Part shown: positions 1-64,000 of the stretch, one piece after another
Numbering within the stretch: the stretch's first letter is position 1
Layout: each line of letters opens with the position of its first letter
Origin: Alteromonas sp. V450
GTDB taxonomy: Bacteria; Pseudomonadota; Gammaproteobacteria; Enterobacterales; Alteromonadaceae
Assembly (NCBI RefSeq): GCF_001885075.1
Contig: NZ_MODU01000004.1
Location: 4,030,001-4,094,000, forward strand
DNA length: 64,000 bases
Reading direction: 5' to 3'
Notes under the pieces: generated by a model
Seen by the model: only the letters and a program-made list of their open reading frames with translations
Databases searched by the model: none
What the model was told of the DNA's origin: nothing
Translations under genes and position numbers: made by a program

Positions 1-123
1 TGTACGGACAACGGTGCCATGATTGCGTATGCGGGTATGCAGCGTTTGAAAGCAGGTGAAACGTTGGCCTTGTCTTCGCAGGCCAAACCGCGCTGGCCTC
101 TTGATACGCTATCATCGATTTAG
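1..123 (+). CDS. tsaD: TsaD, tRNA N6-threonylcarbamoyladenosine synthase subunit (3' end only)
   Basis: Only the last 40 codons are present; the gene begins before the window. The reading frame opens with [16 protein letters not shown], the conserved C-terminal block of TsaD (Gcp/YgjD), in which the aspartate of the DNGAMIA motif belongs to the metal-binding active site, and it closes with a TAG at 121-123. TsaD transfers the threonylcarbamoyl group to adenine 37 of ANN-decoding tRNAs, working with TsaB and TsaE in the cytoplasm. A hairpin terminator follows at about 242-280. Identification from such a short tail rests on this very conserved block. Confidence 0.9.
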
Positions 124-241
124 GTGTTTACTTGTAGTGTGGCAAGACACGGTAAAATACGGTGAATGGTACTTTGCCACTGCATGTTCATTAGGTAGAT
201 ATTGAGCATAGCAAGCAGATAGAACCAAGATTTTAAAGGTT

Positions 242-280
242 AAAGGCAATGGGAACGTCTTCCATTGCCTTTTGTTTTAA
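242..280 (+). terminator. Intrinsic terminator downstream of tsaD
   Basis: Perfect 11-bp arms AAAGGCAATGG (242-252) and CCATTGCCTTT (262-272) enclose a 9-nt loop and are followed by a T-rich tail. It lies between tsaD and the phosphodiesterase gene. Confidence 0.75.
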
Positions 281-313
281 TAAAATTAACACTCAGTAAG
301 GACATAAGAAGGC

Positions 314-1630
314 ATGCGCGTAACAACCAACGGAGCAAGACAAAAGGCACAATTATTACATGTTGTGATGTCGCTATTGATTTTCCTTTTTTCTACAGTG
401 TTATCCGCGCCCAATGCATTTGCTTCGAGCAAAGTTCCGTTAAACGAATCAGCTAAATCACTGAGTCAAGACGGGCAGGACCAGTATGTCGTGCTTATCT
501 CACTTGATGGGTTTCGTCACGACTATATCGAGTTACACAATGCACAACACTTAGGGGCCATTGCGAAAAAGGGGGTAAGGGCCTCGTCTATGACACCCGT
601 TTATCCCTCAAATACCTTTCCTAACCATATTTCATTGGTCACCGGATTACTGCCAAAGCATCACGGTATTGTAAACAATCGCTTTTACGACAAATCTCGA
701 CCAACTAAAGACGGCTACGCGCAGTATCGATTGGGTTATGGAAAAATGGACAGTACCTGGTTAACGGCTACACCGCTTTGGAACTTGGTGGAATATCATG
801 GCATGAAGGCTGCCACTTTCTTTTGGCCTGAATCGGATGCTCGTATATCAGGTATGTCACCGAGTTACTTTTATCACTACTCGAAATATGCTGATTACCA
901 GATGCGTATTGATCAGATTGTTAATTGGTTGAAATTACCCGAGGTGTCGCGCCCTCGCTTTATTGCTGGTTACTTTTCACTTACTGATACTGTGGGTCAT
1001 GATGAAGGGCCTTTGGCAGATAGAACGAATGATGCGGTACAGGAAGTGGATGCGCTTATCGGTCAATTATATGAGCGCATTAATGCACTAGATTTACCGG
1101 TAAACCTAGTCGTTGTATCGGATCACGGCATGACACCCATTGACGAAAACAAGCTTATTGACGTGGAGTCATTATCAATTCCTGAAAGCTTTGTTATTGA
1201 AAACGAAGGGGCCCAGGTTCATCTTTACGCCAGAGAAGGCGTAACTGATAAAGCAATTGCCAACGAGGCAACGCGTCTGACAAATATTGCTACAAACCGC
1301 TATGTTGTATTGAATGAAAAACAGCGTGCTGAGCGCCACATGGAAGTAGATGATAGAACCGGCGATATTATTATCGAAATAGCGCCGCCGGGCCGCTTTA
1401 AAAATGCCAACAGTATGCATGTAAGCAAAGGTGGGCATGGCTACATCAATACGTTGCCAGATATGGGAGCGACGTTTGTTGCAGTGGGGCCTGCGTTTAA
1501 AAGAAATATCACCTTACCGGTATTCAGCAACTTAGAGGTTTATCCCGCGCTTGCAAAGATACTTGGCATCTCGCCGATTACGCCCATCGACGGTAAGCTG
1601 AATGTGTTAGAACAAGCACTTACTCTTTAA
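314..1630 (+). CDS. Ectonucleotide pyrophosphatase/phosphodiesterase (alkaline phosphatase superfamily)
   Basis: A 438-residue exported hydrolase of the nucleotide pyrophosphatase/phosphodiesterase (NPP) family, which cleaves phosphodiester or pyrophosphate bonds using two zinc ions and a threonine nucleophile. Seen here: [11 protein letters not shown] (first metal aspartate, about residue 64), [14 protein letters not shown] containing the nucleophile Thr, VSDHGMTP (metal Asp and His) and SKGGHGY (metal His). A hydrophobic stretch at about 19-36 looks like a signal peptide. The start at 314 follows AAGAAGG; the internal ATG at 368 (MSLLIFLF) would give a more compact signal peptide. Its 3' end overlaps convergent plsY by 11 bp. 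A role in scavenging phosphate from nucleotides is plausible but inferred; no Pho box was seen before it. Confidence 0.85.
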
Positions 1631-2222
1631 CTTTTCCTTTATCCCATACTTTACTTTCATTACCTGCTAGAAGGCGGGTAATGTTGTCTTTATGACGCAA
1701 AATGATAAGCAGCGAAAGCATTGCGACGGGAACGGTGTACAAAGGCTTGATTAAAAATGTGAATACAGGTGCAAGAGACACTGCTATAAGTGCACCTAGC
1801 GAGGAATAACCAGAAAGAAAAACCACCACTATCCAGCACATGACAAGCAGTGCTGCTAAATCGAGCCCAATTGGCAACATCGCTCCAAAGGCGGTCGCCA
1901 CTGCCTTACCGCCCTTAAAGCCAAAATATAACGGAAATATGTGCCCTAAACAGGCTGAAATAGCAATGATGCCCAGGGGTATGGGGTCAATGCTTAAAAA
2001 ATAGCTGCCGTATACGGGAATAGTGCCTTTCAAAATATCCATGACGAGCACAAGTAGCGCTGGTATACGACCGCCCAGACGATATACATTCGTAGCGCCG
2101 GGGTTCTTAGAGCCTGCAGTTCTAGGGTCCGGCAAACCAAATAACCGGCTTATAACAACCGCGCTTGAAAGTGAACCGAAAAGATAAGCAACGGCAATCA
2201 TTAGGAGGGTAAGCGATATCAT
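1620..2222 (-). CDS. plsY: Glycerol-3-phosphate acyltransferase PlsY
   Basis: A 200-residue inner-membrane enzyme that transfers the acyl group of acyl-phosphate to sn-glycerol 3-phosphate, the first step of phospholipid synthesis (partner of PlsX). The three family motifs are visible: [12 protein letters not shown] near residue 16, GSKNPGATN at about 37-45 and [14 protein letters not shown] at about 99-112. There are roughly five hydrophobic segments and normal family length. It is divergent from folB and convergent with the phosphodiesterase gene. The tsaD-plsY-folB neighbourhood is common in gammaproteobacteria. Confidence 0.95.
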
Positions 2223-2499
2223 TGTTTCATTCTAATTATAAGACCGTTTGTACGACAATTACCTGTTGTTTTGCGGCAAGTCTCATGGGCGTATCAGGCA
2301 GGCGCTTGTCGCATTAAATTATAAAACCTTGGTTGCTCCAAGTTGTCATACAGCGGTATAGTTGTGCCACACAACGATAAGCTACTCCATCCAAACGCGA
2401 TATACCACCGTTTAGCAAATTTTAATGCGTTTCGGCGCAGTAGTAAGACCAGTATCAGGTTATTGGGCTGGTCAGCAACATTACAAGATGAAGAAATCC

Positions 2500-2853
2500 A
2501 TGGGAAAAATTTATATAACAGGGCTAGAGGTAGACACCCTGATTGGTGTTTACGATTGGGAGCGAGTAAAAACCACCCAATTGCTTCTTGATGTAACACT
2601 TGAAACTGATTTAAGCGCGGCGATGCAAAGCGACGATGTAGCTGACACTGTAGATTACGCTAAAGTAGCTGAATGCATTGTGCAAGTAGGCAAAGAAAGC
2701 ACGTTCGAGCTACTTGAAGCCTTTGGTAGCAGAGTCATGGATACCGTGCTTGCCAATTTTTCGGTTACTGCTTTGACCCTCAAAATTGTCAAGCCAAATA
2801 TTCTTCCTAATGCGCAAACAGTAGCTGTTGAAATGTATAAAGAGCGCACTTAA
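2500..2853 (+). CDS. folB: Dihydroneopterin aldolase FolB
   Basis: A folate-pathway enzyme converting 7,8-dihydroneopterin to 6-hydroxymethyl-7,8-dihydropterin and glycolaldehyde. MGKIYITGLEVDTLIGVYDWER is close to the canonical FolB N-terminus, and the C-terminal part has the conserved lysine in the segment TLKIVKPNIL. I chose the ATG at 2500 (117 aa, normal length) because it aligns with the family start and has a GAAGAA stretch upstream; an ATG at 2488 would add four residues, and the frame is open further upstream without homology. The stop overlaps the start of folK by one base (TAATG), so the two are translationally coupled. Confidence 0.92.
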   Translation: MGKIYITGLEVDTLIGVYDWERVKTTQLLLDVTLETDLSAAMQSDDVADTVDYAKVAECIVQVGKESTFELLEAFGSRVMDTVLANFSVTALTLKIVKPNILPNAQTVAVEMYKERT

Positions 2854-3347
2854 TGTCTGAACATATCATTTTAATCAGCATTGGCTCTAACATAGAGCGA
2901 GAACACTATACCAGACAGTCACTTATCGCGTTAAAACAGCATTTTAATTCAGTAGCTGTCTCATCTGTTTATGAAAGCGAGGCCGTTGGTTTTAAAGGTA
3001 GCGCGTTCTACAACGCGGTAGCAAGCGCCAAAACAACGAAAAGTGTTGAAGAGGTCTGCGCAATCCTCAAAGCAATAGAAAAAGATAATGGCAGGGTTCA
3101 CACCGATAAGAAATTTTGTGCCAGAACATTGGATCTCGATTTGCTGACCTACGACAACATTATCACCACATCACCTGTGGTGTTGCCCCGTGAAGAGATT
3201 TGCTTCAACGCTTTTGTGCTTTGGCCGCTAGCTGAGCTTGTGCCTCACCATATTCATCCAGAAACACAAACAACATATGCTCAAATGTGGCAAAACTTCG
3301 ATAAACACAAACAGCAACTATGGCCAATTGACTTTACTTGGAGCTAA
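2853..3347 (+). CDS. folK: 2-amino-4-hydroxy-6-hydroxymethyldihydropteridine pyrophosphokinase FolK
   Basis: Transfers pyrophosphate from ATP to 6-hydroxymethyl-7,8-dihydropterin, the step after FolB in folate synthesis. The 164-residue protein shows ISIGSNIE at the N-terminus and the signature CARTLDLDLLTYDN at about residues 90-103. The start codon overlaps the folB stop, giving the pathway order folB-folK. The 3' end overlaps possible early starts of uppP. Confidence 0.95.
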   Translation: MSEHIILISIGSNIEREHYTRQSLIALKQHFNSVAVSSVYESEAVGFKGSAFYNAVASAKTTKSVEEVCAILKAIEKDNGRVHTDKKFCARTLDLDLLTYDNIITTSPVVLPREEICFNAFVLWPLAELVPHHIHPETQTTYAQMWQNFDKHKQQLWPIDFTWS

Positions 3348-3355
3348 ACAAAGGA

Positions 3356-4156
3356 ATGACAATTTTTGAAATTATTATTCTAGCGATTATTCAGGGTATT
3401 ACTGAATTTCTTCCTATCAGTAGCTCTGGGCACTTATTGTTGCCCGCCGAACTGTTTGGGTGGGTAAGTCAGGGCTTAGCTTTTGACGTAGCGGTTCATG
3501 TGGGAAGTCTGCTTGCGGTTATGATCTATTTTCGTCAAGAAATAGGTCAGATGACAGTGGCATGGCTAACGCAGGGGTTTAGCAAACAGCAATCTACCAA
3601 TAGTAAACTCGCATGGTACGTTATTGTTGGAACTATTCCAGCTGTTGTAATTGGCTTTTTAATGAAAGGCTGGATAGAAGACAATGCACGCACAGCATTA
3701 GTAATAGCGGGTACCACGATTATTTTTGGTTTATTGCTATGGTACGCCGATACCACTGCAAAACGGGAGCAAGAGCTAGAAAGGCTAACGCTAAAGCAAG
3801 CCATTTATATTGGGCTAGCGCAAGTGTTGGCATTAATTCCGGGCACATCGCGCTCAGGTATAACCATGACAGCTGGCCTCATGTTAGGACTGACGCGTGA
3901 AGCATGCGCACGGTTTTCCTTCCTCTTATCTATTCCAGTTATTTTAGGGGCGGGATTGTTAGCAACACTTGACCTACTAAACGCGAACGAAGCGGTAGAC
4001 TGGTATGCGCTACTCTATGGCGCGGCGTTTTCATTTGTAAGCGCCTACCTTTGCATTTATTTGTTTCTAAGCTGGATATCGCGAATAGGTATGCTGCCTT
4101 TTGTTATTTATCGTTTAGTATTGGGCGTAGTGCTCCTTTGGTTTGTGTTTGCTTAA
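3356..4156 (+). CDS. uppP: Undecaprenyl-diphosphate phosphatase UppP (BacA)
   Basis: A polytopic inner-membrane phosphatase that recycles undecaprenyl pyrophosphate to the monophosphate lipid carrier used for peptidoglycan; it can confer bacitracin resistance when abundant. Motifs seen: EFLPISSSGHLLLP near the N-terminus (catalytic Glu-rich/SSSGH loop) and PGTSRSGITMTAGL at about 166-179. About 266 residues, normal for the family. I chose ATG 3356 (MTIFEIIILAIIQGITEF), with GGAG 12 nt upstream, over the TTG at 3338 that overlaps folK. It probably belongs to the folB-folK-uppP transcription unit. Confidence 0.93.
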   Translation: MTIFEIIILAIIQGITEFLPISSSGHLLLPAELFGWVSQGLAFDVAVHVGSLLAVMIYFRQEIGQMTVAWLTQGFSKQQSTNSKLAWYVIVGTIPAVVIGFLMKGWIEDNARTALVIAGTTIIFGLLLWYADTTAKREQELERLTLKQAIYIGLAQVLALIPGTSRSGITMTAGLMLGLTREACARFSFLLSIPVILGAGLLATLDLLNANEAVDWYALLYGAAFSFVSAYLCIYLFLSWISRIGMLPFVIYRLVLGVVLLWFVFA

Positions 4157-4291
4157 GGAAAACACCAGGGGCGCAGATCTGCATATGAAATTTCGCACAA
4201 AGGCAGAATAGCTGTACTCAAATTTATACCTAGTTATCGTGCTACACGCTAACACAATTGTTCAACACCTCATTGGTAAGGGAAGTGAGAC

Positions 4292-4663
4292 ATGGCAGAA
4301 ACAATATTTGATAAAATTATCAGCAGGGAGATTCCGGCGGATATTTTGTACGAAGATGAACTGGCGCTGGCGTTCAAAGACATAAACCCTCAGGCACCTA
4401 CTCACTTTTTGGTTATTCCTAAAAAGCAAATTGCAACGGTAAACGACATTGCTGAAGAAGATCGCGAAGTGGTAGGACACTTGTCATTTGTTGCTGCCAA
4501 AATTGCCAAGGAGCACGGCTTTGCCGACCAAGGCTTTCGTACCGTGATGAATTGCAATGAATATGGCGGTCAAACGGTCTATCACATTCATCTTCACGTA
4601 TTAGCAGGTAAGCCTTTGGGCTGGCCTCCTTACACGGAAAACATGAAGCAACACGTAGAGTAA
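4292..4663 (+). CDS. hinT: HIT-family nucleotide hydrolase (HinT-like)
   Basis: A 123-residue histidine-triad protein, likely a cytoplasmic purine nucleoside phosphoramidase. The start MAETIFDKIISREIPADILYEDE and the triad in VYHIHLHVLAG (H-x-H-x-H, about residues 97-107) are typical of HinT. A GGGAAGTGAG ribosome site precedes the ATG. It is followed by a strong symmetrical terminator shared with the convergent peptidase gene. Physiological substrates are not deducible from sequence. Confidence 0.92.
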   Translation: MAETIFDKIISREIPADILYEDELALAFKDINPQAPTHFLVIPKKQIATVNDIAEEDREVVGHLSFVAAKIAKEHGFADQGFRTVMNCNEYGGQTVYHIHLHVLAGKPLGWPPYTENMKQHVE

Positions 4664-4681
4664 CGTTTTCGCTTTAAGATA

Positions 4682-4718
4682 AAAAATGCCGCCCTTTATT
4701 CAAAGGGCGGCATTTTTA
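4682..4718. terminator. Bidirectional intrinsic terminator between hinT and the M49-like peptidase
   Basis: Fifteen-base arms AAAATGCCGCCCTTT and AAAGGGCGGCATTTT enclose a 4-nt loop (ATTC). The A-run on one side and the T-run on the other allow termination in both directions between two convergent genes. Confidence 0.85.
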
Positions 4719-4762
4719 TTTACGCTGCAGCTAAATGAGATAAATAAGTGAAATCGAATGGC

Positions 4763-6457
4763 TTATTCAGTAAGCCCTAGCACTTTCTTACCTTGGTTAA
4801 AGTGAATATCAACAGGAATGCTTGCCGCCTCTAAGCGCGCTAGATCTGACCCAAGATCAGGCTTAATTACACCCATAGATTCAACAAGTTCTGCCACGCC
4901 TTCGTAATTACCGTCGCCTTGCAGTGTAAGAATGAGTTCAGATAGCGCTTCTACTGCGGCGCCCATTTTCTGCATATTTACGCGATACATGCCATCTTCA
5001 GTCTTCTCAAACGCGCCTTGCTGGGCGAAGAAGTTAAAGCGGATCATGTTCGCTTTTCCGTGTGCAGAGCTTGCGCCGAAACGCACAGAGCGGAAAATGC
5101 CTGCCATGAAGGTAACGTAATAATCTTCTAGCGTACCTTCTGTAATTTCGCCTTTCTCAAGTAGGCTTTGCACCATGTACAAACCTAAAATATCTGCTTT
5201 GCCTTCTTCAAGGGCAGAAGCATGTTCTTTGAGTGCGCCGCGCACGGTATCCGAACCGTCTAGGGTATTTTTAATGCCAAGGCCGTGGGCCACTTCGTGA
5301 AACATGGTGTTTGCGAAAAAGGCGTCGAACGTAATGTGTTTACGTTGCTCTGGTACAATTAACGTATCCGCAATGGGCACTAAAATAGTATCAAATTTTG
5401 CGCGCATAGCGTTTTTAAGCTGAAGTCGGCGTGTCCCTTTTTCTAGCTGCACGCGTTCGTCATTTGGCAAGTTAATGGCAATGGTTTTACTGCCGGCATT
5501 AGAATGGCCGGCATAGTAGATAACATCATAAGCGTTTAGATCTGCATCAGAACCCGGCATTTCTGCTTTATATGCCTCAGCAATCGGAAGGCCCTGCTGT
5601 AATTCAGGCAAGAAAGCCGCGTACTTGGCAAGCTTTTCACTCCAGGCTAAATCTTTAATAAGCACATAGGCTTCGAACGCTGCGCGATAGCCGTAGAGCT
5701 GGTCTTCATAGCTTTCAATAGGGCCAATAACTAACTCAACAGGGTTAGTTTTCATATCCATCCAAGCCATGTCAGAAGCTAGGTAATCGTTCGATAATAA
5801 CGCTTCCGAACGCAGCTGTAAGTATTGTTTAAAACTTTCATCTTCAGCCAGTTCAGACGCTTTCTTAAGCAAGTCAGATGCCTTCATTAATTCGCTTTTA
5901 AACGCTTCAGAGTAAGGCACTGAATAGAGATTGCCCGCGTCATCGCGTTTTACCATAGAATACAACCCTTGCTTGTCGGCAAAGTCAGCCGTGGCAAATT
6001 CTTCCTTCTCCATATCGTGAGGATAAAATTCAGCGCCCGGAGTTTTGTCTGCATAACCGCTGATAAACGGTGTATCGCCGTTAAGGCGATCCCATGGTCC
6101 GTAGTTTATTGCGGCAAAGTGACGAACTTTTTCGTCGTTTATTGAAGAAAGAAAAGCATCTTTATCTTCAAAAAAGGCCTGTTTCCAAAACAGATCGTCC
6201 ATAATTTTTGACGCATCTATTAGCAACGAAAGCATTTTGTGTTGATTGTCACTAAGGTGTGATAAATCACTGGTAAGATCTACACCGTGATAAATAGACA
6301 AGCGGGACTCGTCTACGAGCAAGGTTTGTGCTGTATCGGTCTCTGTCTTTGCCGTTTGAGTTGGCGTTGTATCGGCGCTTTTGCTACACGCAGTCAGCAT
6401 TACTAGCCCTGCTACTGCCGCAGCAATAGGAGAGTATGTTGAAATCGTTTTTTTCAT
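4763..6457 (-). CDS. M49-like zinc peptidase lipoprotein (dipeptidyl-peptidase III-related)
   Basis: A 564-residue lipoprotein with a signal peptide ending in the lipobox LTAC (Cys at about residue 24). The zinc site is MFHEVAHGLG (HExxH, about residue 388) followed some 34 residues later by EEGKADILGLY, the arrangement used by M49 metallopeptidases (HExxxH/EExxA[DE]). The HExxH spacing is one residue shorter than the HELLGH of classic dipeptidyl peptidase III, so this is a bacterial M49-related branch often labelled Zn-dependent hydrolase. Likely periplasmic or outer-membrane-anchored peptide hydrolysis. It is monocistronic, with a long 5' region and the shared terminator at 4682. Confidence 0.8.
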   Translation of the reverse strand: MKKTISTYSPIAAAVAGLVMLTACSKSADTTPTQTAKTETDTAQTLLVDESRLSIYHGVDLTSDLSHLSDNQHKMLSLLIDASKIMDDLFWKQAFFEDKDAFLSSINDEKVRHFAAINYGPWDRLNGDTPFISGYADKTPGAEFYPHDMEKEEFATADFADKQGLYSMVKRDDAGNLYSVPYSEAFKSELMKASDLLKKASELAEDESFKQYLQLRSEALLSNDYLASDMAWMDMKTNPVELVIGPIESYEDQLYGYRAAFEAYVLIKDLAWSEKLAKYAAFLPELQQGLPIAEAYKAEMPGSDADLNAYDVIYYAGHSNAGSKTIAINLPNDERVQLEKGTRRLQLKNAMRAKFDTILVPIADTLIVPEQRKHITFDAFFANTMFHEVAHGLGIKNTLDGSDTVRGALKEHASALEEGKADILGLYMVQSLLEKGEITEGTLEDYYVTFMAGIFRSVRFGASSAHGKANMIRFNFFAQQGAFEKTEDGMYRVNMQKMGAAVEALSELILTLQGDGNYEGVAELVESMGVIKPDLGSDLARLEAASIPVDIHFNQGKKVLGLTE

Positions 6458-6900
6458 AATGATTTTTACCGTGTCGTTTAATTGTTTTTCTACAGTAGTA
6501 GGTGCGGTGATAGAAGGCTCACTATAGCTATGCTTTTGATTTAATACAAAAGTATGAAAATAATTTGTTTAATATCAATAGTGGTTTGCTACTAGTTGTC
6601 TATACTTTTAAGAAGCTCTAGTGCTTTAGCCGTTTGTGTTTATTCGTACTGAGGCTGCCTTTTTTAGTTGGTCGAAACTTAAGAGCTACTATAGTATGGT
6701 GATAGAAATACCATTATAAAACAATAAACGGTTTGTATTTTAGCGTTAAGCATAGAAGCCTATGCAAATGAACGCAGGGAATGCAACGCATGAACACTGT
6801 GTTGATTTAGCGCATTGTAATGTCAGATGCCTAAATGAATAACGGGTAACGCAACCTATTGCCTTATCAAGGCTATTTGGAACTTTCTAAGGGTAGAAAT
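6458..6900. other. Long intergenic region between the M49-like gene and the HDOD gene
   Basis: About 440 bp of AT-rich sequence between two divergent genes. It must hold both promoters. I see no convincing hairpin, repeat or small ORF with a good ribosome site; the in-frame TTG extension of the HDOD ORF to 6859 is not needed. Confidence 0.4.
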
Positions 6901-7737
6901 ATGTCTACACAGAACGCGCTTTCAACCATCTTGGTTGAAAAAATAAATAATGACACGCTGGTCCTTCCTACACTTCCTGCTATTGCATTGAAAGTCCGTA
7001 AAGCAGCAGATGATCCCGACATTAACTTGAACGCGATGGGTGATGTCATTGGTCAAGATCCATCACTAAGCGCAAGAATGATAAAAATTGCAAACAGCGC
7101 CTACATGGGGCGAAGCGTAAAAGTGTCGTCCATCAGCCAAGCGGTGACACGAATTGGCTTACGCCAAATTAAGAATATTTCTACTGCACTTGCTATGGAG
7201 CAGTTGTTTGTATCCAAAAACGATATTGTGGCACGCTATCTTCAACAGGAGTGGGCCAATACGGTTAATATTGTTGCTAACTCCATGGCAGTACTACAAG
7301 TTTATATTGCGCGCACGAAGAAGCGCGAAATGAGCATGGATACGATGACGCTTGCGGCGCTTGTTCACAATATCGGTGTACTTCCCATTCTTACAGAGGC
7401 CGAGCGCCATCCGGAAGTGTTTGCAAACCCTTCATTTTTAGAGGTTGCCATTGATAAACTGGCGGGCCGCATCGGCGCGAGTATCATGAACGAGTGGGGC
7501 TTTGGTGACACATTTGCGAACGTTGCACAGAACTGGAAAGATTTGAGTTACATGCCAGAAACCTTGTCATATATCGACTTCGTTCGTGTGGGAGCGGCTA
7601 TTTCAGGCGCCTGTAACAGCCAAAAAGATGCTATTCTCAACTTAGCTATGCAGCGCGGTGTTGTTGAAGACATGGGCGAGCTTCACTCTGACGAGTTTGA
7701 AGAATTAGCCAGCGCAGCGAAACAAATATTCATGTAA
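6901..7737 (+). CDS. HDOD-domain signalling protein
   Basis: A 278-residue protein dominated by an HDOD domain (about residues 20-215): LPTLPAIALKVRKAADDPD, then DPSLSARMIKIANSAYMG and VTRIGLRQIKNISTALAME are the usual HDOD blocks. HDOD proteins are non-catalytic HD-fold relatives that act in signalling, chemotaxis or stress responses. No receiver or GGDEF domain is fused here. I chose ATG 6901, which follows AAGGG, rather than the upstream TTG at 6859. Monocistronic with a strong terminator. Specific partner unknown. Confidence 0.85.
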   Translation: MSTQNALSTILVEKINNDTLVLPTLPAIALKVRKAADDPDINLNAMGDVIGQDPSLSARMIKIANSAYMGRSVKVSSISQAVTRIGLRQIKNISTALAMEQLFVSKNDIVARYLQQEWANTVNIVANSMAVLQVYIARTKKREMSMDTMTLAALVHNIGVLPILTEAERHPEVFANPSFLEVAIDKLAGRIGASIMNEWGFGDTFANVAQNWKDLSYMPETLSYIDFVRVGAAISGACNSQKDAILNLAMQRGVVEDMGELHSDEFEELASAAKQIFM

Positions 7738-7779
7738 GTGACTTAGCATGTAAGCTACGCCTAGCGACATATCAATATG

Positions 7780-7824
7780 AGGCCGATACAGAAGTGAACC
7801 TTCAAAACGTATCGGCCTTTTTTT
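7780..7824 (+). terminator. Intrinsic terminator of the HDOD gene
   Basis: AGGCCGATAC (7780-7789) pairs with GTATCGGCCT (7809-7818) and is followed by a run of seven T. Confidence 0.85.
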
Positions 7825-7872
7825 GTTGACTAAAGTGAGCAATTATTTATGCGAATTGTTATCAAAAAAGCA

Positions 7873-9066
7873 TCACTTCGGGTGAGCCGGTTTCTTTTGA
7901 ACCAAAAGCAATAATAAACCTAGCCCCAATCCCCACACGGCGGATGTCATAGAAAATAAGCTAAACCCTGACGCAGTACACAGCATGGTAAGCAGTGCAG
8001 CGCCTCTGTGATGTTCAATTTCCATAGCCCGCACCACCGCCCCTTGCAGCGTGGCTAAAAGTGCAAGCCCTGCAAGCAGGTGAATCATGATACGGGGCAT
8101 ATTAACAAACAACGCCACGACAGTAGATGCGAGTAGTCCCATCAATAAATACGCTACGCCTGCTGCAATAGCAGCTTTATAGCGTTGTGACTTTTCTTTA
8201 TCCGCTTGTTCACCCATGCACAATGCCGCCGTTATTGCCGCTAAGTTAAAGGTGAAACCGCCAAATGGCGCTAAGAACCCTTGTACAATGGCGATGCCTG
8301 ATAAAATTGGTTTGTGATCAGGCGTGTAACCGTGGGCATGATGAATAGCAATGCCTGGCAAGTTCTGAGAAAGCGTGGTGATAAGAAAAAGTGGAAATGC
8401 CAGTCCAAGGGCAGCACTAAAAGAGAACGTGGGCATTACCCAAATGGGCTCGGGTAGAGCGAATAATGATGACAGCCCTGCTGAATCATTTTGTAAAGCA
8501 ACAACACCGTTTGCATTGCTCATAAACACACTGACGACCACTGACATGACCAGCAATATCAGCATCAGATAATGGGGGAACAGTCGGCTTCCTACCAAAT
8601 AAACCGCGATAAAAAACGCCACCAAGTAGGGGGCTTCATTAACATCGCTGAATATTGCAAGGCATATGGGCAAAAGAATACCGGCCAAAAGGGCAGATGA
8701 AATAGCCGGAGGAATTCGACTTATCTGTTTAAGCAGACTTCGGCTTTGCGCTGTTATAAGAGAGAACAAGGCGCAAAGTATAAACGCACCAATAGCTTCA
8801 CTTAAACGGTAGTCACCTATACTGGTTAACAAAAAAGCCGCACCAGGCGTAGACCAGGCGGTAACAACCGGTAATTTGGATAGCCACGAAAACAGAATAC
8901 AGGTAATACCCATGCCTAGACCAAGGGCGAATAACCAGCTTATTACCATGTCATCGCTAGCGCCAGCTTCGCGCGCTACATCAATGATAATTACAACCGA
9001 ACTACTGTAACCTACCGTAACGGCGGTAAGCCCTGCGCTGATATGACTTAACTTCCATTTGCTCAT
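7873..9066 (-). CDS. benE: BenE-family transporter (benzoate/H+ symporter type)
   Basis: A 397-residue polytopic membrane protein with about 11-12 hydrophobic segments. MSKWKLSHISAGLTAVTVGYSSSVVIIIDVA and the later PFGGFTFNLAAITAALCMGEQADKEKS segment are characteristic of BenE (PF03594). Members move benzoate or related compounds with protons, but neighbours give no aromatic degradation genes, so the substrate is open. It is divergent from an XRE-cupin regulator, and two dyad sites lie between them, which suggests substrate-responsive control. Confidence 0.85.
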   Translation of the reverse strand: MSKWKLSHISAGLTAVTVGYSSSVVIIIDVAREAGASDDMVISWLFALGLGMGITCILFSWLSKLPVVTAWSTPGAAFLLTSIGDYRLSEAIGAFILCALFSLITAQSRSLLKQISRIPPAISSALLAGILLPICLAIFSDVNEAPYLVAFFIAVYLVGSRLFPHYLMLILLVMSVVVSVFMSNANGVVALQNDSAGLSSLFALPEPIWVMPTFSFSAALGLAFPLFLITTLSQNLPGIAIHHAHGYTPDHKPILSGIAIVQGFLAPFGGFTFNLAAITAALCMGEQADKEKSQRYKAAIAAGVAYLLMGLLASTVVALFVNMPRIMIHLLAGLALLATLQGAVVRAMEIEHHRGAALLTMLCTASGFSLFSMTSAVWGLGLGLLLLLVQKKPAHPK

Positions 9067-9156
9067 GAAAACCCTCGTGATGGCATTTCGAATGGGTAAC
9101 GACTGAGCGATAAAAACACGCTTTCAGTGTTTATCGAGTGTGCTACTCTACCTTTC

Positions 9157-9174
9157 TGTGCGCTATAACGTACA
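9157..9174. promoter_or_regulatory. Dyad operator candidate 1 (benE / XRE-cupin intergenic)
   Basis: TGTGCG-CTATAA-CGTACA, an imperfect dyad matching site 2 at 9191-9210. Centres are 35 bp apart. Likely target of the divergently encoded XRE-cupin regulator. Confidence 0.5.
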
Positions 9175-9190
9175 ATGGGTAACTTATCAT

Positions 9191-9210
9191 TTGTGCGTTA
9201 TAGCGCACAA
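9191..9210. promoter_or_regulatory. Dyad operator candidate 2 (benE / XRE-cupin intergenic)
   Basis: Perfect inverted repeat TTGTGCG-TTATAG-CGCACAA. It shares the core TGTGCG-N6-CG(C/T)ACA with site 1 and lies about 45 bp before the regulator start codon, a position suited to autoregulation and control of benE. Confidence 0.55.
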
Positions 9211-9253
9211 CTGCTTTATTAATATCAGCGACTAAATAAAAGGCCTTCATTTC

Positions 9254-9817
9254 ATGGCAAAAGCAAATGCGCAGCCTTCTGCTATTTCAAGAAGTATTGC
9301 ACAGCACCTGCAGTCTGTTCGTAAAGCTAGAGGACTTTCCCTTGATAAAACCGCCCAATTGACGGGCGTGTCTAAGGCCATGTTAGGGCAAATTGAGCGA
9401 GGCGAATCTAGTCCTACAATTGCGACATTGTGGAAAATAGCCACGGGTCTTGCGTGTTCTTTTTCTTCATTCTTATCTGGCGATGAAACCGCCCCTACGG
9501 CTCAACGTGCCGATAACAAGTTCGCTAACGACCCAAACGTAACCATTAAAACGCTATTTCCTTATAACTCAGCTACCCAGTTTGAAATGTTTGAACTATG
9601 CCTAACAGACTTGCATGAGCAGCACTCTTCGGCGCACCAAATAGGCGTAACGGAACATATTCACGTAGTACAGGGAAAGTTGGGAGTTTTGCAAGATGGC
9701 CAGTGGAAAATTTATCAGGCGCAAGAGCAATGTATATTGCGCGCAGATCAGCCCCACGGTTATCGAGACGAAGTAGGAGAGACGCGCTTTGTTGTAGTGA
9801 TTCACTATCCCGCTTGA
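9254..9817 (+). CDS. XRE-family transcriptional regulator with C-terminal cupin domain
   Basis: A 187-residue regulator. Residues 13-68 form an XRE helix-turn-helix (LQSVRKARGLSLDKTAQLTG then SKAMLGQIERGESSPTIATLWKIA). Residues about 105-185 form a cupin_2 sensor domain (EHIHVVQGKLGVL, and ILRADQPHGYRD). Such XRE-cupin proteins often sit beside BenE transporters and control them in response to a small ligand. It is divergent from benE with two dyad sites in the gap. Ligand unknown. Confidence 0.88.
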   Translation: MAKANAQPSAISRSIAQHLQSVRKARGLSLDKTAQLTGVSKAMLGQIERGESSPTIATLWKIATGLACSFSSFLSGDETAPTAQRADNKFANDPNVTIKTLFPYNSATQFEMFELCLTDLHEQHSSAHQIGVTEHIHVVQGKLGVLQDGQWKIYQAQEQCILRADQPHGYRDEVGETRFVVVIHYPA

Positions 9818-9925
9818 ACTTAAAGCGGCTTGGCTACTTTTCTTTAAAAGCCAGAAAGACGTTTCGCTAAAAGTTGGTTGCCAGTTCAAATGAGCTAGTT
9901 AAAAAATACTTCAATGATCCTGACT

Positions 9926-9960
9926 AAAAGCCTAACTACCCAAAGGTAATTAGGCTTTTC
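9926..9960. terminator. Bidirectional terminator between the XRE-cupin gene and rdgC
   Basis: AAAAGCCTAACTACC and GGTAATTAGGCTTTT pair with one mismatch around a CAAA loop. A and T runs on the two flanks serve both convergent genes. Confidence 0.7.
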
Positions 9961-10011
9961 GACAACTCTAGGTTATCTTTCTTATTGGCTTATTACTTAC
10001 TTGCCGCTCGC

Positions 10012-10923
10012 TTATAAGCTTTCTTCGTTAAGATTAAGCGCTCCACGAAGGAAGTTAAGCAGTGTACAAATTTCGGCTGACATGAGTGCAAATTCGGCAT
10101 CTAGGCGAGCTTCAACCTGATCTTTTGGCACATCGTCAGTTTCTTCTTTAATGCGGTCGGTGAACTTAATGCGTTTAATGGCACCATCTTCACACATAAT
10201 AGCCGTTAGCGTTTCTGCATATTCGAACGCAACCTTTTGAACCAGCTTACCCGCATCTAAGTGAATACTGATTTCTTCGCTATCAAGCGGCTGGTTCTTA
10301 CAGCGAATAACACTGCCTGTGTCGTCGGTAGATTTAAGTTCAGCTTCTTCAAGTAGCCCAACGCCTTCTGGTGTTGACTCAGTAACCCAATGCGTAAGTT
10401 CGCTTTGAAGACTTCTACGCGTAAAGGGAACAACCGGCAGTGAGCCAATCGCTTTTCTTACCATGGCCAAAAAGGCTTCGGCTTTGCCGTCAGATGATGC
10501 ATCAACCACGACTAAGTTATCAGCAAGTGAGATAAAACCGTGGGTGTAGGTATTTTTCGTAAAGGCTTGTGGCAGTAAGCGTGTTTGAATTTCTTGCTTA
10601 AGGTCAGCCTTGGCTTTTTTACCTACAGGCGAGCCCGTTTCCATTTCAATTTTAGCCACCATCTCGTCAAGTTCGGCATTTACCACCGCACCAGGCAAGA
10701 TTTTTTCTTGTTTTTTTAGCGTTATCCAAAAGCGCTGTTGAACAACATGAAACATGGTACCGTGCTTACCTGCCTGAGAAAAAGGGGAAGCAAACCCCAT
10801 GGTTGCTAGGTCTTGGTTGCCACAAGGTCGAAAAGCATGCTCGTTAAGTGCGCGCTCTAAGTCGCCCTCGTCTAGCGATAAAGGCTGAGTAATTTGATAG
10901 GCTTTTACATTCTTAAACCACAT
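10012..10923 (-). CDS. rdgC: Recombination-associated protein RdgC
   Basis: A 303-residue DNA-binding protein that forms a ring-shaped dimer around DNA and limits RecA function. The N-terminus MWFKNVKAYQITQPLSLDEGDLE, the FxPCGNQDLATMGFASP block and PFTRRSLQSELTHWV are typical RdgC sequence. I chose the ATG at 10923, which matches the family start; the frame extends 21 codons further without homology. It stands alone between the convergent regulator gene and the upstream histidine kinase gene. Confidence 0.95.
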   Translation of the reverse strand: MWFKNVKAYQITQPLSLDEGDLERALNEHAFRPCGNQDLATMGFASPFSQAGKHGTMFHVVQQRFWITLKKQEKILPGAVVNAELDEMVAKIEMETGSPVGKKAKADLKQEIQTRLLPQAFTKNTYTHGFISLADNLVVVDASSDGKAEAFLAMVRKAIGSLPVVPFTRRSLQSELTHWVTESTPEGVGLLEEAELKSTDDTGSVIRCKNQPLDSEEISIHLDAGKLVQKVAFEYAETLTAIMCEDGAIKRIKFTDRIKEETDDVPKDQVEARLDAEFALMSAEICTLLNFLRGALNLNEESL

Positions 10924-11037
10924 AGTGTAAGCAATCTCTTGATAAAAACAGGGCGCAAGCGTACCAACGTAACACTTGCGGTGCAATTGAATAAAAGGGA
11001 AGCCAGTAAGTTATCGTTACCTTCGTTCAGCTCTGGG

Positions 11038-12771
11038 CTATGAGGAATGATTTGCCGGAAACTTAATGTTGTAAGTGAGACCTTTACCTGGCTCTGACTC
11101 TGCGTCTATATGTCCATTGAGTGACTGGGTAACTAAGTTATACATAATATGAGTGCCGAGCCCACAGCCGCCTGCACTGCGCTTTGTTGTGTAGAAAGCA
11201 TCGAATAGTTTTTCAAGCTCTTCCTCAGTTAACCCGCGCCCATTGTCGTTATATCGCATGACAATATCGTCACCTTCACGTTTAACGTTTAGCGAAATAA
11301 CACCAGAGTTATCATCCTCAAATCCGTGGGTAATTGAGTTGACCACCATGTTAGTAACAATCTGAGCGATGGCCCCTGGTGCACAGGTCACTACAATATC
11401 ATTAGGGCAAACGACCTCGATATCGTGCTTAGTATGTTTAAAGCTTGGTTTAAGCGACTGGATAACTTCATTGATGTAATCGCAAAGTACGATTTCTCTG
11501 ATACTCTCACTTGCCTGGTCAACAGCAACTTGTTTAAAGCTAGCTATAAGGTCTGAGGCGCGCTCTAAATTATTGAGCAGCAGGTTGGTCGTTTGTTCTG
11601 CTTCGTCGATAAAACTTGCCATGTTTTTGGTGGTTAAACTTTTGTCTTCAAAATCTGCTTTAAGATTGTTCAGTCGTTCTTGTAAAAAGCTCGCTGCAGT
11701 TACGCTCACGCCCAGTGGGGTATTAACATCATGGGTGATACCGGCAACCAAGCCACCAAGTGAGGCCATGCGCTCTGATTCTAGCAGTTGTTCCTGAGCC
11801 TGATTGAGTGTGTTCATGGAATCTGCCAATTCTTGGTTTCGTTTTCGAAGTTCAGATTCTATGTACTGTCGATTTTCATTTTCCTGCCGTAACTCTCGTT
11901 GATGGGCAATCAACTCGTCTTTTTGCTGCTCTAGGTCGAGCATTATTTGGGAGAGTGACGCTGTCTTCTTTGCGACTTCTTGCTCTAATATTAAGTTGTG
12001 GTCATCCAGTTTTGTATTTGCCAGTTTCAGCTCGCTCTGCGTTGCTTTTAGCTTGTTATTTGAGTCAATGAGGTCATCGATAACGTGATTGTATGATTCT
12101 TTTAGTTGGAGTAGTTCGTTATCGTCGTCTATTTGTGTGGTGAGCTTACTTTCTTCGGGGCGGCTTGGGTCAAAGCTTTCCATTTGATCAGCCATTCGCT
12201 GCAAGGGCTCTGACAGCATGGTTCTAAATGCTGTCATAAATAGGAAGACCAAAAATGCCGTTTTGACGATGGCATTGCCTATAAGAAAGGCGATCCCTAC
12301 TTCAATACGGCTGAGTATTGTTTCATAGCTTGAATACAGCGTAACGTCGCCTACCGTAGACTCGCGGCCAGAAAATTTAAATATTAGCGGAAAGCTATAG
12401 CTAAAAACGCCTGCAGGATGGTTTTCAACGGTTTCTTTATTAATTGGGGACGGAGAGCGTGCCACTCGAACACCGAACTCGGCAATAAAATTGCCATTTT
12501 CGCCACGTACTTGCACTCCTTCAACAATAGGCAGTGCCACTAATCCTTCGGCAATTGCGCGTACTTGGTCGTCGTTAATTTCCCAAAGTGCTTGTGTTAG
12601 GCTAGATGAAAACGTGTTTTTCAGCGTTTTTAGTTCGCTCTCAACGTGGCTTTTCGTGCTCAGGTACTCGGTAAATATCTGTCCTAGCGTAACGATTAAT
12701 GTGAGGGCAAAGTAGACTGAGAGTACTCTGGCAAGTAGCTTCCTTGATAAACCTGTTTTGACCGCCGCCAT
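11038..12771 (-). CDS. Membrane-bound sensor histidine kinase with coiled coil
   Basis: A 577-residue sensor kinase. There is a membrane segment at about 14-32, a periplasmic region of roughly 120 residues, and a second membrane segment at about 158-180. A long coiled coil (about 225-325) follows. The kinase core has GLVAGITHDVNTPLGVS (the phospho-acceptor His, DHp helix), the N box in NMVVNSITHGFED, G1 in YNDNGRGL and G2 in GCGLGTHIMYNL. No receiver domain is fused and no regulator is co-directional, so it is an orphan. It is divergent from phoB across about 210 bp. An AGGAG site precedes the ATG at 12771. Signal unknown. Confidence 0.85.
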   Translation of the reverse strand: MAAVKTGLSRKLLARVLSVYFALTLIVTLGQIFTEYLSTKSHVESELKTLKNTFSSSLTQALWEINDDQVRAIAEGLVALPIVEGVQVRGENGNFIAEFGVRVARSPSPINKETVENHPAGVFSYSFPLIFKFSGRESTVGDVTLYSSYETILSRIEVGIAFLIGNAIVKTAFLVFLFMTAFRTMLSEPLQRMADQMESFDPSRPEESKLTTQIDDDNELLQLKESYNHVIDDLIDSNNKLKATQSELKLANTKLDDHNLILEQEVAKKTASLSQIMLDLEQQKDELIAHQRELRQENENRQYIESELRKRNQELADSMNTLNQAQEQLLESERMASLGGLVAGITHDVNTPLGVSVTAASFLQERLNNLKADFEDKSLTTKNMASFIDEAEQTTNLLLNNLERASDLIASFKQVAVDQASESIREIVLCDYINEVIQSLKPSFKHTKHDIEVVCPNDIVVTCAPGAIAQIVTNMVVNSITHGFEDDNSGVISLNVKREGDDIVMRYNDNGRGLTEEELEKLFDAFYTTKRSAGGCGLGTHIMYNLVTQSLNGHIDAESEPGKGLTYNIKFPANHSS

Positions 12772-12919
12772 TGATAAGTACGCTCCTGTTCACAATTCAA
12801 TCCAAGAATATGCGCAATTATATTAATAAACAAGGTTATAAGGTTAATCTTTAGACTGGCTTGATGGAAGTCATCGTCAACAAAGCAGACCTGTTATGCT
12901 TGACACATAAATGTAATCG

Positions 12920-12937
12920 TTTTAATAAAACTGTCAC
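12920..12937 (+). promoter_or_regulatory. Candidate Pho box upstream of phoB
   Basis: TTTTAAT-AAAA-CTGTCAC matches the two 7-bp direct repeats of the PhoB site (CTGTCAT-N4-CTGTCAC) at 11 of 14 positions, with the second repeat perfect. An AATAAT at 12948-12953 is in the position of a -10 box. It suggests autoregulation of phoBR. Confidence 0.6.
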
Positions 12938-12985
12938 AGAGCAGATGAATAATAGCGGCGTTTACAGATGAGCAGGAAGATTACG

Positions 12986-13675
12986 ATGTCTCGTACAGTG
13001 TTGGTGGTAGAGGACGAAGCGCCTATTCGCGAAATGCTTAAGTTTGTGCTTGAGCAATCGGGTTTCAATATAATTGAAGCCGAAGATTATGATATTGCAC
13101 AGGAAAAAATTTGTGAACCTTATCCAGATTTGATCTTGCTCGATTGGATGTTGCCAGGCGGTAGCGGCGTGCAGTTGGCAAAAAGCCTAAAGCAACACGA
13201 GTTTACCCGAGATATTCCTGTCATCATGCTTACCGCAAGAGGCGAGGAAGAAGACAAAATACGTGGTTTAGATGCTGGCGCTGACGATTACGTAACAAAA
13301 CCTTTTTCTCCCAAAGAATTGGTAGCGAGAATAAAGGCCGTCATGCGCAGAGTGACACCAACTTCATCTGAAGAGCCTATTGAATTCAACGGACTAAAAC
13401 TTGAACCGGTATCGCACCGCGTTATGGCTAATGACGATCCACTTGATATGGGGCCAACTGAGTTTAAGCTGCTGCACTTCTTCATGACCCATCCAGAGCG
13501 TGTGTATAGCCGAGAGCTTTTGCTAGATAACGTGTGGGGAACGAATGTCTATGTTGAAGACCGAACGGTTGATGTTCACATTCGGCGCCTTCGAAAAGCT
13601 ATATCTCGACACGGCCATGATGCTATGATCCAAACCGTTCGAGGAGCAGGCTACCGTTTTTCTACTAAGTTATAA
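12986..13675 (+). CDS. phoB: Phosphate regulon response regulator PhoB
   Basis: An OmpR-family regulator of 229 residues, the same length as E. coli PhoB. The receiver has acidic residues in VVEDEAP, the phospho-acceptor Asp in [11 protein letters not shown] (about residue 53) and the Lys in [20 protein letters not shown]. The winged helix includes [21 protein letters not shown] and [14 protein letters not shown] chose ATG 12986, preceded by AGGAAG at the right distance, over the ATG at 12968. phoR and a pstS gene follow, and a Pho-box-like site precedes it. Confidence 0.96.
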
Positions 13676-13758
13676 TGGTAGCAACCAAGAGAAAACTTTG
13701 TCTTTTCTCTAAATAGGTCTTTATTAGACCATTCATTCTAAACACAGCGGATTTATTC

Positions 13759-15060
13759 ATGTATTACCCGTTCTCGTGGCTGAGAAGTACAATGCGCCTA
13801 GTACTGTTCCTGCTGGTCTTTGCACTTATCGGGTGGTATTTGGATGACCTGCTGTTCGCGGTAGCCATTGGAGCAACATTGTTGCTGCTGTTTAATTACT
13901 GGCACTTATATAAACTTAATCGCTGGCTCTGGCATAGCCGGAAAATGTCACCCCCTACCGTTCGAGGTGTGTGGGAGCATATCTATGAAGGCATATATTA
14001 CCTACAGCGACGAAACCGCAACAAGCGCAAAGAGCTAGGCGAGCTTGTTAAACGTTTTCGGGAAGGTTCTGAGGCATTGCCCGACGCGGCAGTAGTTGTC
14101 GACTCAAAAGCATGCATTATCTGGTGTAACAGGTTAGCGAGGTTAGACTTGGGGCTGAAATGGCCTCAGGATTCTGGCCGTCGAATAGACAATTTGTTGC
14201 GTCATCCAGAGTTTATCCAGTATTTTCATGCTGGTAATTACAAGTACCCTATCGAAGTACCGTCTCCAACCAATCCAAACAAAACCTTTGAATATCGTAT
14301 TATGCCCTATGGTGACGAGCATCTTTTACTGATAGCGAGAGACATTACCAGAGTGTCTCAGCTTGAGGAAATGAGAAAAGACTTTGTTGCTAACGTGTCA
14401 CACGAATTACGTACACCTTTAACGGTAATAAATGGGTATTTAGAAATAATGCCTGTCGATGAAACATCAGATCCATTCACGCAAAAAGCAATGAAGGAAA
14501 TGACGCTACAGACACAGCGAATGCAAAGCCTAATCGAAGACTTGCTGGTGCTATCTAGAATTGAGGCAAGTTCTGAGCGGATATACGAGAATGTGGTCAA
14601 TATACCAACCGTTCTTGCGCAGGTAGAGCGCGAAGCTCAGGCGCTAAATAAAGATAAGCAACATAAGATAACATTTCATGTTGATAAAGAACTTTTTGTG
14701 TTCGGTGTGGAAACGGAGTTGCGCAGCGCATGCTCTAATCTTGTTTTTAATGCTGTTCACTACACGCCTGCTGGTGGTGAAATAAATGTTTATTGGCGAC
14801 GCAGTGCTTCTGGAGCTCATTTTTCAGTGGTAGATAATGGCGACGGTATTGAGCAAAATCACCTTAATCGCCTGACTGAACGATTTTACCGGGTAGATAA
14901 AGCGCGTTCGCGTAAGACCGGTGGTTCAGGTCTTGGTCTTTCTATTGTCAAGCATGTACTAAGTCATCATAATTCTCGTTTAGATATCAAAAGCGCGGTG
15001 GCAGAGGGCAGTGTATTTTCATTTGTGTTGGACAATGAACTTATTGCAGAGAACCCTTAA
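13759..15060 (+). CDS. phoR: Phosphate regulon sensor histidine kinase PhoR
   Basis: A 433-residue kinase, close to E. coli PhoR in length. Two adjacent hydrophobic stretches (about 11-50) form the N-terminal membrane hairpin without a large periplasmic loop, as in PhoR. A PAS domain (about 95-200) follows. The core has FVANVSHELRTPLTVINGY (the phospho-acceptor His at about 214), the N box in NLVFNAVHYTPAGG, DNGDGI and GGSGLGLSIVKHVL. It lies 83 bp behind phoB and phosphorylates PhoB when the Pst system reports phosphate limitation. Confidence 0.95.
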   Translation: MYYPFSWLRSTMRLVLFLLVFALIGWYLDDLLFAVAIGATLLLLFNYWHLYKLNRWLWHSRKMSPPTVRGVWEHIYEGIYYLQRRNRNKRKELGELVKRFREGSEALPDAAVVVDSKACIIWCNRLARLDLGLKWPQDSGRRIDNLLRHPEFIQYFHAGNYKYPIEVPSPTNPNKTFEYRIMPYGDEHLLLIARDITRVSQLEEMRKDFVANVSHELRTPLTVINGYLEIMPVDETSDPFTQKAMKEMTLQTQRMQSLIEDLLVLSRIEASSERIYENVVNIPTVLAQVEREAQALNKDKQHKITFHVDKELFVFGVETELRSACSNLVFNAVHYTPAGGEINVYWRRSASGAHFSVVDNGDGIEQNHLNRLTERFYRVDKARSRKTGGSGLGLSIVKHVLSHHNSRLDIKSAVAEGSVFSFVLDNELIAENP

Positions 15061-15114
15061 AAACGTGAAGGTGTTATTCAGCCGTTACAGTCAGCAGTGG
15101 GGGAAAGTCTTATC

Positions 15115-16101
15115 ATGCATGTTGTAATTAAAAGCGCCATTGTGTTTTTTCTCTTCGGTTGTCTTGTAACTGCACCGAATGCTTCTTCGGAACAGGCAAA
15201 GGCGCATGACACGTATGAAGTGCCTTATTATGAACGTCAGCCCGGTGTTGCCGGTAAAATTTCATCGGTAGGTTCTGATACGTTGGCCAATTTGATGACG
15301 TTTTGGTCACAAGAGTTTAAAACACTCTATCCGCAGGTAGGTTTTCAAATTCAGGCCTCTGGCTCTTCGACCGCACCGCCGGCACTTATTGAAGGTACCG
15401 CTACCATCGGCCCCATGAGTCGCGAGCTTAAGCCTAGTGAAATTCGCGACTTTACACGAGTACACGGCTATCCTCCAACGGTGCTAAAAGTGGCGATGGA
15501 TGCCATAGCTATATTTGTAGACAGACGTAATCCGCTGCCCGGAATGACATTGGAACAAGTAGATGCGGTATTTTCTGAGACACAATATTGCGGTGCGCAA
15601 CATAAAATAGAAAACTGGTCTCAACTGGGTTTAGATAACCCTCAGTACCAGTCGCCTATACGATTATATGGGCGAAATTCGGTATCGGGAACGTACGGCC
15701 TATTTAAAGTTATGGCGCTGTGTGACGGCGACTTTAAAAACACCGTTAATGAACAACCGGGCTCTGCGTCAGTAGTGTTATCCGTGGCCAGCGGTACTGG
15801 CGCTATTGGTTATGCTGCTTACGGTTATAAAACGGCAGGCGTTCGCGCGTTACCCCTTGGCGAAACATTATCGTCACTGGTGCCGTTGTCAATTGACACT
15901 GTTCGCAACGAAACATACCCATTTGCCCGTTTTCTGTATCTTGTTATCAATAAAAAACCTGGTGAGCCTTTACCCACCCTAGAACGTGAATTTTTGCGCT
16001 TTATTCTGTCTCGGGAAGGACAGCAGCAAGTAGTAAGAGACGGATATTTTCCTATTCGAGAGGATGTCTTGATACGACAACGCAGACTGTTAGAACAGTA
16101 G
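15115..16101 (+). CDS. pstS: PstS-family phosphate-binding periplasmic protein
   Basis: A 328-residue substrate-binding protein with a signal peptide (MHVVIKSAIVFFLFGCLVTAPNASS). The start of the mature part (GKISSVGSDTLANLMTFW) and SGSSTAPPALIEGTATIGPMSRELK carry the Ser/Thr/Asp residues that bind phosphate in PstS. RNSVSGTYGLFK and SGTGAIGYAAYGY are further family blocks. The ATG at 15115 has GGGGGA upstream; an earlier GTG at 15097 is less likely. It lies 55 bp behind phoR. No pstCAB genes follow, so it either serves permease genes elsewhere or acts as a regulatory or scavenging binding protein. Confidence 0.88.
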   Translation: MHVVIKSAIVFFLFGCLVTAPNASSEQAKAHDTYEVPYYERQPGVAGKISSVGSDTLANLMTFWSQEFKTLYPQVGFQIQASGSSTAPPALIEGTATIGPMSRELKPSEIRDFTRVHGYPPTVLKVAMDAIAIFVDRRNPLPGMTLEQVDAVFSETQYCGAQHKIENWSQLGLDNPQYQSPIRLYGRNSVSGTYGLFKVMALCDGDFKNTVNEQPGSASVVLSVASGTGAIGYAAYGYKTAGVRALPLGETLSSLVPLSIDTVRNETYPFARFLYLVINKKPGEPLPTLEREFLRFILSREGQQQVVRDGYFPIREDVLIRQRRLLEQ

Positions 16102-16151
16102 TCAATTTGGCATTTTTATGTCATTTCAGGCGACCACTCACCACGCAGGCT

Positions 16152-16169
16152 TTGTCATATTATCGTCAC
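16152..16169 (+). promoter_or_regulatory. Candidate Pho box A, far upstream of the surface lipoprotein gene
   Basis: TTGTCAT-ATTA-TCGTCAC keeps the 11-bp repeat period and matches 11 of 14 conserved positions. It lies about 290 bp before the lipoprotein start, and no good -10 box is at the ideal distance, so site B (16381-16398) may be the working one. Confidence 0.45.
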
Positions 16170-16257
16170 AAAATAAAGGTTTAGTGACATAATTATCAAT
16201 AGGATATAACAATCTAAGGCGCTGAGGTTTCCACACGCATAACGTAACTTAAGAAAC

Positions 16258-16296
16258 TCTTCTATTTTTACCCGTTGAAAAATAGAAGATTTTTCT
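16258..16296 (+). terminator. Intrinsic terminator between pstS and the lipoprotein gene
   Basis: Perfect 12-bp arms TCTTCTATTTTT (16258-16269) and AAAAATAGAAGA (16278-16289) around an 8-nt loop, followed by TTTTCTTT. It may terminate phoBR-pstS transcription, or act as an attenuator if transcription starts at Pho box A. Confidence 0.65.
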
Positions 16297-16380
16297 TTGG
16301 CCTTTCGAGCAGTACTTTTCTTGACCGCTTAGTAGCCTAAATTTCCTGATTTTATATGAAAGTTTTGTTACAGCGTCATA

Positions 16381-16398
16381 ATGTAACAAATGTGTCAT
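16381..16398 (+). promoter_or_regulatory. Candidate Pho box B, proximal to the surface lipoprotein gene
   Basis: ATGTAAC-AAAT-GTGTCAT has an 11-bp period and 11 of 14 matches. TAAAGT at 16409-16414 stands 10 nt downstream, where a -10 box belongs in a PhoB-activated promoter. It overlaps an inverted repeat TTTGTTAC-N11-GTAACAAA (16364-16390). Confidence 0.5.
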
Positions 16399-16460
16399 TT
16401 ACCTTCGGTAAAGTTGCCGCGTTTTCTAAATCCATAATTATACCGTACTTGGAGAAACAC

Positions 16461-19241
16461 ATGGAACTTAAGCAACTTTTCAAAGCTTCAGCGATTGCTA
16501 CTGCTCTTGTGCTAGCAGGCTGTGGCGGCGATATTAATATCAGCGAAGGTGATATTGATAATAGCGTTACTAATAACAATGGTGGTTCAACTGGTGGAAA
16601 TACTGGTGGTGATACAGGTAGTGATGACGCTACGCCAGGTGAAGTAAGCTCTTTTCTAAGTGGAGAGGTTTCTGACGCTTTCGGTCAAACAGTTGAAGTT
16701 CGTGTTCTCTCTGGACGTATTACTGCCGATGATGCAGATGCACAAGGCGTTGTTACACTAACTAACGATAAAGTATGGGCGCTAGAAGGCCCAGTATTTA
16801 TCGGTAACGATAAAGCAGACAGCGTAACGCTAGCTATTGAAGAAGGTACTGTAATCTTTGGCCGTACGGGTGCGGACTACCTAGTAGTAAGCCGTGACTC
16901 AAAAATTGAAGCCGAAGGTACTGCATCTGCACCTATTATTATGACTTCATTTAACGATGTTGTTGGTGATGAAGTAGGTGCAGGCCAGTGGGGTGGCGTA
17001 GTTATTCTTGGTAACGGTACGTCAACCAAGTGTCCACAAGATGGTTCAGATTGTGCGCTTCAGGTAGAAGGTGCCGAAGAAGGTGCGGTATTTGGTGGTA
17101 CAGACGATACAGACAACTCTGGTATCCTTAAATATGTTGTTGTTAAGTACGCGGGTTTTGAAATTGCACCAGACAACGAGCTTAACGGTATTACTTTCGG
17201 TGGTGTTGGTTCAGGTACAGAAGTTGATTATGTTCAAGTACATAGCAATGCTGATGACGGTGTAGAATTCTTCGGCGGTGCGGTAAACGCAAAGCACTTG
17301 GTATTGACAGCTAACCAAGATGACTCAGTTGACTGGGACAACGGCTATAAAGGTAAGCTTCAGTACGTTTACGTTCAGCATGCGGCTGACAACTCTGACG
17401 CCAACCGTGGCATCGAAGGTGACGGCGACGGCGGTGACGGCCTAGATTTCTCTAAGCCAATGATTGCTAACATGACAGTTATCGGTAATACCTTCGACAC
17501 TGCTGACGCTGACTCTGAAGGTTTGCTTCTTCGCGACCAAACCGGCGCTAACCTAATCAACTTCCTTATCACTGGTCCAGAAGGTATGGGCGAGTGTCTA
17601 GAAATGGACACAGACGAAACGGTTCAAGCCAACCTTTCTGACGGTGACCTAACTATGACTTACTCAGCCATTGCGTGTTCTGAGCCGTTTAACACACCTG
17701 AGGGTGCGGTTGACTTAGAAGCGTGGTTTACTGGCCAGGAAGGCAACCAGCTAATCGCGTTTGAAGACCGTGCAAACCTTGGTCTTAACCCTGACGGTAC
17801 ACTAACAGCTCAAAGCACACTGCTTACTGCAGGTGGCGATGCATCTACCTTGCTTGATACTTTCTTTGAAGCGAATACATTCGTTGGTGCTGTTGGTGAA
17901 ACAGACTGGCGTCAAGGTTGGGCGTTTGGTTTCGGTGGCGGTAACATCGAACTAGTACAATCTGCTTCTGGCTGTCCATCAGGTACAACGTCAATCACGC
18001 CAGTAGACGGTTCGACTACTACATGTGAAGTTTCAGGTACGATCACGTCAGACCTAACGCTTACTGCAGGTAATATTTACGCGCTTTCTGGTGCAGTGTT
18101 TGTAGGTGGCGATAAAGAAAACAGCGCAACGCTTACTGTTGAACCAGGTGTAACGGTTTACGGTGCGTCGGGTAACGATTACCTGGTAATTAGCCGTGAC
18201 TCTCAAATCAACGCAAATGGTACGGCTGCTGACCCAATCACTTTCACCTCACGTGACCACGTTGTGGGTGGTCTTGAAGCGGGTGAAGCCGGTCAATGGG
18301 GCGGCATGATCGTTCTAGGTAACGGCGAATCAACGAAGTGTCCACAAGATGGCTCATCATGTTCACTTCAAGTTGAAGGTGCACAAGAAGGTGCAGTATT
18401 TGGCGGTACTGACAACACTGATAGTTCAGGTACGCTTCGCTATGTTCGCGTAATGCACGGCGGCTTTGAAATTGCACCTGATAACGAGCTTAACGGTATC
18501 ACCTTCGGTGGTGTAGGTTCTGGAACTACGGTTGAGTACCTACAGGTACATAAAAACGCAGATGACGGCGTAGAATTCTTCGGTGGTGCAGTAAACGTTA
18601 AATACCTTACGCTTACAGGTATTCAAGACGACTCGGTAGACTGGGATAACGGCTATGTAGGTAAGCTACAGTTCGTACTGGTTAAGCAAGCAGATGACAA
18701 TTCAGATGCTAACCGTGCTATTGAAGGTGACGGTGACGGCGGTGACGGCACAGCGTTCTCAAACCCTATGGTTGCTAACATGACCATTATTGGTAACGAG
18801 TTCGATACAGCTGATGCTGACTCTGAAGGTGTTCTTCTTCGCGACCAAACTAACGCGCAGCTTTATAACTTTGTCGTTACTGGTCCAGCTGGTATGGGTG
18901 AATGTTTTGAAGCCGACCTAAGTGACGGCGATACAACACTACTTGCTAACATGGACGGTACTAACACGCCGCAGCTTACTTTCGAAACGTCTGTACTGGC
19001 ATGTGCGGAAAACATCAAAGATTCTGGCGACTTCAGTCAAGAAGCTTGGTTTACTGCGCAAACGGGTAACAGCCTACTTGATAACAACGCTACGGTACTT
19101 AACGGTATCTATACAGTGGATGCAACAGTAGCAACCGACGTATCGACGCTAGACAGTTTCTTCTCTCCTGTAGACTTTATCGGTGCTGTTAAAGACGCTG
19201 ATAACGACTGGACTGCGGGTTGGACTGTTGGTCTTGAATAA
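16461..19241 (+). CDS. Large surface lipoprotein with two tandem ~410-residue repeats
   Basis: A 926-residue lipoprotein with lipobox LAGC (Cys about 20) and a Gly/Asn/Thr-rich linker. Two homologous halves follow, at about residues 85-500 and 520-926. Each contains in order YLVVSRDS/YLVISRDS, GQWGG, KCPQDGS, VEGAxEGAVFGGTD, FEIAPDNELNGITFGGVGSGT, NADDGVEFFGGAV, DDSVDWDNGY, EGDGDGGDG and DADSEGxLLRDQT. The beta-rich, repetitive pattern suggests a parallel beta-helix; the Asp-rich loops could bind calcium. I chose ATG 16461, preceded by TTGGAG, over the 16356 extension. It lies 117 bp before a TonB-dependent receptor, which it may serve as a surface partner, and Pho-box-like sites precede it. 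The exact function is not recognised; some databases carry unsupported transporter names for such proteins. Confidence 0.75.
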   Translation: MELKQLFKASAIATALVLAGCGGDINISEGDIDNSVTNNNGGSTGGNTGGDTGSDDATPGEVSSFLSGEVSDAFGQTVEVRVLSGRITADDADAQGVVTLTNDKVWALEGPVFIGNDKADSVTLAIEEGTVIFGRTGADYLVVSRDSKIEAEGTASAPIIMTSFNDVVGDEVGAGQWGGVVILGNGTSTKCPQDGSDCALQVEGAEEGAVFGGTDDTDNSGILKYVVVKYAGFEIAPDNELNGITFGGVGSGTEVDYVQVHSNADDGVEFFGGAVNAKHLVLTANQDDSVDWDNGYKGKLQYVYVQHAADNSDANRGIEGDGDGGDGLDFSKPMIANMTVIGNTFDTADADSEGLLLRDQTGANLINFLITGPEGMGECLEMDTDETVQANLSDGDLTMTYSAIACSEPFNTPEGAVDLEAWFTGQEGNQLIAFEDRANLGLNPDGTLTAQSTLLTAGGDASTLLDTFFEANTFVGAVGETDWRQGWAFGFGGGNIELVQSASGCPSGTTSITPVDGSTTTCEVSGTITSDLTLTAGNIYALSGAVFVGGDKENSATLTVEPGVTVYGASGNDYLVISRDSQINANGTAADPITFTSRDHVVGGLEAGEAGQWGGMIVLGNGESTKCPQDGSSCSLQVEGAQEGAVFGGTDNTDSSGTLRYVRVMHGGFEIAPDNELNGITFGGVGSGTTVEYLQVHKNADDGVEFFGGAVNVKYLTLTGIQDDSVDWDNGYVGKLQFVLVKQADDNSDANRAIEGDGDGGDGTAFSNPMVANMTIIGNEFDTADADSEGVLLRDQTNAQLYNFVVTGPAGMGECFEADLSDGDTTLLANMDGTNTPQLTFETSVLACAENIKDSGDFSQEAWFTAQTGNSLLDNNATVLNGIYTVDATVATDVSTLDSFFSPVDFIGAVKDADNDWTAGWTVGLE
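16714..19230 (+). repeat. Intragenic tandem duplication in the surface lipoprotein gene
   Basis: The segment from about 16714 to 17940 and the segment from about 18030 to 19230 encode homologous repeats in the same order. Stretches such as TGTCCACAAGATGG recur at 17029 and 18337. The copies have diverged in many codons, so the duplication is old. Confidence 0.8.
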
Positions 19242-19358
19242 GGCCTAGTTCGCATAGCTAAAAACAAGCAAGTGCGTTGCAAGAGTGGCGCACTTGCTTT
19301 TAAGTTTGTAAAACACGAATTATTTTCGTGTATGTATTCCTTTCTAAAGAGGTTCATC

Positions 19359-22007
19359 ATGAACAGACCTGCTAACAGGTTTCTTCTAAAACCCATCAGC
19401 TTAGCCGTTGCAGCGAGCATGGTGCTGCCAACGTCTATGGCTTTCGCTCAATCAAATGAAGAAGAGGTGATTGAGGAAGTTGTCGCTACCGGTACACGCC
19501 TTAAAGGCACGGCAACGGCAGTAATGGAAGAACGTAAAAATCAAGCCTTCGTAGCTGATATCATGGGTGCTGAGCAGATTGCTCGAACAGGTGACAGTGA
19601 TGCTGCTGGCGCGCTTCGTCGTGTAACGGGTCTAACGCTGGTAGATGGTCGTTTCATCTATGTTCGTGGCCTTGGTGAGCGTTACTCATCAACACAACTA
19701 AACGGCGCAATTGTGCCTAGCCCAGATCCTACGCGTAATGTTATTCCTCTCGACTTGTTTCCGTCGAGCATTATTGAAAGCCTAGCGGTTCAAAAATCCT
19801 ACTCGCCGTCTATGCCTGCGGCATTTGGTGGTGGTAACGTAGATATTCGCTTGAAGTCTATACCCACACAGCGAGTGTTTAACGTATCTGCTGCGCTTGG
19901 TATTGATACGGAAAACTCAGGTGACGTGCTAGATTACGCGGGTGGTGGTCGCGACTGGACTGGTGAAGACGACGGTACACGTGGTGTTTCTGCTGCTATC
20001 CAAGAGCGCTGGGACTCAAAGAACTTCTTAGATGATCTAGAACCGGAAGAAGCACTAGAGTTATTCAAAGGCGTTAACCGAGAATATGGACTTGAGAGAG
20101 AGTCTGCTGACCCAGACATGCGCTTTAATGTAACGTACGGCGACAGTTACGATTATGATGATGATTGGCGCTTTGGCTTTCTCGTAACTTCACGTTACTC
20201 GGCGCAAACCCGTTCTTCAGAAGAATACGAACTACAAGATCCTGACTTAGTGGGTGATGACATCATCAATGTACGCTTCTTTGACGATATTAAGGGTACG
20301 GAACAAACCGTGACCTGGTCTTCATTGTTAACGTTAGGTGTAGACTATAACCGTCAGCATCGCGTTGACTACAGCCTGATTGTGCTGAACGATACACGTG
20401 ACGAAATTCGCGAAATGTTTGGTAATACGGAAAACTTAAACCAAGCAGAAGGCCTACGTATTCGCGATATCGACGTGCAATATGAAGAGCGTTCACTTTA
20501 TACCAACCAGCTTAAAGGCCAGCATACATTCCCAGAATTAAACTTTATGGGTATTGACTGGACATACTCGTTGGGTCGCTCTGTACGCTATGCGCCAGGT
20601 AATTTTAACGCCCGTTTCGTAATGGAAGATGTGAATCAAGACGGCATTTTCGACGACGAGAACGAGATCTTTTTGTCAGATGCGCAAACTGCGGCTCGTT
20701 ATACCTTCCAAGATCTTCACGACCGCCTGGAAAATTTTGGCTACAACGTAACGTACCCCATGTCGTTTGGAAAGTGGGAAACAGAGTACAAAGTCGGTGC
20801 TAGCTTTGTAACAAAAACCCGTAGTGCAGAAAACCGCCGCTTTGATATCAACACGTTAGGTGTAGCTGACCGTTCAATTCTAGATGGAAACGACTTTAGC
20901 GAAATCTTCAGTGACGATGTGTTAGATACGCTATCGCTTTCTAATCGCCCAATTATCCGTGACACGACAATTGCAGCTGATGATTATGTAGCAGGTCAGA
21001 AAATAGATGCATATTACTTTGAAGCTGACTTCTTCTATGACAACAAGTGGCGCTTTACCGGCGGCGTACGTTGGGAAGACTTCCGTCAAGTAGTGGCGCC
21101 GTTAGATCCGCGCACAAATCAGTTTGACTTAAGCGATGAAGCAGACCGCTCTCAACTAGCCTTCCAAGAAGATGGTTTTTATCCAGCACTTGCTGTTACT
21201 TACTTCTTAGAAGACGACATGCAGCTAAGAGCGAGTATTGGTCAAACGGTAGTTCGCCCTGACCTTCGTGAAGTATCATCAGCAACGTACCTAGACCCAC
21301 TTACTAACTTCCCAATTGCGGGTACGCCGGGTGTGAGTACAACGGATATCATTAACTATGATTTACGTTGGGAATGGTATCGTGAAGCAGGCAATAACGT
21401 ATCGGTAGGCTTATTCTACAAAGACATGGAAGCGCCTATTGAATCGGTACAATCTCCTGCCCAGGATGGTCCGCCGCTTATTCGTATTGCAAATGCTGAG
21501 TCTGGTGAGGTTTACGGCGTTGAAGTTGAATTCCTACAAGACTTAGCCTTTATTGGTGACGGTATATGGGACAACTTGTTTACCACAGGTAACATTACCA
21601 TCAGTGACTCTGAAATTGTGCTTGACCGCCAAAATATTGTAGAGCAAACCGGTGTATCAGCGGCAATCACTAACGTTGAACGCCGTATGACAGGTCACTC
21701 TCAGTATGTGTTAAACATGCAGTTAGGCTATGACTCAGATAACGGTGAACACTCGGCATCATTAGTTTATAACGTATTTGGTGAGCGTATCCTGATTGCG
21801 GGTATTGATGGTTTCGATGATAACTTCGAACAGCCATTCCATTCACTTGATATGGTTTACAAGTACTACCCAGACTTTAATAGCACGCTAACATTACGTG
21901 TTCAGAACATCCTAGGCGAAGATCGTGAAATTGAGTTCAACGATACGCTGCTTAGGTCAGAGACAAGGGGTACAGGTATAAGGTTGTCATTTAAATACGA
22001 CTTCTGA
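19359..22007 (+). CDS. TonB-dependent outer-membrane receptor
   Basis: An 882-residue receptor with a signal peptide ending near SMAFA-QS (about residue 30) and a TonB box-like EVVATGTR. The plug domain includes DAAGALRRVTGLTLVDGRFIYVRGLGERY and ends with AFGGGNVDIRLKS. The rest is a 22-strand-type beta barrel ending in SFKYDF with the C-terminal Phe required for outer-membrane insertion. ATG 19359 follows AGAGG; the longer frame from 19272 lacks a signal. It lies behind the surface lipoprotein and in front of a terminator, so both are probably one transcription unit. Ligand unknown; Pho-box-like sites upstream suggest a phosphorus compound. The DUF3450-TonB operon 12 kb downstream could energise it. 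Confidence 0.9.
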   Translation: MNRPANRFLLKPISLAVAASMVLPTSMAFAQSNEEEVIEEVVATGTRLKGTATAVMEERKNQAFVADIMGAEQIARTGDSDAAGALRRVTGLTLVDGRFIYVRGLGERYSSTQLNGAIVPSPDPTRNVIPLDLFPSSIIESLAVQKSYSPSMPAAFGGGNVDIRLKSIPTQRVFNVSAALGIDTENSGDVLDYAGGGRDWTGEDDGTRGVSAAIQERWDSKNFLDDLEPEEALELFKGVNREYGLERESADPDMRFNVTYGDSYDYDDDWRFGFLVTSRYSAQTRSSEEYELQDPDLVGDDIINVRFFDDIKGTEQTVTWSSLLTLGVDYNRQHRVDYSLIVLNDTRDEIREMFGNTENLNQAEGLRIRDIDVQYEERSLYTNQLKGQHTFPELNFMGIDWTYSLGRSVRYAPGNFNARFVMEDVNQDGIFDDENEIFLSDAQTAARYTFQDLHDRLENFGYNVTYPMSFGKWETEYKVGASFVTKTRSAENRRFDINTLGVADRSILDGNDFSEIFSDDVLDTLSLSNRPIIRDTTIAADDYVAGQKIDAYYFEADFFYDNKWRFTGGVRWEDFRQVVAPLDPRTNQFDLSDEADRSQLAFQEDGFYPALAVTYFLEDDMQLRASIGQTVVRPDLREVSSATYLDPLTNFPIAGTPGVSTTDIINYDLRWEWYREAGNNVSVGLFYKDMEAPIESVQSPAQDGPPLIRIANAESGEVYGVEVEFLQDLAFIGDGIWDNLFTTGNITISDSEIVLDRQNIVEQTGVSAAITNVERRMTGHSQYVLNMQLGYDSDNGEHSASLVYNVFGERILIAGIDGFDDNFEQPFHSLDMVYKYYPDFNSTLTLRVQNILGEDREIEFNDTLLRSETRGTGIRLSFKYDF

Positions 22008-22024
22008 TCAGTATCTTGTTACGC

Positions 22025-22054
22025 GAAAAGGCCGCTTTTTTAAAGCGGCCTTTT
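22025..22054 (+). terminator. Intrinsic terminator after the TonB-dependent receptor gene
   Basis: GAAAAGGCCGCTTT and AAAGCGGCCTTTTC form a near-perfect hairpin with a TTTTCTG tail. It closes the lipoprotein-receptor unit and isolates the sigma-factor block that follows. Confidence 0.85.
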
Positions 22055-22130
22055 CTGTATGTAATACCATATATGGTATGAAGCCGCTAACCATCGTTTA
22101 TACAGCTTAAAATAAAGAATCAAAAAAAAA

Positions 22131-22159
22131 TTACGGTTTTTTCTAGTAACGCCGTGTTT
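22131..22159 (+). promoter_or_regulatory. Predicted ECF-type promoter P1 (sigma operon)
   Basis: TTACGGT at 22131-22137 and CGTG at 22153-22156, separated by 15 nt. The same element with the same spacing occurs at P2, P3 and P4. The CGTG starts 65 nt before the sigma-factor ATG. CGT-type -10 elements are common for ECF factors, so autoregulation is the simplest reading. Confidence 0.65.
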
Positions 22160-22217
22160 GTTTTTTCTGCTCGCATTCATATACAGTGGCTACAACGTTT
22201 ACGGAGTTAACTTAGTT

Positions 22218-22790
22218 ATGTCACAAGCCATTACGCAGGCCATCATTGATTGGCAAACCAACAAAAAAGACGCACAAGAACACTTTTATCTTGTGATTTA
22301 CGATCATCTTCGACAGCTTGCTTCAAAAAACCGTCAACGTGTTGTCGAGCGTTTTGGTAACGATGCGATACAAGAGCATGTTAACTCGACAACGTCATTG
22401 GTGCATGAGCTGTACATCAAACTTAGTCAAAACCAGGAGTTCTACAACAATCGCGCCGAGTTCTTTTTTATGGTGTCGAGAACCATTCACAATATCTTGG
22501 TAGATCAAGCGCGTAAAAATAGTGCTGAGAAGCGCTCAGCAGACATAGTCAGTTTTGAAGATGTAACTACCGACGCACCAATAAAAGAAATAGACAGTGA
22601 GTTTATTGCATTGAGTGAGTCGATAGAGCGTCTTACACAAACCTACCCAAGACAAGCGAGAGTGATACAGTTAAAGTACTTTGGAGGGCTGCTTGCCAAG
22701 GAAATAGCAGATGTCTTAGCGGTAAGCCTGTCGAGCGTAGAAAAAGACATTTCTTTTGCCAGAGCATGGCTGAAGGTTAGGTTGTCATAG
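22218..22790 (+). CDS. ECF-type RNA polymerase sigma factor (TIGR02999/ECF43-like)
   Basis: A 190-residue sigma factor with region 2 (about residues 20-95; HLRQLASKNRQ, then NSTTSLVHELYIKL and RAEFFFMVSRTIHNILVDQARK) and region 4 (about 130-188; YPRQARVIQLKYFGGLLAKEIADVL followed by a SLSSVEKDISFARAWL recognition helix). The NSTTSLVHE segment (residues 56-64) resembles the TIGR02999/ECF43 group, partnered with Ser/Thr kinases; in Vibrio parahaemolyticus a kinase activates such a factor by phosphorylating a threonine in region 2.2. Thr58 and Thr59 are the candidates here (inference). I chose ATG 22218 with GGAG upstream. Its stop overlaps the GTG of the next gene by one base, and P1 precedes it. 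Confidence 0.85.
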   Translation: MSQAITQAIIDWQTNKKDAQEHFYLVIYDHLRQLASKNRQRVVERFGNDAIQEHVNSTTSLVHELYIKLSQNQEFYNNRAEFFFMVSRTIHNILVDQARKNSAEKRSADIVSFEDVTTDAPIKEIDSEFIALSESIERLTQTYPRQARVIQLKYFGGLLAKEIADVLAVSLSSVEKDISFARAWLKVRLS

Positions 22791-23101
22791 TGAGTGCTTC
22801 TTTACTGCAAATAGTGCAAACCGTTTATCACGGCATTTCGTTGAGTGTATTTTGGAAAGACAGCGACAACGCCTATCAGTTTTACATGGATGGTAAGGAA
22901 AGAGGGGCGCGGTTATTCGACGCTTCAGTATCATCTAGTTTTTCATTCGCCGTAAAGGACAGCCAATTCGTACTGAAAGTTACACCTTCTAGTAAAAAGG
23001 GGGTAGATATTATCGGGTTCTATAAAAGTGGTTTACCGTACAAACTTTCTGCTTTTCGCTCGTCTGACAAAATGTTGGTATCAGTTAGCGAGTCGGCATG
23101 A
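22790..23101 (+). CDS. Small protein translationally coupled to the ECF sigma factor
   Basis: A 103-residue protein that I do not recognise. It starts with a GTG overlapping the sigma-factor stop (TAGTG), which points to translational coupling. It has no signal peptide or clear membrane segment. The alternating hydrophobic pattern (SLSVFWKDSDNAYQFYMDG, SFSFAVKDSQFVLKV) suggests a mostly beta fold. Its place between sigma factor and kinase makes it a candidate modulator of either, such as an adaptor or anti-sigma-like factor; this is inference from position only. Confidence 0.65.
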   Translation: MSASLLQIVQTVYHGISLSVFWKDSDNAYQFYMDGKERGARLFDASVSSSFSFAVKDSQFVLKVTPSSKKGVDIIGFYKSGLPYKLSAFRSSDKMLVSVSESA

Positions 23102-23131
23102 ATAGACAAAATACCGCAATGCAAATGGAAA

Positions 23132-23412
23132 ATGTCGACATGTTGGACTAACTGTGCTGAAATGAAGTCAATGACAAGGATGTAGTTGTAAGTAGCGGTG
23201 GTACTTTAGCGTGTCAGGCAGTGACCCATTAACCCAACCTTTACCCCATCATTTTGCCCAGTTGCAGGAGCTCACGGCTGAGCAACAAGCGGCATACCTG
23301 GATGAATTAGACGATTTCACATTAATCGGCGAGCTGGAAGCCTTACTTGCAGTGGGCGATGAAAGTGATTTTATTACGCTCATTGGCGGGCAGGTAGATA
23401 AGCTTACCGGTG
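23132..23412 (+). repeat. 281-bp duplication, copy 1 (kinase upstream region and first 67 codons)
   Basis: By my reading it matches 28163-28443 at all but two positions (GTGCTG/GTTCTG and GAAGTC/GAAATC, both before the start codon). It begins at the palindrome ATGTCGACAT and ends at TTACCGGTG. It includes 79 bp before the kinase GTG. Confidence 0.9.
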
Positions 23413-26099
23413 ATAAAGCCATAGAAGCATTAGCAAATACCCGCGTTGGCCCTTTTGAATTACAAGGCATTATTGGCCGTGGTGGCATGGGTGTGGTGTA
23501 CGATGCCAAACGCATAGACGGTGTGTTTGAACAGCATGTGGCTATTAAGTTTGTTTACCCCAGTATTACTGCTTTAACAGGCCGTGAAACCGTATTCTTT
23601 GAGGCGCGTTGCTTAGGCCAATTGGCCCACCCCAATATTGTGACCATTCACGATGCTGGTGAATTATCACTGGGGGCGTGTTATTTCGTGATGGAGTATT
23701 TGGAGGGCGAAGCGCTAGACGCTTACAGTCGCCGACCAGAAATAACCACGCAAGATTTGGTTTGTCGCATAAACGATTTATGTGATGCCCTTGAAGCCAC
23801 CCACCGTATTCACATCGTACACAGTGACATAAAGCCGAATAATGTGGTGGTTAATACCGAAGGGCGCACCAAGGTGTTGGACTTTGGTATTGCGCAAATT
23901 ATGGAAGGCGAGGTTGCGTCTATCAGTCAATCAACCGTAAATTGCGAAGACTCAGAAGGGAAAGTCAACGAAGATATTTCGAGTGATACTGCTTTTGATA
24001 ATTCGTCAGGAAAAAGCAGTTCACAAAGCATAAAAGGCATGACCATGGCCTTTGCGGCACCAGAGCAAAAGCAAGGCATTGTTACCCCGCTATCGGATAT
24101 TTATTCTATAGGCGCACTTTTACGCTATGTACTTTCCTTAAACGCTCACTACAAAAAACTACCCAAAGCACGCCAACAAGAACTCCAACGCATTGCAGAC
24201 CAATGCATGCAACAAGAGCCTAACAACCGTTATCAGCAAGTCGCAAGCATAAAACATGATTTACAACATTGGCTGGAAGGAAAGCGACTCAGTTTTGAAC
24301 CCAAAATGTCGTTACGCACCGGTAGCAAATGGGTAAAACGAAACCCGTGGTCAAGCGCGTTTGCGCTCATTATTGCTATCACGCTACCCAGCGGTATTTA
24401 CTATCAGCAACAGCTAAGTAGCGAAAAAGCCCAATCTCAAGAAGTTGCCAAACACTTTGAGTCTTTTATTCGCTATACCGACCCTGCTATTGCAGGGCGG
24501 CCAATGAGCGAAGCAATGCAAATGTTGTTAGACACCTACAACAATGTGGCCAATTCTACCCAGCTAACGCTCGCTAACAAGCATCGCATTGTGGTAACTA
24601 TTCTCGATAGCCTAATCGGGCTAGGGGAATACGAGCAGGTATTGGCTTACGAAAAAGATGGCTTTTTTACAACCTTATTAAGCATCGACTCAGAGAACGA
24701 TTTTGCGCTCACTCGTCAGCTGATCACCACCCAAATAAAACAGGGAAGCGATGCCAAAGCTTACGAACGCTATCAACGTGCGCTTGAGCAAAGTTCAGAA
24801 GTATCAGTGCGAGCATCACTATTGCTGGAATTAGCCGTTTCTCCCGTCTTTGAAAAGCTGTTGGGAAATGATGGGCTTACAAAATGGGCAGCACTTAATA
24901 ATCGCATTGTTAACAATGCCCACCTTTTTAACGAAGAGGAATTGCAGGGCAACACCATCAATAAAATTAATAGGCTATATAAAACCTTATTTAGGCAAAT
25001 CGAAGCTACACAAAATAGAAAAGCGTTGAGTGATGAAAGCATTCAGTCTTTATATTCACAAACAGCGGCTATGGTGAACCAGCTGCCGGTTACTCATCCA
25101 GACACTAATATCGTTCTAAAGCGCTTGTCTCATATAAGTTTTTTAATGGGGGCTGAAGAAAGGTACTCTCGTATACTTCGTGAAAACCTTGAAGTGATGG
25201 AACAGGTATATGGTAAATATCATCCTATTACCATTAAAGCGCTGTCGATAATCGGTCAAGTTTTACATAGTTATGAACATTCGCTTGCTGATGCCAACAT
25301 TTACTATCAGTTAGCGTATGAACGCGCCACTCAAAGTGGCTTTCTTTACAACGGACTATTTATCGACAATTTGCATTGGGCTATGTCTTATATGGGGGAG
25401 CATCAAGCACTAAAGGAGTCAATGTTTTCCCTAGATGATACCTTACTTCAAAAGTTAGACTGGAAAGATCAGTATTATCTTAAGTTTGATCGTATCTGGT
25501 ATACGTTAGAGTTTTTTCCAGAGCAGGCCTACAGCGAAGTTATCGACGTTCAAAAGTGGCTTGCAACTGTACCTGAATCGGTTGCCGTAACAGAATTTAA
25601 CGTGCCGTCTGAGAAACTGTTTTTGGCAGTATTGAAATTGTCGTTAGAAGGCAAATATACCGAAAGTATAAACATGTACAACAGTGGGCGTAATGTCATC
25701 GATGGAAGCAGTCCTTGGCCCGTTGATGCTTTAGAAGAGTATTTATATCGCAAGCAAGGTGACTTTGATACAAGTCTCAAAATACTAGATGAATATGTTC
25801 CAAAGCACGATGATTTAGGGATTTTCAACCAAGACGGCTTATTTCAAGATGCTTTTTTATGGCGAGCTCAAAGCTTAGCAGAACTAGGAAAACCAGAAGA
25901 AGCTGCCGCAATATTGCAAGCGTGTTTCGATTTTAGCTACAACCTGCGGGCCGAGCCTGATAATTTCTGGCTACAAGTGGTTGCCACCATGGCCGATTAC
26001 TACAACTTGCCCCTTGATACATACGAATTAACCGTACCGCTGATGGACACTAACTTTTTATTTACCGGTGGTAAGCAGCGCCTAATGCCGCAGCAGTAA
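23211..26099 (+). CDS. Transmembrane Ser/Thr protein kinase with large C-terminal helical-repeat domain
   Basis: A 962-residue eukaryote-like kinase. Residues 1-75 are an acidic N-terminal segment; the kinase domain spans about 82-355: GRGGMG loop (89-94), AIK lysine 113, helix-C Glu131, catalytic HSDIKPNN (Asp206), DFG (224-226) and APE (283-285). The usual HRD reads HSD. The segment between DFG and APE is unusually long (about 56 residues) and Ser/Thr-rich. A single membrane helix (about 381-397) is followed by about 560 residues of predicted helical, TPR-like repeats, presumably periplasmic and sensory. Start is GTG 23211, 109 nt after the coupled small gene. In family logic it would phosphorylate the neighbouring sigma factor. 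A near-identical copy of its 5' end lies at 28163. Confidence 0.88.
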   Translation: MSGSDPLTQPLPHHFAQLQELTAEQQAAYLDELDDFTLIGELEALLAVGDESDFITLIGGQVDKLTGDKAIEALANTRVGPFELQGIIGRGGMGVVYDAKRIDGVFEQHVAIKFVYPSITALTGRETVFFEARCLGQLAHPNIVTIHDAGELSLGACYFVMEYLEGEALDAYSRRPEITTQDLVCRINDLCDALEATHRIHIVHSDIKPNNVVVNTEGRTKVLDFGIAQIMEGEVASISQSTVNCEDSEGKVNEDISSDTAFDNSSGKSSSQSIKGMTMAFAAPEQKQGIVTPLSDIYSIGALLRYVLSLNAHYKKLPKARQQELQRIADQCMQQEPNNRYQQVASIKHDLQHWLEGKRLSFEPKMSLRTGSKWVKRNPWSSAFALIIAITLPSGIYYQQQLSSEKAQSQEVAKHFESFIRYTDPAIAGRPMSEAMQMLLDTYNNVANSTQLTLANKHRIVVTILDSLIGLGEYEQVLAYEKDGFFTTLLSIDSENDFALTRQLITTQIKQGSDAKAYERYQRALEQSSEVSVRASLLLELAVSPVFEKLLGNDGLTKWAALNNRIVNNAHLFNEEELQGNTINKINRLYKTLFRQIEATQNRKALSDESIQSLYSQTAAMVNQLPVTHPDTNIVLKRLSHISFLMGAEERYSRILRENLEVMEQVYGKYHPITIKALSIIGQVLHSYEHSLADANIYYQLAYERATQSGFLYNGLFIDNLHWAMSYMGEHQALKESMFSLDDTLLQKLDWKDQYYLKFDRIWYTLEFFPEQAYSEVIDVQKWLATVPESVAVTEFNVPSEKLFLAVLKLSLEGKYTESINMYNSGRNVIDGSSPWPVDALEEYLYRKQGDFDTSLKILDEYVPKHDDLGIFNQDGLFQDAFLWRAQSLAELGKPEEAAAILQACFDFSYNLRAEPDNFWLQVVATMADYYNLPLDTYELTVPLMDTNFLFTGGKQRLMPQQ

Positions 26100-26121
26100 C
26101 ATCGACTTACTGCTGCAGCAT
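26085..26121. terminator. Hairpin at the 3' end of the kinase gene
   Basis: GCAGCAGTAA (26090-26099) pairs perfectly with TTACTGCTGC (26107-26116) over a 7-nt loop, extended by ATGC/GCAT outside one mismatch. It contains the kinase stop codon and separates two convergent genes. There is no T-run, so efficient intrinsic termination is uncertain. Confidence 0.4.
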
Positions 26122-26140
26122 GGTTATAAGAGCTGTTGCG

Positions 26141-27997
26141 TTAATTTTCTTGCTGTTCTTCCAATGCATTTTGCTGTGCAAGGGCCGCTTGTTGCATGGC
26201 ATCTACAGCGAAAATGCCGGTAGTGTTAGCTCGTGAACCTTCGTTCATTTTGTGCATGTGTGCAATGGCTTCTTCGGTGTCTTTGTCATTCATGCTAGCC
26301 ACATACTGCCTATTGGCTAAGCTGGTTTTAAGCTCATTAACAATGGTATCTAATTCTGCTTGGTTTTTTTGCATAGACATTAAAAAGCGAGGATGTTCCA
26401 AATTCTTTTCTCCCGACGTAGCAAAAATAGAGGTGGTTGCACGCGTACTTACAAACCAAGGCGTAATAGATGAATTGACCACTTTGTTCTCTGTCAGGTT
26501 CGAATCGTTCATGCCGCGGCCAATTGACATCTTTGATTCGAGATAAGTACCTTCGATTTGCGCCCACATTAGAAGGCTAGAGAAATGTAATTCTCCCCAA
26601 TAAAGGTGGCTGGCAGCGCTTAGTATTTTGCTGCCTGCTCGCACGGCAAAAAACGCAAACAACGTAAATACAATACCGTTAAAAGCAGAAACTACCGGCG
26701 CTAGTCGCTCAAAAGAAAGGTTTTCAATCTTGAGCGCAACGAGTGAGTTAATAAAACCAGCTAGCTGGTAGCCTAACCATAGAAATAAGGCGCTGCTTAC
26801 TACCAGGCTTGCTGATGCACCTACTGTGGCAAGCACTTTGGCAAAGCGAGGCAGTTGAGTATCGCTTGCCACCGCTGGTTGGGTTTCAATCATAACATTG
26901 CCGAAAAAGCTGCCTTTGCCGTCAGCTTGCTGGCGCATGTTAGTAACAAACGGCTTATATATGCGGTTAGGAATTTCTTTGTACCGCCTATTCGCTAAAA
27001 CCATGGTCTCCATATTGATGAATAATTCTTTTGGATTTACTTTTTCTTGAAAGTTATCACGGTATTCAGCAACCGCCGATGTTGGCGTGGCCATTTTCAT
27101 TCTCGCAATCAACCCCGGTAACGCTAAGCCGAAAACCAAGACGGTTACAGCGAAAAATATCAGCAAATTAGGCAGTGCATTGAATATGTCAACTTGCGCT
27201 TTAATAAATTCAACTTGTTCGAACAGCTTACTAGGTGCAGCATCTAACGCAAAGCCAGCGCCAATGGGAACTAAAATAGCCATAACCAGCATAGGGGCCA
27301 ATGCCCAACTGCCTTCACTTTGCACCGTAACCGCACTAATACTGTTCTGCTGGGCCGAGGTGCTAAGCCAAATTACTGAAATGTAGATAAGCAAAAGTAG
27401 GGAAAGAATAGGCATAGCGATAAGGCTTGCTTTTTCCCCGGCTAACCCGCTAGATACTACGAACCACGCTACCATAAAAACCGTTATGGCAACCACGATA
27501 TCTATGGCAAGCGAGGCCAGTGTTTGCGCTAAATTTCTGAGGGGGTAGGGTAGAAAAGTCAGTTTTGGAAATAATGAATGTACAAAGCGTGCAACCCAGC
27601 CACGTGGCTCAATGAAGGTAGTATTCTTTCGCCCCATCAGCATAGAGTGCAAACTTTCTTCATTGTAAAGCACGCTGTTTTTTTCAGCCTTAGCGTTTTC
27701 TTTTTCTGAGTCCGCTTTATTAAAGGCAAGAGATGTTGGTACAGAACGACCAACAAAATAACGGAATAATTGAAACATGCCTGAACCAATAACGCGTATA
27801 CCAGCGATTAATAATACGGCACCTAAACACGCCAACGTATAGCCCATAATAGGATCTTGCTTTAGTTGGCTGGCTACAGAAATTAAAGGCACTACGCCCA
27901 TAATGGCAATGATAATGCCGGCCATAATGCGCATAACACCTTCAAAACGAAACGGATTATTTATACCAAGTGTTTGTGAACCATAATCGTATGCCAT
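26141..27997 (-). CDS. Large multi-pass membrane protein of the ECF block, function unknown
   Basis: A 618-residue protein that I do not recognise. Hydrophobic stretches occur at about 22-42, 48-72, 160-185, 190-212, 230-252, 278-300, 392-415 and 440-465, so about eight membrane helices. The N-terminus (MAYDYGSQTLGINNPFRFEG) lacks a signal peptide. Soluble stretches lie at about 80-150 and 305-385, and the C-terminal 150 residues are hydrophilic and glutamine-rich. AGGGAAG precedes the ATG. It is convergent with the kinase gene and driven by the predicted promoter P2, so it is a likely target of the sigma factor and may act in the envelope. Confidence 0.75.
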   Translation of the reverse strand: MAYDYGSQTLGINNPFRFEGVMRIMAGIIIAIMGVVPLISVASQLKQDPIMGYTLACLGAVLLIAGIRVIGSGMFQLFRYFVGRSVPTSLAFNKADSEKENAKAEKNSVLYNEESLHSMLMGRKNTTFIEPRGWVARFVHSLFPKLTFLPYPLRNLAQTLASLAIDIVVAITVFMVAWFVVSSGLAGEKASLIAMPILSLLLLIYISVIWLSTSAQQNSISAVTVQSEGSWALAPMLVMAILVPIGAGFALDAAPSKLFEQVEFIKAQVDIFNALPNLLIFFAVTVLVFGLALPGLIARMKMATPTSAVAEYRDNFQEKVNPKELFINMETMVLANRRYKEIPNRIYKPFVTNMRQQADGKGSFFGNVMIETQPAVASDTQLPRFAKVLATVGASASLVVSSALFLWLGYQLAGFINSLVALKIENLSFERLAPVVSAFNGIVFTLFAFFAVRAGSKILSAASHLYWGELHFSSLLMWAQIEGTYLESKMSIGRGMNDSNLTENKVVNSSITPWFVSTRATTSIFATSGEKNLEHPRFLMSMQKNQAELDTIVNELKTSLANRQYVASMNDKDTEEAIAHMHKMNEGSRANTTGIFAVDAMQQAALAQQNALEEQQEN

Positions 27998-28115
27998 TTT
28001 ACTTCCCTTTTATCTTCAAATACGCTGCGACAACCTAAAGCGTTGTTTACCAAGTTTAACGCTGCTAAAGCGCTTTTCTTTTATGCCCGAAGATCGCGTT
28101 TGCGAAGACAAGTTA

Positions 28116-28146
28116 CCAGACACGTAATTGAAAAAATAAACCGTAA
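28116..28146 (-). promoter_or_regulatory. Predicted ECF-type promoter P2 (618-aa membrane protein gene)
   Basis: On the minus strand TTACGGT (28146-28140) and CGTGTCTGG (28124-28116) with 15 nt between TTACGGT and CGTG, identical to P1, P3 and P4. The leader is 127 nt here. The longer word ACGTGTCTGG is shared exactly with P3. Confidence 0.65.
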
Positions 28147-28162
28147 AACAAATATCAAACTG

Positions 28163-28443
28163 ATGTCGACATGTTGGACTAACTGTTCTGAAATGAAATC
28201 AATGACAAGGATGTAGTTGTAAGTAGCGGTGGTACTTTAGCGTGTCAGGCAGTGACCCATTAACCCAACCTTTACCCCATCATTTTGCCCAGTTGCAGGA
28301 GCTCACGGCTGAGCAACAAGCGGCATACCTGGATGAATTAGACGATTTCACATTAATCGGCGAGCTGGAAGCCTTACTTGCAGTGGGCGATGAAAGTGAT
28401 TTTATTACGCTCATTGGCGGGCAGGTAGATAAGCTTACCGGTG
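28163..28443 (+). repeat. 281-bp duplication, copy 2
   Basis: Near-identical to 23132-23412. It begins at the same ATGTCGACAT palindrome and ends in the TTACCGGTG microhomology, where the sequence switches to a diverged copy of the kinase gene's last codons. Confidence 0.9.
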
Positions 28444-28472
28444 GCAAACAGCGCCTAATGCCTGATAATTAA
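28242..28472 (+). CDS. Internally deleted kinase copy encoding a 76-residue fragment
   Basis: An intact short ORF: residues 1-67 equal the kinase N-terminus at 23211, and the tail GKQRLMPDN resembles the kinase C-terminus GKQRLMPQQ. The joint is at TTACCGGTG, which occurs in the full gene at both 23404-23412 and 26062-26070, so the simplest history is duplication of the whole gene followed by loss of about 2.65 kb between the two 9-bp repeats. It keeps the GTG start and 79 bp of upstream DNA and ends before a strong hairpin. It lacks the entire kinase, membrane and repeat domains. It may be a dead remnant, or a competitor for whatever binds the kinase N-terminus. Confidence 0.6.
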   Translation: MSGSDPLTQPLPHHFAQLQELTAEQQAAYLDELDDFTLIGELEALLAVGDESDFITLIGGQVDKLTGGKQRLMPDN

Positions 28473-28495
28473 ACTATCGTTATCAGGGTAGGCGC
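28451..28495. terminator. Long hairpin after the truncated kinase copy
   Basis: Nested arms GCGCCTA (28451-28457)/TAGGCGC (28489-28495) and CCTGATAA (28461-28468)/TTATCAGG (28480-28487) enclose the stop codon. It lies between the truncated copy and the convergent 292-aa gene. No T-run; possible transcription barrier. Confidence 0.45.
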
Positions 28496-28507
28496 TCTGC
28501 CGTTGAG

Positions 28508-29386
28508 TTAAAACAAGCTGTCATCCATGCCCATTTGTGATTTCGCTGAATCTAGCGCGTCAGCGCCTATCTTGGCCACTCTGTTGTATTCACCCCTTAA
28601 CCAGGTATTAAACGCCGCTTTCATTTTGCCGCCTTTAACATGGCGCGCTATGCTCATACCTATACTTACCGAAAAGCCTATTCCCAGCTGGGTAAGTGCG
28701 GTAACAACTTCGGCGTCGCTATTAAAATCGCCCATAAACATAAAGGCCGTAGCCAACACCCATGGTAGGTGCCACCAACCAATAGAATTTGAATGTACAA
28801 CATTAAAAAGTGTATCAGAGGCTATACCTTGAAAAGCCAATTCATGCCGAGACTCTGTATCGCTGTGATGCACAATAACCGAGGGCTGCGTGGTGTCATT
28901 CCAGCTTTGCCCAAAAACGTTGCCTGATGCAATAACATCGGTGGTTTCTGATTCTGCACGTTTGTGGTAAAGCCAACCCAAACTCACCAATTGACCCGAA
29001 GAAATTTTATCAAGATCTAAATCGACCAAGCGAAATTTAGCGATGTTACCACTTGCGTCTTTTACGGTAAGGTAATCGTAGTAAGTAACGATAGTTTTAA
29101 CATCGACATCTTTTACGTAGGAGTGGCCTTTACGTGTTACTCCTTTTCTTTTAGTAACAACATTGCGGCTGCTTTTATCTTTTTCGTGTTCTTGCACCAC
29201 ATAGTGTTGCCACTGAACCTGCACACTTTCTATCTTCCCTTTGCCTTTACTATTGTAAAACTTGGTATAAACGTCGCTTTGTTGTGTTTTTTGTAAGGTC
29301 TCAAAAATACTTTTCTTAATTACCTTGGCCAGGGCAATTTGTTTCATTTCGCCTTCAACCAAGCTTTGTACGTCAATATGTTCCAT
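28508..29386 (-). CDS. Protein with two C-terminal membrane helices, member of the ECF block, function unknown
   Basis: A 292-residue protein that I do not recognise. Residues 1-60 look helical; about 60-185 are beta-rich with a basic patch (VVTKRKGVTRKGHSY), and GQLVSLGWLYHKR could be part of an OB- or SH3-like fold. Two hydrophobic segments (about 206-221 and 226-246, in WHLPWVLATAFMF and LGIGFSVSIGMSIA) suggest a C-terminal membrane hairpin, with a cytoplasmic bulk. I chose ATG 29386, preceded by AGGAGAG at a good distance; the frame runs 15 codons further. P3 lies with its CGTG 65 nt before this start, supporting both start choice and regulation by the sigma factor. Confidence 0.72.
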   Translation of the reverse strand: MEHIDVQSLVEGEMKQIALAKVIKKSIFETLQKTQQSDVYTKFYNSKGKGKIESVQVQWQHYVVQEHEKDKSSRNVVTKRKGVTRKGHSYVKDVDVKTIVTYYDYLTVKDASGNIAKFRLVDLDLDKISSGQLVSLGWLYHKRAESETTDVIASGNVFGQSWNDTTQPSVIVHHSDTESRHELAFQGIASDTLFNVVHSNSIGWWHLPWVLATAFMFMGDFNSDAEVVTALTQLGIGFSVSIGMSIARHVKGGKMKAAFNTWLRGEYNRVAKIGADALDSAKSQMGMDDSLF

Positions 29387-29442
29387 TTTTCTCTCCTGCG
29401 TGTGTCTATCACTACACAAAATACAGAGCAAGAAAAAAGCAG

Positions 29443-29473
29443 CCAGACACGTATTTGTTTTTAAATACCGTAA
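29443..29473 (-). promoter_or_regulatory. Predicted ECF-type promoter P3 (292-aa protein gene)
   Basis: Minus-strand TTACGGT (29473-29467), 15-nt gap, CGTGTCTGG (29451-29443). CGTG begins 65 nt before the ATG, the same leader length as P1 and P4. It is divergent from P4 only about 30 bp away. Confidence 0.65.
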
Positions 29474-29501
29474 TTTATAAACAAATAAATTTTTATTACT
29501 T

Positions 29502-29530
29502 TTACGGTTTTTTCATACCTTTACGTGGTT
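29502..29530 (+). promoter_or_regulatory. Predicted ECF-type promoter P4 (lipoprotein-protease unit)
   Basis: TTACGGT (29502-29508), 15-nt gap, CGTG (29524-29527). CGTG begins 65 nt before the ATG at 29589. Confidence 0.65.
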
Positions 29531-29588
29531 TCTGTCTCCCCTGTTTTAAGTTTAAGCTTAACATCAAGCCAGTTTAAGGATGGACAAT

Positions 29589-31490
29589 ATGAAAAAGCTC
29601 ATTGCAACACTTAGCGCAGTTTTACTGATAACCGCTTGTGGTGGAGGAGGTGGTGGTAATTCCAACCCAGTACCACCTGTGAATTCGGGGGGCGGAAATG
29701 GCGGTGGCGGCAGTACTACGAATAATGCGCCAGTTCTGTCATCATTCGCAAACATTGAAATAGATGAAAACACTTCAACAACCATTGCCATTGCAGCTTC
29801 CGACGAAGATGGCGACGCGCTTAATTACAGTGTTACTGCGGCAAATCCAATTACTGCAAGTGCTTCCGGAAATAACCTTAATATAGCAGCAGGTGAGGTA
29901 GAGTCTGATATTAATGTGACTGTGACAGTAACCGCAGATGATGGAAAAGGCGGTACCGATAGCCAGCAATTCACAGTAATAGTGAAGAACGTCATTATTA
30001 ATACGCCGCCAAGCGTTGTTTTATCCTCCGAGCAGCTTGAATTAGTGCCACAACAACAAGAAATTATTACCGCAACATTGTTTGATGCCGAAAGCGATGT
30101 CACGGACTTATTTGCAGGAGTCTCAGTCAGTGACACCAGTGTAATAACTGCAGGTATTATGGGTGATGGCAGTGTGGAAGTGACTGCGTTAAGCGAAGGG
30201 GCTGCTACGATCACCTATTTGGTAAGAGACGAGGGCGGGCTTTCTTCGACGGCCGAAATAAATGTAACGGTTTTACCCGTTCCGGATGAGCCCAATGAAG
30301 CCCCTGACTTTACCATTGCCAATGAACTCGAAGGGAATGTACTTCAGACTTATCATGACAAAACTACGGTATTCAATGTCTTGATTACCGACCCCGACTC
30401 AACTGCACATTACATAACATTATCAAATTTCGACAGCATTATTGGTACGATTGACTATTTAAATTACTACGAGATAAATGATGTCAATAAAACGATTACG
30501 TTTGACTTTGCTCCGATGGCGCGAAACATAGATGAAATGCGTTTTGTAATGGAACTTGGTGTAGTAGATGACAGTGAAAACAAAACAACCAAGGTTTATG
30601 AATTGATTGTTGAAAAAACTGACAATGCCGTACCTATTTTCACGCTTAATGAAAAGGAAGGGGCATTTATTGTTGTTGAGCAAAATGGAACAACAGAAGT
30701 CACATATACGATTGAAGATGACGACGTGTCGAAAGTTGAAGTGACAGGTATTCAATATTGGTATGGCGACGAAGAAAAGTTCGATGTTCAATTAAACGCT
30801 GATACGAATTCATTTACGGTTACTACCGAGAATGTAGAAGTTCAAGATACCTATGGTTTTGTTATCCAATATGTTGACGTTAGCCTTGTTGGTAACGTGA
30901 ATGTTGAGCTAATGGTGGGCGCAACCTTTGGTGAAGATGAGCAAGATATGCTCGAGCTTCAACATCGTATGATTAAAGCGCGGGAGTCGATTAAAGAGTA
31001 TCTACATATTGGTGTGTTTTACGCGCAAGTATTAGAAAATATTGGCGCTATTACTCAGCAACAAGCGATAGACTTTATCGAACGACTAGACGTAGATGAT
31101 TCAAGCAATTTAGGCTACAGCAGATTTAATCTCTACATCAATAATATTGATTACAACATTAGTATTGGCGAGTTTAAAGATGAAGGCTTTAAGGGTTCCT
31201 ACATAACAGTGCTCAACAATTTATTTGAAGAAGCGATGTCGATGGGGCAAGAACGTTTTGCCATTTTAAATGAAATGGCTGACATGTCTTTAGGCGTCCT
31301 TCCTGAAATTACCTTCGAGCAAAGCGTGAATGAATACGATGAAGTTAACAATTATTACAGTCGGTTTGTAGGTAATGAACGTTACGGCGAATACATAAAT
31401 GACGAATGGGTATTTAATGCAGAGTTTGCATTTATGCACGCAGTTCAGGAGAGGATGATTGAAAATGCACAGCGCTACATCGATGAATAA
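29589..31490 (+). CDS. Cadherin/Ig-like repeat lipoprotein of the ECF block
   Basis: A 633-residue lipoprotein: MKKLIATLSAVLLITACGG has a clear lipobox (ITAC), followed by a Gly/Asn-rich linker. The N-terminal half has two or three Ig/cadherin-like beta domains, the first with APVLSSFANIEIDENTST and ASDEDGDALNYS, typical of calcium-binding cadherin-like repeats, the second with an EVTALSEGAATITYLV core. The C-terminal 190 residues (from about EDEQDMLELQHRMIK) are helical and unrelated to the repeats. ATG 29589 follows AAGGA by 8 nt; an ATG at 29580 lies inside that site. The protease gene starts 68 nt downstream with no promoter element seen between, so the pair is likely one transcript from P4. 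Confidence 0.75.
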   Translation: MKKLIATLSAVLLITACGGGGGGNSNPVPPVNSGGGNGGGGSTTNNAPVLSSFANIEIDENTSTTIAIAASDEDGDALNYSVTAANPITASASGNNLNIAAGEVESDINVTVTVTADDGKGGTDSQQFTVIVKNVIINTPPSVVLSSEQLELVPQQQEIITATLFDAESDVTDLFAGVSVSDTSVITAGIMGDGSVEVTALSEGAATITYLVRDEGGLSSTAEINVTVLPVPDEPNEAPDFTIANELEGNVLQTYHDKTTVFNVLITDPDSTAHYITLSNFDSIIGTIDYLNYYEINDVNKTITFDFAPMARNIDEMRFVMELGVVDDSENKTTKVYELIVEKTDNAVPIFTLNEKEGAFIVVEQNGTTEVTYTIEDDDVSKVEVTGIQYWYGDEEKFDVQLNADTNSFTVTTENVEVQDTYGFVIQYVDVSLVGNVNVELMVGATFGEDEQDMLELQHRMIKARESIKEYLHIGVFYAQVLENIGAITQQQAIDFIERLDVDDSSNLGYSRFNLYINNIDYNISIGEFKDEGFKGSYITVLNNLFEEAMSMGQERFAILNEMADMSLGVLPEITFEQSVNEYDEVNNYYSRFVGNERYGEYINDEWVFNAEFAFMHAVQERMIENAQRYIDE

Positions 31491-31557
31491 TGGGTCGCAA
31501 ATTTTGAAGTTTGTTACTTTTTCGTTCTGTTCAGCATAGTTAAAAAAGGAATTAATC

Positions 31558-33351
31558 GTGAAACGTTTCATAATTGCGTTAGTAATAGCGATGACAGCGT
31601 CGTCAGCAGATGCCATAAGCGAAACATTGTTAGAAGCACCGCTGAAAAATGCCCCTACCCCCACATCTCGTCAAACGACAATCGATGGATATTTTATTGT
31701 TAAATTTAAAGATAAAGACGTACACCAGTCACTGAGAAAAGAAACTGGTGAGCGACAAACCCTTGGAAATAAAACGACGTCGTTTGAACATGCTATCTTC
31801 GACACGTTTGAAGCTGAGCATGTTAGAACGCTTGCTTTGGGCACAGACCTTATTAAAGTCAAGTTATCAGATAAAAGCAGCGATGCTATTGCCATTGATT
31901 TGGTCAACACTGGGCGTTTCGAGTTTGTTGAAAAAATGCGCGTTTATTACCCTTTAGATTTCGATAGCTCTGAATACAATGACCCTGAATATCACAACCA
32001 GTCGTATTTTGGGGATTATAGCGAAGACTTAAAAAGAGGCTCGGGCTTCGCCAAAATGCGGGCATCAACAGTCAATAACCTTGGCAGGAAAGTACGAATT
32101 GCGGTAATTGATTCGGGGTCGTATCGTCATGAAGATGTTGATTTTGTAGGTGGCTACGACTTTGTCACCTATGAAGGTTTTGATGAAAAAGGCGACATTA
32201 ATACGGTAGAACGAGATTCAGACCCCACTGATGAATATTTCAATGAGACAACAGGTGAAACGTGCAATGTCGGGCATGGTCTTGCTGTCTCGAGTATGAT
32301 AGCCGCTAAAGCCAATAACGGTGTTGGTATGGTTGGCGCTGTCGATGCCAATATGGTCGAAATTATCCCGGTGCGCGCACTAGGTTGTACTGGTGGTTCT
32401 AATACCGACATTATGGAGGCCGTGTTGTGGGCGGCTGGCGAGAGCATAGAGGGTGTGCCAGATATAGATCAGCCGGTCGATATTGTTAATATGAGCCTTG
32501 GCGGGGGAGCTAATGGAGGTTGTCCTGAATGGGAGCAAGCAGTGTTCGATCGTTTACGCGAACTCGGTGTGGTAGTTGTTGTTGCAGCGGGCAACGAAGA
32601 TATGAATGTCGTCAACTCGATACCAGGGGCTTGTACCCGAATTGTTACTGTCGGGTCAACCGACGAACGCGGAGATAAGGCAAGCTTTTCTAATTACGGC
32701 GAGAAAGTGGATGTATCTACATTTGGTACCAATGTAGTTGGCGCTTTTCTTTCGACAACTGAAGATAATCTATACTCTATCGGTAATGGAACCAGCTATT
32801 CAGCACCACTAGTTGCAGCAACCGCCGCAAGCTTGCTGTTGAAGTACCCCTTCTTAAACCCTGAACAAATTGAATCTATTATAAAGTCTAGCACTGTCGA
32901 CAATAGTGTAATTGAAGGCGCCCAAACGGTGTGTGGTAGAAGGGGATGCGGAACGGGGATCCTACAAGCCAACACTGCGATCAAGTCAATAAGTGATGCG
33001 ATGGAAGTATCTAGCTATAGCGTTAGCCACAGATATGAAGGATATGATTCTGCAGCGGACGTTAAGTGGTTAGACGCAATGTCTAGCTACGTTAATGCGT
33101 GCGAACTTGTCAGGTATCAGTGGGGTAACTTAGGTACAGAAGTCCAAGGTATTACATACAATTTGTTTTTAACAGAAACCAACGGGGAGCGCGTAGAGCT
33201 TGAAACTGTTAGCATTCCGCAAAAAGTTATGGCGCTGCCCCAAAATGCTACTCTTTCTGTGCAAGCGTGTGTTAACGGAGATTGTGGTAATTTAGTTGAG
33301 ATGGAAGTGAGTAATCTGAACTATCCCGCAGCATGTAGCAATAACTCGTAA
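31558..33351 (+). CDS. Exported subtilisin-like serine protease (S8 family)
   Basis: A 597-residue secreted protease. Signal peptide MKRFIIALVIAMTASSADA, then a prodomain of about 120 residues. The catalytic triad is visible: Asp in IAVIDSGSYRHED, His in CNVGHGLAVSSMIAA and Ser in GNGTSYSAPLVAATAAS; the oxyanion Asn is in VVVAAGNEDMN. Six or more cysteines (CNVGHG, RALGCTGG, GGCPEW, GACTRIV, VCGRRGCG) suggest disulfides. The C-terminal 130 residues form a separate beta domain. Start is GTG 31558, after AAGGA. It follows the lipoprotein and is probably co-expressed from P4, so the protease may process the lipoprotein or an envelope signal. Confidence 0.88.
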   Translation: MKRFIIALVIAMTASSADAISETLLEAPLKNAPTPTSRQTTIDGYFIVKFKDKDVHQSLRKETGERQTLGNKTTSFEHAIFDTFEAEHVRTLALGTDLIKVKLSDKSSDAIAIDLVNTGRFEFVEKMRVYYPLDFDSSEYNDPEYHNQSYFGDYSEDLKRGSGFAKMRASTVNNLGRKVRIAVIDSGSYRHEDVDFVGGYDFVTYEGFDEKGDINTVERDSDPTDEYFNETTGETCNVGHGLAVSSMIAAKANNGVGMVGAVDANMVEIIPVRALGCTGGSNTDIMEAVLWAAGESIEGVPDIDQPVDIVNMSLGGGANGGCPEWEQAVFDRLRELGVVVVVAAGNEDMNVVNSIPGACTRIVTVGSTDERGDKASFSNYGEKVDVSTFGTNVVGAFLSTTEDNLYSIGNGTSYSAPLVAATAASLLLKYPFLNPEQIESIIKSSTVDNSVIEGAQTVCGRRGCGTGILQANTAIKSISDAMEVSSYSVSHRYEGYDSAADVKWLDAMSSYVNACELVRYQWGNLGTEVQGITYNLFLTETNGERVELETVSIPQKVMALPQNATLSVQACVNGDCGNLVEMEVSNLNYPAACSNNS

Positions 33352-33359
33352 TAACGATT

Positions 33360-33390
33360 GCAAGAGGGGGAGTGTATGCCTCTTGCCTTT
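33360..33390 (+). terminator. Intrinsic terminator after the protease gene (first hairpin)
   Basis: GCAAGAGG and CCTCTTGC (33360-33367 and 33379-33386) form a hairpin with a CTTTG tail. Confidence 0.6.
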
Positions 33391-33405
33391 GTACGCTTAC
33401 AAAAG

Positions 33406-33434
33406 AACGTGCCTTATTAGGTACGTTTTTTTGT
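33406..33434 (+). terminator. Intrinsic terminator after the protease gene (second hairpin)
   Basis: AACGTGCCT and AGGTACGTT pair around TATT with one G-T wobble and are followed by TTTTTTT, including the end of the arm. Two terminators in tandem close the ECF block. Confidence 0.7.
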
Positions 33435-33675
33435 TCGTTCTTTTAGTTAGCAAGTGAATTCACAACTTCTACATTTTATCAGTCCGCATGCATCATTGCC
33501 CACGTAGAGAGGCTTAACATGTTCGTAATCGCGGCGTGTTACCGCAGGTAAGGTAATTCTATCTAACGGTTACAGAACAAAGAGTGGAGACATTTAAAAC
33601 GCGCCCCTCGGGAGGTGCTGGCAAATGTTTATTCAGACCCGTATAAATCTCCGCCGTCATCGATTTATGACAGTT
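33435..33675. other. Intergenic region before the DUF3450-TonB operon
   Basis: About 240 bp without a credible ORF or structured RNA that I can recognise. It ends at the inverted repeat and Pho-box-like site that precede the operon. Confidence 0.35.
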
Positions 33676-33693
33676 TCGTAATAAAACTGTCAC
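33676..33693 (+). promoter_or_regulatory. Candidate Pho box upstream of the DUF3450-TonB operon
   Basis: TCGTAAT-AAAA-CTGTCAC matches 11 of 14 conserved positions, with a perfect second repeat. TATCCT at 33704-33709 is 10 nt downstream, the right place for a -10 box. The 14-mer AATAAAACTGTCAC is also present before phoB. The site overlaps a dyad TGACAGTTT-N7-AAACTGTCA (33668-33692). Confidence 0.6.
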
Positions 33694-33769
33694 AGAAAAC
33701 TCCTATCCTACGCGCAGAAATTTATAGTCGGACAAAACCGATTTCTTTTAACTTTAAAGGTTTGAATGT

Positions 33770-34528
33770 ATGAAGCTTATCAATGCCTTGCTTGTAGCAG
33801 GTGCGCTAGCAGCGACACCCGTGCTTGCACAAGACGATGAAGTCTTAAAACCCGTTGTCGATGAGGCAGCGAAAATAAACGAGTCAGCGGCGAAATCGCA
33901 AGAAAAGATCAACGGTATTACCGACCAAATTGACAGCAAACTTCAACAGTTCAAAACATTGATGAAAGAAATCGAAGGCCTTGAGGTTTATAACACTCAG
34001 CTTCGTAAGCAAATCAATAACCAAGAACAAGAAATGGCAGACCTAAACTCGGCTATCGATGAAGTGTCTGTTGTTGAACGTCAAATCACGCCACTAATGA
34101 TGCGCATGATTGACGGTCTAGAGCAGTTTGTTGCGCTAGACGTACCTTTCCTTCCAGAAGAGCGCGCAAACCGCGTTGCTGACCTTCGCGCCATGATGGA
34201 CCGAGCTGACGTTGCTGCGTCTGAAAAATTCCGCCGTGTAATGGAAGCGTACCAGGTAGAAATGGACTACGGCCGCACTATGGAAGCGTACAGCGGTATT
34301 CATTCAATTAACGGTCAAGAGCGTGACGTTGAATTCCTACGCCTTGGTCGTACAGCGCTAATTTATCAAACACGTGATGCAAGCATGCAGGGTGTTTGGA
34401 ACAAGCAAACTCGTCAATGGGAAGAGCTTGATAGCAGCTACCGTACACAAATTACAAAAGGTCTGCGCATGGCGAAGAAACAACTTGCACCAGACTTGCT
34501 AATGCTGCCAGTGGCAATTACAGACTAA
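33770..34528 (+). CDS. DUF3450 periplasmic coiled-coil protein of the TonB operon
   Basis: A 252-residue exported protein with signal peptide MKLINALLVAGALAATPVLA. Residues about 35-115 form a coiled coil. RMIDGLEQFVALDVPFLPEERANRV and EFLRLGRTALIYQTRD identify the DUF3450 family (PF11932), which is regularly encoded ahead of TtpC-type TonB systems. It probably contacts the periplasmic part of the ExbB-like TtpC protein; no enzymatic function is known. First gene of a six-gene operon behind a Pho-box-like promoter. Confidence 0.88.
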   Translation: MKLINALLVAGALAATPVLAQDDEVLKPVVDEAAKINESAAKSQEKINGITDQIDSKLQQFKTLMKEIEGLEVYNTQLRKQINNQEQEMADLNSAIDEVSVVERQITPLMMRMIDGLEQFVALDVPFLPEERANRVADLRAMMDRADVAASEKFRRVMEAYQVEMDYGRTMEAYSGIHSINGQERDVEFLRLGRTALIYQTRDASMQGVWNKQTRQWEELDSSYRTQITKGLRMAKKQLAPDLLMLPVAITD

Positions 34529-34541
34529 GAGGTTGATGAGA

Positions 34542-35906
34542 ATGTTTAACACAGTAAAACGTATCGCTGTTGGTCTAGCAGCCCTTAGCATCAGCGTTGG
34601 TGCTTTCGCACAAAGCGACCGTGCTATGGACTTAGACGCGCTTCTTAAGCAATTAGAAGAAGGTCAGTTCGCACAGTCTCAGCAAAACAAACAGCGCGAG
34701 CGCGATTTCCAAGCGCAACGTGCAGAGCAAGATCGCATTCTTCGCGAAACCCGTGAAAAGCGCGACCAAATGCTTGCACAATCAGAGCAGCTTGAAACTC
34801 AGTTCGAAGAAAACGAATTCAAACTGGCTGACTTAAACGGTGCACTAGACACGCGTCTTGGTTCACTTAAAGAGCTATTCGGTGTGCTTCAGCAAATTGC
34901 TGGCGACACCAAAAATAAATTCTACAACTCTGTTATTTCTGCACAAATTCCAGGTCGTGCTGACTTCCTTGATCAAATGGCGCAAGACATGGGTTCAAGC
35001 TCTAAGCTTGCATCAATTGAAGAAATTGAGCGCGTTTGGTTTGAAATGCAGCGTGAAATGACGGAAGCCGGCAAAGTCACCACCTTCACAACTGATGTTG
35101 TTGAAGCGGGCGGTGAAAAAGTGAATAAGTCTGTTGTTCGCGTAGGTCCTTTTGCACTTGTTGCTGATGGTAAATACCTAGAGTACAACGGCGTAACCGG
35201 TACCGTGTCTGAACTTGTACGTCAGCCTGCTGATCGTTACATGGACTCTGCTGCTGAACTACAGGCATCAAGCGGTGAATTAGTGCAGTTTGGTATCGAC
35301 CCAACGGGTGGTTCAATTCTAGGTCTTCTTGTTCAAGCGCCAAACCTTCAAGAGCGCGTAGAGCAGGGCGGTGTAGTAGGTTACATCATTCTTATCGTTG
35401 GTGCGTTCGGTTTACTGCTTGCACTTGAGCGCTTGGTAACACTTACGCTTACGCGCATGAAAGTGAACAAGCAGCTTAAGAGCAAAGAAGTTAACACTAA
35501 CAACCCGCTTGGCCGTGTACTTAAAGTGCGTGACGAGCATCCAGACGCTGACGTTGAAGCACTTGAACTTCACCTTACAGAAGCGATTTTAGGCGAAGTA
35601 CCTAAGCTAGGTCGTAACCTAACTATTATTAAGATTATCTCAGTAGTTGCACCGCTTATGGGTCTACTAGGTACGGTAACCGGTATGATCAATACCTTCC
35701 AAGCAATTACCTTGTTTGGTACAGGTGACCCGAAACTGATGGCCGGTGGTATTTCAACTGCACTTGTAACAACAGTACTAGGTCTTGTTGTAGCGATCCC
35801 GATGACACTGCTTTACGCAATGCTAAACACACGTTCTAAGAACATTGTGTACATCCTACAAGAACAGGCGTCTGGCGTAATTGCAGAGCGCGCTGAGCGA
35901 GGCTAA
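34542..35906 (+). CDS. TtpC-type MotA/TolQ/ExbB proton-channel protein
   Basis: A 454-residue protein with an exported N-terminal half: signal peptide up to GAFAQS, then a coiled coil (about 30-110) and a periplasmic domain to about 270. The C-terminal 180 residues are an ExbB/TolQ domain with membrane segments near 285-305, 365-390 and 405-430, including VAPLMGLLGTVTGMINTFQAI. This layout matches TtpC of the Vibrio TonB2 systems, which is needed for energy transduction there. I chose ATG 34542 with AAGAGG 9 nt upstream; TTG 34533 and ATG 34536 lie too close to that site. It follows the DUF3450 gene immediately. Confidence 0.88.
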   Translation: MFNTVKRIAVGLAALSISVGAFAQSDRAMDLDALLKQLEEGQFAQSQQNKQRERDFQAQRAEQDRILRETREKRDQMLAQSEQLETQFEENEFKLADLNGALDTRLGSLKELFGVLQQIAGDTKNKFYNSVISAQIPGRADFLDQMAQDMGSSSKLASIEEIERVWFEMQREMTEAGKVTTFTTDVVEAGGEKVNKSVVRVGPFALVADGKYLEYNGVTGTVSELVRQPADRYMDSAAELQASSGELVQFGIDPTGGSILGLLVQAPNLQERVEQGGVVGYIILIVGAFGLLLALERLVTLTLTRMKVNKQLKSKEVNTNNPLGRVLKVRDEHPDADVEALELHLTEAILGEVPKLGRNLTIIKIISVVAPLMGLLGTVTGMINTFQAITLFGTGDPKLMAGGISTALVTTVLGLVVAIPMTLLYAMLNTRSKNIVYILQEQASGVIAERAERG

Positions 35907-35908
35907 TC

Positions 35909-36427
35909 ATGATCGAGTTTCTAGAAGCAATTCGCGATTTCACAGAAACAGGTGGCCAGGTTCTCCTGGTCATCGGTCTGCTGATATTCGTTATGTGGCT
36001 TTTGATCCTCGAGCGTGCGATGTATCTGATGGTTTGGCATAAGCAAGCCAAGAAAGAAGCGATAGCAATGTGGACAGCACGTGCCGATCGCTCTTCTTGG
36101 TTCGCCGAGCAAGTTCGTCAGAAAACAATTTCACAGTTAACCATGCGCCTTAACGGCAGCATCCCAATTATCCAGTCACTGGTTGCGCTATGTCCGCTGC
36201 TAGGTTTGATGGGAACGGTTACCGGTATGATTGAAGTGTTCGATGTAATGGCAATTGCGGGCTCAGGTAACGCTCGTTCAATGGCATCAGGTGTATCGAA
36301 AGCCACTATCCCCACAATGGCGGGCATGGTTGGCGCACTTTCAGGCGTATTCGCCGCTACCTGGTTAACTCGTATGGTGAAATCAGAACGCACGCATCTT
36401 GAGGATGCATTGATTATTCAACGTTAA
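35909..36427 (+). CDS. exbB: ExbB proton-channel subunit (TonB2-type)
   Basis: A 172-residue inner-membrane protein, shorter than E. coli ExbB, as is usual for ExbB2. Three membrane segments are seen (about 15-35, 88-110, 130-152), with the conserved ALCPLLGLMGTVTGMIEVFD and GVSKATIPTMAGMVGALSG segments that line the proton channel. It starts 2 nt after the TtpC stop, in the order TtpC-ExbB-ExbD-TonB. Confidence 0.92.
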   Translation: MIEFLEAIRDFTETGGQVLLVIGLLIFVMWLLILERAMYLMVWHKQAKKEAIAMWTARADRSSWFAEQVRQKTISQLTMRLNGSIPIIQSLVALCPLLGLMGTVTGMIEVFDVMAIAGSGNARSMASGVSKATIPTMAGMVGALSGVFAATWLTRMVKSERTHLEDALIIQR

Positions 36428-36459
36428 TGCTAGCTAAGCGTTAAGGTAAGGTATTTATT

Positions 36460-36867
36460 ATGAAGCAGCACTTTCAAAACTTAGTCGATGAAGAAGAAGC
36501 AGCCATCGACATGACGCCCATGCTGGACGTTGTATTTATCATGTTGATCTTCTTCATTGTGACTGCGTCATTTGTGAAAGAAGCCGGTATTGATGTTAAC
36601 CGTCCGGAAGCAGCTACTGCTGTGAAAAAGGACCGCGCTAACATCCTTATCGCTATTTCAGATAAAGGCGAAATTTGGATCAACAAACGACGTATCGACG
36701 TTCGCGCAGTACAGGCGAACATCGAGCGCTTACACGCTGAAAACCCTCAGGGTACTGTTGTTATTCAGGCCGACAAGAAGGCTACAACAGAAACCTTGAT
36801 TAAGGTTATGGACGCGTCGCGAGCCGCTGGCGTTTACGATGTTTCGATTGCAGCCCAAGAGCAATAA
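36460..36867 (+). CDS. exbD: ExbD proton-channel subunit (TonB2-type)
   Basis: A 135-residue protein with one membrane helix (about 22-42). The essential Asp is in AAIDMTPMLDVVFIMLIFF. The periplasmic domain (about 45-135) ends AAGVYDVSIAAQEQ. It works with ExbB to couple the proton gradient to TonB. Confidence 0.93.
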   Translation: MKQHFQNLVDEEEAAIDMTPMLDVVFIMLIFFIVTASFVKEAGIDVNRPEAATAVKKDRANILIAISDKGEIWINKRRIDVRAVQANIERLHAENPQGTVVIQADKKATTETLIKVMDASRAAGVYDVSIAAQEQ

Positions 36868-36870
36868 ATC

Positions 36871-37479
36871 ATGCCACGATATTTAATCGCATTTGTTATT
36901 TCCCTTGCGATCACGTTAGGCCTGTTCTTCTTGATGCAATCGCTTATCAAGATGGGCGGCAGTGCATTAACTGAGCCGCCAAAGGGAAGCGTGCTTGACT
37001 TTGTAAGGGTTAAGCAGGATGAACAGGTTGAGAAAAAAGATCGTAAGCCGAAAAAGCCACCTAAGCCTGAAGAGCCGCCACCGCAAATGGAGCAGCCTCA
37101 AATGGACTCACCTTCTCCAGATGCAGAAGGTACGTCTATGGACTTTGGTGCTGAAGTTGGAGACGACATCTCGCTAGAAGGCGGGTTGGCTCTTGAATCT
37201 GGTGACGGTGAATATCTACCTATCGTTAAAGTAGCGCCGGTATATCCACGACGCGCACTTCAACGGGGTATTGAAGGCTTCGTTATTGTTGAATTTACAG
37301 TAACTAAGCAAGGCGCAGTACGCGACCCAATAGTTGTTGAAGCTAATCCAGAAGGCATTTTTGAGCAAGCAGCGATAGATGCTGCTATGAAGTTCAAATA
37401 TAAGCCTCGGGTAGTAAATGGCGAAGCAACAGAAGTGTCTGGTGTGCAAAACCGTATTACGTTCCAAATTGACGGGTAA
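36871..37479 (+). CDS. tonB: TonB2-type energy transducer
   Basis: A 202-residue TonB: N-terminal membrane anchor (about 5-25), proline/lysine-rich linker with KPKKPPKPEEPPPQ, and a C-terminal domain with APVYPRRALQRGIEGFVIVEFTV and FKYKPRVVNGE. It has the short length of TonB2 proteins, for which the companion TtpC is required in Vibrio. It starts 3 nt after exbD. Likely client receptors include the one at 19359, given the shared Pho-box-like control. Confidence 0.93.
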   Translation: MPRYLIAFVISLAITLGLFFLMQSLIKMGGSALTEPPKGSVLDFVRVKQDEQVEKKDRKPKKPPKPEEPPPQMEQPQMDSPSPDAEGTSMDFGAEVGDDISLEGGLALESGDGEYLPIVKVAPVYPRRALQRGIEGFVIVEFTVTKQGAVRDPIVVEANPEGIFEQAAIDAAMKFKYKPRVVNGEATEVSGVQNRITFQIDG

Positions 37480-37485
37480 CAGAAC

Positions 37486-38811
37486 ATGATGAGAAAACAA
37501 ACGAATACCTTGCTTAGTGCACTGGCGTTTGCATTTGCATCGGCCACGGTATCTGTACCTACTATGTTGGTTGCCAGTGACGCTGTGGCACAAGAGCAAA
37601 AAGCGAGCGAAAAGAAAACTCGTCGTGTGCCTACACTTCGCGGCAAGGTTTACGAGCAGCTGGCCCGTGCACAAACAGCGGCAGATGAAGCGGGTAATGT
37701 TGAAGAAGCTATCGCTATTTTGAAAGAAGTAGAAGATAAGGCTGACTCTATGAACGCCTACGAAAAAGCGATGATGTATAACTTTTTCGGCTTCATTTAT
37801 TACAACAACGAAGACTATACAAAAGCGCTGGAATCGTTCGCGAAAGTCGTAGAGCAGCAGCCTATTCCTGAAAAGTTTGAAATGACCACGCTTTTCAGTT
37901 TGGCTCAGCTTAACCTTATGCAAGGTAATTACGACGATACCATCGCTTATTTAGAGCGTTGGGAAAGCCTAAATACAGGCCCTGTACCGGTTAAAAATAA
38001 AGTGATAAAGGCTCAGGCGTACTACCAGAATAAACAGTACGACGAAGCGGCAATGTGGATTTCTGAAGCCGTTGCCGATCACGAAGCCGAAGGCATGATC
38101 CCCGACGAAGGCTGGTTAATACTTCAGCGTGCTATTTTTTACGAACTCAAGCAGCCTCAAAAGGTTAAAGACGTTCTTATTAAAATGGTGAAGTTGTTTG
38201 ACGAGCCTAAGTATTGGATCCAGCTAGCCGGAATGTACGGTGAGCTAGGCGAAGAGCGCAAGCAGTTGGCTATTATGGAAACTGCTTACCAGCGCGGGTT
38301 TGTAAATACATCTGCTGATGTGTTTAACATGGCGCAGCTTTATTACTATCATCGCGTGCCATACAAAGGTGCTAAGTTGATGGAACAGGCGATGAACGAC
38401 GGTGTGCTTGAGAAAAACTTGCGCAACCTTAAGTTCTTAGGCCAAAGCTGGTCACTTGCTAAAGAGCAAGACAAAGCCATTCCGGTTATGATGCAAGCGG
38501 CTGAACTGTCTGAAGACGGTGAGTTAGATGCACAGTTAGCGCAAATTCTTCTTAATGAAGAGCGTTTCGACGATGCAATTGCTGCGGCAGACCGCGCGGT
38601 TGAAAAAGGCGAATTGAGAAACCCTGGTTTGGTTTACTTGATTAAAGGCATGGCGCTGTATAACAAAAAGCAGTATGCCCTTGCGCTTAACCAATTAGCA
38701 GAAGCTGAAAAGCATCAGAAAAGCCGTGCTATGGCACAGCAGTGGAAGCAGTTTGTCCAAGGCGAAAAGCGTCAGGCCGACGCGATAGCTGAAGAGCTAG
38801 GGGCCAGTTAG
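37486..38811 (+). CDS. TPR-repeat periplasmic protein at the end of the TonB operon
   Basis: A 441-residue exported protein with a signal sequence to about VASDAVAQE (residue 36) and tandem TPR repeats through most of its length, for example KAMMYNFFGFIYYNNEDYTKALESF and LAQILLNEERFDDAIAAADRAVEKGE. TPR proteins are a standard last gene in TtpC-type TonB operons and are thought to act as scaffolds in the periplasm. It starts 6 nt after tonB and ends before a strong terminator. Confidence 0.88.
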   Translation: MMRKQTNTLLSALAFAFASATVSVPTMLVASDAVAQEQKASEKKTRRVPTLRGKVYEQLARAQTAADEAGNVEEAIAILKEVEDKADSMNAYEKAMMYNFFGFIYYNNEDYTKALESFAKVVEQQPIPEKFEMTTLFSLAQLNLMQGNYDDTIAYLERWESLNTGPVPVKNKVIKAQAYYQNKQYDEAAMWISEAVADHEAEGMIPDEGWLILQRAIFYELKQPQKVKDVLIKMVKLFDEPKYWIQLAGMYGELGEERKQLAIMETAYQRGFVNTSADVFNMAQLYYYHRVPYKGAKLMEQAMNDGVLEKNLRNLKFLGQSWSLAKEQDKAIPVMMQAAELSEDGELDAQLAQILLNEERFDDAIAAADRAVEKGELRNPGLVYLIKGMALYNKKQYALALNQLAEAEKHQKSRAMAQQWKQFVQGEKRQADAIAEELGAS

Positions 38812-38841
38812 AAACTGGTACTAAAAAATGAAACCCGTTGA

Positions 38842-38872
38842 AAGGTCGATAGAAAATATCGACCTTTTTTTT
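38842..38872 (+). terminator. Intrinsic terminator of the DUF3450-TonB operon
   Basis: AAGGTCGATA and TATCGACCTT pair around GAAAA and are followed by a T-run. Confidence 0.85.
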
Positions 38873-38928
38873 ACTCTGGACTTTAGGCTTTGTCATGTAC
38901 CGGTCTGGTAGGTCTAGCGCCTACTGAG

Positions 38929-40017
38929 TTAGCAAGTAGGAGGCAGTAAGTCGCTTACTGATGCCATTTTCCCTTCGGCTTCTAATTGGTTCCAATACGC
39001 TTTGGTGTCCAAAATTTCATGTTTAATAGAGATAAAGCACGCCACTAAATCCGGGTCGAAATGCTTGCCTGCGCCTTCTAATAAATAATTAAACGCATCG
39101 TCATCAGACCATGCTTTTTTGTAGGGACGCTTCATGGTTAGTGCATCGAAGACATCGGCAATGGCGACAATGCGCGCGCTTTGAGGTATGTCTTCACCTG
39201 CTAAGCCTTCGGGGTAGCCTGTGCCGTTCCATTTTTCGTGGTGGCATAGTGCAATCTCAGCCGCAAGGTTGAACAAAGGTGTATCGCACTGCGAAAGAAT
39301 TTTATGGCCAATTTGTGCATGTGTGCGCATCACCTCCATTTCGCTGTTTATTAGCCTACGAGGTGCTTTCAAAATAGCGTCGGGAATACCAATTTTCCCA
39401 GTGTCGTGCATAGGTGCTGCTTGCGCTAACAAGCAAGCATCGTCATAGGACCAGCCACAAGCAATAGCTAAGCATTTGCTGTAGGCTGCCATACGCCAAA
39501 TATGATGCCCTGTGTCCGTATCATTATAGTGACCAGCTGCAGCTAGCATAGTAATAGCGCTTTGCTGGCTTTTGCTGAGTTCTTCAGTGCGTTTAGCGAC
39601 TAAGTTTTCGGTGGTACGCATTTGATGAGCAAGGCTTATATGCGTTTTAACACGAGCTAGCGTAATGCTAGGTGAAACCGGCTTAGTTATGTAGTCGACA
39701 GCACCAAGTTTAAACCCCTTTTCTTCGTTCTCGCCTTGAGCTAACGCCGTGACGAAAATGACCGGAATTTGGCTTAGCAATCTGTCAGATTTAAGCTGCT
39801 TACATACTTCAAACCCATCCATCCCAGGCATCATAATATCCAACAAGATAATATCTGGTGTAAATTGCTGCACTATTTTCAGCGCCACGGCACCCGACGG
39901 TGCGACCTTAACGTTATAATAAGGGCTAAGTATACCCAGCAAAATATCGATGTTGGCGGGTTCATCATCAACAACTAGTACGCTGAATTTATTATTTAGC
40001 GGTGTCGTGCTATTCAT
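38929..40017 (-). CDS. Response regulator with HD-GYP domain (probable cyclic-di-GMP phosphodiesterase)
   Basis: A 362-residue protein: receiver domain (about 10-125) with VVDDEPAN, the phospho-acceptor Asp in DIILLDIMMPGMDGFEV, and VDYITKPVS; then an HD-GYP domain (about 150-350). Catalytic motifs are intact: HDTGKIGIPDAIL, HHEKWNGTGYPEGL (the GYP triad) and AIADVFDALTMKRPYK. It would hydrolyse cyclic-di-GMP when phosphorylated. It overlaps the hybrid kinase gene by 8 bp, which makes that kinase its probable partner. Confidence 0.9.
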   Translation of the reverse strand: MNSTTPLNNKFSVLVVDDEPANIDILLGILSPYYNVKVAPSGAVALKIVQQFTPDIILLDIMMPGMDGFEVCKQLKSDRLLSQIPVIFVTALAQGENEEKGFKLGAVDYITKPVSPSITLARVKTHISLAHQMRTTENLVAKRTEELSKSQQSAITMLAAAGHYNDTDTGHHIWRMAAYSKCLAIACGWSYDDACLLAQAAPMHDTGKIGIPDAILKAPRRLINSEMEVMRTHAQIGHKILSQCDTPLFNLAAEIALCHHEKWNGTGYPEGLAGEDIPQSARIVAIADVFDALTMKRPYKKAWSDDDAFNYLLEGAGKHFDPDLVACFISIKHEILDTKAYWNQLEAEGKMASVSDLLPPTC

Positions 40018-43000
40018 TGTTTATTGTGTCTATCAATTGGTTGATTAATTCTAGAGCGCCTTCAAAATCATAAACCGAGGCCAATTGCTTTAGCCGATTT
40101 ACGTTGTGCCCGTAGTGTGACTCAGCATGCTGAGCGGCAAAATTAGTTATATGCTCAAGCGCTTTTGCGTCGTAGGTTTCTAATGCCTCCTTTATTGCGT
40201 TCAAACTTAGCAAAATAGATGCTTCGTCTAAATTGTTGTCATTAGGTGTAACCGCAATAAGCGAACTTTTGTTGATTGTATGCGCAATAAGGCGCAGCGT
40301 GACATCAAGCTCGAAAGACAGTGTGGCAACGTGTTTTGCCATAAGGGTTTCTGGGCTTTCGTCAGCTCCTATTAAAAAGTGAAGACATCGAGCTAAGGTA
40401 GCAGCACCAACCTGCTGTGCATCCTCATAAAGTTCGGTGAGCAGCTGCGTGTCGACAGACGACGAGTGAAAAATGTTAAGCAAATCTGACATAACGCTTC
40501 GCTGACTGTATTTTTTATAAAAATTCATCAATGAACTAATGAATGGGCTAGGTACATCAGGCATCGTTACCTCAATGTAGCCGTCGTGAATATTGGCATC
40601 TATGGTGTGAATAATTTCATCAGCCTTCGCCGGTTTCACTAAATGAAAACACATACCAGCAGCTAAGGCTTTTTCCGATGCTTCCGGTGTTTCGTCTGCA
40701 CTTAGCGCAATAATAGGCGCTGACCAGCCGTATTCTTGTGTAAGTGTTTCTGCTATGTCGTAACCAGAAATATCGGGTAAATGACAATCGAGTAAGAGCG
40801 CATCAAACTTCGACGCCTTGCACAGTGCTAAAGCTTGTTTTCCTGTTGTGGCGGTGACTACATTTATACCTAGGTCGGTGAGTATCTGCTGACTAATTTC
40901 TACACTTATCGGGTCGTCATCAACCACTAATACCTGTTTATCTGCCAATCGGGCGCTGCGCCACTTCTTGCTCTCCAAGCCATTGGCATCCAGCTTTTTT
41001 CTTGATGGTTGAAGCGGCGATAAGGCAGAAATAAGGTCGCTATCGATAAAAGGGAGTTCTACAATTCTGAGGTCAGCAGGCAGTGTGTTTTTCAATCTTT
41101 TTTGCACATCTTGGTGGCTGAATGAACTAACTAAAACACGCAGGCTCATATTGCTATATCTTCCTGCCTCTAAATCGCTAGTGAAGCGTCTCCAGCTATC
41201 TTCATCTTCGGTCAAAAATACAGCGCTTATTGACGCGCTATTAGGAAGTGAAGCGTTGATTTTGTCTGTTACTATCTGACAGTTAATACCCAGTCTTTCT
41301 AACGTGTTCTTGAGAACTTCACAGCCTGCTTTGGCGCTCTCATGGGTCTGAATACAAACGATGTCTTTAGGCAGCGAAAGCGACAATAACGACGTGGTAT
41401 CGTCCTTATCTTTTCGGCACACAGCTAATGAGAACGAAAAACAGCTTCCTTGATTAACTTTGCTTTCTAAGGTCAGGTTTCCCCCCATAAGCTCTACCAA
41501 ACGTTTACAGATTGCCAACCCTAAACCCGTGCCACCAAACTTTCTTGAAATCGATGCATCGGCCTGAACAAAAGCATTAAATAGCCTCGCTTTACCTTCA
41601 TCGCTTATCCCCATTCCTGTGTCGATAACGGAAAATGTCAACATTGTATTTTGCTTTTCTATTTTCAGCGTTACGGTACCTTTTTCAGTAAATTTAATAG
41701 CATTGCTCAGAAGGTTTAGTAGTACTTGATATATTTTTTCACTATCTCCGTGGCAGGGAATACTATCGCTGCAGCGAATATCGAAAAGAAGTTGAAGTTG
41801 CTTTTGTTGTGCTTTGACTTGAAATACCTGTGCTAGCTTTTCAATGGTTCGTGTTAGCGTGAAAGGTTCATCAATAATGTCAATTTTGTTTGCTTCAACT
41901 TTTGAGAAATCTAAAATACTGTCGAAGAGTTCAAGCAGTGCGTTGGCACTGTTTTGAACCTTTTCTAAATACTGTTGCTGTAGGTCACTCTCCTTTGACT
42001 CAAGCGCCAAGTGTGTAAGCCCAATAATGGCATTCATTGGTGTTCTTATCTCATGGCTCATCGTAGCCAAAAAATCACTCTTTGCTTTGTTTGCGCTTTG
42101 TGCTTCATCGTAGGCTTTCTGAAGCTTGTGCTCGATGGCTTTTTGGCTGCTGATATCATTGAAAACACCAACATGGCCATCTGGTTTACCTCCTTTATCG
42201 AAAAGTGGAACGGCAACTATAGAAATGGGAAACAAGCGCCCTCGTTTATCAGTGAAAAAATCTTCATAAGAGGTGTAAGACGCGCCGCTTCTAATCGTTA
42301 GGTTTACAGGGCATTGTTCTCTGGGAAGCAGCGTTCCGTCGCCTTTTTGGTAGTGAACGGTGTCGTGAAATCGTCTGTCTTTTAATTCGTCTAGCGTCCA
42401 CCCCAGTAAGCGAGAAGCTGCGGGGTTAAGAAACTGCGTTGCTCCCTTCCCATTAACCGCGTACACGCCTTCACCGATACTATTGGTGATGCTTTGATGA
42501 AAAGATCTATCTTCTTTCAATTTTTGGGCGAGGCGCTTTTGTTCCGACATGTCGGTACAAATCACCACAAGACGATTTACCTGCTGGTTGTACTCAACGA
42601 TAGGGACAACGGTTGCAAACACAGTCCAAGGGTTATTATCTTTAGTAACGCTGTTGAGTTCTCCTTGCCAAATTTCTCCTTTAACGAGAGTTCGCAGTAT
42701 GTCTACCTGTTCACTATGCGAAATATTGTTAACGCGAAAAATAGCGGTACTTTTCCCGATTAACTCTTCGCGAGAATAGCCAGAAAGCTGACAGCATTTA
42801 TCGTTTGCAGACAACAAGGTGCCGTTGAGGTCGATGGTTGCAACAATGCCGTGCTTGTCCATAGCTTTGCGCTGCAATAGTAGCTCATTATTTGCATTTT
42901 TTTGCTCGCGTATGAGTTCGTACATGAGCGAAGAAAGGTCTGATAAATTAGTAAAGTTTTCGTCTATGAGCGGTTTATTTCGCTCTTCTAAAAGTTGATT

Positions 43001-43312
43001 TACTGCAAGCCTCAGCGTTTCTACTACGGCTTTTTGTTGGTTAAATTCTTCGCGTACTTTTTTATTTACCGCAGTGAGCTCTTCAGAGCTTATGTGTAAG
43101 CTTCTATCTCTTAATTTTATGTCTCTTTCGTTGAACGAATATGACTCGTCTATTCTGGGGATAAGCGCAGCAAGGCCTTGTTTGAGTGTTTGCTGACTGT
43201 GGCTTGCGCTATTGTCGTTTGCATCATTGAGGCTGTTCAACCACGCCTGTATCGACACGGTGTCGTCTAGCTGAAAAGCTCTGCGCAGCTGCCGCTCTAA
43301 TAGTGAGTTCAA
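40010..43312 (-). CDS. Cytoplasmic PAS-PAS hybrid sensor histidine kinase
   Basis: A 1100-residue hybrid kinase without membrane segments. In order: coiled coil (about 70-145), PAS (about 150-265), PAS (about 270-390, with LNPAASRLLGWT), dimerisation domain with FLATMSHEIRTPMNAIIGL (phospho-His near 420), ATPase domain (NLLSNAIKFTEKG, GTGLGLAICKRL), a degenerate receiver-like segment (about 645-770), a complete receiver (about 795-915; phospho-Asp in LLLDCHLPDISGYD) and an Hpt-like region (about 930-1030) with a candidate His in CLHFLIGAD. Its gene overlaps the FIST gene by 4 bp and the HD-GYP gene by 8 bp, so signal probably passes from FIST sensor to kinase to HD-GYP output. Confidence 0.9.
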   Translation of the reverse strand: MNSLLERQLRRAFQLDDTVSIQAWLNSLNDANDNSASHSQQTLKQGLAALIPRIDESYSFNERDIKLRDRSLHISSEELTAVNKKVREEFNQQKAVVETLRLAVNQLLEERNKPLIDENFTNLSDLSSLMYELIREQKNANNELLLQRKAMDKHGIVATIDLNGTLLSANDKCCQLSGYSREELIGKSTAIFRVNNISHSEQVDILRTLVKGEIWQGELNSVTKDNNPWTVFATVVPIVEYNQQVNRLVVICTDMSEQKRLAQKLKEDRSFHQSITNSIGEGVYAVNGKGATQFLNPAASRLLGWTLDELKDRRFHDTVHYQKGDGTLLPREQCPVNLTIRSGASYTSYEDFFTDKRGRLFPISIVAVPLFDKGGKPDGHVGVFNDISSQKAIEHKLQKAYDEAQSANKAKSDFLATMSHEIRTPMNAIIGLTHLALESKESDLQQQYLEKVQNSANALLELFDSILDFSKVEANKIDIIDEPFTLTRTIEKLAQVFQVKAQQKQLQLLFDIRCSDSIPCHGDSEKIYQVLLNLLSNAIKFTEKGTVTLKIEKQNTMLTFSVIDTGMGISDEGKARLFNAFVQADASISRKFGGTGLGLAICKRLVELMGGNLTLESKVNQGSCFSFSLAVCRKDKDDTTSLLSLSLPKDIVCIQTHESAKAGCEVLKNTLERLGINCQIVTDKINASLPNSASISAVFLTEDEDSWRRFTSDLEAGRYSNMSLRVLVSSFSHQDVQKRLKNTLPADLRIVELPFIDSDLISALSPLQPSRKKLDANGLESKKWRSARLADKQVLVVDDDPISVEISQQILTDLGINVVTATTGKQALALCKASKFDALLLDCHLPDISGYDIAETLTQEYGWSAPIIALSADETPEASEKALAAGMCFHLVKPAKADEIIHTIDANIHDGYIEVTMPDVPSPFISSLMNFYKKYSQRSVMSDLLNIFHSSSVDTQLLTELYEDAQQVGAATLARCLHFLIGADESPETLMAKHVATLSFELDVTLRLIAHTINKSSLIAVTPNDNNLDEASILLSLNAIKEALETYDAKALEHITNFAAQHAESHYGHNVNRLKQLASVYDFEGALELINQLIDTINNE

Positions 43313-44454
43313 TGATTTTCCCTCATTAACATGAGAGTTAACGTTTGGTTATGCAGTTCACAGTGAACTTTACTGTTTGACGTACTGATTTCGCCGTAAG
43401 AATAAAACCCCGCAATTGTGGTATTACGGTTTAGTTGTCTGTCTATCTCCTCAATTTCCTCTTCAACGCGATCACCCATAACTAGTTTTCTTCCTACACA
43501 GCTCGTTACCAACGCCAGGCAATGTAAGTTTTCATTTGAGCTGTTTTTTCCAAGCGGTGTGATGGCATCAATGGCGCCGCTGATAAGGTCGTCGGTTGAC
43601 GCGTTCATAAGGCGTAAATATTGGTTTTCGTTGACTTCACCTGCAAGCACTAGGCTTTTACTTTGCTCATCAATACCAAGAATAGTTCGGATGATACCTG
43701 TTGGCTCGCTGCTTTCCTCCAGCACTTCAAAAGGGAATAAAAGTCCACTTTCTGGCAAGTCTTCTGCGTATTCACCTAGATACGCTTTATAAATATCCAG
43801 CGCTGGTTTGTCGTCAAGTTCAAACAGTAGATTGGCCTTTGCTGATGTAACTCGTCGGGCTGGGCCAAACGAACGCCAACCTCCGCGCGCACCATATTCA
43901 AAAGTCAATGTATCGCCATAGAAAGCCACCGCTACAACACTTCGGCTATCAATGCCGCCGGGGTGTAACACGTAGGTTTGTTCGAATGCACTGTCATCGC
44001 CGGCCAAGCCACCGCTCAGACCAATGTCGTGCAAGAGATGTGCTGTAATACCTTCAAGCAGCGCTGAGCCATTAATATCAACACCGGGTGCCAAAACATA
44101 AAGGCCTTTAAGACCAGTGGGGTCGATTTTTCTTGCAAGAGACTGACCTGCTGCATAAGACGACTGCATATCAGGTAATGCAGCTTGATGTATTTTAACG
44201 TATGACGAAGACTCAAAGCGCACCACAACAATAGAAATACCTCTTGTCGTCACTCTATTGCCTGATATTTCACCTGCGGTGCTACAACCCACGAAATTGC
44301 GGCAGATACCGCTTAAAATATGATGAAGTTGTGGGGATTTAAAAAACGATACCGATGCATAAGCAATGAGCATGGAAGGCGCGAAGGCACTCAGAGCTTC
44401 ACTTTCTTGTTTTAACTCATCTAAACTATGAAAAAAGACGGTCTTTGAAAGCAT
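43309..44454 (-). CDS. FIST-domain sensory protein
   Basis: A 381-residue cytoplasmic protein with FIST_N (about 25-220; GICRNFVGCSTAGEISG, GISIVVVRFES) and FIST_C (about 225-365; YKAYLGEYAEDLPESGLLFPF, AIAGFYSYGEIST-like ending). FIST domains are thought to bind small ligands such as amino acids, and here the protein likely feeds the adjacent hybrid kinase. The stop overlaps the kinase start. First gene of a three-gene signalling operon. Confidence 0.88.
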   Translation of the reverse strand: MLSKTVFFHSLDELKQESEALSAFAPSMLIAYASVSFFKSPQLHHILSGICRNFVGCSTAGEISGNRVTTRGISIVVVRFESSSYVKIHQAALPDMQSSYAAGQSLARKIDPTGLKGLYVLAPGVDINGSALLEGITAHLLHDIGLSGGLAGDDSAFEQTYVLHPGGIDSRSVVAVAFYGDTLTFEYGARGGWRSFGPARRVTSAKANLLFELDDKPALDIYKAYLGEYAEDLPESGLLFPFEVLEESSEPTGIIRTILGIDEQSKSLVLAGEVNENQYLRLMNASTDDLISGAIDAITPLGKNSSNENLHCLALVTSCVGRKLVMGDRVEEEIEEIDRQLNRNTTIAGFYSYGEISTSNSKVHCELHNQTLTLMLMRENH

Positions 44455-44555
44455 GATAGATAGCGATTAATGGCGGTATCTTTTATATATAGTAAGAGGC
44501 GTGTCAATTTACAATGTAAGGGCGTTATTCTTTGGTAGCAATAAACTGATTTTTA

Positions 44556-44588
44556 AGAAAAAAGCCGACGCCTGAAAGGCGTCGGCCG
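44556..44588 (-). terminator. Intrinsic terminator of fadD
   Basis: GCCGACGCCT and AGGCGTCGGC pair around GAA. Read on the minus strand, the hairpin is followed by TTTTTTC. Confidence 0.8.
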
Positions 44589-44599
44589 TTTCTGTGCTT

Positions 44600-46168
44600 T
44601 TATGCGCTACGAAGTTCTCTGCGAAGTATTTTACCTACCGTAGATTTAGGCAATTCATCTAGGATAGTAATCGATTTTGGCACCTTGTAGTTGGTAAGGT
44701 GCTGCTTACAATGCGCCGTTATGCTATCAATGTTAATGTCATTGGCGACGGTGATAAAAGCACACACGCGTTCACCGGTTTTGTCGTCAGATTTACCCAC
44801 AACGGCGGCTTCCATAACGTCGGGATGAGACGTTAATACATCCTCTATTTCATTAGGGTAAACGTTGAAGCCGGAAACGATAATCATGTCCTTTAAACGG
44901 TCTACAATTTTGATGGCACCAGAGGCTGTTCTTACGCCAATATCACCGGTTTTAAAGAAGCCGTCTTCAGTCATCACTTTCGCCGTTTCGTCGTCTCGGT
45001 TCCAATAGCCCATCATAACTTGAGGGCCGCGCACGGCGATTTGCCCTGATTCCCCCTCTGCCACCGGTTTATCATAACTATCGAGCAGCGCTACTTCAGT
45101 ATCTTCTAGTTCGTGGCCTACCGAACCTATTTCTTCTTTACCTGGAATGTTAAAGGAGACGACTGGCGCAGTTTCAGATAGCCCATAGCCTTCGGTGATG
45201 GTATTTCCTGTTACGTCTTGCCAAATTGAAACCGCAGCTTGGGTAAGTGCAGTGCCGCCAGACATTGTGAGATGCAGATTCGAAAAGTCGAGTTTTGTAA
45301 ATTCAGGGTGCCGGCCAAGGCCAACAAAAAGCGTATTTATACCCATAAAAGCAGATATTTTGTGCGGTTTAAGCGTTTGTATGAAGCCGTCAATGTCCCG
45401 TGGGTTGGGGATAAGTAAAATATGAGTGCCTTTCCCAAATAGTGCCATCATACCCACCGTAAACGCATAAATATGATATAGCGGCAGTGGGCACACAAGC
45501 ACTTCTTTGCCTTCTTTGAATCCGTCGCCAATTCTATCGAGCATTTGAATGCAGTTAGCCAACACGTTCTTGTGACTCAGCGATGCACCCTTTGATACAC
45601 CGGTTGTCCCGCCTGTGTACTGAAGCATTGCAAGGTCTTCTAAGCGACTGTTATCGCGCGTGATGCTTGGCGCATGCGACCCTTTGGTAATAGCCTCCGA
45701 AAAAGACGTTACTCCTTCAACCATGGGTGCAGATGACGGGTCGAGAAGCTCTGTAGCTGAGGTTGCGATGACGGTCGATATATTCGTGTCAGCTTTAATA
45801 TTGTCGAATTTGGGTAGGAGATCGCTCAATATGATTAACGCTTGTGCATCGCTATCGGTAAATTGGTGCTTCATTTCCCGTTCAGTGTAAAGCGGATTTG
45901 TATTAACGACCACTAAGCCAGCGCGAAGCGCACCGTAAACAGCAATGGGATTTTGGATAAGATTAGGTAGCTGTATTGCTACCTTCATACCAGGAGATAA
46001 CTTCGCTTCATGGATAAAAAAACGAGCGAGCGCTGCTGACTTTTCATCAATGTCTTTAAACGTGACTGTTTGTCCAAGCGCGGTATACGCTGGCCTGTCC
46101 GCAAATTTTTCAAGTACACTTTCTATATAATCAGCTAAACACGCAACGTTGTCAGGATACGAAATCAT
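44600..46168 (-). CDS. fadD: Long-chain fatty acid-CoA ligase (FadD-like)
   Basis: A 522-residue AMP-forming acyl-CoA synthetase. AMP-binding signature LQYTGGTTGVSKGASLSHKN (about 193-212), GYGLSETAPVVSF (about 333), TGDIGVRT (about 410) and the C-terminal KVPKSITILDELPKSTVGKILRREL with the catalytic Lys. It activates fatty acids for beta-oxidation or lipid synthesis. It is somewhat shorter than E. coli FadD (561 aa), so chain length specificity could be medium to long. Monocistronic with its own terminator. Confidence 0.87.
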   Translation of the reverse strand: MISYPDNVACLADYIESVLEKFADRPAYTALGQTVTFKDIDEKSAALARFFIHEAKLSPGMKVAIQLPNLIQNPIAVYGALRAGLVVVNTNPLYTEREMKHQFTDSDAQALIILSDLLPKFDNIKADTNISTVIATSATELLDPSSAPMVEGVTSFSEAITKGSHAPSITRDNSRLEDLAMLQYTGGTTGVSKGASLSHKNVLANCIQMLDRIGDGFKEGKEVLVCPLPLYHIYAFTVGMMALFGKGTHILLIPNPRDIDGFIQTLKPHKISAFMGINTLFVGLGRHPEFTKLDFSNLHLTMSGGTALTQAAVSIWQDVTGNTITEGYGLSETAPVVSFNIPGKEEIGSVGHELEDTEVALLDSYDKPVAEGESGQIAVRGPQVMMGYWNRDDETAKVMTEDGFFKTGDIGVRTASGAIKIVDRLKDMIIVSGFNVYPNEIEDVLTSHPDVMEAAVVGKSDDKTGERVCAFITVANDINIDSITAHCKQHLTNYKVPKSITILDELPKSTVGKILRRELRSA

Positions 46169-46230
46169 TGTTTTTTCCTACTGGATTCATTGATAAGAAC
46201 CCTACAACAGTAGCAAAGTTAACTTTTTAT

Positions 46231-46731
46231 TTACATTGTTGTTCGCTTATATTTCGCTATAAAAATGATTAATGAAGAAATGAAACGATAGCGAGTCAAC
46301 ACGGCGAAAGATAAACCACCCATGCATCCCGCTGCGCATTGTGCTAAAAGACCTGTTATGCCGCGAGCGCCGGCGATGAGGGTAACGTTCAAAATAGGCT
46401 GCATGGCGGATAACATAACCAAAAAGCCCACTGCGCCAGCAAGTGCGTAGGTAAAAAGTCTGATGTCGCCGCGCTGGGTATGCCTAAGGAATGAAAATCT
46501 GGCAAATGAAAACGCTAGCGCAAGCGTGAGTAAAATAATAACGCCGTAGGTAGGCAATAGCCCTAACATATCTTGTAAAAGCATGGTTAGCGCGTCAAAA
46601 GGCCTTACATTAATGCCAATATCAATCAGTCCTTTGAGCACAAACGCAGAGTGCAAGGTACTCGCCAGCACAAAGGTAAATAAGCATGTGGCAAGAAACG
46701 GAAGCGCAACAGATTTCACAAATTGAACCAT
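46231..46731 (-). CDS. Small four-helix membrane protein, function unknown
   Basis: A 166-residue protein that I do not recognise, with four hydrophobic segments (about 8-30, 55-78, 92-112, 120-148). Its C-terminus is basic (TRYRFISS, KYKRTTM). It is divergent from the sugar dehydrogenase gene, only 66 bp apart, so a shared control region is possible. Confidence 0.6.
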   Translation of the reverse strand: MVQFVKSVALPFLATCLFTFVLASTLHSAFVLKGLIDIGINVRPFDALTMLLQDMLGLLPTYGVIILLTLALAFSFARFSFLRHTQRGDIRLFTYALAGAVGFLVMLSAMQPILNVTLIAGARGITGLLAQCAAGCMGGLSFAVLTRYRFISSLIIFIAKYKRTTM

Positions 46732-46797
46732 AAATTTACCTAAACAACGCTGTTTCTTTTTGGTATACCATAAAGAAAGCCCTTGTGAGTACCCTTT

Positions 46798-47895
46798 ATG
46801 AAGTCTATTTCTGCCCAGTTTGTCGTTTTTTGCTGTCTTTTATCTTCAATTATGTTGTCCGCAGATGAAATAACCGGTGATTACGTACTGCAAGACATTG
46901 CTACAGGTCTGCAATTCCCCAAAGCAATGACTATTCTTCCAAGCGGCGAGGTACTCATTGCAGAACGAGACGGGTTTTTAACACTAATTTCAAGCGACAG
47001 TCGCCAAGCCCGCTTCGCGCTGGACTTGCCTGATCTTTATACAGAAGGGCAGGGAGGGGTGCTGGATGTATTACCAATTAACGATGAGTTATTAATCTCC
47101 TATTCAAAAGGAAGTGATGATAGTAATGCGCTGGCAGTTGTGCTTGCCCAGTTTTCCACTGAAACGGGCGCGGCACAGGTCGTGCCGGTTTACGAGGTGC
47201 AGGATACAAAAGATACGCCGGTACACTATGGCGGGAAGTTGCTAGCGTTAACCACAGGCGGTTATTTGGTGACGACAGGAGATGGTTTTGACTATCGTGA
47301 AAAGGCGCAGCTACCCTCTTCTCATCTTGGAAAAATTATCGGTTTTACGCTTAGCGGAGCCCCTTTAAATTCACCGTCATTTGATGATAACCCTTATATT
47401 TACAGTTATGGTCATAGAAACCCTCAAGGGCTTGTCTATGGTGCAGACGGTAATATTTACCAACATGAGCACGGGCCAGATGGAGGTGATGAGCTTAATC
47501 TTATCGTAAAGGGTGCCAACTACGGTTGGCCCGTTGTTACGCGAGGAAAAGACTATTCAGGCGCAAACATTTCACCGTTTACTTCTTATCAAGGAATGAC
47601 AGAGCCGCTTATCAACTGGACACCGTCTATTGCTCCCTCTTCAATGGCTGTGTATAGCCATGACGCGTTCCCGTTACTTACCGATGCGTTTTTGATTACG
47701 TCTTTAAAGGCGAAAAAACTGTTCGCGGTTAAGGCGTCTAAAAACGAAACGGGTAAAGCAATGTTTAACGTATACCCCATTATTAATCAACTTAACACTC
47801 GACTTCGAGATGTAAAGGTAGATGCTAATGGCGATATTCTTGTCCTTACTGATGGTGCTGACAGTCGACTCATCAGAGTTTCACCTAAGCCATAA
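46798..47895 (+). CDS. PQQ-dependent sugar dehydrogenase (soluble aldose dehydrogenase family)
   Basis: A 365-residue exported beta-propeller of the glucose/sorbosone dehydrogenase family (PF07995). Signal peptide to about SIMLSADE. Family blocks: LQFPKAMTILPSGEVLIAERDG, GGKLLALTTGGYLVTTGDG, YGHRNPQGLVYGADG, EHGPDGGDELNLIVKGANYGWP. It would oxidise aldose sugars in the periplasm using PQQ or a similar cofactor. No PQQ synthesis genes are in this window. Confidence 0.85.
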   Translation: MKSISAQFVVFCCLLSSIMLSADEITGDYVLQDIATGLQFPKAMTILPSGEVLIAERDGFLTLISSDSRQARFALDLPDLYTEGQGGVLDVLPINDELLISYSKGSDDSNALAVVLAQFSTETGAAQVVPVYEVQDTKDTPVHYGGKLLALTTGGYLVTTGDGFDYREKAQLPSSHLGKIIGFTLSGAPLNSPSFDDNPYIYSYGHRNPQGLVYGADGNIYQHEHGPDGGDELNLIVKGANYGWPVVTRGKDYSGANISPFTSYQGMTEPLINWTPSIAPSSMAVYSHDAFPLLTDAFLITSLKAKKLFAVKASKNETGKAMFNVYPIINQLNTRLRDVKVDANGDILVLTDGADSRLIRVSPKP

Positions 47896-48313
47896 CTTTT
47901 GCATTTGACGGGCGGGCTTGTGGTTTGGGCGTCACTGGATGACGTTATGGCTGGCGGTTATTTGAACTGGTAGTACCATAAGCTCTGAAAATGTTTGTCA
48001 TAAATGCAACACTATTATTTATTAAAGTGAGTAAGCTTCTGATAGCGGTTTACGCTTTAAGTATCCGCCATATTTTTTGTATTACACTGATTAATAATAA
48101 TAATTTTTTTATAACTGGTGTGTGTGCGAGCGCAATAAGACGTTAGCATCACACACAATAAAGTTAAATAAATGGAATAGGTGTCTATACTGATTTTTGA
48201 CCAAGCATTACGTAAAGCGTCAAAATCAGTTAAAATATAGTCCATTTTCATATGCGTATAGCTAAGACCGACTTAACACTACGCCCAAGTAAAACTAAGA
48301 CCGAGAGAACTAT
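47896..48313. other. Intergenic region and leader of acnB
   Basis: About 418 bp, AT-rich, without a credible ORF. The most notable feature is a long inverted repeat at 48189-48230, about 85 bp before acnB. No clear terminator was found for the preceding gene. Confidence 0.4.
48189..48230. promoter_or_regulatory. Long inverted repeat upstream of acnB
   Basis: ACTGATTTTTGAC and GTCAAAATCAGT pair fully except for one bulged T, with the palindrome TTACGTAA near the centre. It lies just before an AT-rich TAAAATATAG that could be a -10 region, so it could be an operator or an RNA hairpin in the leader. Confidence 0.4.
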
Positions 48314-51124
48314 ATGAGTTTGTATTCAGAATATCTGGCAGAGATCGAGACCCGTAAAACGGAATTAGGTCTTAACCCCAAGCCAATTGACAGTGCAGAC
48401 CTGCTGTCTGAAATTATTGCTCAAATTAAAGATACAACAAACGAGCACCGCGAAGACTCTCTAAAATTCTTTATCTACAACACGCTTCCAGGTACTACAC
48501 CTGCGGCAGGTGTGAAAGCACAATTCTTAAAAGAAATTGTACTTGGCGAAGAAAAAGTAGAAGAAATTACTCCTGAATTTGCGCTTGAGCTACTTTCACA
48601 CATGAAAGGTGGCCCGTCTGTAGAAGTGCTTATCGATTTAGCGCTTTCAGACGATGACGCCGTTGCTAATCCAGCTGCTGAAGTATTAAAAACGCAAGTT
48701 TATCTATACGAAGCCGATACTGAGCGTTTAGAAACAGCATTTAAAGCGGGTAACGCGATTGCTAAAGACGTACTAGAAAGCTACGCAAAAGCTGAATTCT
48801 TTACCAAGCTTCCTGATGTTCCAGAGAAAATTGAAGTAGTAACTTACATTGCTGCTGAAGGTGATATTTCAACTGACCTTCTTTCTCCAGGTAACCAAGC
48901 GCACTCTCGTGCAGACCGTGAACTTCACGGCCAGTGCATGATTTCTCCTGAAGCGCAGCAAGAAATTGTTGAGCTAGGTAAAAAGCACCCTAACGCAAAA
49001 GTTATGCTTATTGCTGAAAAAGGCACTATGGGTGTAGGTTCATCACGTATGTCTGGTGTGAACAACGTTGCACTGTGGGCCGGTGAGCCAACAAGTCCTT
49101 ACATCCCATTTGTTAACAAAGCGCCAATTGTTGCTGGTACAAACGGTATTGCTCCAATCTTCCTTACTACGGTTGACGTAACCGGTGGTATTGGTCTTGA
49201 CCTTAAAAACTGGGTTAAGAAAACTGACGAAAACGGCGAAATTGTTCGCGATGCAAACGGCGACCCAGTACTAGAAGAGGCATACTCTGTAGCAACAGGT
49301 ACGGTATTAACTATCGATACCAAAGCGAAGAAGCTTTACAACGGTTCAGAAGAACTGGCTGACGTATCTGCTTCGTTTACTCCTCAAAAAATGGAGTTCA
49401 TGAAAGCGGGTGGCTCTTACGCTGTGGTATTCGGTAAGCAGCTTCAGTCTTTCGCAGCGCGTACATTAGGTGTTAAAGCGCCAGCCGTTTACGCACCTTC
49501 AAAAGAAGTTTCACACGAAGGTCAAGGCCTTACAGCTGTAGAAAAAATCTTTAATCGTAATGCGGTGGGCGTAAGCTCAGATGCGCCGCTTCACGCGGGT
49601 TCTGACGTTCGCGTTAAAGTTAACATTGTAGGTTCTCAGGACACCACTGGCCCAATGACCTGCCAAGAACTAGAGTCTATGGCGGCATCAACTATTTCAC
49701 CTACTGTTGACGGTGCATACCAGTCTGGTTGTCACACGGCATCAGTATGGGATAAGAAAGCACAGGCTAACATTCCTAAGCTAATGTCATTCATGAACAA
49801 CTTTGGCGTAATCACAGCACGTGATCCTAAAGGTGTTTATCACTCAATGACTGACGTTATTCACAAAGTGCTTAACGACATCACGGTAGACGACCGTGCA
49901 ATCATCATTGGTGGTGACTCGCATACACGTATGTCTAAAGGTGTAGCATTCGGTGCCGACTCAGGTACGGTTGCGCTAGCACTTGCCACAGGTGAAGCGG
50001 CTATGCCAATTCCAGAGTCTGTGAAAGTGACCTTTAAAGGTAAAATGAAAGAGCACATGGACTTCCGTGATGTGGTTCACGCTACTCAAGCACAAATGCT
50101 TAAGCAGTTCTCTGGCGAGAACGTGTTCCAAGGCCGTGTTATCGAAGTACAAATCGGTACTCTACTGGCTGACCAAGCGTTTACGTTTACCGACTGGTCT
50201 GCTGAAATGAAAGCGAAAGCGTCAATCTGTATCTCTAACGACGAGACTATGATTGCGTCACTTGAGCTTGCTAAGAGCCGTATCCAAATTATGATCGACA
50301 AGGGCATGGACAACGAAGCTAAGATGCTTCAAGGTCTACTTGACCTTGCTGACAAGCGTATTGCTGAAATCAAGTCTGGTGAAGAGCCAGCGCTTGCGCC
50401 AGATGACAACGCTAAGTACTACGCAGAAGTGGTTATCGACCTAGATCAAATCGATGAGCCAATGATTGCTGACCCTGACGTAAACAACGAAGACGTGTCT
50501 AAGCGTTACACGCACGATGTTATCCGTCCGGTTTCTTATTACGATGGTAAGCCAGTTGACCTAGGTTTCGTTGGTTCTTGTATGGTGCACAAAGGCGATA
50601 TGCAAATTATTGCGCAAATGCTACGTAACCTAGAGAAGCTTAACGGCTCTGTAGAGTTCAAAGCACCGCTAGTAGTTGCGCCACCTACATACAACATTGT
50701 TGACGAGCTTAAAGCAGAAGGCGACTGGGAAATCCTTCAGAAGTACGCTGGTTTTGAATTCGACGACGCTAAGCCTAAAGAAGCAGCGCGTACTAAGTAC
50801 GACAACATTCTTTACCTAGAGCGTCCTGGATGTAACCTATGTATGGGTAACCAAGAAAAAGCTGAGCCGGGCGATACGGTAATTGCTACGTCTACTCGCT
50901 TGTTCCAAGGCCGTGTAGTAGCCGACTCTGCTGAGAAGAAAGGTGAATCTCTACTAGGCTCTACGCCGCTAGTAGTACTTTCAACTGTTCTTGGACGCTT
51001 CCCAACAACTGAAGAGTACAAGCAAGCGGTTGCAGGCATCGACCTGACTAAGTTTGCTCCGCCTTCAGAAGACTTAGCGGTTAAGCCTAAATTTGAAGCT
51101 GATGTAGCGGTTAAGCGCGTATAA
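48314..51124 (+). CDS. acnB: Bifunctional aconitate hydratase 2 / 2-methylisocitrate dehydratase AcnB (long form)
   Basis: A 936-residue iron-sulfur hydratase of the TCA and methylcitrate cycles. It has the AcnB order: helical N-terminal domain (1-160), swivel domain with VGSSRMSG (near 240), then VGSQDTTGPMTCQELESMAA, GGDSHTRMSKGVAFGADSG, GSCMVHKGD and RPGCNLCMGNQ, whose three cysteines hold the 4Fe-4S cluster. It is about 70 residues longer than E. coli AcnB (865) and its N-terminus (SEYLAEIETRKTELGLNPKPID) resembles, from memory, the long AcnB of Bacteroidetes rather than enteric AcnB. Strongly biased codon use suggests high expression. Own terminator at 51150. Confidence 0.93.
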   Translation: MSLYSEYLAEIETRKTELGLNPKPIDSADLLSEIIAQIKDTTNEHREDSLKFFIYNTLPGTTPAAGVKAQFLKEIVLGEEKVEEITPEFALELLSHMKGGPSVEVLIDLALSDDDAVANPAAEVLKTQVYLYEADTERLETAFKAGNAIAKDVLESYAKAEFFTKLPDVPEKIEVVTYIAAEGDISTDLLSPGNQAHSRADRELHGQCMISPEAQQEIVELGKKHPNAKVMLIAEKGTMGVGSSRMSGVNNVALWAGEPTSPYIPFVNKAPIVAGTNGIAPIFLTTVDVTGGIGLDLKNWVKKTDENGEIVRDANGDPVLEEAYSVATGTVLTIDTKAKKLYNGSEELADVSASFTPQKMEFMKAGGSYAVVFGKQLQSFAARTLGVKAPAVYAPSKEVSHEGQGLTAVEKIFNRNAVGVSSDAPLHAGSDVRVKVNIVGSQDTTGPMTCQELESMAASTISPTVDGAYQSGCHTASVWDKKAQANIPKLMSFMNNFGVITARDPKGVYHSMTDVIHKVLNDITVDDRAIIIGGDSHTRMSKGVAFGADSGTVALALATGEAAMPIPESVKVTFKGKMKEHMDFRDVVHATQAQMLKQFSGENVFQGRVIEVQIGTLLADQAFTFTDWSAEMKAKASICISNDETMIASLELAKSRIQIMIDKGMDNEAKMLQGLLDLADKRIAEIKSGEEPALAPDDNAKYYAEVVIDLDQIDEPMIADPDVNNEDVSKRYTHDVIRPVSYYDGKPVDLGFVGSCMVHKGDMQIIAQMLRNLEKLNGSVEFKAPLVVAPPTYNIVDELKAEGDWEILQKYAGFEFDDAKPKEAARTKYDNILYLERPGCNLCMGNQEKAEPGDTVIATSTRLFQGRVVADSAEKKGESLLGSTPLVVLSTVLGRFPTTEEYKQAVAGIDLTKFAPPSEDLAVKPKFEADVAVKRV

Positions 51125-51149
51125 GCAGCAGATAAAAAAGTAAAATCAT

Positions 51150-51180
51150 AAAGCCCCGATTTCTATTGGGGCTTTTTTTT
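51150..51180 (+). terminator. Intrinsic terminator of acnB
   Basis: AAAGCCCC and GGGGCTTT pair around a 10-nt loop, followed by a run of T. Confidence 0.88.
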
Positions 51181-51229
51181 TACATCAAATTAGGGCAATC
51201 TTTGCGCATTGGTAATATCAAGGACAGAA

Positions 51230-51490
51230 ATGCGTATATTTTATAGTGCCGTTATGGTGAGTGCTTTCGCATGTTGTTTTCAGGGATGCAGTTCTACTCA
51301 GTCACATCAGACAGCGAAGTGCATTGAACAAGTAAGTGAAAGAGACGTTTACAGCAAGAGTAACGCTGAACAAACGTTGCAGTTGTGCTTGGATAATGAG
51401 AAAAAGAGGCGTGAAAAGGAGCACTCAACGGGAGAAAAAGTCGCTGATGTGTTAATCCCCCTCATAATAGATATATTTACAGAGTCATAG
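51230..51490 (+). CDS. Small lipoprotein, function unknown
   Basis: An 86-residue protein with an N-terminal signal and a probable lipobox (FQGC, Cys about 20). The mature part is short, charged and Lys/Glu-rich, with three further cysteines at least two of which (KCIEQ, QLCLDN) could pair. ATG 51230 follows AAGGA; the frame extends to a TTG at 51209. Not recognised. Confidence 0.55.
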   Translation: MRIFYSAVMVSAFACCFQGCSSTQSHQTAKCIEQVSERDVYSKSNAEQTLQLCLDNEKKRREKEHSTGEKVADVLIPLIIDIFTES

Positions 51491-51671
51491 CACTTTGAGA
51501 CGCGCACATACCATGACAAAAGCGTAGCAAACAGGAAACGACGGTTTTGTCACTTTGTTAAATCAAAAGTTTCCCTTTGATTTAAAAACTATTTAACACA
51601 CTGAGTAGCAAACTATTGGATGGTTTAGTATAAATATCTTTCTTATCAACTCTCTATTAAAGCGGCCCCAT

Positions 51672-52439
51672 ATGATTTCAAGTTTAAAAAAATTGGCAAC
51701 AGCAGCTTCAATAACTGCACTCTTCTCATTTTCTGCGCATGCAACTATTGTTGAATTCGTTACTTCACAAGGTACTGTTCGCGTAAACCTTCACGATACC
51801 ACTACGCCTAAAACCGTTGAAAATTTTCTTGAGTATGTCAATGACGGTGCCTATACCGATACTATTATTCATCGCCTAGAGCCAAACTTTGTTGTTCAGG
51901 GGGGCGGCTTCAAATATGACAATGGATTTAATCATATTGCCGTGGAGTCTCGTTCACCGGTAGAAAATGAGCCAGAACTGTCGAATGTTGCAGGGACAAT
52001 AGCAATGGCTAAAGTGGGCGGCGATCCAAACAGTGCAACCAATCAATGGTTTTTCAATTTAGAAAATAACAGTGGAAACCTTGATGTGCAAAACGGTGGA
52101 TTTACCGTATTTGGCCAAGTGTTTGCTGAAGATATGGAAATATTAGAAGACATGCAGGATCTGCTGCGTTGTGGAAACAACTTCGGCAGTACGCCAATGG
52201 TTAATTTTACCAGCGAACAGTGCACCAGTGGTGCCGTGCCTGGTTATGAGAACTTCGTTACTGTTTATGCTGTTAATGTTGTTGATAGCAACGAAGTGAC
52301 AGATAGCGATCTTAACAAAGTACGCAACACGCTAATTGGGCAGCAACCCGGTAACGGAGGTGGCAGCGGCGGCGGTGGTTCGGCGTTCTGGCTGTTGTTA
52401 TTAGGTGCAGCCGGCCTTGTTAGAAAGCGCATTAAATAG
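51672..52439 (+). CDS. Exported cyclophilin-type peptidyl-prolyl isomerase with GlyGly-CTERM tail
   Basis: A 255-residue protein: signal peptide (to about SAHA), a cyclophilin domain (about 25-215) with TPKTVENFLEYVNDGAYTDT, IIHRLEPNFVVQGGGF and AMAKVGGDPNSATNQWFFNL, then a C-terminal GNGGGSGGGGS linker, a hydrophobic helix (AFWLLLLGAAGLV) and RKRIK. That tail is the GlyGly-CTERM signal, normally cut by rhombosortase so that the protein is exported through type II secretion and held at the surface. It would speed proline isomerisation in secreted or surface proteins. Confidence 0.88.
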   Translation: MISSLKKLATAASITALFSFSAHATIVEFVTSQGTVRVNLHDTTTPKTVENFLEYVNDGAYTDTIIHRLEPNFVVQGGGFKYDNGFNHIAVESRSPVENEPELSNVAGTIAMAKVGGDPNSATNQWFFNLENNSGNLDVQNGGFTVFGQVFAEDMEILEDMQDLLRCGNNFGSTPMVNFTSEQCTSGAVPGYENFVTVYAVNVVDSNEVTDSDLNKVRNTLIGQQPGNGGGSGGGGSAFWLLLLGAAGLVRKRIK

Positions 52440-52528
52440 GCACATTGTTACGCAATTAAATTTTGAGCAAAGGCTACGTGAGCATTGTCTCAATATTGAA
52501 TGTTACTTAAAATAGTGTATAAACTACG

Positions 52529-52562
52529 AAGCCGGTGTCCACTGTGGTTGCCGGCTTTTTTT
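52529..52562 (+). terminator. Intrinsic terminator after the cyclophilin gene
   Basis: AAGCCGG and CCGGCTT form a hairpin followed by TTTTTT. Confidence 0.65.
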
Positions 52563-52582
52563 ATGGCGAAAAGGACAGTCTA

Positions 52583-53032
52583 ATGGGAAAAACGCTCTTT
52601 ATTATTGCTGCATTTATACTCACTGTAGCGTGTGCAAAAGCACAGGTCGACTCTACGTCGCCCGACACTCCCGTTACATTTGACGCCGTAACACTGAAAA
52701 TTGGTGACCAGCAGCTTGACGTTGAGTACGCCAAGACCTTTGAACAACGGGCTCGAGGTTTAATGTTTCGCAAAACACTGTGCGAGAACTGCGGCATGTT
52801 TTTCAAGTTTTCTAGTCCCCGCCTCGCGGGCATGTGGATGAAAAATACCTTTGTTCCCCTAGATGTAGCATTTATCGACAGAAACGGCGTAATCACGGAT
52901 ATAAAACCTCTCACTCCACACAGTTTGGAGTCAGTCGGATCATCGAAAGAGGTACTTTACGCGTTGGAAATGAACCAAGGGTGGTTTGCCGAGAATAATA
53001 TAACAGTAGGCGACCAAATAACGATTGATTAA
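52583..53032 (+). CDS. DUF192 family exported protein
   Basis: A 149-residue protein with an N-terminal signal sequence (MGKTLFIIAAFILTVACAKA; the VACA could be a lipobox) and a DUF192 domain (PF02643) marked by TFEQRARGLMFRKTLCENCGMFF, GMWMKNTFVPLDVAFID and KEVLYALEMNQGWF. The family's function is unknown. I chose ATG 52583, which follows AAGGAC. It is 59 bp before lysC and co-directional. Confidence 0.8.
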   Translation: MGKTLFIIAAFILTVACAKAQVDSTSPDTPVTFDAVTLKIGDQQLDVEYAKTFEQRARGLMFRKTLCENCGMFFKFSSPRLAGMWMKNTFVPLDVAFIDRNGVITDIKPLTPHSLESVGSSKEVLYALEMNQGWFAENNITVGDQITID

Positions 53033-53091
53033 TTACGTGGAATGCGTGGTTATAACTAGCATGAGCTAGTTTTATTCTGGAGTTAAATATA

Positions 53092-54441
53092 GTGACAAAT
53101 GCCTTATCGATAGCGAAGTTCGGTGGAACTAGCGTTGCGAATTACGAAGTAATGCAAAACTGTGCCCGAATTGTTGCCGGTAATGAAAAAACGCGCATCG
53201 TGGTAGTAAGTGCAGCAGCGGGTGTAACCAATCACTTGGTAAGCCTTGCGCACACACCTATGACGCAACAACAAATTGAAGACACCTGTCAGGCTATTAT
53301 CAATATTGAACAAGCGATATTGAGCAAGTTAAAAGATAAAGACGCAGTTGCGCCGAAGCTTAACGACTTGTTAGAAGAAATGCGCAGCTTGGCATTTCAC
53401 GAAGAAATTCTTCACCGAGATGACTTGAAAGATCAGCTGCTCTCGATGGGTGAGAGAATGTCATCGCTGATGTTCTCTTCAGTGCTTGGTGAGCTTGGCG
53501 TAAATACAATGAACTTTGATGTGCGCAAAGTGCTGCGTACTGACAGTGAATTTGGTGAAGGTGCCCCCCAAATTGACGAAATTGAGAAGCTGGCTAAACA
53601 GCTGCTCGCACCAGAAATTCAAAATGCGATTGTTGTAACTCAAGGCTTCGTTGGTGCCGATGAGCAGGGACGTACGACTACCCTTGGACGTGGTGGCTCT
53701 GACTTTACTGCGGCCCTACTTGCAGAGGCGCTTGACGCCGAGGCTTGTGAAATTTGGACGGATGTAACAGGGGTGTATACAACCGATCCGCGTATTACTT
53801 CTGCCGCGCATCCTCTGCCAGAGCTCAGTTTTGAAGAGGCGGCCGAAATGGCGACCTTTGGCGCAAAGGTACTTCACCCTGCTACCATGGAGCCTGCGCT
53901 ACGCAAAGACATTAAAGTGTTTGTGGGCTCAAGCAAAGAGCCTGAAAAAGGCGGCACTTGGATTGTTCGAGATTGTGAGCACGAGCCGCCGTACCGCGCT
54001 ATAACGCGCCGTAAAGAACAAGTAATGGTAACAGTTAAAACGCCTAAAATGATGTATGCCCAAGGTTTCTTACAGCAGGTGTTTGCTATTATTGCTAAAC
54101 ATAAGCTGAGTGTTGACTTGGTAACAACGTCGGAGATTTCGGTATCGTTTACCTTAGATAACCCCGCTAATTCAGTGGCTCAGCGTTTGAACAAAGAAAC
54201 CATTGCTGAACTTGAAACGATTTGTGATGTTAAAGTTGAAAAAGGGTACGACCTGGTAACCGTTGTAGGTAATAACATGCAAACCGCCGTTGGCGTATCA
54301 AGCAAGATTTTAGCAGCAGTATCTGATTTCAACTTACGCATGATTTGTTTTGGTGCTAACCCGCATAATTTATCGTTCTTGGTTAATGAGACCGATAGTG
54401 ATGATGTGGTTCGAAAGCTACACGTTGCGCTTTTTGAATGA
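53092..54441 (+). CDS. lysC: Aspartate kinase, lysine-sensitive type (LysC)
   Basis: A 449-residue aspartokinase, the size of E. coli LysC (449). Kinase motifs: IAKFGGTSVANYEVM at the N-terminus, GFVGADEQGRTTTLGRGGSDFTAALLAEAL (about 186-213) and EIWTDVTGVYTTDPR. Two ACT domains make up the C-terminal 150 residues and bind the feedback inhibitor. It phosphorylates aspartate, the first step to lysine, threonine and methionine. Start is GTG 53092 after CTGGAG. There is no room for a lysine riboswitch in front of it. Confidence 0.93.
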   Translation: MTNALSIAKFGGTSVANYEVMQNCARIVAGNEKTRIVVVSAAAGVTNHLVSLAHTPMTQQQIEDTCQAIINIEQAILSKLKDKDAVAPKLNDLLEEMRSLAFHEEILHRDDLKDQLLSMGERMSSLMFSSVLGELGVNTMNFDVRKVLRTDSEFGEGAPQIDEIEKLAKQLLAPEIQNAIVVTQGFVGADEQGRTTTLGRGGSDFTAALLAEALDAEACEIWTDVTGVYTTDPRITSAAHPLPELSFEEAAEMATFGAKVLHPATMEPALRKDIKVFVGSSKEPEKGGTWIVRDCEHEPPYRAITRRKEQVMVTVKTPKMMYAQGFLQQVFAIIAKHKLSVDLVTTSEISVSFTLDNPANSVAQRLNKETIAELETICDVKVEKGYDLVTVVGNNMQTAVGVSSKILAAVSDFNLRMICFGANPHNLSFLVNETDSDDVVRKLHVALFE

Positions 54442-54467
54442 TCAAATGCTGCAAAGTATAAAACCTT

Positions 54468-54497
54468 AAAAATGGCCGCAAATTCGCGGCCATTTTC
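54468..54497. terminator. Bidirectional terminator between lysC and the SOUL gene
   Basis: AAAATGGCCGC and GCGGCCATTTT are perfect arms around AAATTC, flanked by A and T runs. Confidence 0.85.
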
Positions 54498-54508
54498 TAT
54501 GGTGTGTT

Positions 54509-55153
54509 TTATGGCTGGCCCTGTTGGTATTTTGTCACCGGAATTATAATTTCATGGCGTTTGTTCCATGGAAGCGTAAACGGTGAGTCGTAGCCTAAAT
54601 AGCTCGGCTTTCCAACAATATCGAAACCATTTTGGGCAAGCAGCGCCATTAATTCATCCATTTTCTCTTGTTGTTGCTCTTGGTCATTAAACCCACTATA
54701 CGTGATAGCCGCAAGAGTGCGTTGTGGTATTTCTACCAACACCACGTCTGGGTGAGTTGGCTTTGGCGCTGTTTTTATCGTGAATTGGCTAGGTAGAAAA
54801 AACATCATGTCATAACGAGTAGAGCGCTCTACCGGTGACGTCATTGCAATTTTTTCTCCACGCTCTGTCTTTTCATCAGTCATTACTGGAGATGTCATAG
54901 CTATCTCATTGTTAGCTGTGTTGTCGCCTGATATATAACGAAAAAGAAGCTGAAAGGCACCAGTAGAGCTATTACCGTTTGTCGCAACGGCAAGTGCAGG
55001 TGGGTAATCCCTTACTTCTGCGTCTTCAGAAAAGCGCATTGTCACAGAATAGGGAAGGGTTTCCGTGTCTTTATAGTAGGTTTTTTCTTGGGCCATGGCA
55101 GGTGTCATAAAGTAAAGCGTGATAATTAAAAGCAGAGTAGTGCGTATAGGCAT
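54509..55153 (-). CDS. SOUL heme-binding family exported protein
   Basis: A 214-residue protein with a signal peptide ending near PAMAQ. The SOUL domain (about 30-205) shows AFQLLFRYISGDNTAN, the repeated EKIAMTSPV motif (IAMTSPVMTDE and KIAMTSPVERS) and YGYDSP-like LGYDSPFTLPWNKRHEI. SOUL proteins bind heme in some eukaryotes; the bacterial role is unclear. Monocistronic, convergent with lysC. Confidence 0.85.
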   Translation of the reverse strand: MPIRTTLLLIITLYFMTPAMAQEKTYYKDTETLPYSVTMRFSEDAEVRDYPPALAVATNGNSSTGAFQLLFRYISGDNTANNEIAMTSPVMTDEKTERGEKIAMTSPVERSTRYDMMFFLPSQFTIKTAPKPTHPDVVLVEIPQRTLAAITYSGFNDQEQQQEKMDELMALLAQNGFDIVGKPSYLGYDSPFTLPWNKRHEIIIPVTKYQQGQP

Positions 55154-55285
55154 AGTGTTTATTGCTCTTTTTAATTTTTTATATGTACGTTATGAAAAGC
55201 CGTTTCGGTCAAAATGAAAGCACCATTGTGCGCAAACATCGATGCTAACGAGAGCGTGTGCGAACTTAAGAGAAGGCATTGAAAA

Positions 55286-55320
55286 CAAAAAAAAGCACTG
55301 AACGGGTGTCAGTGCCTTTT
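55286..55320 (-). terminator. Intrinsic terminator of the chemoreceptor gene
   Basis: GCACTGA and TCAGTGC around a 7-nt loop; on the minus strand followed by TTTTTTTT. Confidence 0.75.
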
Positions 55321-55360
55321 ATGTCGTTGAGTTGGTTTTCAGTGGGCTATGCAATAAAGG

Positions 55361-57385
55361 CTATACCTTGAACTGTCTGATAGATTGCTGTAGCTCATCA
55401 GCTAGACGCGCTACCTCGTGGCTAGACTCAGAAGTTTGCTGAGCGCCAGCGGTTGTTTCTTCCGCTATGCTAACTATTGTTTCTAGCTTTTCACTAATTT
55501 CTTGCGATACCGTATTCTGCTCGCGCGCCGACTGCTCTATTTGTGAGCTTACATCATGTGCACGATGAACGGCATCGGTAATGACATCTAGCGCTTGCGT
55601 AGCTTTTTCGGTTTGCGCAACGCAGGCGGCTGTTTGCTCTTTGCCCTGGTTCATTACGGTTACTGCTTTCTCTGCCCCAGCTTGTAGCATTTCAATCATG
55701 GCGTTAATTTCTTGCGTAGATTGCTGTGTTCTGCTTGCTAAGGTACGGACCTCATCAGCAACTACTGCAAACCCTCGGCCTTGTTCACCGGCTCTGGCGG
55801 CCTCGATGGCTGCATTAAGTGCAAGCAGGTTAGTTTGATCGGCAACGCCTCGAATTACATCCAAGATCCCACCAATACTTGCGCTGTCTTGGTGAAGCTT
55901 ATTTATTACGTCTGCGGCATCCTGCACGTCCTTGGAAAGGATCTCTATCGTGTTTTTATTTTCAATCGATATTTGACGTACGTTTTCAGCTTCTGCGTCA
56001 GCGTGACGAATTTGGCTCAATGTATCTTCGGCACTCTGCACCACAATTTGAGACGTTGAATGCATTTCAGTGGTTGCAGTAGCAACTTGACCAATTTGAG
56101 ACTTTTGATCTTGTATCGAGTGCGTAGTTTGCGCGGTTACTGCTGATGTTTGCTCTGACGCTGCCGCGAGTTGTTCAGCGCGAACATTAATGGCTGTAAT
56201 AAGCGCTTTAAGATTCTCAATAAGCGTGTTGCAGTTTCGCGCTAATAGGCCAAACTCATCTTGTGCAGAGTCATCTAAGCGGTGTGTGAGGTCGCCTGAT
56301 GACGCGACGGTAAGTAACTCATTAACACGGTATAACGGACGCGTGATAGCGCGAACTGTTATTAGACCAATCAACGCGGCCATTGTAATAGACAACAACA
56401 CAACAACAATAACGATAGTGTTACCGCTGGTAATTGTGGCGTTAACTTGTTTCTCTACATCGCTTGCTTTTTTGTCTGCCAAATTAAGTAAGTTCTCAAG
56501 TGCTACAACGCCTTGAGTGATATTTTCATCAGATGCATTAAGGGCTTTCTCTGCGTCGTTTCGACGAGATAGGCGATCTACATGGAGTTGAATAACGCCA
56601 TTATTCGCTTTGATCGCATTTACGGCTTCATTAACGAGATCGTTTATGTCGTCAAGCGTGCCAGAGTCGTCTTTTCCTCCGGCCGTTTGTACCATGTCGC
56701 TGAGCTGCGTGGTAACTTTGTCGACGACTAAGTCGACTTCATTGCCTATGGTTTGCGCGCGAACAAGGGTTTCGGTTTTTATATATTCGTAGGAAACGGT
56801 CAGGAGTGATAAAAGTGATGATTCCAGTTGACCACCAATATCGGCGGCACGTCTCAGGCTTGCATCATTTTGAACGGCATCGAGATCAGAAAAATCGAGC
56901 AAATAAGTTGATGCATCGTCGGCATTATCTTCAGCATCTCCGAGTTTGTCATTGATGCTGTTGCGAATATCAAGGTACTGTTGGTGGTTGCTATACATAG
57001 CTTCTACATTATCAATGTAGGCTTCATACGCATTTCGTACGGTATTTAAGGTGCGATTTAATTCGGGCTCATCACTTACTGCCTGCGCCAACTTTGTATA
57101 TTCGTTTTCAAAGTTGTCCTTAGCACGAGTAAAAGCTTGACGCTTATCACGAAGTCCACTGACATTTTCCTCAATATAGCTCTCAAAGGTGAGGCGTCCC
57201 ATGTTGAGAAAGCTGGCTTTTAGCGCGTTGCTTCCTGCAACAGTCGGCAATGCAACTTTGTTGACTTCTTCGGTTGCCGAGCCGATAGAGTTCAGATTTA
57301 TAAGTGAAACTGCACTTATGATTACGAGAAGGGCACTGATTGCAATGAACCCCCCAATTATGCGTTTTGCTACCGTAATTTTCAT
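55361..57385 (-). CDS. Methyl-accepting chemotaxis protein
   Basis: A 674-residue chemoreceptor. Membrane helices at about 8-30 and 318-340 bracket a large, mainly helical periplasmic ligand domain of about 285 residues. A HAMP domain (about 341-395, [20 protein letters not shown]) leads into the cytoplasmic signalling tip with the hallmark [20 protein letters not shown] and [20 protein letters not shown]. It would modulate CheA and swimming direction. Ligand unknown. AGGAG precedes the ATG; no chemotaxis genes adjoin it. It does not end in a CheR-docking pentapeptide. Confidence 0.93.
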
Positions 57386-57672
57386 CGGAACTCCTAGATG
57401 AACGTTTTTATAGTTTTATCGTACGATGTTACCCGTCAGCAAAAGAAAATACACGCGTTAAAAAACGTCAGCAACGCATGTCTTCTTTCAAGTTGATGAA
57501 TAGGGTTTTTCCTTTCCTAAAATATTGTATCGGCAACAACGATTTAATGTTTATCTAATTTGCTATAAATTTTGACATTATCAGCTGGTAATACCAGTTG
57601 TCATACTCAATGTTGAACTAGCGCGCTGCAACGATAGTGCTTGTTTAGTTTTTATGTGGGAAGTAAGAAAGG

Positions 57673-58500
57673 TTAGGCGTTTACCGAAATGCGCGTTGAG
57701 GACTCAAGGTGAAAGAGTGTCATACTTTGCCCCCATACATACCCTGTGTCCAGTCCGATGAATTGACTATCACCTGTTTGACCTGATAATGCAGCCCAAT
57801 GTCCGAATATTACCCTCTGCGATTTTTTTAAGTGTGGGTTTTGACATTTAAACCAAGGGAGCAGCTCATCAGCAGAGTTAAGTTCTACCGCACTCGGATG
57901 AGACTTGTTTTCAAAGTCTAACTGGCCATTTTTGCCAATGAATCGCATTCTTGTGCACGCGTTGACAATAAAGCGCAACCGCGCTTCTTCTTTTAACGTA
58001 CCAGACCAGACATGCGGCTTGTTTCCATACATGCTCGATAGAAATTTGGCGTAATCTCTACCGCGCAGCACGGAACTGACTTCTTGGCTCAGTTCAACAC
58101 TCTGCGCGATGGACCACTGTGGATAAAGCCCCGCGTGAACGAGAAGGGTATCGTCGTCGAGTGTTTGACAAAGAGGAAATTGGCGTAACCAATCTATCAA
58201 CGTATGACAATCAGGAGCGGCGAGTAGAGAAGAAAGTTTATCTGATTTCTTGGCGTTACGTATTCCATTTACTACGGCAAGAAGATGAAGATCGTGGTTG
58301 CCTAACACACTACTAAAACTGCTTCCTAAGGACTTTAAAAAACGCAGCGTAGCTAACGAGTCTTCGCCTCGCGCGACTAAATCACCCACGGCGTAAAGTC
58401 TGTCGTTAGCCTGGTCAAAATTTACCTTGTCCAACACTCGGCACAGGCCGCTGTAACAGCCTTGAATATCGCCGATTATGTAGGTGTTCTTCTTTTGCAT
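57673..58500 (-). CDS. apaH: Diadenosine tetraphosphatase ApaH
   Basis: A 275-residue symmetrical Ap4A hydrolase of the metallophosphatase family. Metal-site motifs: YIIGDIQGCYSGL, AVGDLVARGEDS and VLGNHDLHLLAV; the family block FGHWAALSGQTG occurs near residue 235. I chose ATG 58500, although a GTG at 58506 sits directly after the apaG stop. It ends the pdxA-rsmA-apaG-apaH run, as in E. coli, and would lower alarmone-like Ap4A. Confidence 0.93.
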   Translation of the reverse strand: MQKKNTYIIGDIQGCYSGLCRVLDKVNFDQANDRLYAVGDLVARGEDSLATLRFLKSLGSSFSSVLGNHDLHLLAVVNGIRNAKKSDKLSSLLAAPDCHTLIDWLRQFPLCQTLDDDTLLVHAGLYPQWSIAQSVELSQEVSSVLRGRDYAKFLSSMYGNKPHVWSGTLKEEARLRFIVNACTRMRFIGKNGQLDFENKSHPSAVELNSADELLPWFKCQNPHLKKSQRVIFGHWAALSGQTGDSQFIGLDTGYVWGQSMTLFHLESSTRISVNA

Positions 58501-58506
58501 ATTCAC

Positions 58507-58881
58507 TCAGTGCAAAATATTTGGTTTTGCTAATCGAAACGCGTGAATAGGAACACGAATTCGTTCGCCGCTCTCAAGCTCCATTTCGTAATAGCCTTCC
58601 ATACTACCGACAGGCGTATCTAAAACCGCGCCACTGGTATACTCAAATTGTTCACCAGCTTTCAATATTGGTTGCTTACCTACAACACCGGCACCAGATA
58701 CCTCTGATGTTTTGCCATTCGCATCAGTGATCCTCCAATACCGGTTCATCAGCTGCACGGTTTGTTCGCTGTTATTAACTATTTCAATGTGATAAGCAAA
58801 AGCAAACTGCTTAGAATCTGAAGGAAGATGGTCAGGAAGGTGACGGGTTTTCACTCGTACCTTAATATCAAGTTCATCCAT
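58507..58881 (-). CDS. apaG: ApaG protein
   Basis: A 124-residue single-domain protein with an immunoglobulin-like beta fold. FAFAYHIEIVNNSEQTVQLMNRYWRITDANG and GVVGKQPILKAGEQFEYTSG are typical ApaG sequence. The biochemical role is unsettled. It sits between rsmA and apaH as in other gammaproteobacteria and is probably translated from the same mRNA. Confidence 0.94.
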   Translation of the reverse strand: MDELDIKVRVKTRHLPDHLPSDSKQFAFAYHIEIVNNSEQTVQLMNRYWRITDANGKTSEVSGAGVVGKQPILKAGEQFEYTSGAVLDTPVGSMEGYYEMELESGERIRVPIHAFRLAKPNILH

Positions 58882-58887
58882 AGTGCC

Positions 58888-59715
58888 TTACTGCTCTTGT
58901 TGACTTTCTTTGGCAGTCACTGCATTTGCCAACGTAGCAAAATCGTTCAACGACAACACTTCTGCGCGACACGTTGGGTCGATGCCCAAAGCGGTGATCT
59001 CTGACTCTGTTAACGCATCTTTGAGAGAGTTACGAATGGTTTTACGTCGCTGATTGAAAGCCTGTGCACAAACGCGCTCTAACGTGTTCACTGATTCAAC
59101 GTCAACAGGAGGAGCTTGGTGTGGTACCAATCTAACCACAGCAGAGTCTACCTTAGGAGCGGGTTTGAATGCGCCAGGAGGCACATTTAATACAGGGATC
59201 ACGTGGCAATAATACTGAGCCATAACAGATAATCGACCGTAGTTTTTCGAACCAGGCCCAGCGGCAAGGCGATTAACCACTTCCTTTTGAAGCATGAAAT
59301 GCATGTCTTCAATACTCGAAGCATGGTCGAACAAATGGAACATGAGTGGCGTTGAAATATTGTATGGCAGGTTACCAAATACCCGAAGTTTCTGCTCTGG
59401 GAACGGCATATCTTTGCGCAAAGCACCAAAATCCATTGTCATTGCGTCTTGCTCTATTACGGTGAGCTTGCCACCGTTAAAAGGGTGGTGACGTAATCGT
59501 TTAGCAAGGTCACGGTCTAGTTCTATAACCGTGAGTGCGTCTACATCCTCACAAACGGGATCGGTTAATGCACCAAGCCCAGGACCTATTTCCACTAAAT
59601 TCTGTTGGTTTTGCGGCGATATAGCTGCAACGATTTTTCCAATCACATACTCGTCATGCAAGAAGTTTTGTCCAAATCGTTTTCTGGCCGTGTGGCCTAA
59701 GTGTGTTTTACTCAT
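58888..59715 (-). CDS. rsmA: 16S rRNA dimethyladenosine transferase RsmA (KsgA)
   Basis: A 275-residue methyltransferase that dimethylates A1518 and A1519 of 16S rRNA. Motifs: [19 protein letters not shown] at the N-terminus, [13 protein letters not shown] (SAM-binding motif I), [17 protein letters not shown] (catalytic NLPY) and [14 protein letters not shown] at the C-terminal domain. Its start overlaps the pdxA stop by 4 bp, so the two are translationally coupled. Confidence 0.96.
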
Positions 59716-60698
59716 TGTTGATGATGTGCAAGCTCAATGGCTTTTTCCAATGCTTTTCTGAAACTACCTGCATCTGCTTCACCTGTCCCTGCTAAGTCTA
59801 ATGCAGTACCGTGGTCCACCGAGGTACGAATAAAAGGTAAGCCTAACGTAATATTCACTGATGCCCCAAAACCTTTATATTTTAACACAGGTAAGCCTTG
59901 ATCGTGGTACATCGCAAGAACAACATCGGCTTTTTCAAGGTATTTTGGTTGAAATATTGTATCGGCAGGCAATGGACCCGTAATATTCAATCCTTCCTGC
60001 CTAAGTTCTTCAAGGGCAGGTATGATAGTTTGAATTTCTTCCGTGCCAATATGCCCATCTTCGCCGGCATGTGGATTCAAACCGCACACGTAGATACTCG
60101 GCGATTTTATTCCAAATTTTAACTTTAAATCGGTATTGATAATGTGGATGACTTTATGCAGTCGCTCTCGCGTTATGGCTTTGGCGACATACTCTAGTGG
60201 GATGTGTGTCGTAGCTAACGCCACGTTTAGCCCTTCGGTTGCAAGTAGCATGACCACATCGATGGTATTTGACTGATACGCAAAAAATTCAGTGTGTCCG
60301 CTAAAAGATACGCCTGCTTTATTAATGATGCCTTTGTGAACTGGTCCTGTTACTACCGCGTCAAAGTCACCGTTAATATTAGCTTGGCATGCTTCGCGTA
60401 GGGTTTCTACTACATACAGACCATTTTCGCTGTCTAGGGTGCCTGGACTCACGCTTGCAGCTTTGTCTATCTGACAGATAAACAGTGAACCCGCTGGCTG
60501 AATGTGCGAGGTTTCCGCGTCGTAATCAATAAGCTTGAGAGGCAAGTTAAGCATTGCCGCTCTCGTTTCAAGCATTTCTCTGTCGGCAAAAACAACCAGT
60601 TGCGCATGCCATGATTCCTGGGCCAGTTTTATAATTAAATCTGGCCCAATACCCGCCGGCTCACCCGGCGTAATTGCTATTTTAATAGGTGTATTCAT
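59712..60698 (-). CDS. pdxA: 4-hydroxythreonine-4-phosphate dehydrogenase PdxA
   Basis: A 328-residue NAD-dependent enzyme of pyridoxal phosphate synthesis. [16 protein letters not shown] near the N-terminus, [30 protein letters not shown] and [15 protein letters not shown] carry the metal-binding histidines. Located between surA and rsmA, the E. coli order, with 14 bp to surA. Confidence 0.96.
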
Positions 60699-60712
60699 GT
60701 AAGCGTAAAAGG

Positions 60713-61996
60713 TTATGAATCGAGAACTTCAATATAAGCTGCGTCACGCATTTCTCGCAGCCAATTTTCAGTCTCTTCGGAAAACTTTCTGTTAAAGATC
60801 AGCTGTGATGCTTTTTCTTCTTTGCGTTTTTCTGTTGCGTCATCAATACGGCGATCTAATAACTGAATAAGGTGCCATCCGTGAACAGAGCGTACAGGTT
60901 CGCTATACTCGCCAGGCTGTAATTTTGCCAATGCTTCTTTAAACGCCGGTACATAGTTGCTTGGATCTGTCCAACCAAGTTCGCCACCTTTTAGTGCAGA
61001 GCCAGGGTCTTCAGAATGGGCCTTTGCAAGCTCAGCAAAGTCAGCATCGCCATTAATGACGTCTTGTTTAAAGTCTTCTAACATTTTTTTCGCTTTATCA
61101 TCGCTAAGAATAATTGAAGGCTTAACAAGGATATGTCTCGAGTTCACTTCTTCTACTTTTACCTTTTCGATACCGCGGGTGTCGAGAACTTTCAATATGT
61201 GGAATCCAGCACCACTTCTAATTGGACCTACCAGGGTATCTTGGTCCTTATTCTGTACAGCCTCGGCAAATAAGGTTGGCATGGCATTGATATTTAGCCA
61301 CCCCATGTCTCCGCCTTCTAGGGCTTCGTTACCCGAAGATGAGGCGATCGCTATTTTCGCAAAGTCAGACCCAGACTCTAGTAGCGCGATAACTTTGTCA
61401 GCGCGCTCGCGCGCTGCGGTAATATCTTCATCTGTAGGCTCAGGTGGGAAACCAATCAGAATATGGCCTAGGCGATATTCAGCTTGTTCGGCGCCTTGTT
61501 GCTCCATTAATTCGATAAGCGTATCTATTTCTTGCTGTGTGATGTAAATGCGGCGACGTACGTTAGCGCGACGCACTTCACTCATGATGATCTCTTCGCG
61601 CACTTGTTCGCGATAATCGTCATACGCTACGCCATCAGCAGCAAGCTGCGCACGAAGCTGCTCCATAGTGGCGTTTTGATTAGCCGCGATATTGCCAATT
61701 GTTTGTTCGAGTTGCGGGTCGCTGATGCGGATACCCATACGCTCTGCCATCTGAAGCTGTAAGCTTTTTGTAATGAGTCGTTCAATGGCCTGAGTACGCA
61801 GGGCACGATCAGAAGGCAATTGTTGATTATTAGCTTCTGCATTGCGTCTTACTTCTTGTACAAGCGCATCAATTTCGCTTTCAAGCACGACGCCTTGATC
61901 GACAATTACCGCAACGCGGTCAAGCATTACTTGTTGCGCAAAACTGCTAAAGGAAAGCAGGGCTCCCAATGTCAATGCACGGATAATGAACTTCAT
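60713..61996 (-). CDS. surA: Periplasmic chaperone and peptidyl-prolyl isomerase SurA
   Basis: A 427-residue chaperone for outer-membrane protein folding. Signal peptide [22 protein letters not shown], SurA N-terminal domain (about 22-165), and two parvulin domains, with [14 protein letters not shown] and [14 protein letters not shown] at their starts. I chose ATG 61996, which gives a clean signal peptide; an upstream start at 62026 would add 10 residues. It lies 61 bp behind lptD, whose product it helps fold. Confidence 0.95.
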
Positions 61997-62057
61997 ACAC
62001 ACTCTTTTATTTTTGGTTAAATGCACTTACTTGCGCTATTGCGCACGTTACTGCGGG

Positions 62058-64000
62058 TTAATTTAAACTGTAAGGCTGTCGATAGCCAAACATTCCGTCT
62101 TGCAGCATATTTCTTCTAGCGCCAGACGAACCAATACCTTTAAAGATAAATTGCAGTGAAATACCAGAATCGAAGTCGTCAGTATTCTGTAATCCACCCT
62201 CATTATAGCGATTATTTAGGCTGCGCTGAGCAACTAGCCTTATAGCCCAACAACAAGATTCATATTGAATGCCTGTATAGGTCTCTACGCTTCGGTCTCG
62301 CTCAAGATCGCGGTAAGTTCTTCCAACCCAATGCCAGTTTTCAGACAATGGCCAGCTTGCCGACAAACCAATTTGATCTATCGTCTCACCACTTAAATCA
62401 CGAACGTAACGATGATTTAGTTGAACAAACCGGGAGTCGTCTTTTCGATATTCCACACCCACGCTGCTTAAGTCGACTTTGTCGGTTTCAGTTGTAACTT
62501 GAACGTCGGTGTGTAAAAACCACCTGTCGTTCAAACGCCAGTCAACCTCGGCCGCTAACGCTGAACGATCTTGATTTTTCGTTGCTGCAATAACTTTATT
62601 ATCTTCAAGATAGAATATCTGACCTACGCTAAGAACGAATTGTTCCCGATTGTTTTTATCAAGCGTGCGCGTTGTTACACCCAACGTGATTTGGTTATTG
62701 TCGCTGATTCGGTCTAAACCTGTGAACTCTTGACCTCTGAACAGGCCTTCAACGTCTGTTAACAAAGGGGTTGAATCGTAGAATCCGATTGCGGTCTGGT
62801 CTTCGTACGACGTGTAAAGATACTGCACTTTGGGTTCAAGAGTCATTGACATATCGTTACTGAAAAACGAGGTTTCTCTTTCGAAATAAAGCGCACCATA
62901 CAGTCTTGCTTGACCTAGCGTTCTATCCACACTCTCGTCTAAATTAGTGCCTTCGACATTATCTTGTTGATAAACAGTTTGAAATAACGTTGTTTCAGCA
63001 ACGAATTCTCCCCAGGCGGCGCGCACAGGTAATGATACCGTCGGTGCTATGTGATAGCGCGTTGCCGTGGGTGCAGTACTTGAATTGTTATCAAAATGCG
63101 CAATTTCAGACTCAAGATCAAACTCTACATAGTCACCTAAAGACGTTGTGTATCGCATCTTTAACTCTGGGAGCGCGCGATAGCTATCTGCTGTGTCGCC
63201 CAGTACTTCAAAGTCTTTTATCTGCATGTTGACAGACAAATTCTGAGAGTAATAACTTAAGCCAATACTTCTATACAAGTGGGTGTCGGCGCGGCTGTAA
63301 TAATCAGAGCCCAAATCTAACAGATAGTTGTTGTCGCTTAGGCCATTAAAGTCGACATTGAGTAACCAATCCTCGGCGATGACTCCCTGATGTTCAAGCC
63401 GGTAAAAGTAACGGTCTGGGTTTCCGGAAATATCCGAATCGCTTGGCAAATATTCTACGTAGGCTTTGCCTTGACTGTTATCTGTTAAGTAACGAAATTC
63501 AGTATTTAATTGAACCCCTCGACGTGTCATTACTCTTGGCGATATTGTCATGTCGTAGTTTGGCGCGATGTTCCAGTAAAATGGCTGAGTGTAATCCACT
63601 CCCGTTCGGCTTGAACTCGTTAGCTCAGGAAACAAAAGGCCGGTTTGACGTTCATTACTAACAGGAAATGCAAAATACGGCAGATAAAAAACCGGCACGT
63701 CAGCAATATAGAAACGGGTGTGTTTGGCTTGCCCCCACACGGTACCCTTTTCAAGGCTTATTTCACTTGCACGTAGCAACCAATCTTCCTCTCCATCTGG
63801 ACAGGTTGTGAAGCTCACATCTTTTAAAACGATGCCTGTATCTGTATCAAGCAGAATATCTTGAGCTGCACCTTGACCAACAAATCCCGTCAGCTGATAA
63901 CGGGTGTTTTTCATTTCCAATCGTTCTTCTTCAGAGCGCAGTGAAACGGAGTCGCTTTCTACTTTTAGTTGGGCGTCTTGGTAAGTCACATCGCCCTTTG
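62058..64000 (-). CDS. lptD: LPS-assembly protein LptD (5' end beyond the window)
   Basis: The frame is open to the window end (KGDVTYQDAQLKVESDSVSL is the OstA/LptA-like N-terminal domain), so the beginning of the gene is missing. About 646 residues are present: the rest of the jellyroll domain, then the beta barrel with YLPYFAFPVSNERQTGLLFP and the LptD barrel segments ending near FGYRQPYSLN. Conserved cysteines for the disulfides include FTTCPDGE and YESCCWAIRLV. It inserts LPS into the outer leaflet of the outer membrane with LptE. It leads the surA-pdxA-rsmA-apaG-apaH cluster. Confidence 0.95.
   Translation of the reverse strand, partial: KGDVTYQDAQLKVESDSVSLRSEEERLEMKNTRYQLTGFVGQGAAQDILLDTDTGIVLKDVSFTTCPDGEEDWLLRASEISLEKGTVWGQAKHTRFYIADVPVFYLPYFAFPVSNERQTGLLFPELTSSSRTGVDYTQPFYWNIAPNYDMTISPRVMTRRGVQLNTEFRYLTDNSQGKAYVEYLPSDSDISGNPDRYFYRLEHQGVIAEDWLLNVDFNGLSDNNYLLDLGSDYYSRADTHLYRSIGLSYYSQNLSVNMQIKDFEVLGDTADSYRALPELKMRYTTSLGDYVEFDLESEIAHFDNNSSTAPTATRYHIAPTVSLPVRAAWGEFVAETTLFQTVYQQDNVEGTNLDESVDRTLGQARLYGALYFERETSFFSNDMSMTLEPKVQYLYTSYEDQTAIGFYDSTPLLTDVEGLFRGQEFTGLDRISDNNQITLGVTTRTLDKNNREQFVLSVGQIFYLEDNKVIAATKNQDRSALAAEVDWRLNDRWFLHTDVQVTTETDKVDLSSVGVEYRKDDSRFVQLNHRYVRDLSGETIDQIGLSASWPLSENWHWVGRTYRDLERDRSVETYTGIQYESCCWAIRLVAQRSLNNRYNEGGLQNTDDFDSGISLQFIFKGIGSSGARRNMLQDGMFGYRQPYSLN

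Follow-up and report, generated by a model that had tools for sequence, protein, structure and literature searches.

The window, meaning the whole 64-kb stretch of the Alteromonas sp. V450 genome that was analysed, contains an insert that is absent from the corresponding empty site in genomes of the same genus. On one side it adjoins a gene for a TonB-dependent receptor, on the other a DUF3450 gene. Its features are as follows:

22067..33656, no strand: insert of about 11.6 kb with the whole predicted regulon; borders approximate
22131..22156, plus strand: P1, putative promoter element of the sigma operon; CGTG-to-ATG distance 65 nt
22218..22790, plus strand: ECF43-like sigma factor, 190 aa, above the curated cut-offs of PF07638 and TIGR02999
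22790..23101, plus strand: 103-aa protein, predicted all-beta, between sigma factor and kinase
23211..26099, plus strand: Hanks-type kinase, 962 aa, with a TPR-like C-terminal region (Pfam/NCBIfam, motif reading)
26141..27997, minus strand: 618-aa membrane protein with 8 hydrophobic segments, unmatched in Pfam and NCBIfam
28121..28146, minus strand: P2, putative promoter element of the 618-aa gene; CGTG-to-ATG distance 127 nt
28163..28472, plus strand: second-kinase remnant, 286 nt repeated from the 5' end of the first kinase gene plus a 3'-end piece
28508..29386, minus strand: 292-aa protein, no family assigned (Pfam/NCBIfam, locus comparison)
29448..29473, minus strand: P3, putative promoter element of the 292-aa gene; CGTG-to-ATG distance 65 nt
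29502..29527, plus strand: P4, putative promoter element of the lipoprotein-protease pair, pointing away from P3; CGTG-to-ATG distance 65 nt
29589..31490, plus strand: lipoprotein of 633 aa containing a bacterial Ig domain (Big_9, domain search)
31558..33351, plus strand: subtilisin-like (S8) peptidase of 597 aa, whose gene follows the lipoprotein gene in tandem

By its family match, its STTS motif and its kinase neighbour, the sigma factor is classed as ECF43-like. It is of the two-domain TIGR02999/PF07638 type and lies above both cut-offs of the Sig-70_X6 / ECF sub-family (TIGR02999, PF07638), although these families are broad and uninformative on promoter or regulon. In the parts of the literature consulted, ECF43 is defined by replacement of the region 2.2 DAED motif with uncharged residues that include a conserved Thr (PMC8999054, PMC13147305). 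In the island sigma the acidic DAED motif is replaced by STTS at residues 57-60, in which Thr59 is the predicted phospho-acceptor; this second Thr of the motif is present in 9 of 9 aligned sigma factors. The Hanks kinase gene lies one small gene away. The catalytic motifs GRGGMG, VAIKF, HSDIKPNN and DFG are all present in the kinase, and its best match among solved structures is 9EED, deposited as X. citri PknS. An ECF43-like sigma factor in this setting is probably switched on by phosphorylation from the adjacent kinase.

The small protein between sigma factor and kinase occurs, among the compared loci, only in three islands: the present one and those of Alteromonas sp. KUL42 and Paraglaciecola hydrolytica. 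It matched no Pfam or NCBIfam model. The structure model is fair (mean pLDDT 82.5), with a weak best PDB match (FAIM-NTD, E 0.02). Pfam and NCBIfam recognised no anti-sigma gene in the island, a search in which the 103-aa protein itself matches no model. The 292-aa protein was found among the compared loci only in KUL42 (93% identity) and P. hydrolytica (50%), and in a draw of 295 genomes of the order, which did not include KUL42, it is present in the V450 genome alone. Its structure model is unusable (mean pLDDT 34.5). The 286-nt repeat in the remnant is 99% identical to the 5' end of the first kinase gene, and a small ORF lies within the remnant at 28242-28472; in KUL42 a second kinase copy occupies the matching place.

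The initial annotation had described four copies of the element TTACGGT-N15-CGTG, and a pattern scan of the window recovered exactly these four, P1 to P4. The distance of 65 nt from CGTG to ATG that it gave for P1, P3 and P4 is likewise correct, with P2 standing at 127 nt, as is the longer word common to P2 and P3, ACGTGTCTGG. For P4 the distance depends on the start codon, being 65 nt with the ATG at 29589 and 56 nt with the ATG three codons earlier at 29580. When up to two mismatches were allowed, the window contained 27 matches against 14.4 +/- 3.6 in shuffled sequence, and none of 100 shuffles reached 27.

It is important to ask whether an 11-letter pattern chosen after the fact could simply have arisen by chance. 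The genome-wide scan that the initial annotation had called for gave a divided answer. The whole genome (4.39 Mb) contains six exact matches, no more than a control pattern read backwards (also six), which means that raw counts show no genome-wide enrichment. However, four of the six copies are clustered within 7.4 kb, each in front of a gene, while the other two lie inside ORFs, which we take to encode LptG and cytochrome b, and neither of these is upstream of a gene. The clustering and the held-out loci of other genera described below contradict chance, which is scarcely credible as an explanation and had rightly been judged hard to invoke.

With model R1, which was built partly from P1 to P4, only these four sites reach E < 1e-3 in the V450 genome, and the next candidate stands at 0.097 (150 of 3181 first-look candidates scored). 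P2 is the top match in this genome both with R1 and with R2, a model built from Vibrionaceae only. With R2, P2 and P4 rank first and second, but weakly (E 0.006 and 0.008); P1 is a partial match (E 0.27) behind two other places, and P3 is not found at E <= 1. Under the stricter filters of a survey of 295 genomes, the V450 genome has no R2 match at E <= 0.005. The genome also encodes two paralogous ECF43-like sigma factors, at C4:1598369, with a kinase gene behind it, and at C4:2807697, with none in the ORF list. The first matrix detected no element of at least 10 bits in the 16 kb around each of them.

The element is retained in homologous islands. The syntenic island of KUL42 has three exact copies at matching positions (L021:6615 for P1, L021:14580 for P3 and L021:14612 for P4; L034 and L021 represent one genome), and in the KUL42 genome (G034) only these three sites reach E < 1e-3 with R1. 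In the P. hydrolytica island three variant copies are found at the matching positions: TTGCGGG-N15-CGTA at L035:9912 for P1, TTATGGT-N15-CGTA at L035:14788 for P3 and TTACGGT-N15-CGTA at L035:14820 for P4. The fixed leader length that had been proposed holds for part of the material. All nine homologous sites in the three species, with their ATGs named, have leaders of 64-68 nt, but P2 and the other loci depart from this: leaders at other loci range from 57 to 240 nt, with 46 of 51 within 74-145 nt. The near-constant leader is a trait of this island type and not of the sigma class, with P2 exempt.

The four copies might also represent a repeat spread by local duplication and of no regulatory meaning. 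The region does contain the 286-nt duplication, and the ten letters that P2 and P3 share around the -10 part could be read in the same way. However, the duplication ends short of the elements, and ungapped alignment of the sequences flanking them gives only 16-35% identity in 11 of 12 cases; the remaining case, at 55%, pairs the upstream sides of P3 and P4, which are rich in A+T. The element is moreover kept in other genera beside different neighbour genes, which contradicts duplication and makes it a very improbable origin of the four copies.

A broader comparison was made with 61 loci of related sigma genes, mostly from Vibrionaceae. These contain 23 exact matches at the N15 gap (three of them from KUL42), against zero or one at each of the gaps N11-14 and N16-19 and two for the reversed pattern. 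With one mismatch the contrast is weak, 53 against 38 for the reversed pattern. Part of the Vibrionaceae data had gone into R1 and the first matrix (one exact match, at 15002 of L051, was left out of first-matrix training), which are to that extent in-sample. The held-out tests are those of a matrix derived from seven Alteromonas sites only, applied to other loci, and of the Vibrionaceae-only R2 applied to Alteromonas. The former was used on 59 loci (L036-L094, the 61 minus KUL42 and P. hydrolytica) and gave a site of at least 16 bits in 46 of them; 50 permuted matrices gave a mean of 1.7 loci and a maximum of 5. In 13 of the 59 loci this matrix found no site of 16 bits. Some of the loci come from near-duplicate species or are second loci of one genome, and because the loci are related the counts overstate independence. 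One of the sigma genes, that of L089, is split over two reading frames by a frame break.

The positions of the 54 sites that this matrix gave in the held-out loci are informative. The start of an ORF on the same strand follows 51 of them, in 48 cases a lipoprotein-like one, and none of the 54 lies inside an ORF of at least 150 aa. Another gene diverges on the opposite side of 21 sites, so that for these the neighbours alone cannot fix the direction. Outside the three islands the element is found mostly before a lipoprotein gene and not before the sigma operon.

The occurrence of the element also follows that of the sigma lineage. In the Vibrio-like genus that includes G055, 27 of 118 genomes have an R1 match at E <= 1e-4. 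The sigma factor (E <= 1e-40) is present in 26 of the 27, compared with 35 of the 118 overall (Fisher p 2e-17, with G377, the sole genome with a site but without the sigma factor at threshold, counted as a miss). Nine of the 35 sigma-bearing genomes have no R1 site at E <= 1e-4. In the 295 genomes of the order, R2 gave eight matching genomes at E <= 0.005; six of these, all at E <= 1e-4, carry a close sigma factor, and the two weak ones (E 0.003 and 0.004) do not.

These comparisons suggest that P1 to P4 are very probably promoters for the ECF43-like sigma factor encoded in the island, which would be activated by its kinase and drive the island regulon. The local autoregulated ECF regulon first proposed from the window gains support from conservation at homologous positions, recurrence beside related sigma genes, the constant N15 gap and the orientation towards gene starts. 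The element has the form expected of an ECF-type promoter, being two-part and directional, with a fixed gap, upstream of genes of the sigma factor's own locus. Support for autoregulation, which comes from an element in front of the sigma operon, is confined to the three islands.

A two-part promoter and a two-part operator cannot be separated by sequence conservation alone, and the element could accordingly be the operator of a separate DNA-binding regulator, with the sigma genes as mere neighbours. Several observations argue against this. The element is asymmetric, it keeps its 15-nt gap, nearly all held-out sites point at a gene start, and it co-occurs with this sigma lineage. Pfam and NCBIfam searches of the island proteins revealed no further DNA-binding protein. 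The island has 16 sigma-70-like sites, fewer than shuffled sequence (25.6), and none of them overlaps P1 to P4. A similar word is the required -35 site of another ECF sigma factor, HasI, according to the portion of that study consulted (PMC9249621). An operator is an improbable reading.

The elements themselves, their position and orientation, their conservation and their link to the sigma lineage are read directly from the DNA; the mechanism that we infer from them goes further. The TTACGGT would form the -35 part, and CGTG with the following letters the -10 part, of promoters recognised by RNA polymerase carrying the island sigma factor. An acidic patch normally holds ECF sigma factors on the core polymerase, and the island sigma has no such patch. 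The adjacent Hanks kinase, with its TPRs, would sense a signal, probably at the envelope, phosphorylate Thr59 in STTS and so activate the sigma factor. The activated holoenzyme would then transcribe its own operon (sigma factor, 103-aa protein and kinase) from P1, the lipoprotein and subtilisin pair from P4, the 292-aa protein from P3 and the 618-aa membrane protein from P2. The role of the system may be a cell-surface or envelope response.

The sigma factor might read these promoters and still be controlled other than via Thr59, for example by the 103-aa protein, which sits between sigma factor and kinase in three islands, or through linker phosphosites. The consulted part of the X. citri EcfK study reports T51A as functional and the linker residue T106 as important (PMC13147305). 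However, the second Thr of STTS is invariant in the aligned sigma factors and the kinase is adjacent, while the 103-aa protein has no Pfam or NCBIfam match and only weak structural ones. Such control is unlikely, though it deserves some weight, and phosphorylation at Thr59 is preferred.

The 618-aa gene was considered as a native member of the regulon and rejected. Its family is widespread, being present in 37 of the 295 genomes of the order, the V450 genome included, and no element was found in the approximately 1.5 kb of flank scanned at 14 other copies. The gene has apparently been captured by the regulon. It is possible, at somewhat less than even chances, that in marine gammaproteobacteria an ECF43 locus is a self-contained cassette that moves horizontally and consists of a kinase, a phosphorylation-dependent sigma factor and a private promoter with a consensus of about TTTACGGTTTTT-N9-TTTCGTGTCTTG, and that the conserved output of this promoter is a surface lipoprotein. 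The Alteromonas form would be self-driving and would have captured a foreign membrane-protein gene at P2.

With one consensus for tens of loci across Alteromonas, Vibrio, Aliivibrio and Photobacterium, regulons could be predicted from sequence, and its sharing points to surface lipoproteins as the common output. Direct phosphorylation of ECF43-type sigma factors by a kinase is a mode of control with few worked examples, according to the consulted part of PMC8999054, and P1 to P4 offer ready reporters for asking what the kinases sense.

It is important to compare the island with known systems. For HasI, the accessible part of the published study reports a -35 region containing TTTACGGGTTT and, by mutagenesis, a requirement for the site upstream of hasS (PMC9249621). 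This word, from the hasS and hasR promoters, is one letter from the consensus TTTACGGTTTT described here. HasI belongs to an anti-sigma-controlled haem-uptake system for which that part names no kinase, and the comparison covers the -35 region only (PMC9249621). The TTTACGG-type -35 is therefore not unique to this sigma lineage; the likeness supports the promoter reading but makes the -35 word less special. No link between the consensus and ECF43 was found in open-licence papers, which were covered mostly by word search that does not extend to figures.

The kinase shares its architecture, an N-terminal kinase domain with C-terminal TPRs, with that of EcfK-PknS of Xanthomonas citri (ECF43). The EcfK motif is given as QATE in the consulted part of PMC13147305. 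EcfK controls a type VI secretion system, and no such genes were recognised in the island by Pfam or NCBIfam. In EcfP-PknT of Vibrio parahaemolyticus (ECF43), an ECF sigma factor with an uncharged Thr motif likewise stands beside a Hanks kinase, the motif being STTA where the island sigma has STTS. Activation of EcfP by phosphorylation is the published model, as presented in the consulted parts of PMC8999054 and PMC8103513. The present island differs from EcfP-PknT in the genes that it carries and in having a site upstream of the sigma operon. The island sigma is probably a further member of the known ECF43-type group, to which it adds a testable promoter consensus.

Four copies of the element TTACGGT-N15-CGTG had been reported in the initial annotation, before the sigma operon (P1, 22131), a 618-aa gene (P2, 28146, minus strand), a 292-aa gene (P3, 29473, minus strand) and a lipoprotein-protease pair (P4, 29502). 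All four are confirmed at these positions, with no further exact copy in the window. The 65-nt leader claimed for P1, P3 and P4 is correct, and that of P2 is 127 nt. A scan of the whole genome (4.39 Mb), also proposed there, adds two exact copies outside the window, both within ORFs.

The same island is found in Alteromonas sp. KUL42 and Paraglaciecola hydrolytica, whose sigmas are 84% and 61% identical to that of the window. The KUL42 gene order is as in the window (sigma, 102-aa protein, kinase, 292-aa protein, lipoprotein, protease), with exact elements upstream of the sigma, 292-aa and lipoprotein genes. P. hydrolytica carries these genes as well. A relaxed pattern, TT[AG][CT]GG[GT]-N15-CGT[AG], picked after inspection of the P. 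hydrolytica upstream regions, gives three matches in 20.6 kb of this genome, at the same three gene positions, five in the 64-kb window (one besides the four elements) and none in six 16-kb control loci. The CGT-to-ATG distances for the sigma, 292-aa and lipoprotein genes are 65/65/65 in the window, 66/66/65 in KUL42 and 67/68/64 in P. hydrolytica.

Scanning for ECF43-like sigmas identified 61 loci, chiefly from Vibrio, Aliivibrio and Photobacterium. The exact pattern occurs 23 times in these loci at gap 15, and 0 or 1 times at each of eight other gaps. A matrix trained on seven Alteromonas sites only reaches at least 16 bits in 46 of the 59 loci held out (those other than KUL42 and P. hydrolytica) and has no site at this threshold in 13, counts that overstate independence because the loci share kinship. 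Fifty column-permuted control matrices reach the threshold in 1.7 of the 59 loci on average and never in more than 5. A same-strand ORF starts within 250 nt of 51 of the 54 held-out sites, 48 of these ORFs beginning with a lipoprotein-like signal; a diverging gene also lies behind 21 sites, and none is inside an ORF of at least 150 aa. The combined consensus is approximately TTTACGGTTTTTT-N9-TTCGTGTCTTG. In Vibrio nereis (L051, 13106-13112) two overlapping divergent copies are located between a lipoprotein gene and a gene for a 291-aa, probably exported protein, a layout resembling P3/P4. A variant with TTACGTG for TTACGGT and the gap unchanged occurs in Psychrobium, Colwellia and an Alteromonadales genome (L053, 107 and 4337; L065, 7719; L077, 19114), with a 104-aa lipoprotein-like ORF downstream in two of the four cases.

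With a Vibrionaceae-only model, 6 of 295 genomes of the order have a match at E<=1e-4, and all six carry a close sigma (E<1e-60). Eight of the nine sites are on the same contig as the sigma, at most about 5.1 kb away. The ninth (L151, G249:C100:191584) is strong, lies on another contig upstream of a 110-aa lipoprotein-like ORF, and is a possible distant regulon member. Among 118 genomes of a Vibrio-like genus, a site (E<=1e-4, model built in part from window sites) is present in 27, the sigma (E<=1e-40) in 35 and both in 26. In the Alteromonas sp. V450 genome the two best hits of the Vibrionaceae-only model are P2 and then P4, at only E 0.006-0.008; P1 is matched partially (0.27) and P3 is not found. 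Judged by these matches, the putative promoters of Alteromonas and Vibrionaceae are related but non-identical.

The window flanks align to an empty site in a relative (L195), where 14 nt separate them. This places the insert borders near 22067 and 33656, and the 11.6-kb insert contains the sigma, the kinase and all four predicted promoters. Seventeen of 19 other same-genus genomes drawn carry a DUF3450 match with over 80% identity. A TonB-dependent receptor gene directly precedes it in 15 of the 17, an empty site of the L195 type, eight of these receptors being 73-98% and seven 43-46% identical to that of the window; a contig end interrupts one of the two remaining genomes. Since relatives have the empty site, the KUL42 island has different neighbours and a close sigma occurs in only 1 of 35 same-genus relatives (KUL42), we read the island as a self-contained, horizontally gained regulon.

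Features within the insert are as follows.

22790-23101, 103-aa protein between sigma and kinase, predicted all-beta
26141-27997, 618-aa membrane protein, family without Pfam or NCBIfam match
28163-28472, remnant of a second kinase copy, of which a 76-codon ORF is left

The model of the 103-aa protein weakly resembles the FAIM N-terminal domain. The 5' end of the kinase remnant is 99% identical to the first kinase across 286 nt and continues in frame into a piece from the 3' end. The two parts meet at TTACCGGTG, a short word common to both, as a deletion between direct repeats would leave. The KUL42 island also has a second kinase copy, split into two overlapping ORFs of 486 and 483 aa (L021, 10661-13550), so second copies seem to be decaying in both Alteromonas islands. 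In the window, the 618-aa gene and P2 are located between the first kinase and the remnant. The KUL42 and P. hydrolytica loci lack the gene, its family is common (37 of the 295 genomes surveyed in the order, the V450 genome counted), and none of 14 other family copies scanned has a nearby element. We therefore read it as an outside gene captured by the regulon.

The 190-aa sigma is above the cut-off for PF07638 and TIGR02999. According to two reviews and a research paper (PMC8999054, PMC8103513, PMC13147305), ECF43 sigmas lack the acidic DAED motif and become active when the adjacent kinase phosphorylates a region-2.2 threonine, to which the research paper adds further phosphosites (PMC13147305). 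Region 2.2 of the window sigma has STTS at residues 57-60, and the second threonine is conserved in 9 of 9 aligned sigmas. Both the catalytic motifs and TPR-like repeats (TPR_14 barely over its cut-off, TPR_12 barely under) are present in the 962-aa kinase, whose top solved-structure match is 9EED, identified as PknS (PMC13147305). No kinase segment is above the hydrophobicity cut-off, so a membrane location would follow from the analogy to PknS. Two further ECF43-like sigma genes occur in the V450 genome (L028, 6370-9758; L029, 7698-8246), one followed by a kinase. No element lies near either, and these sigmas probably read other promoters.

In the proposed mechanism, the kinase would sense an envelope signal and phosphorylate Thr59 of the sigma, which would then bind core polymerase and read P1-P4, with P1 giving positive feedback on the sigma operon. 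The steps visible at the level of sequence are the element, its conservation, its orientation and its linkage. The output, an Ig-domain lipoprotein, a subtilisin and two uncharacterised proteins, suggests a surface response.

A similar word, TTTACGGGTTT, is reported in the -35 region of hasS and hasR, which depend on HasI, a different ECF sigma; mutagenesis showed the upstream site of hasS to be required (PMC9249621). By analogy this supports TTTACGG-TTT as an ECF -35 word, and the word by itself is thus not ECF43-specific. A literature word search, its scope lying outside the original EcfP and ECF classification papers, found no link between the consensus and ECF43. The class of mechanism is already known; to our knowledge, the regulon and the island are new to description.
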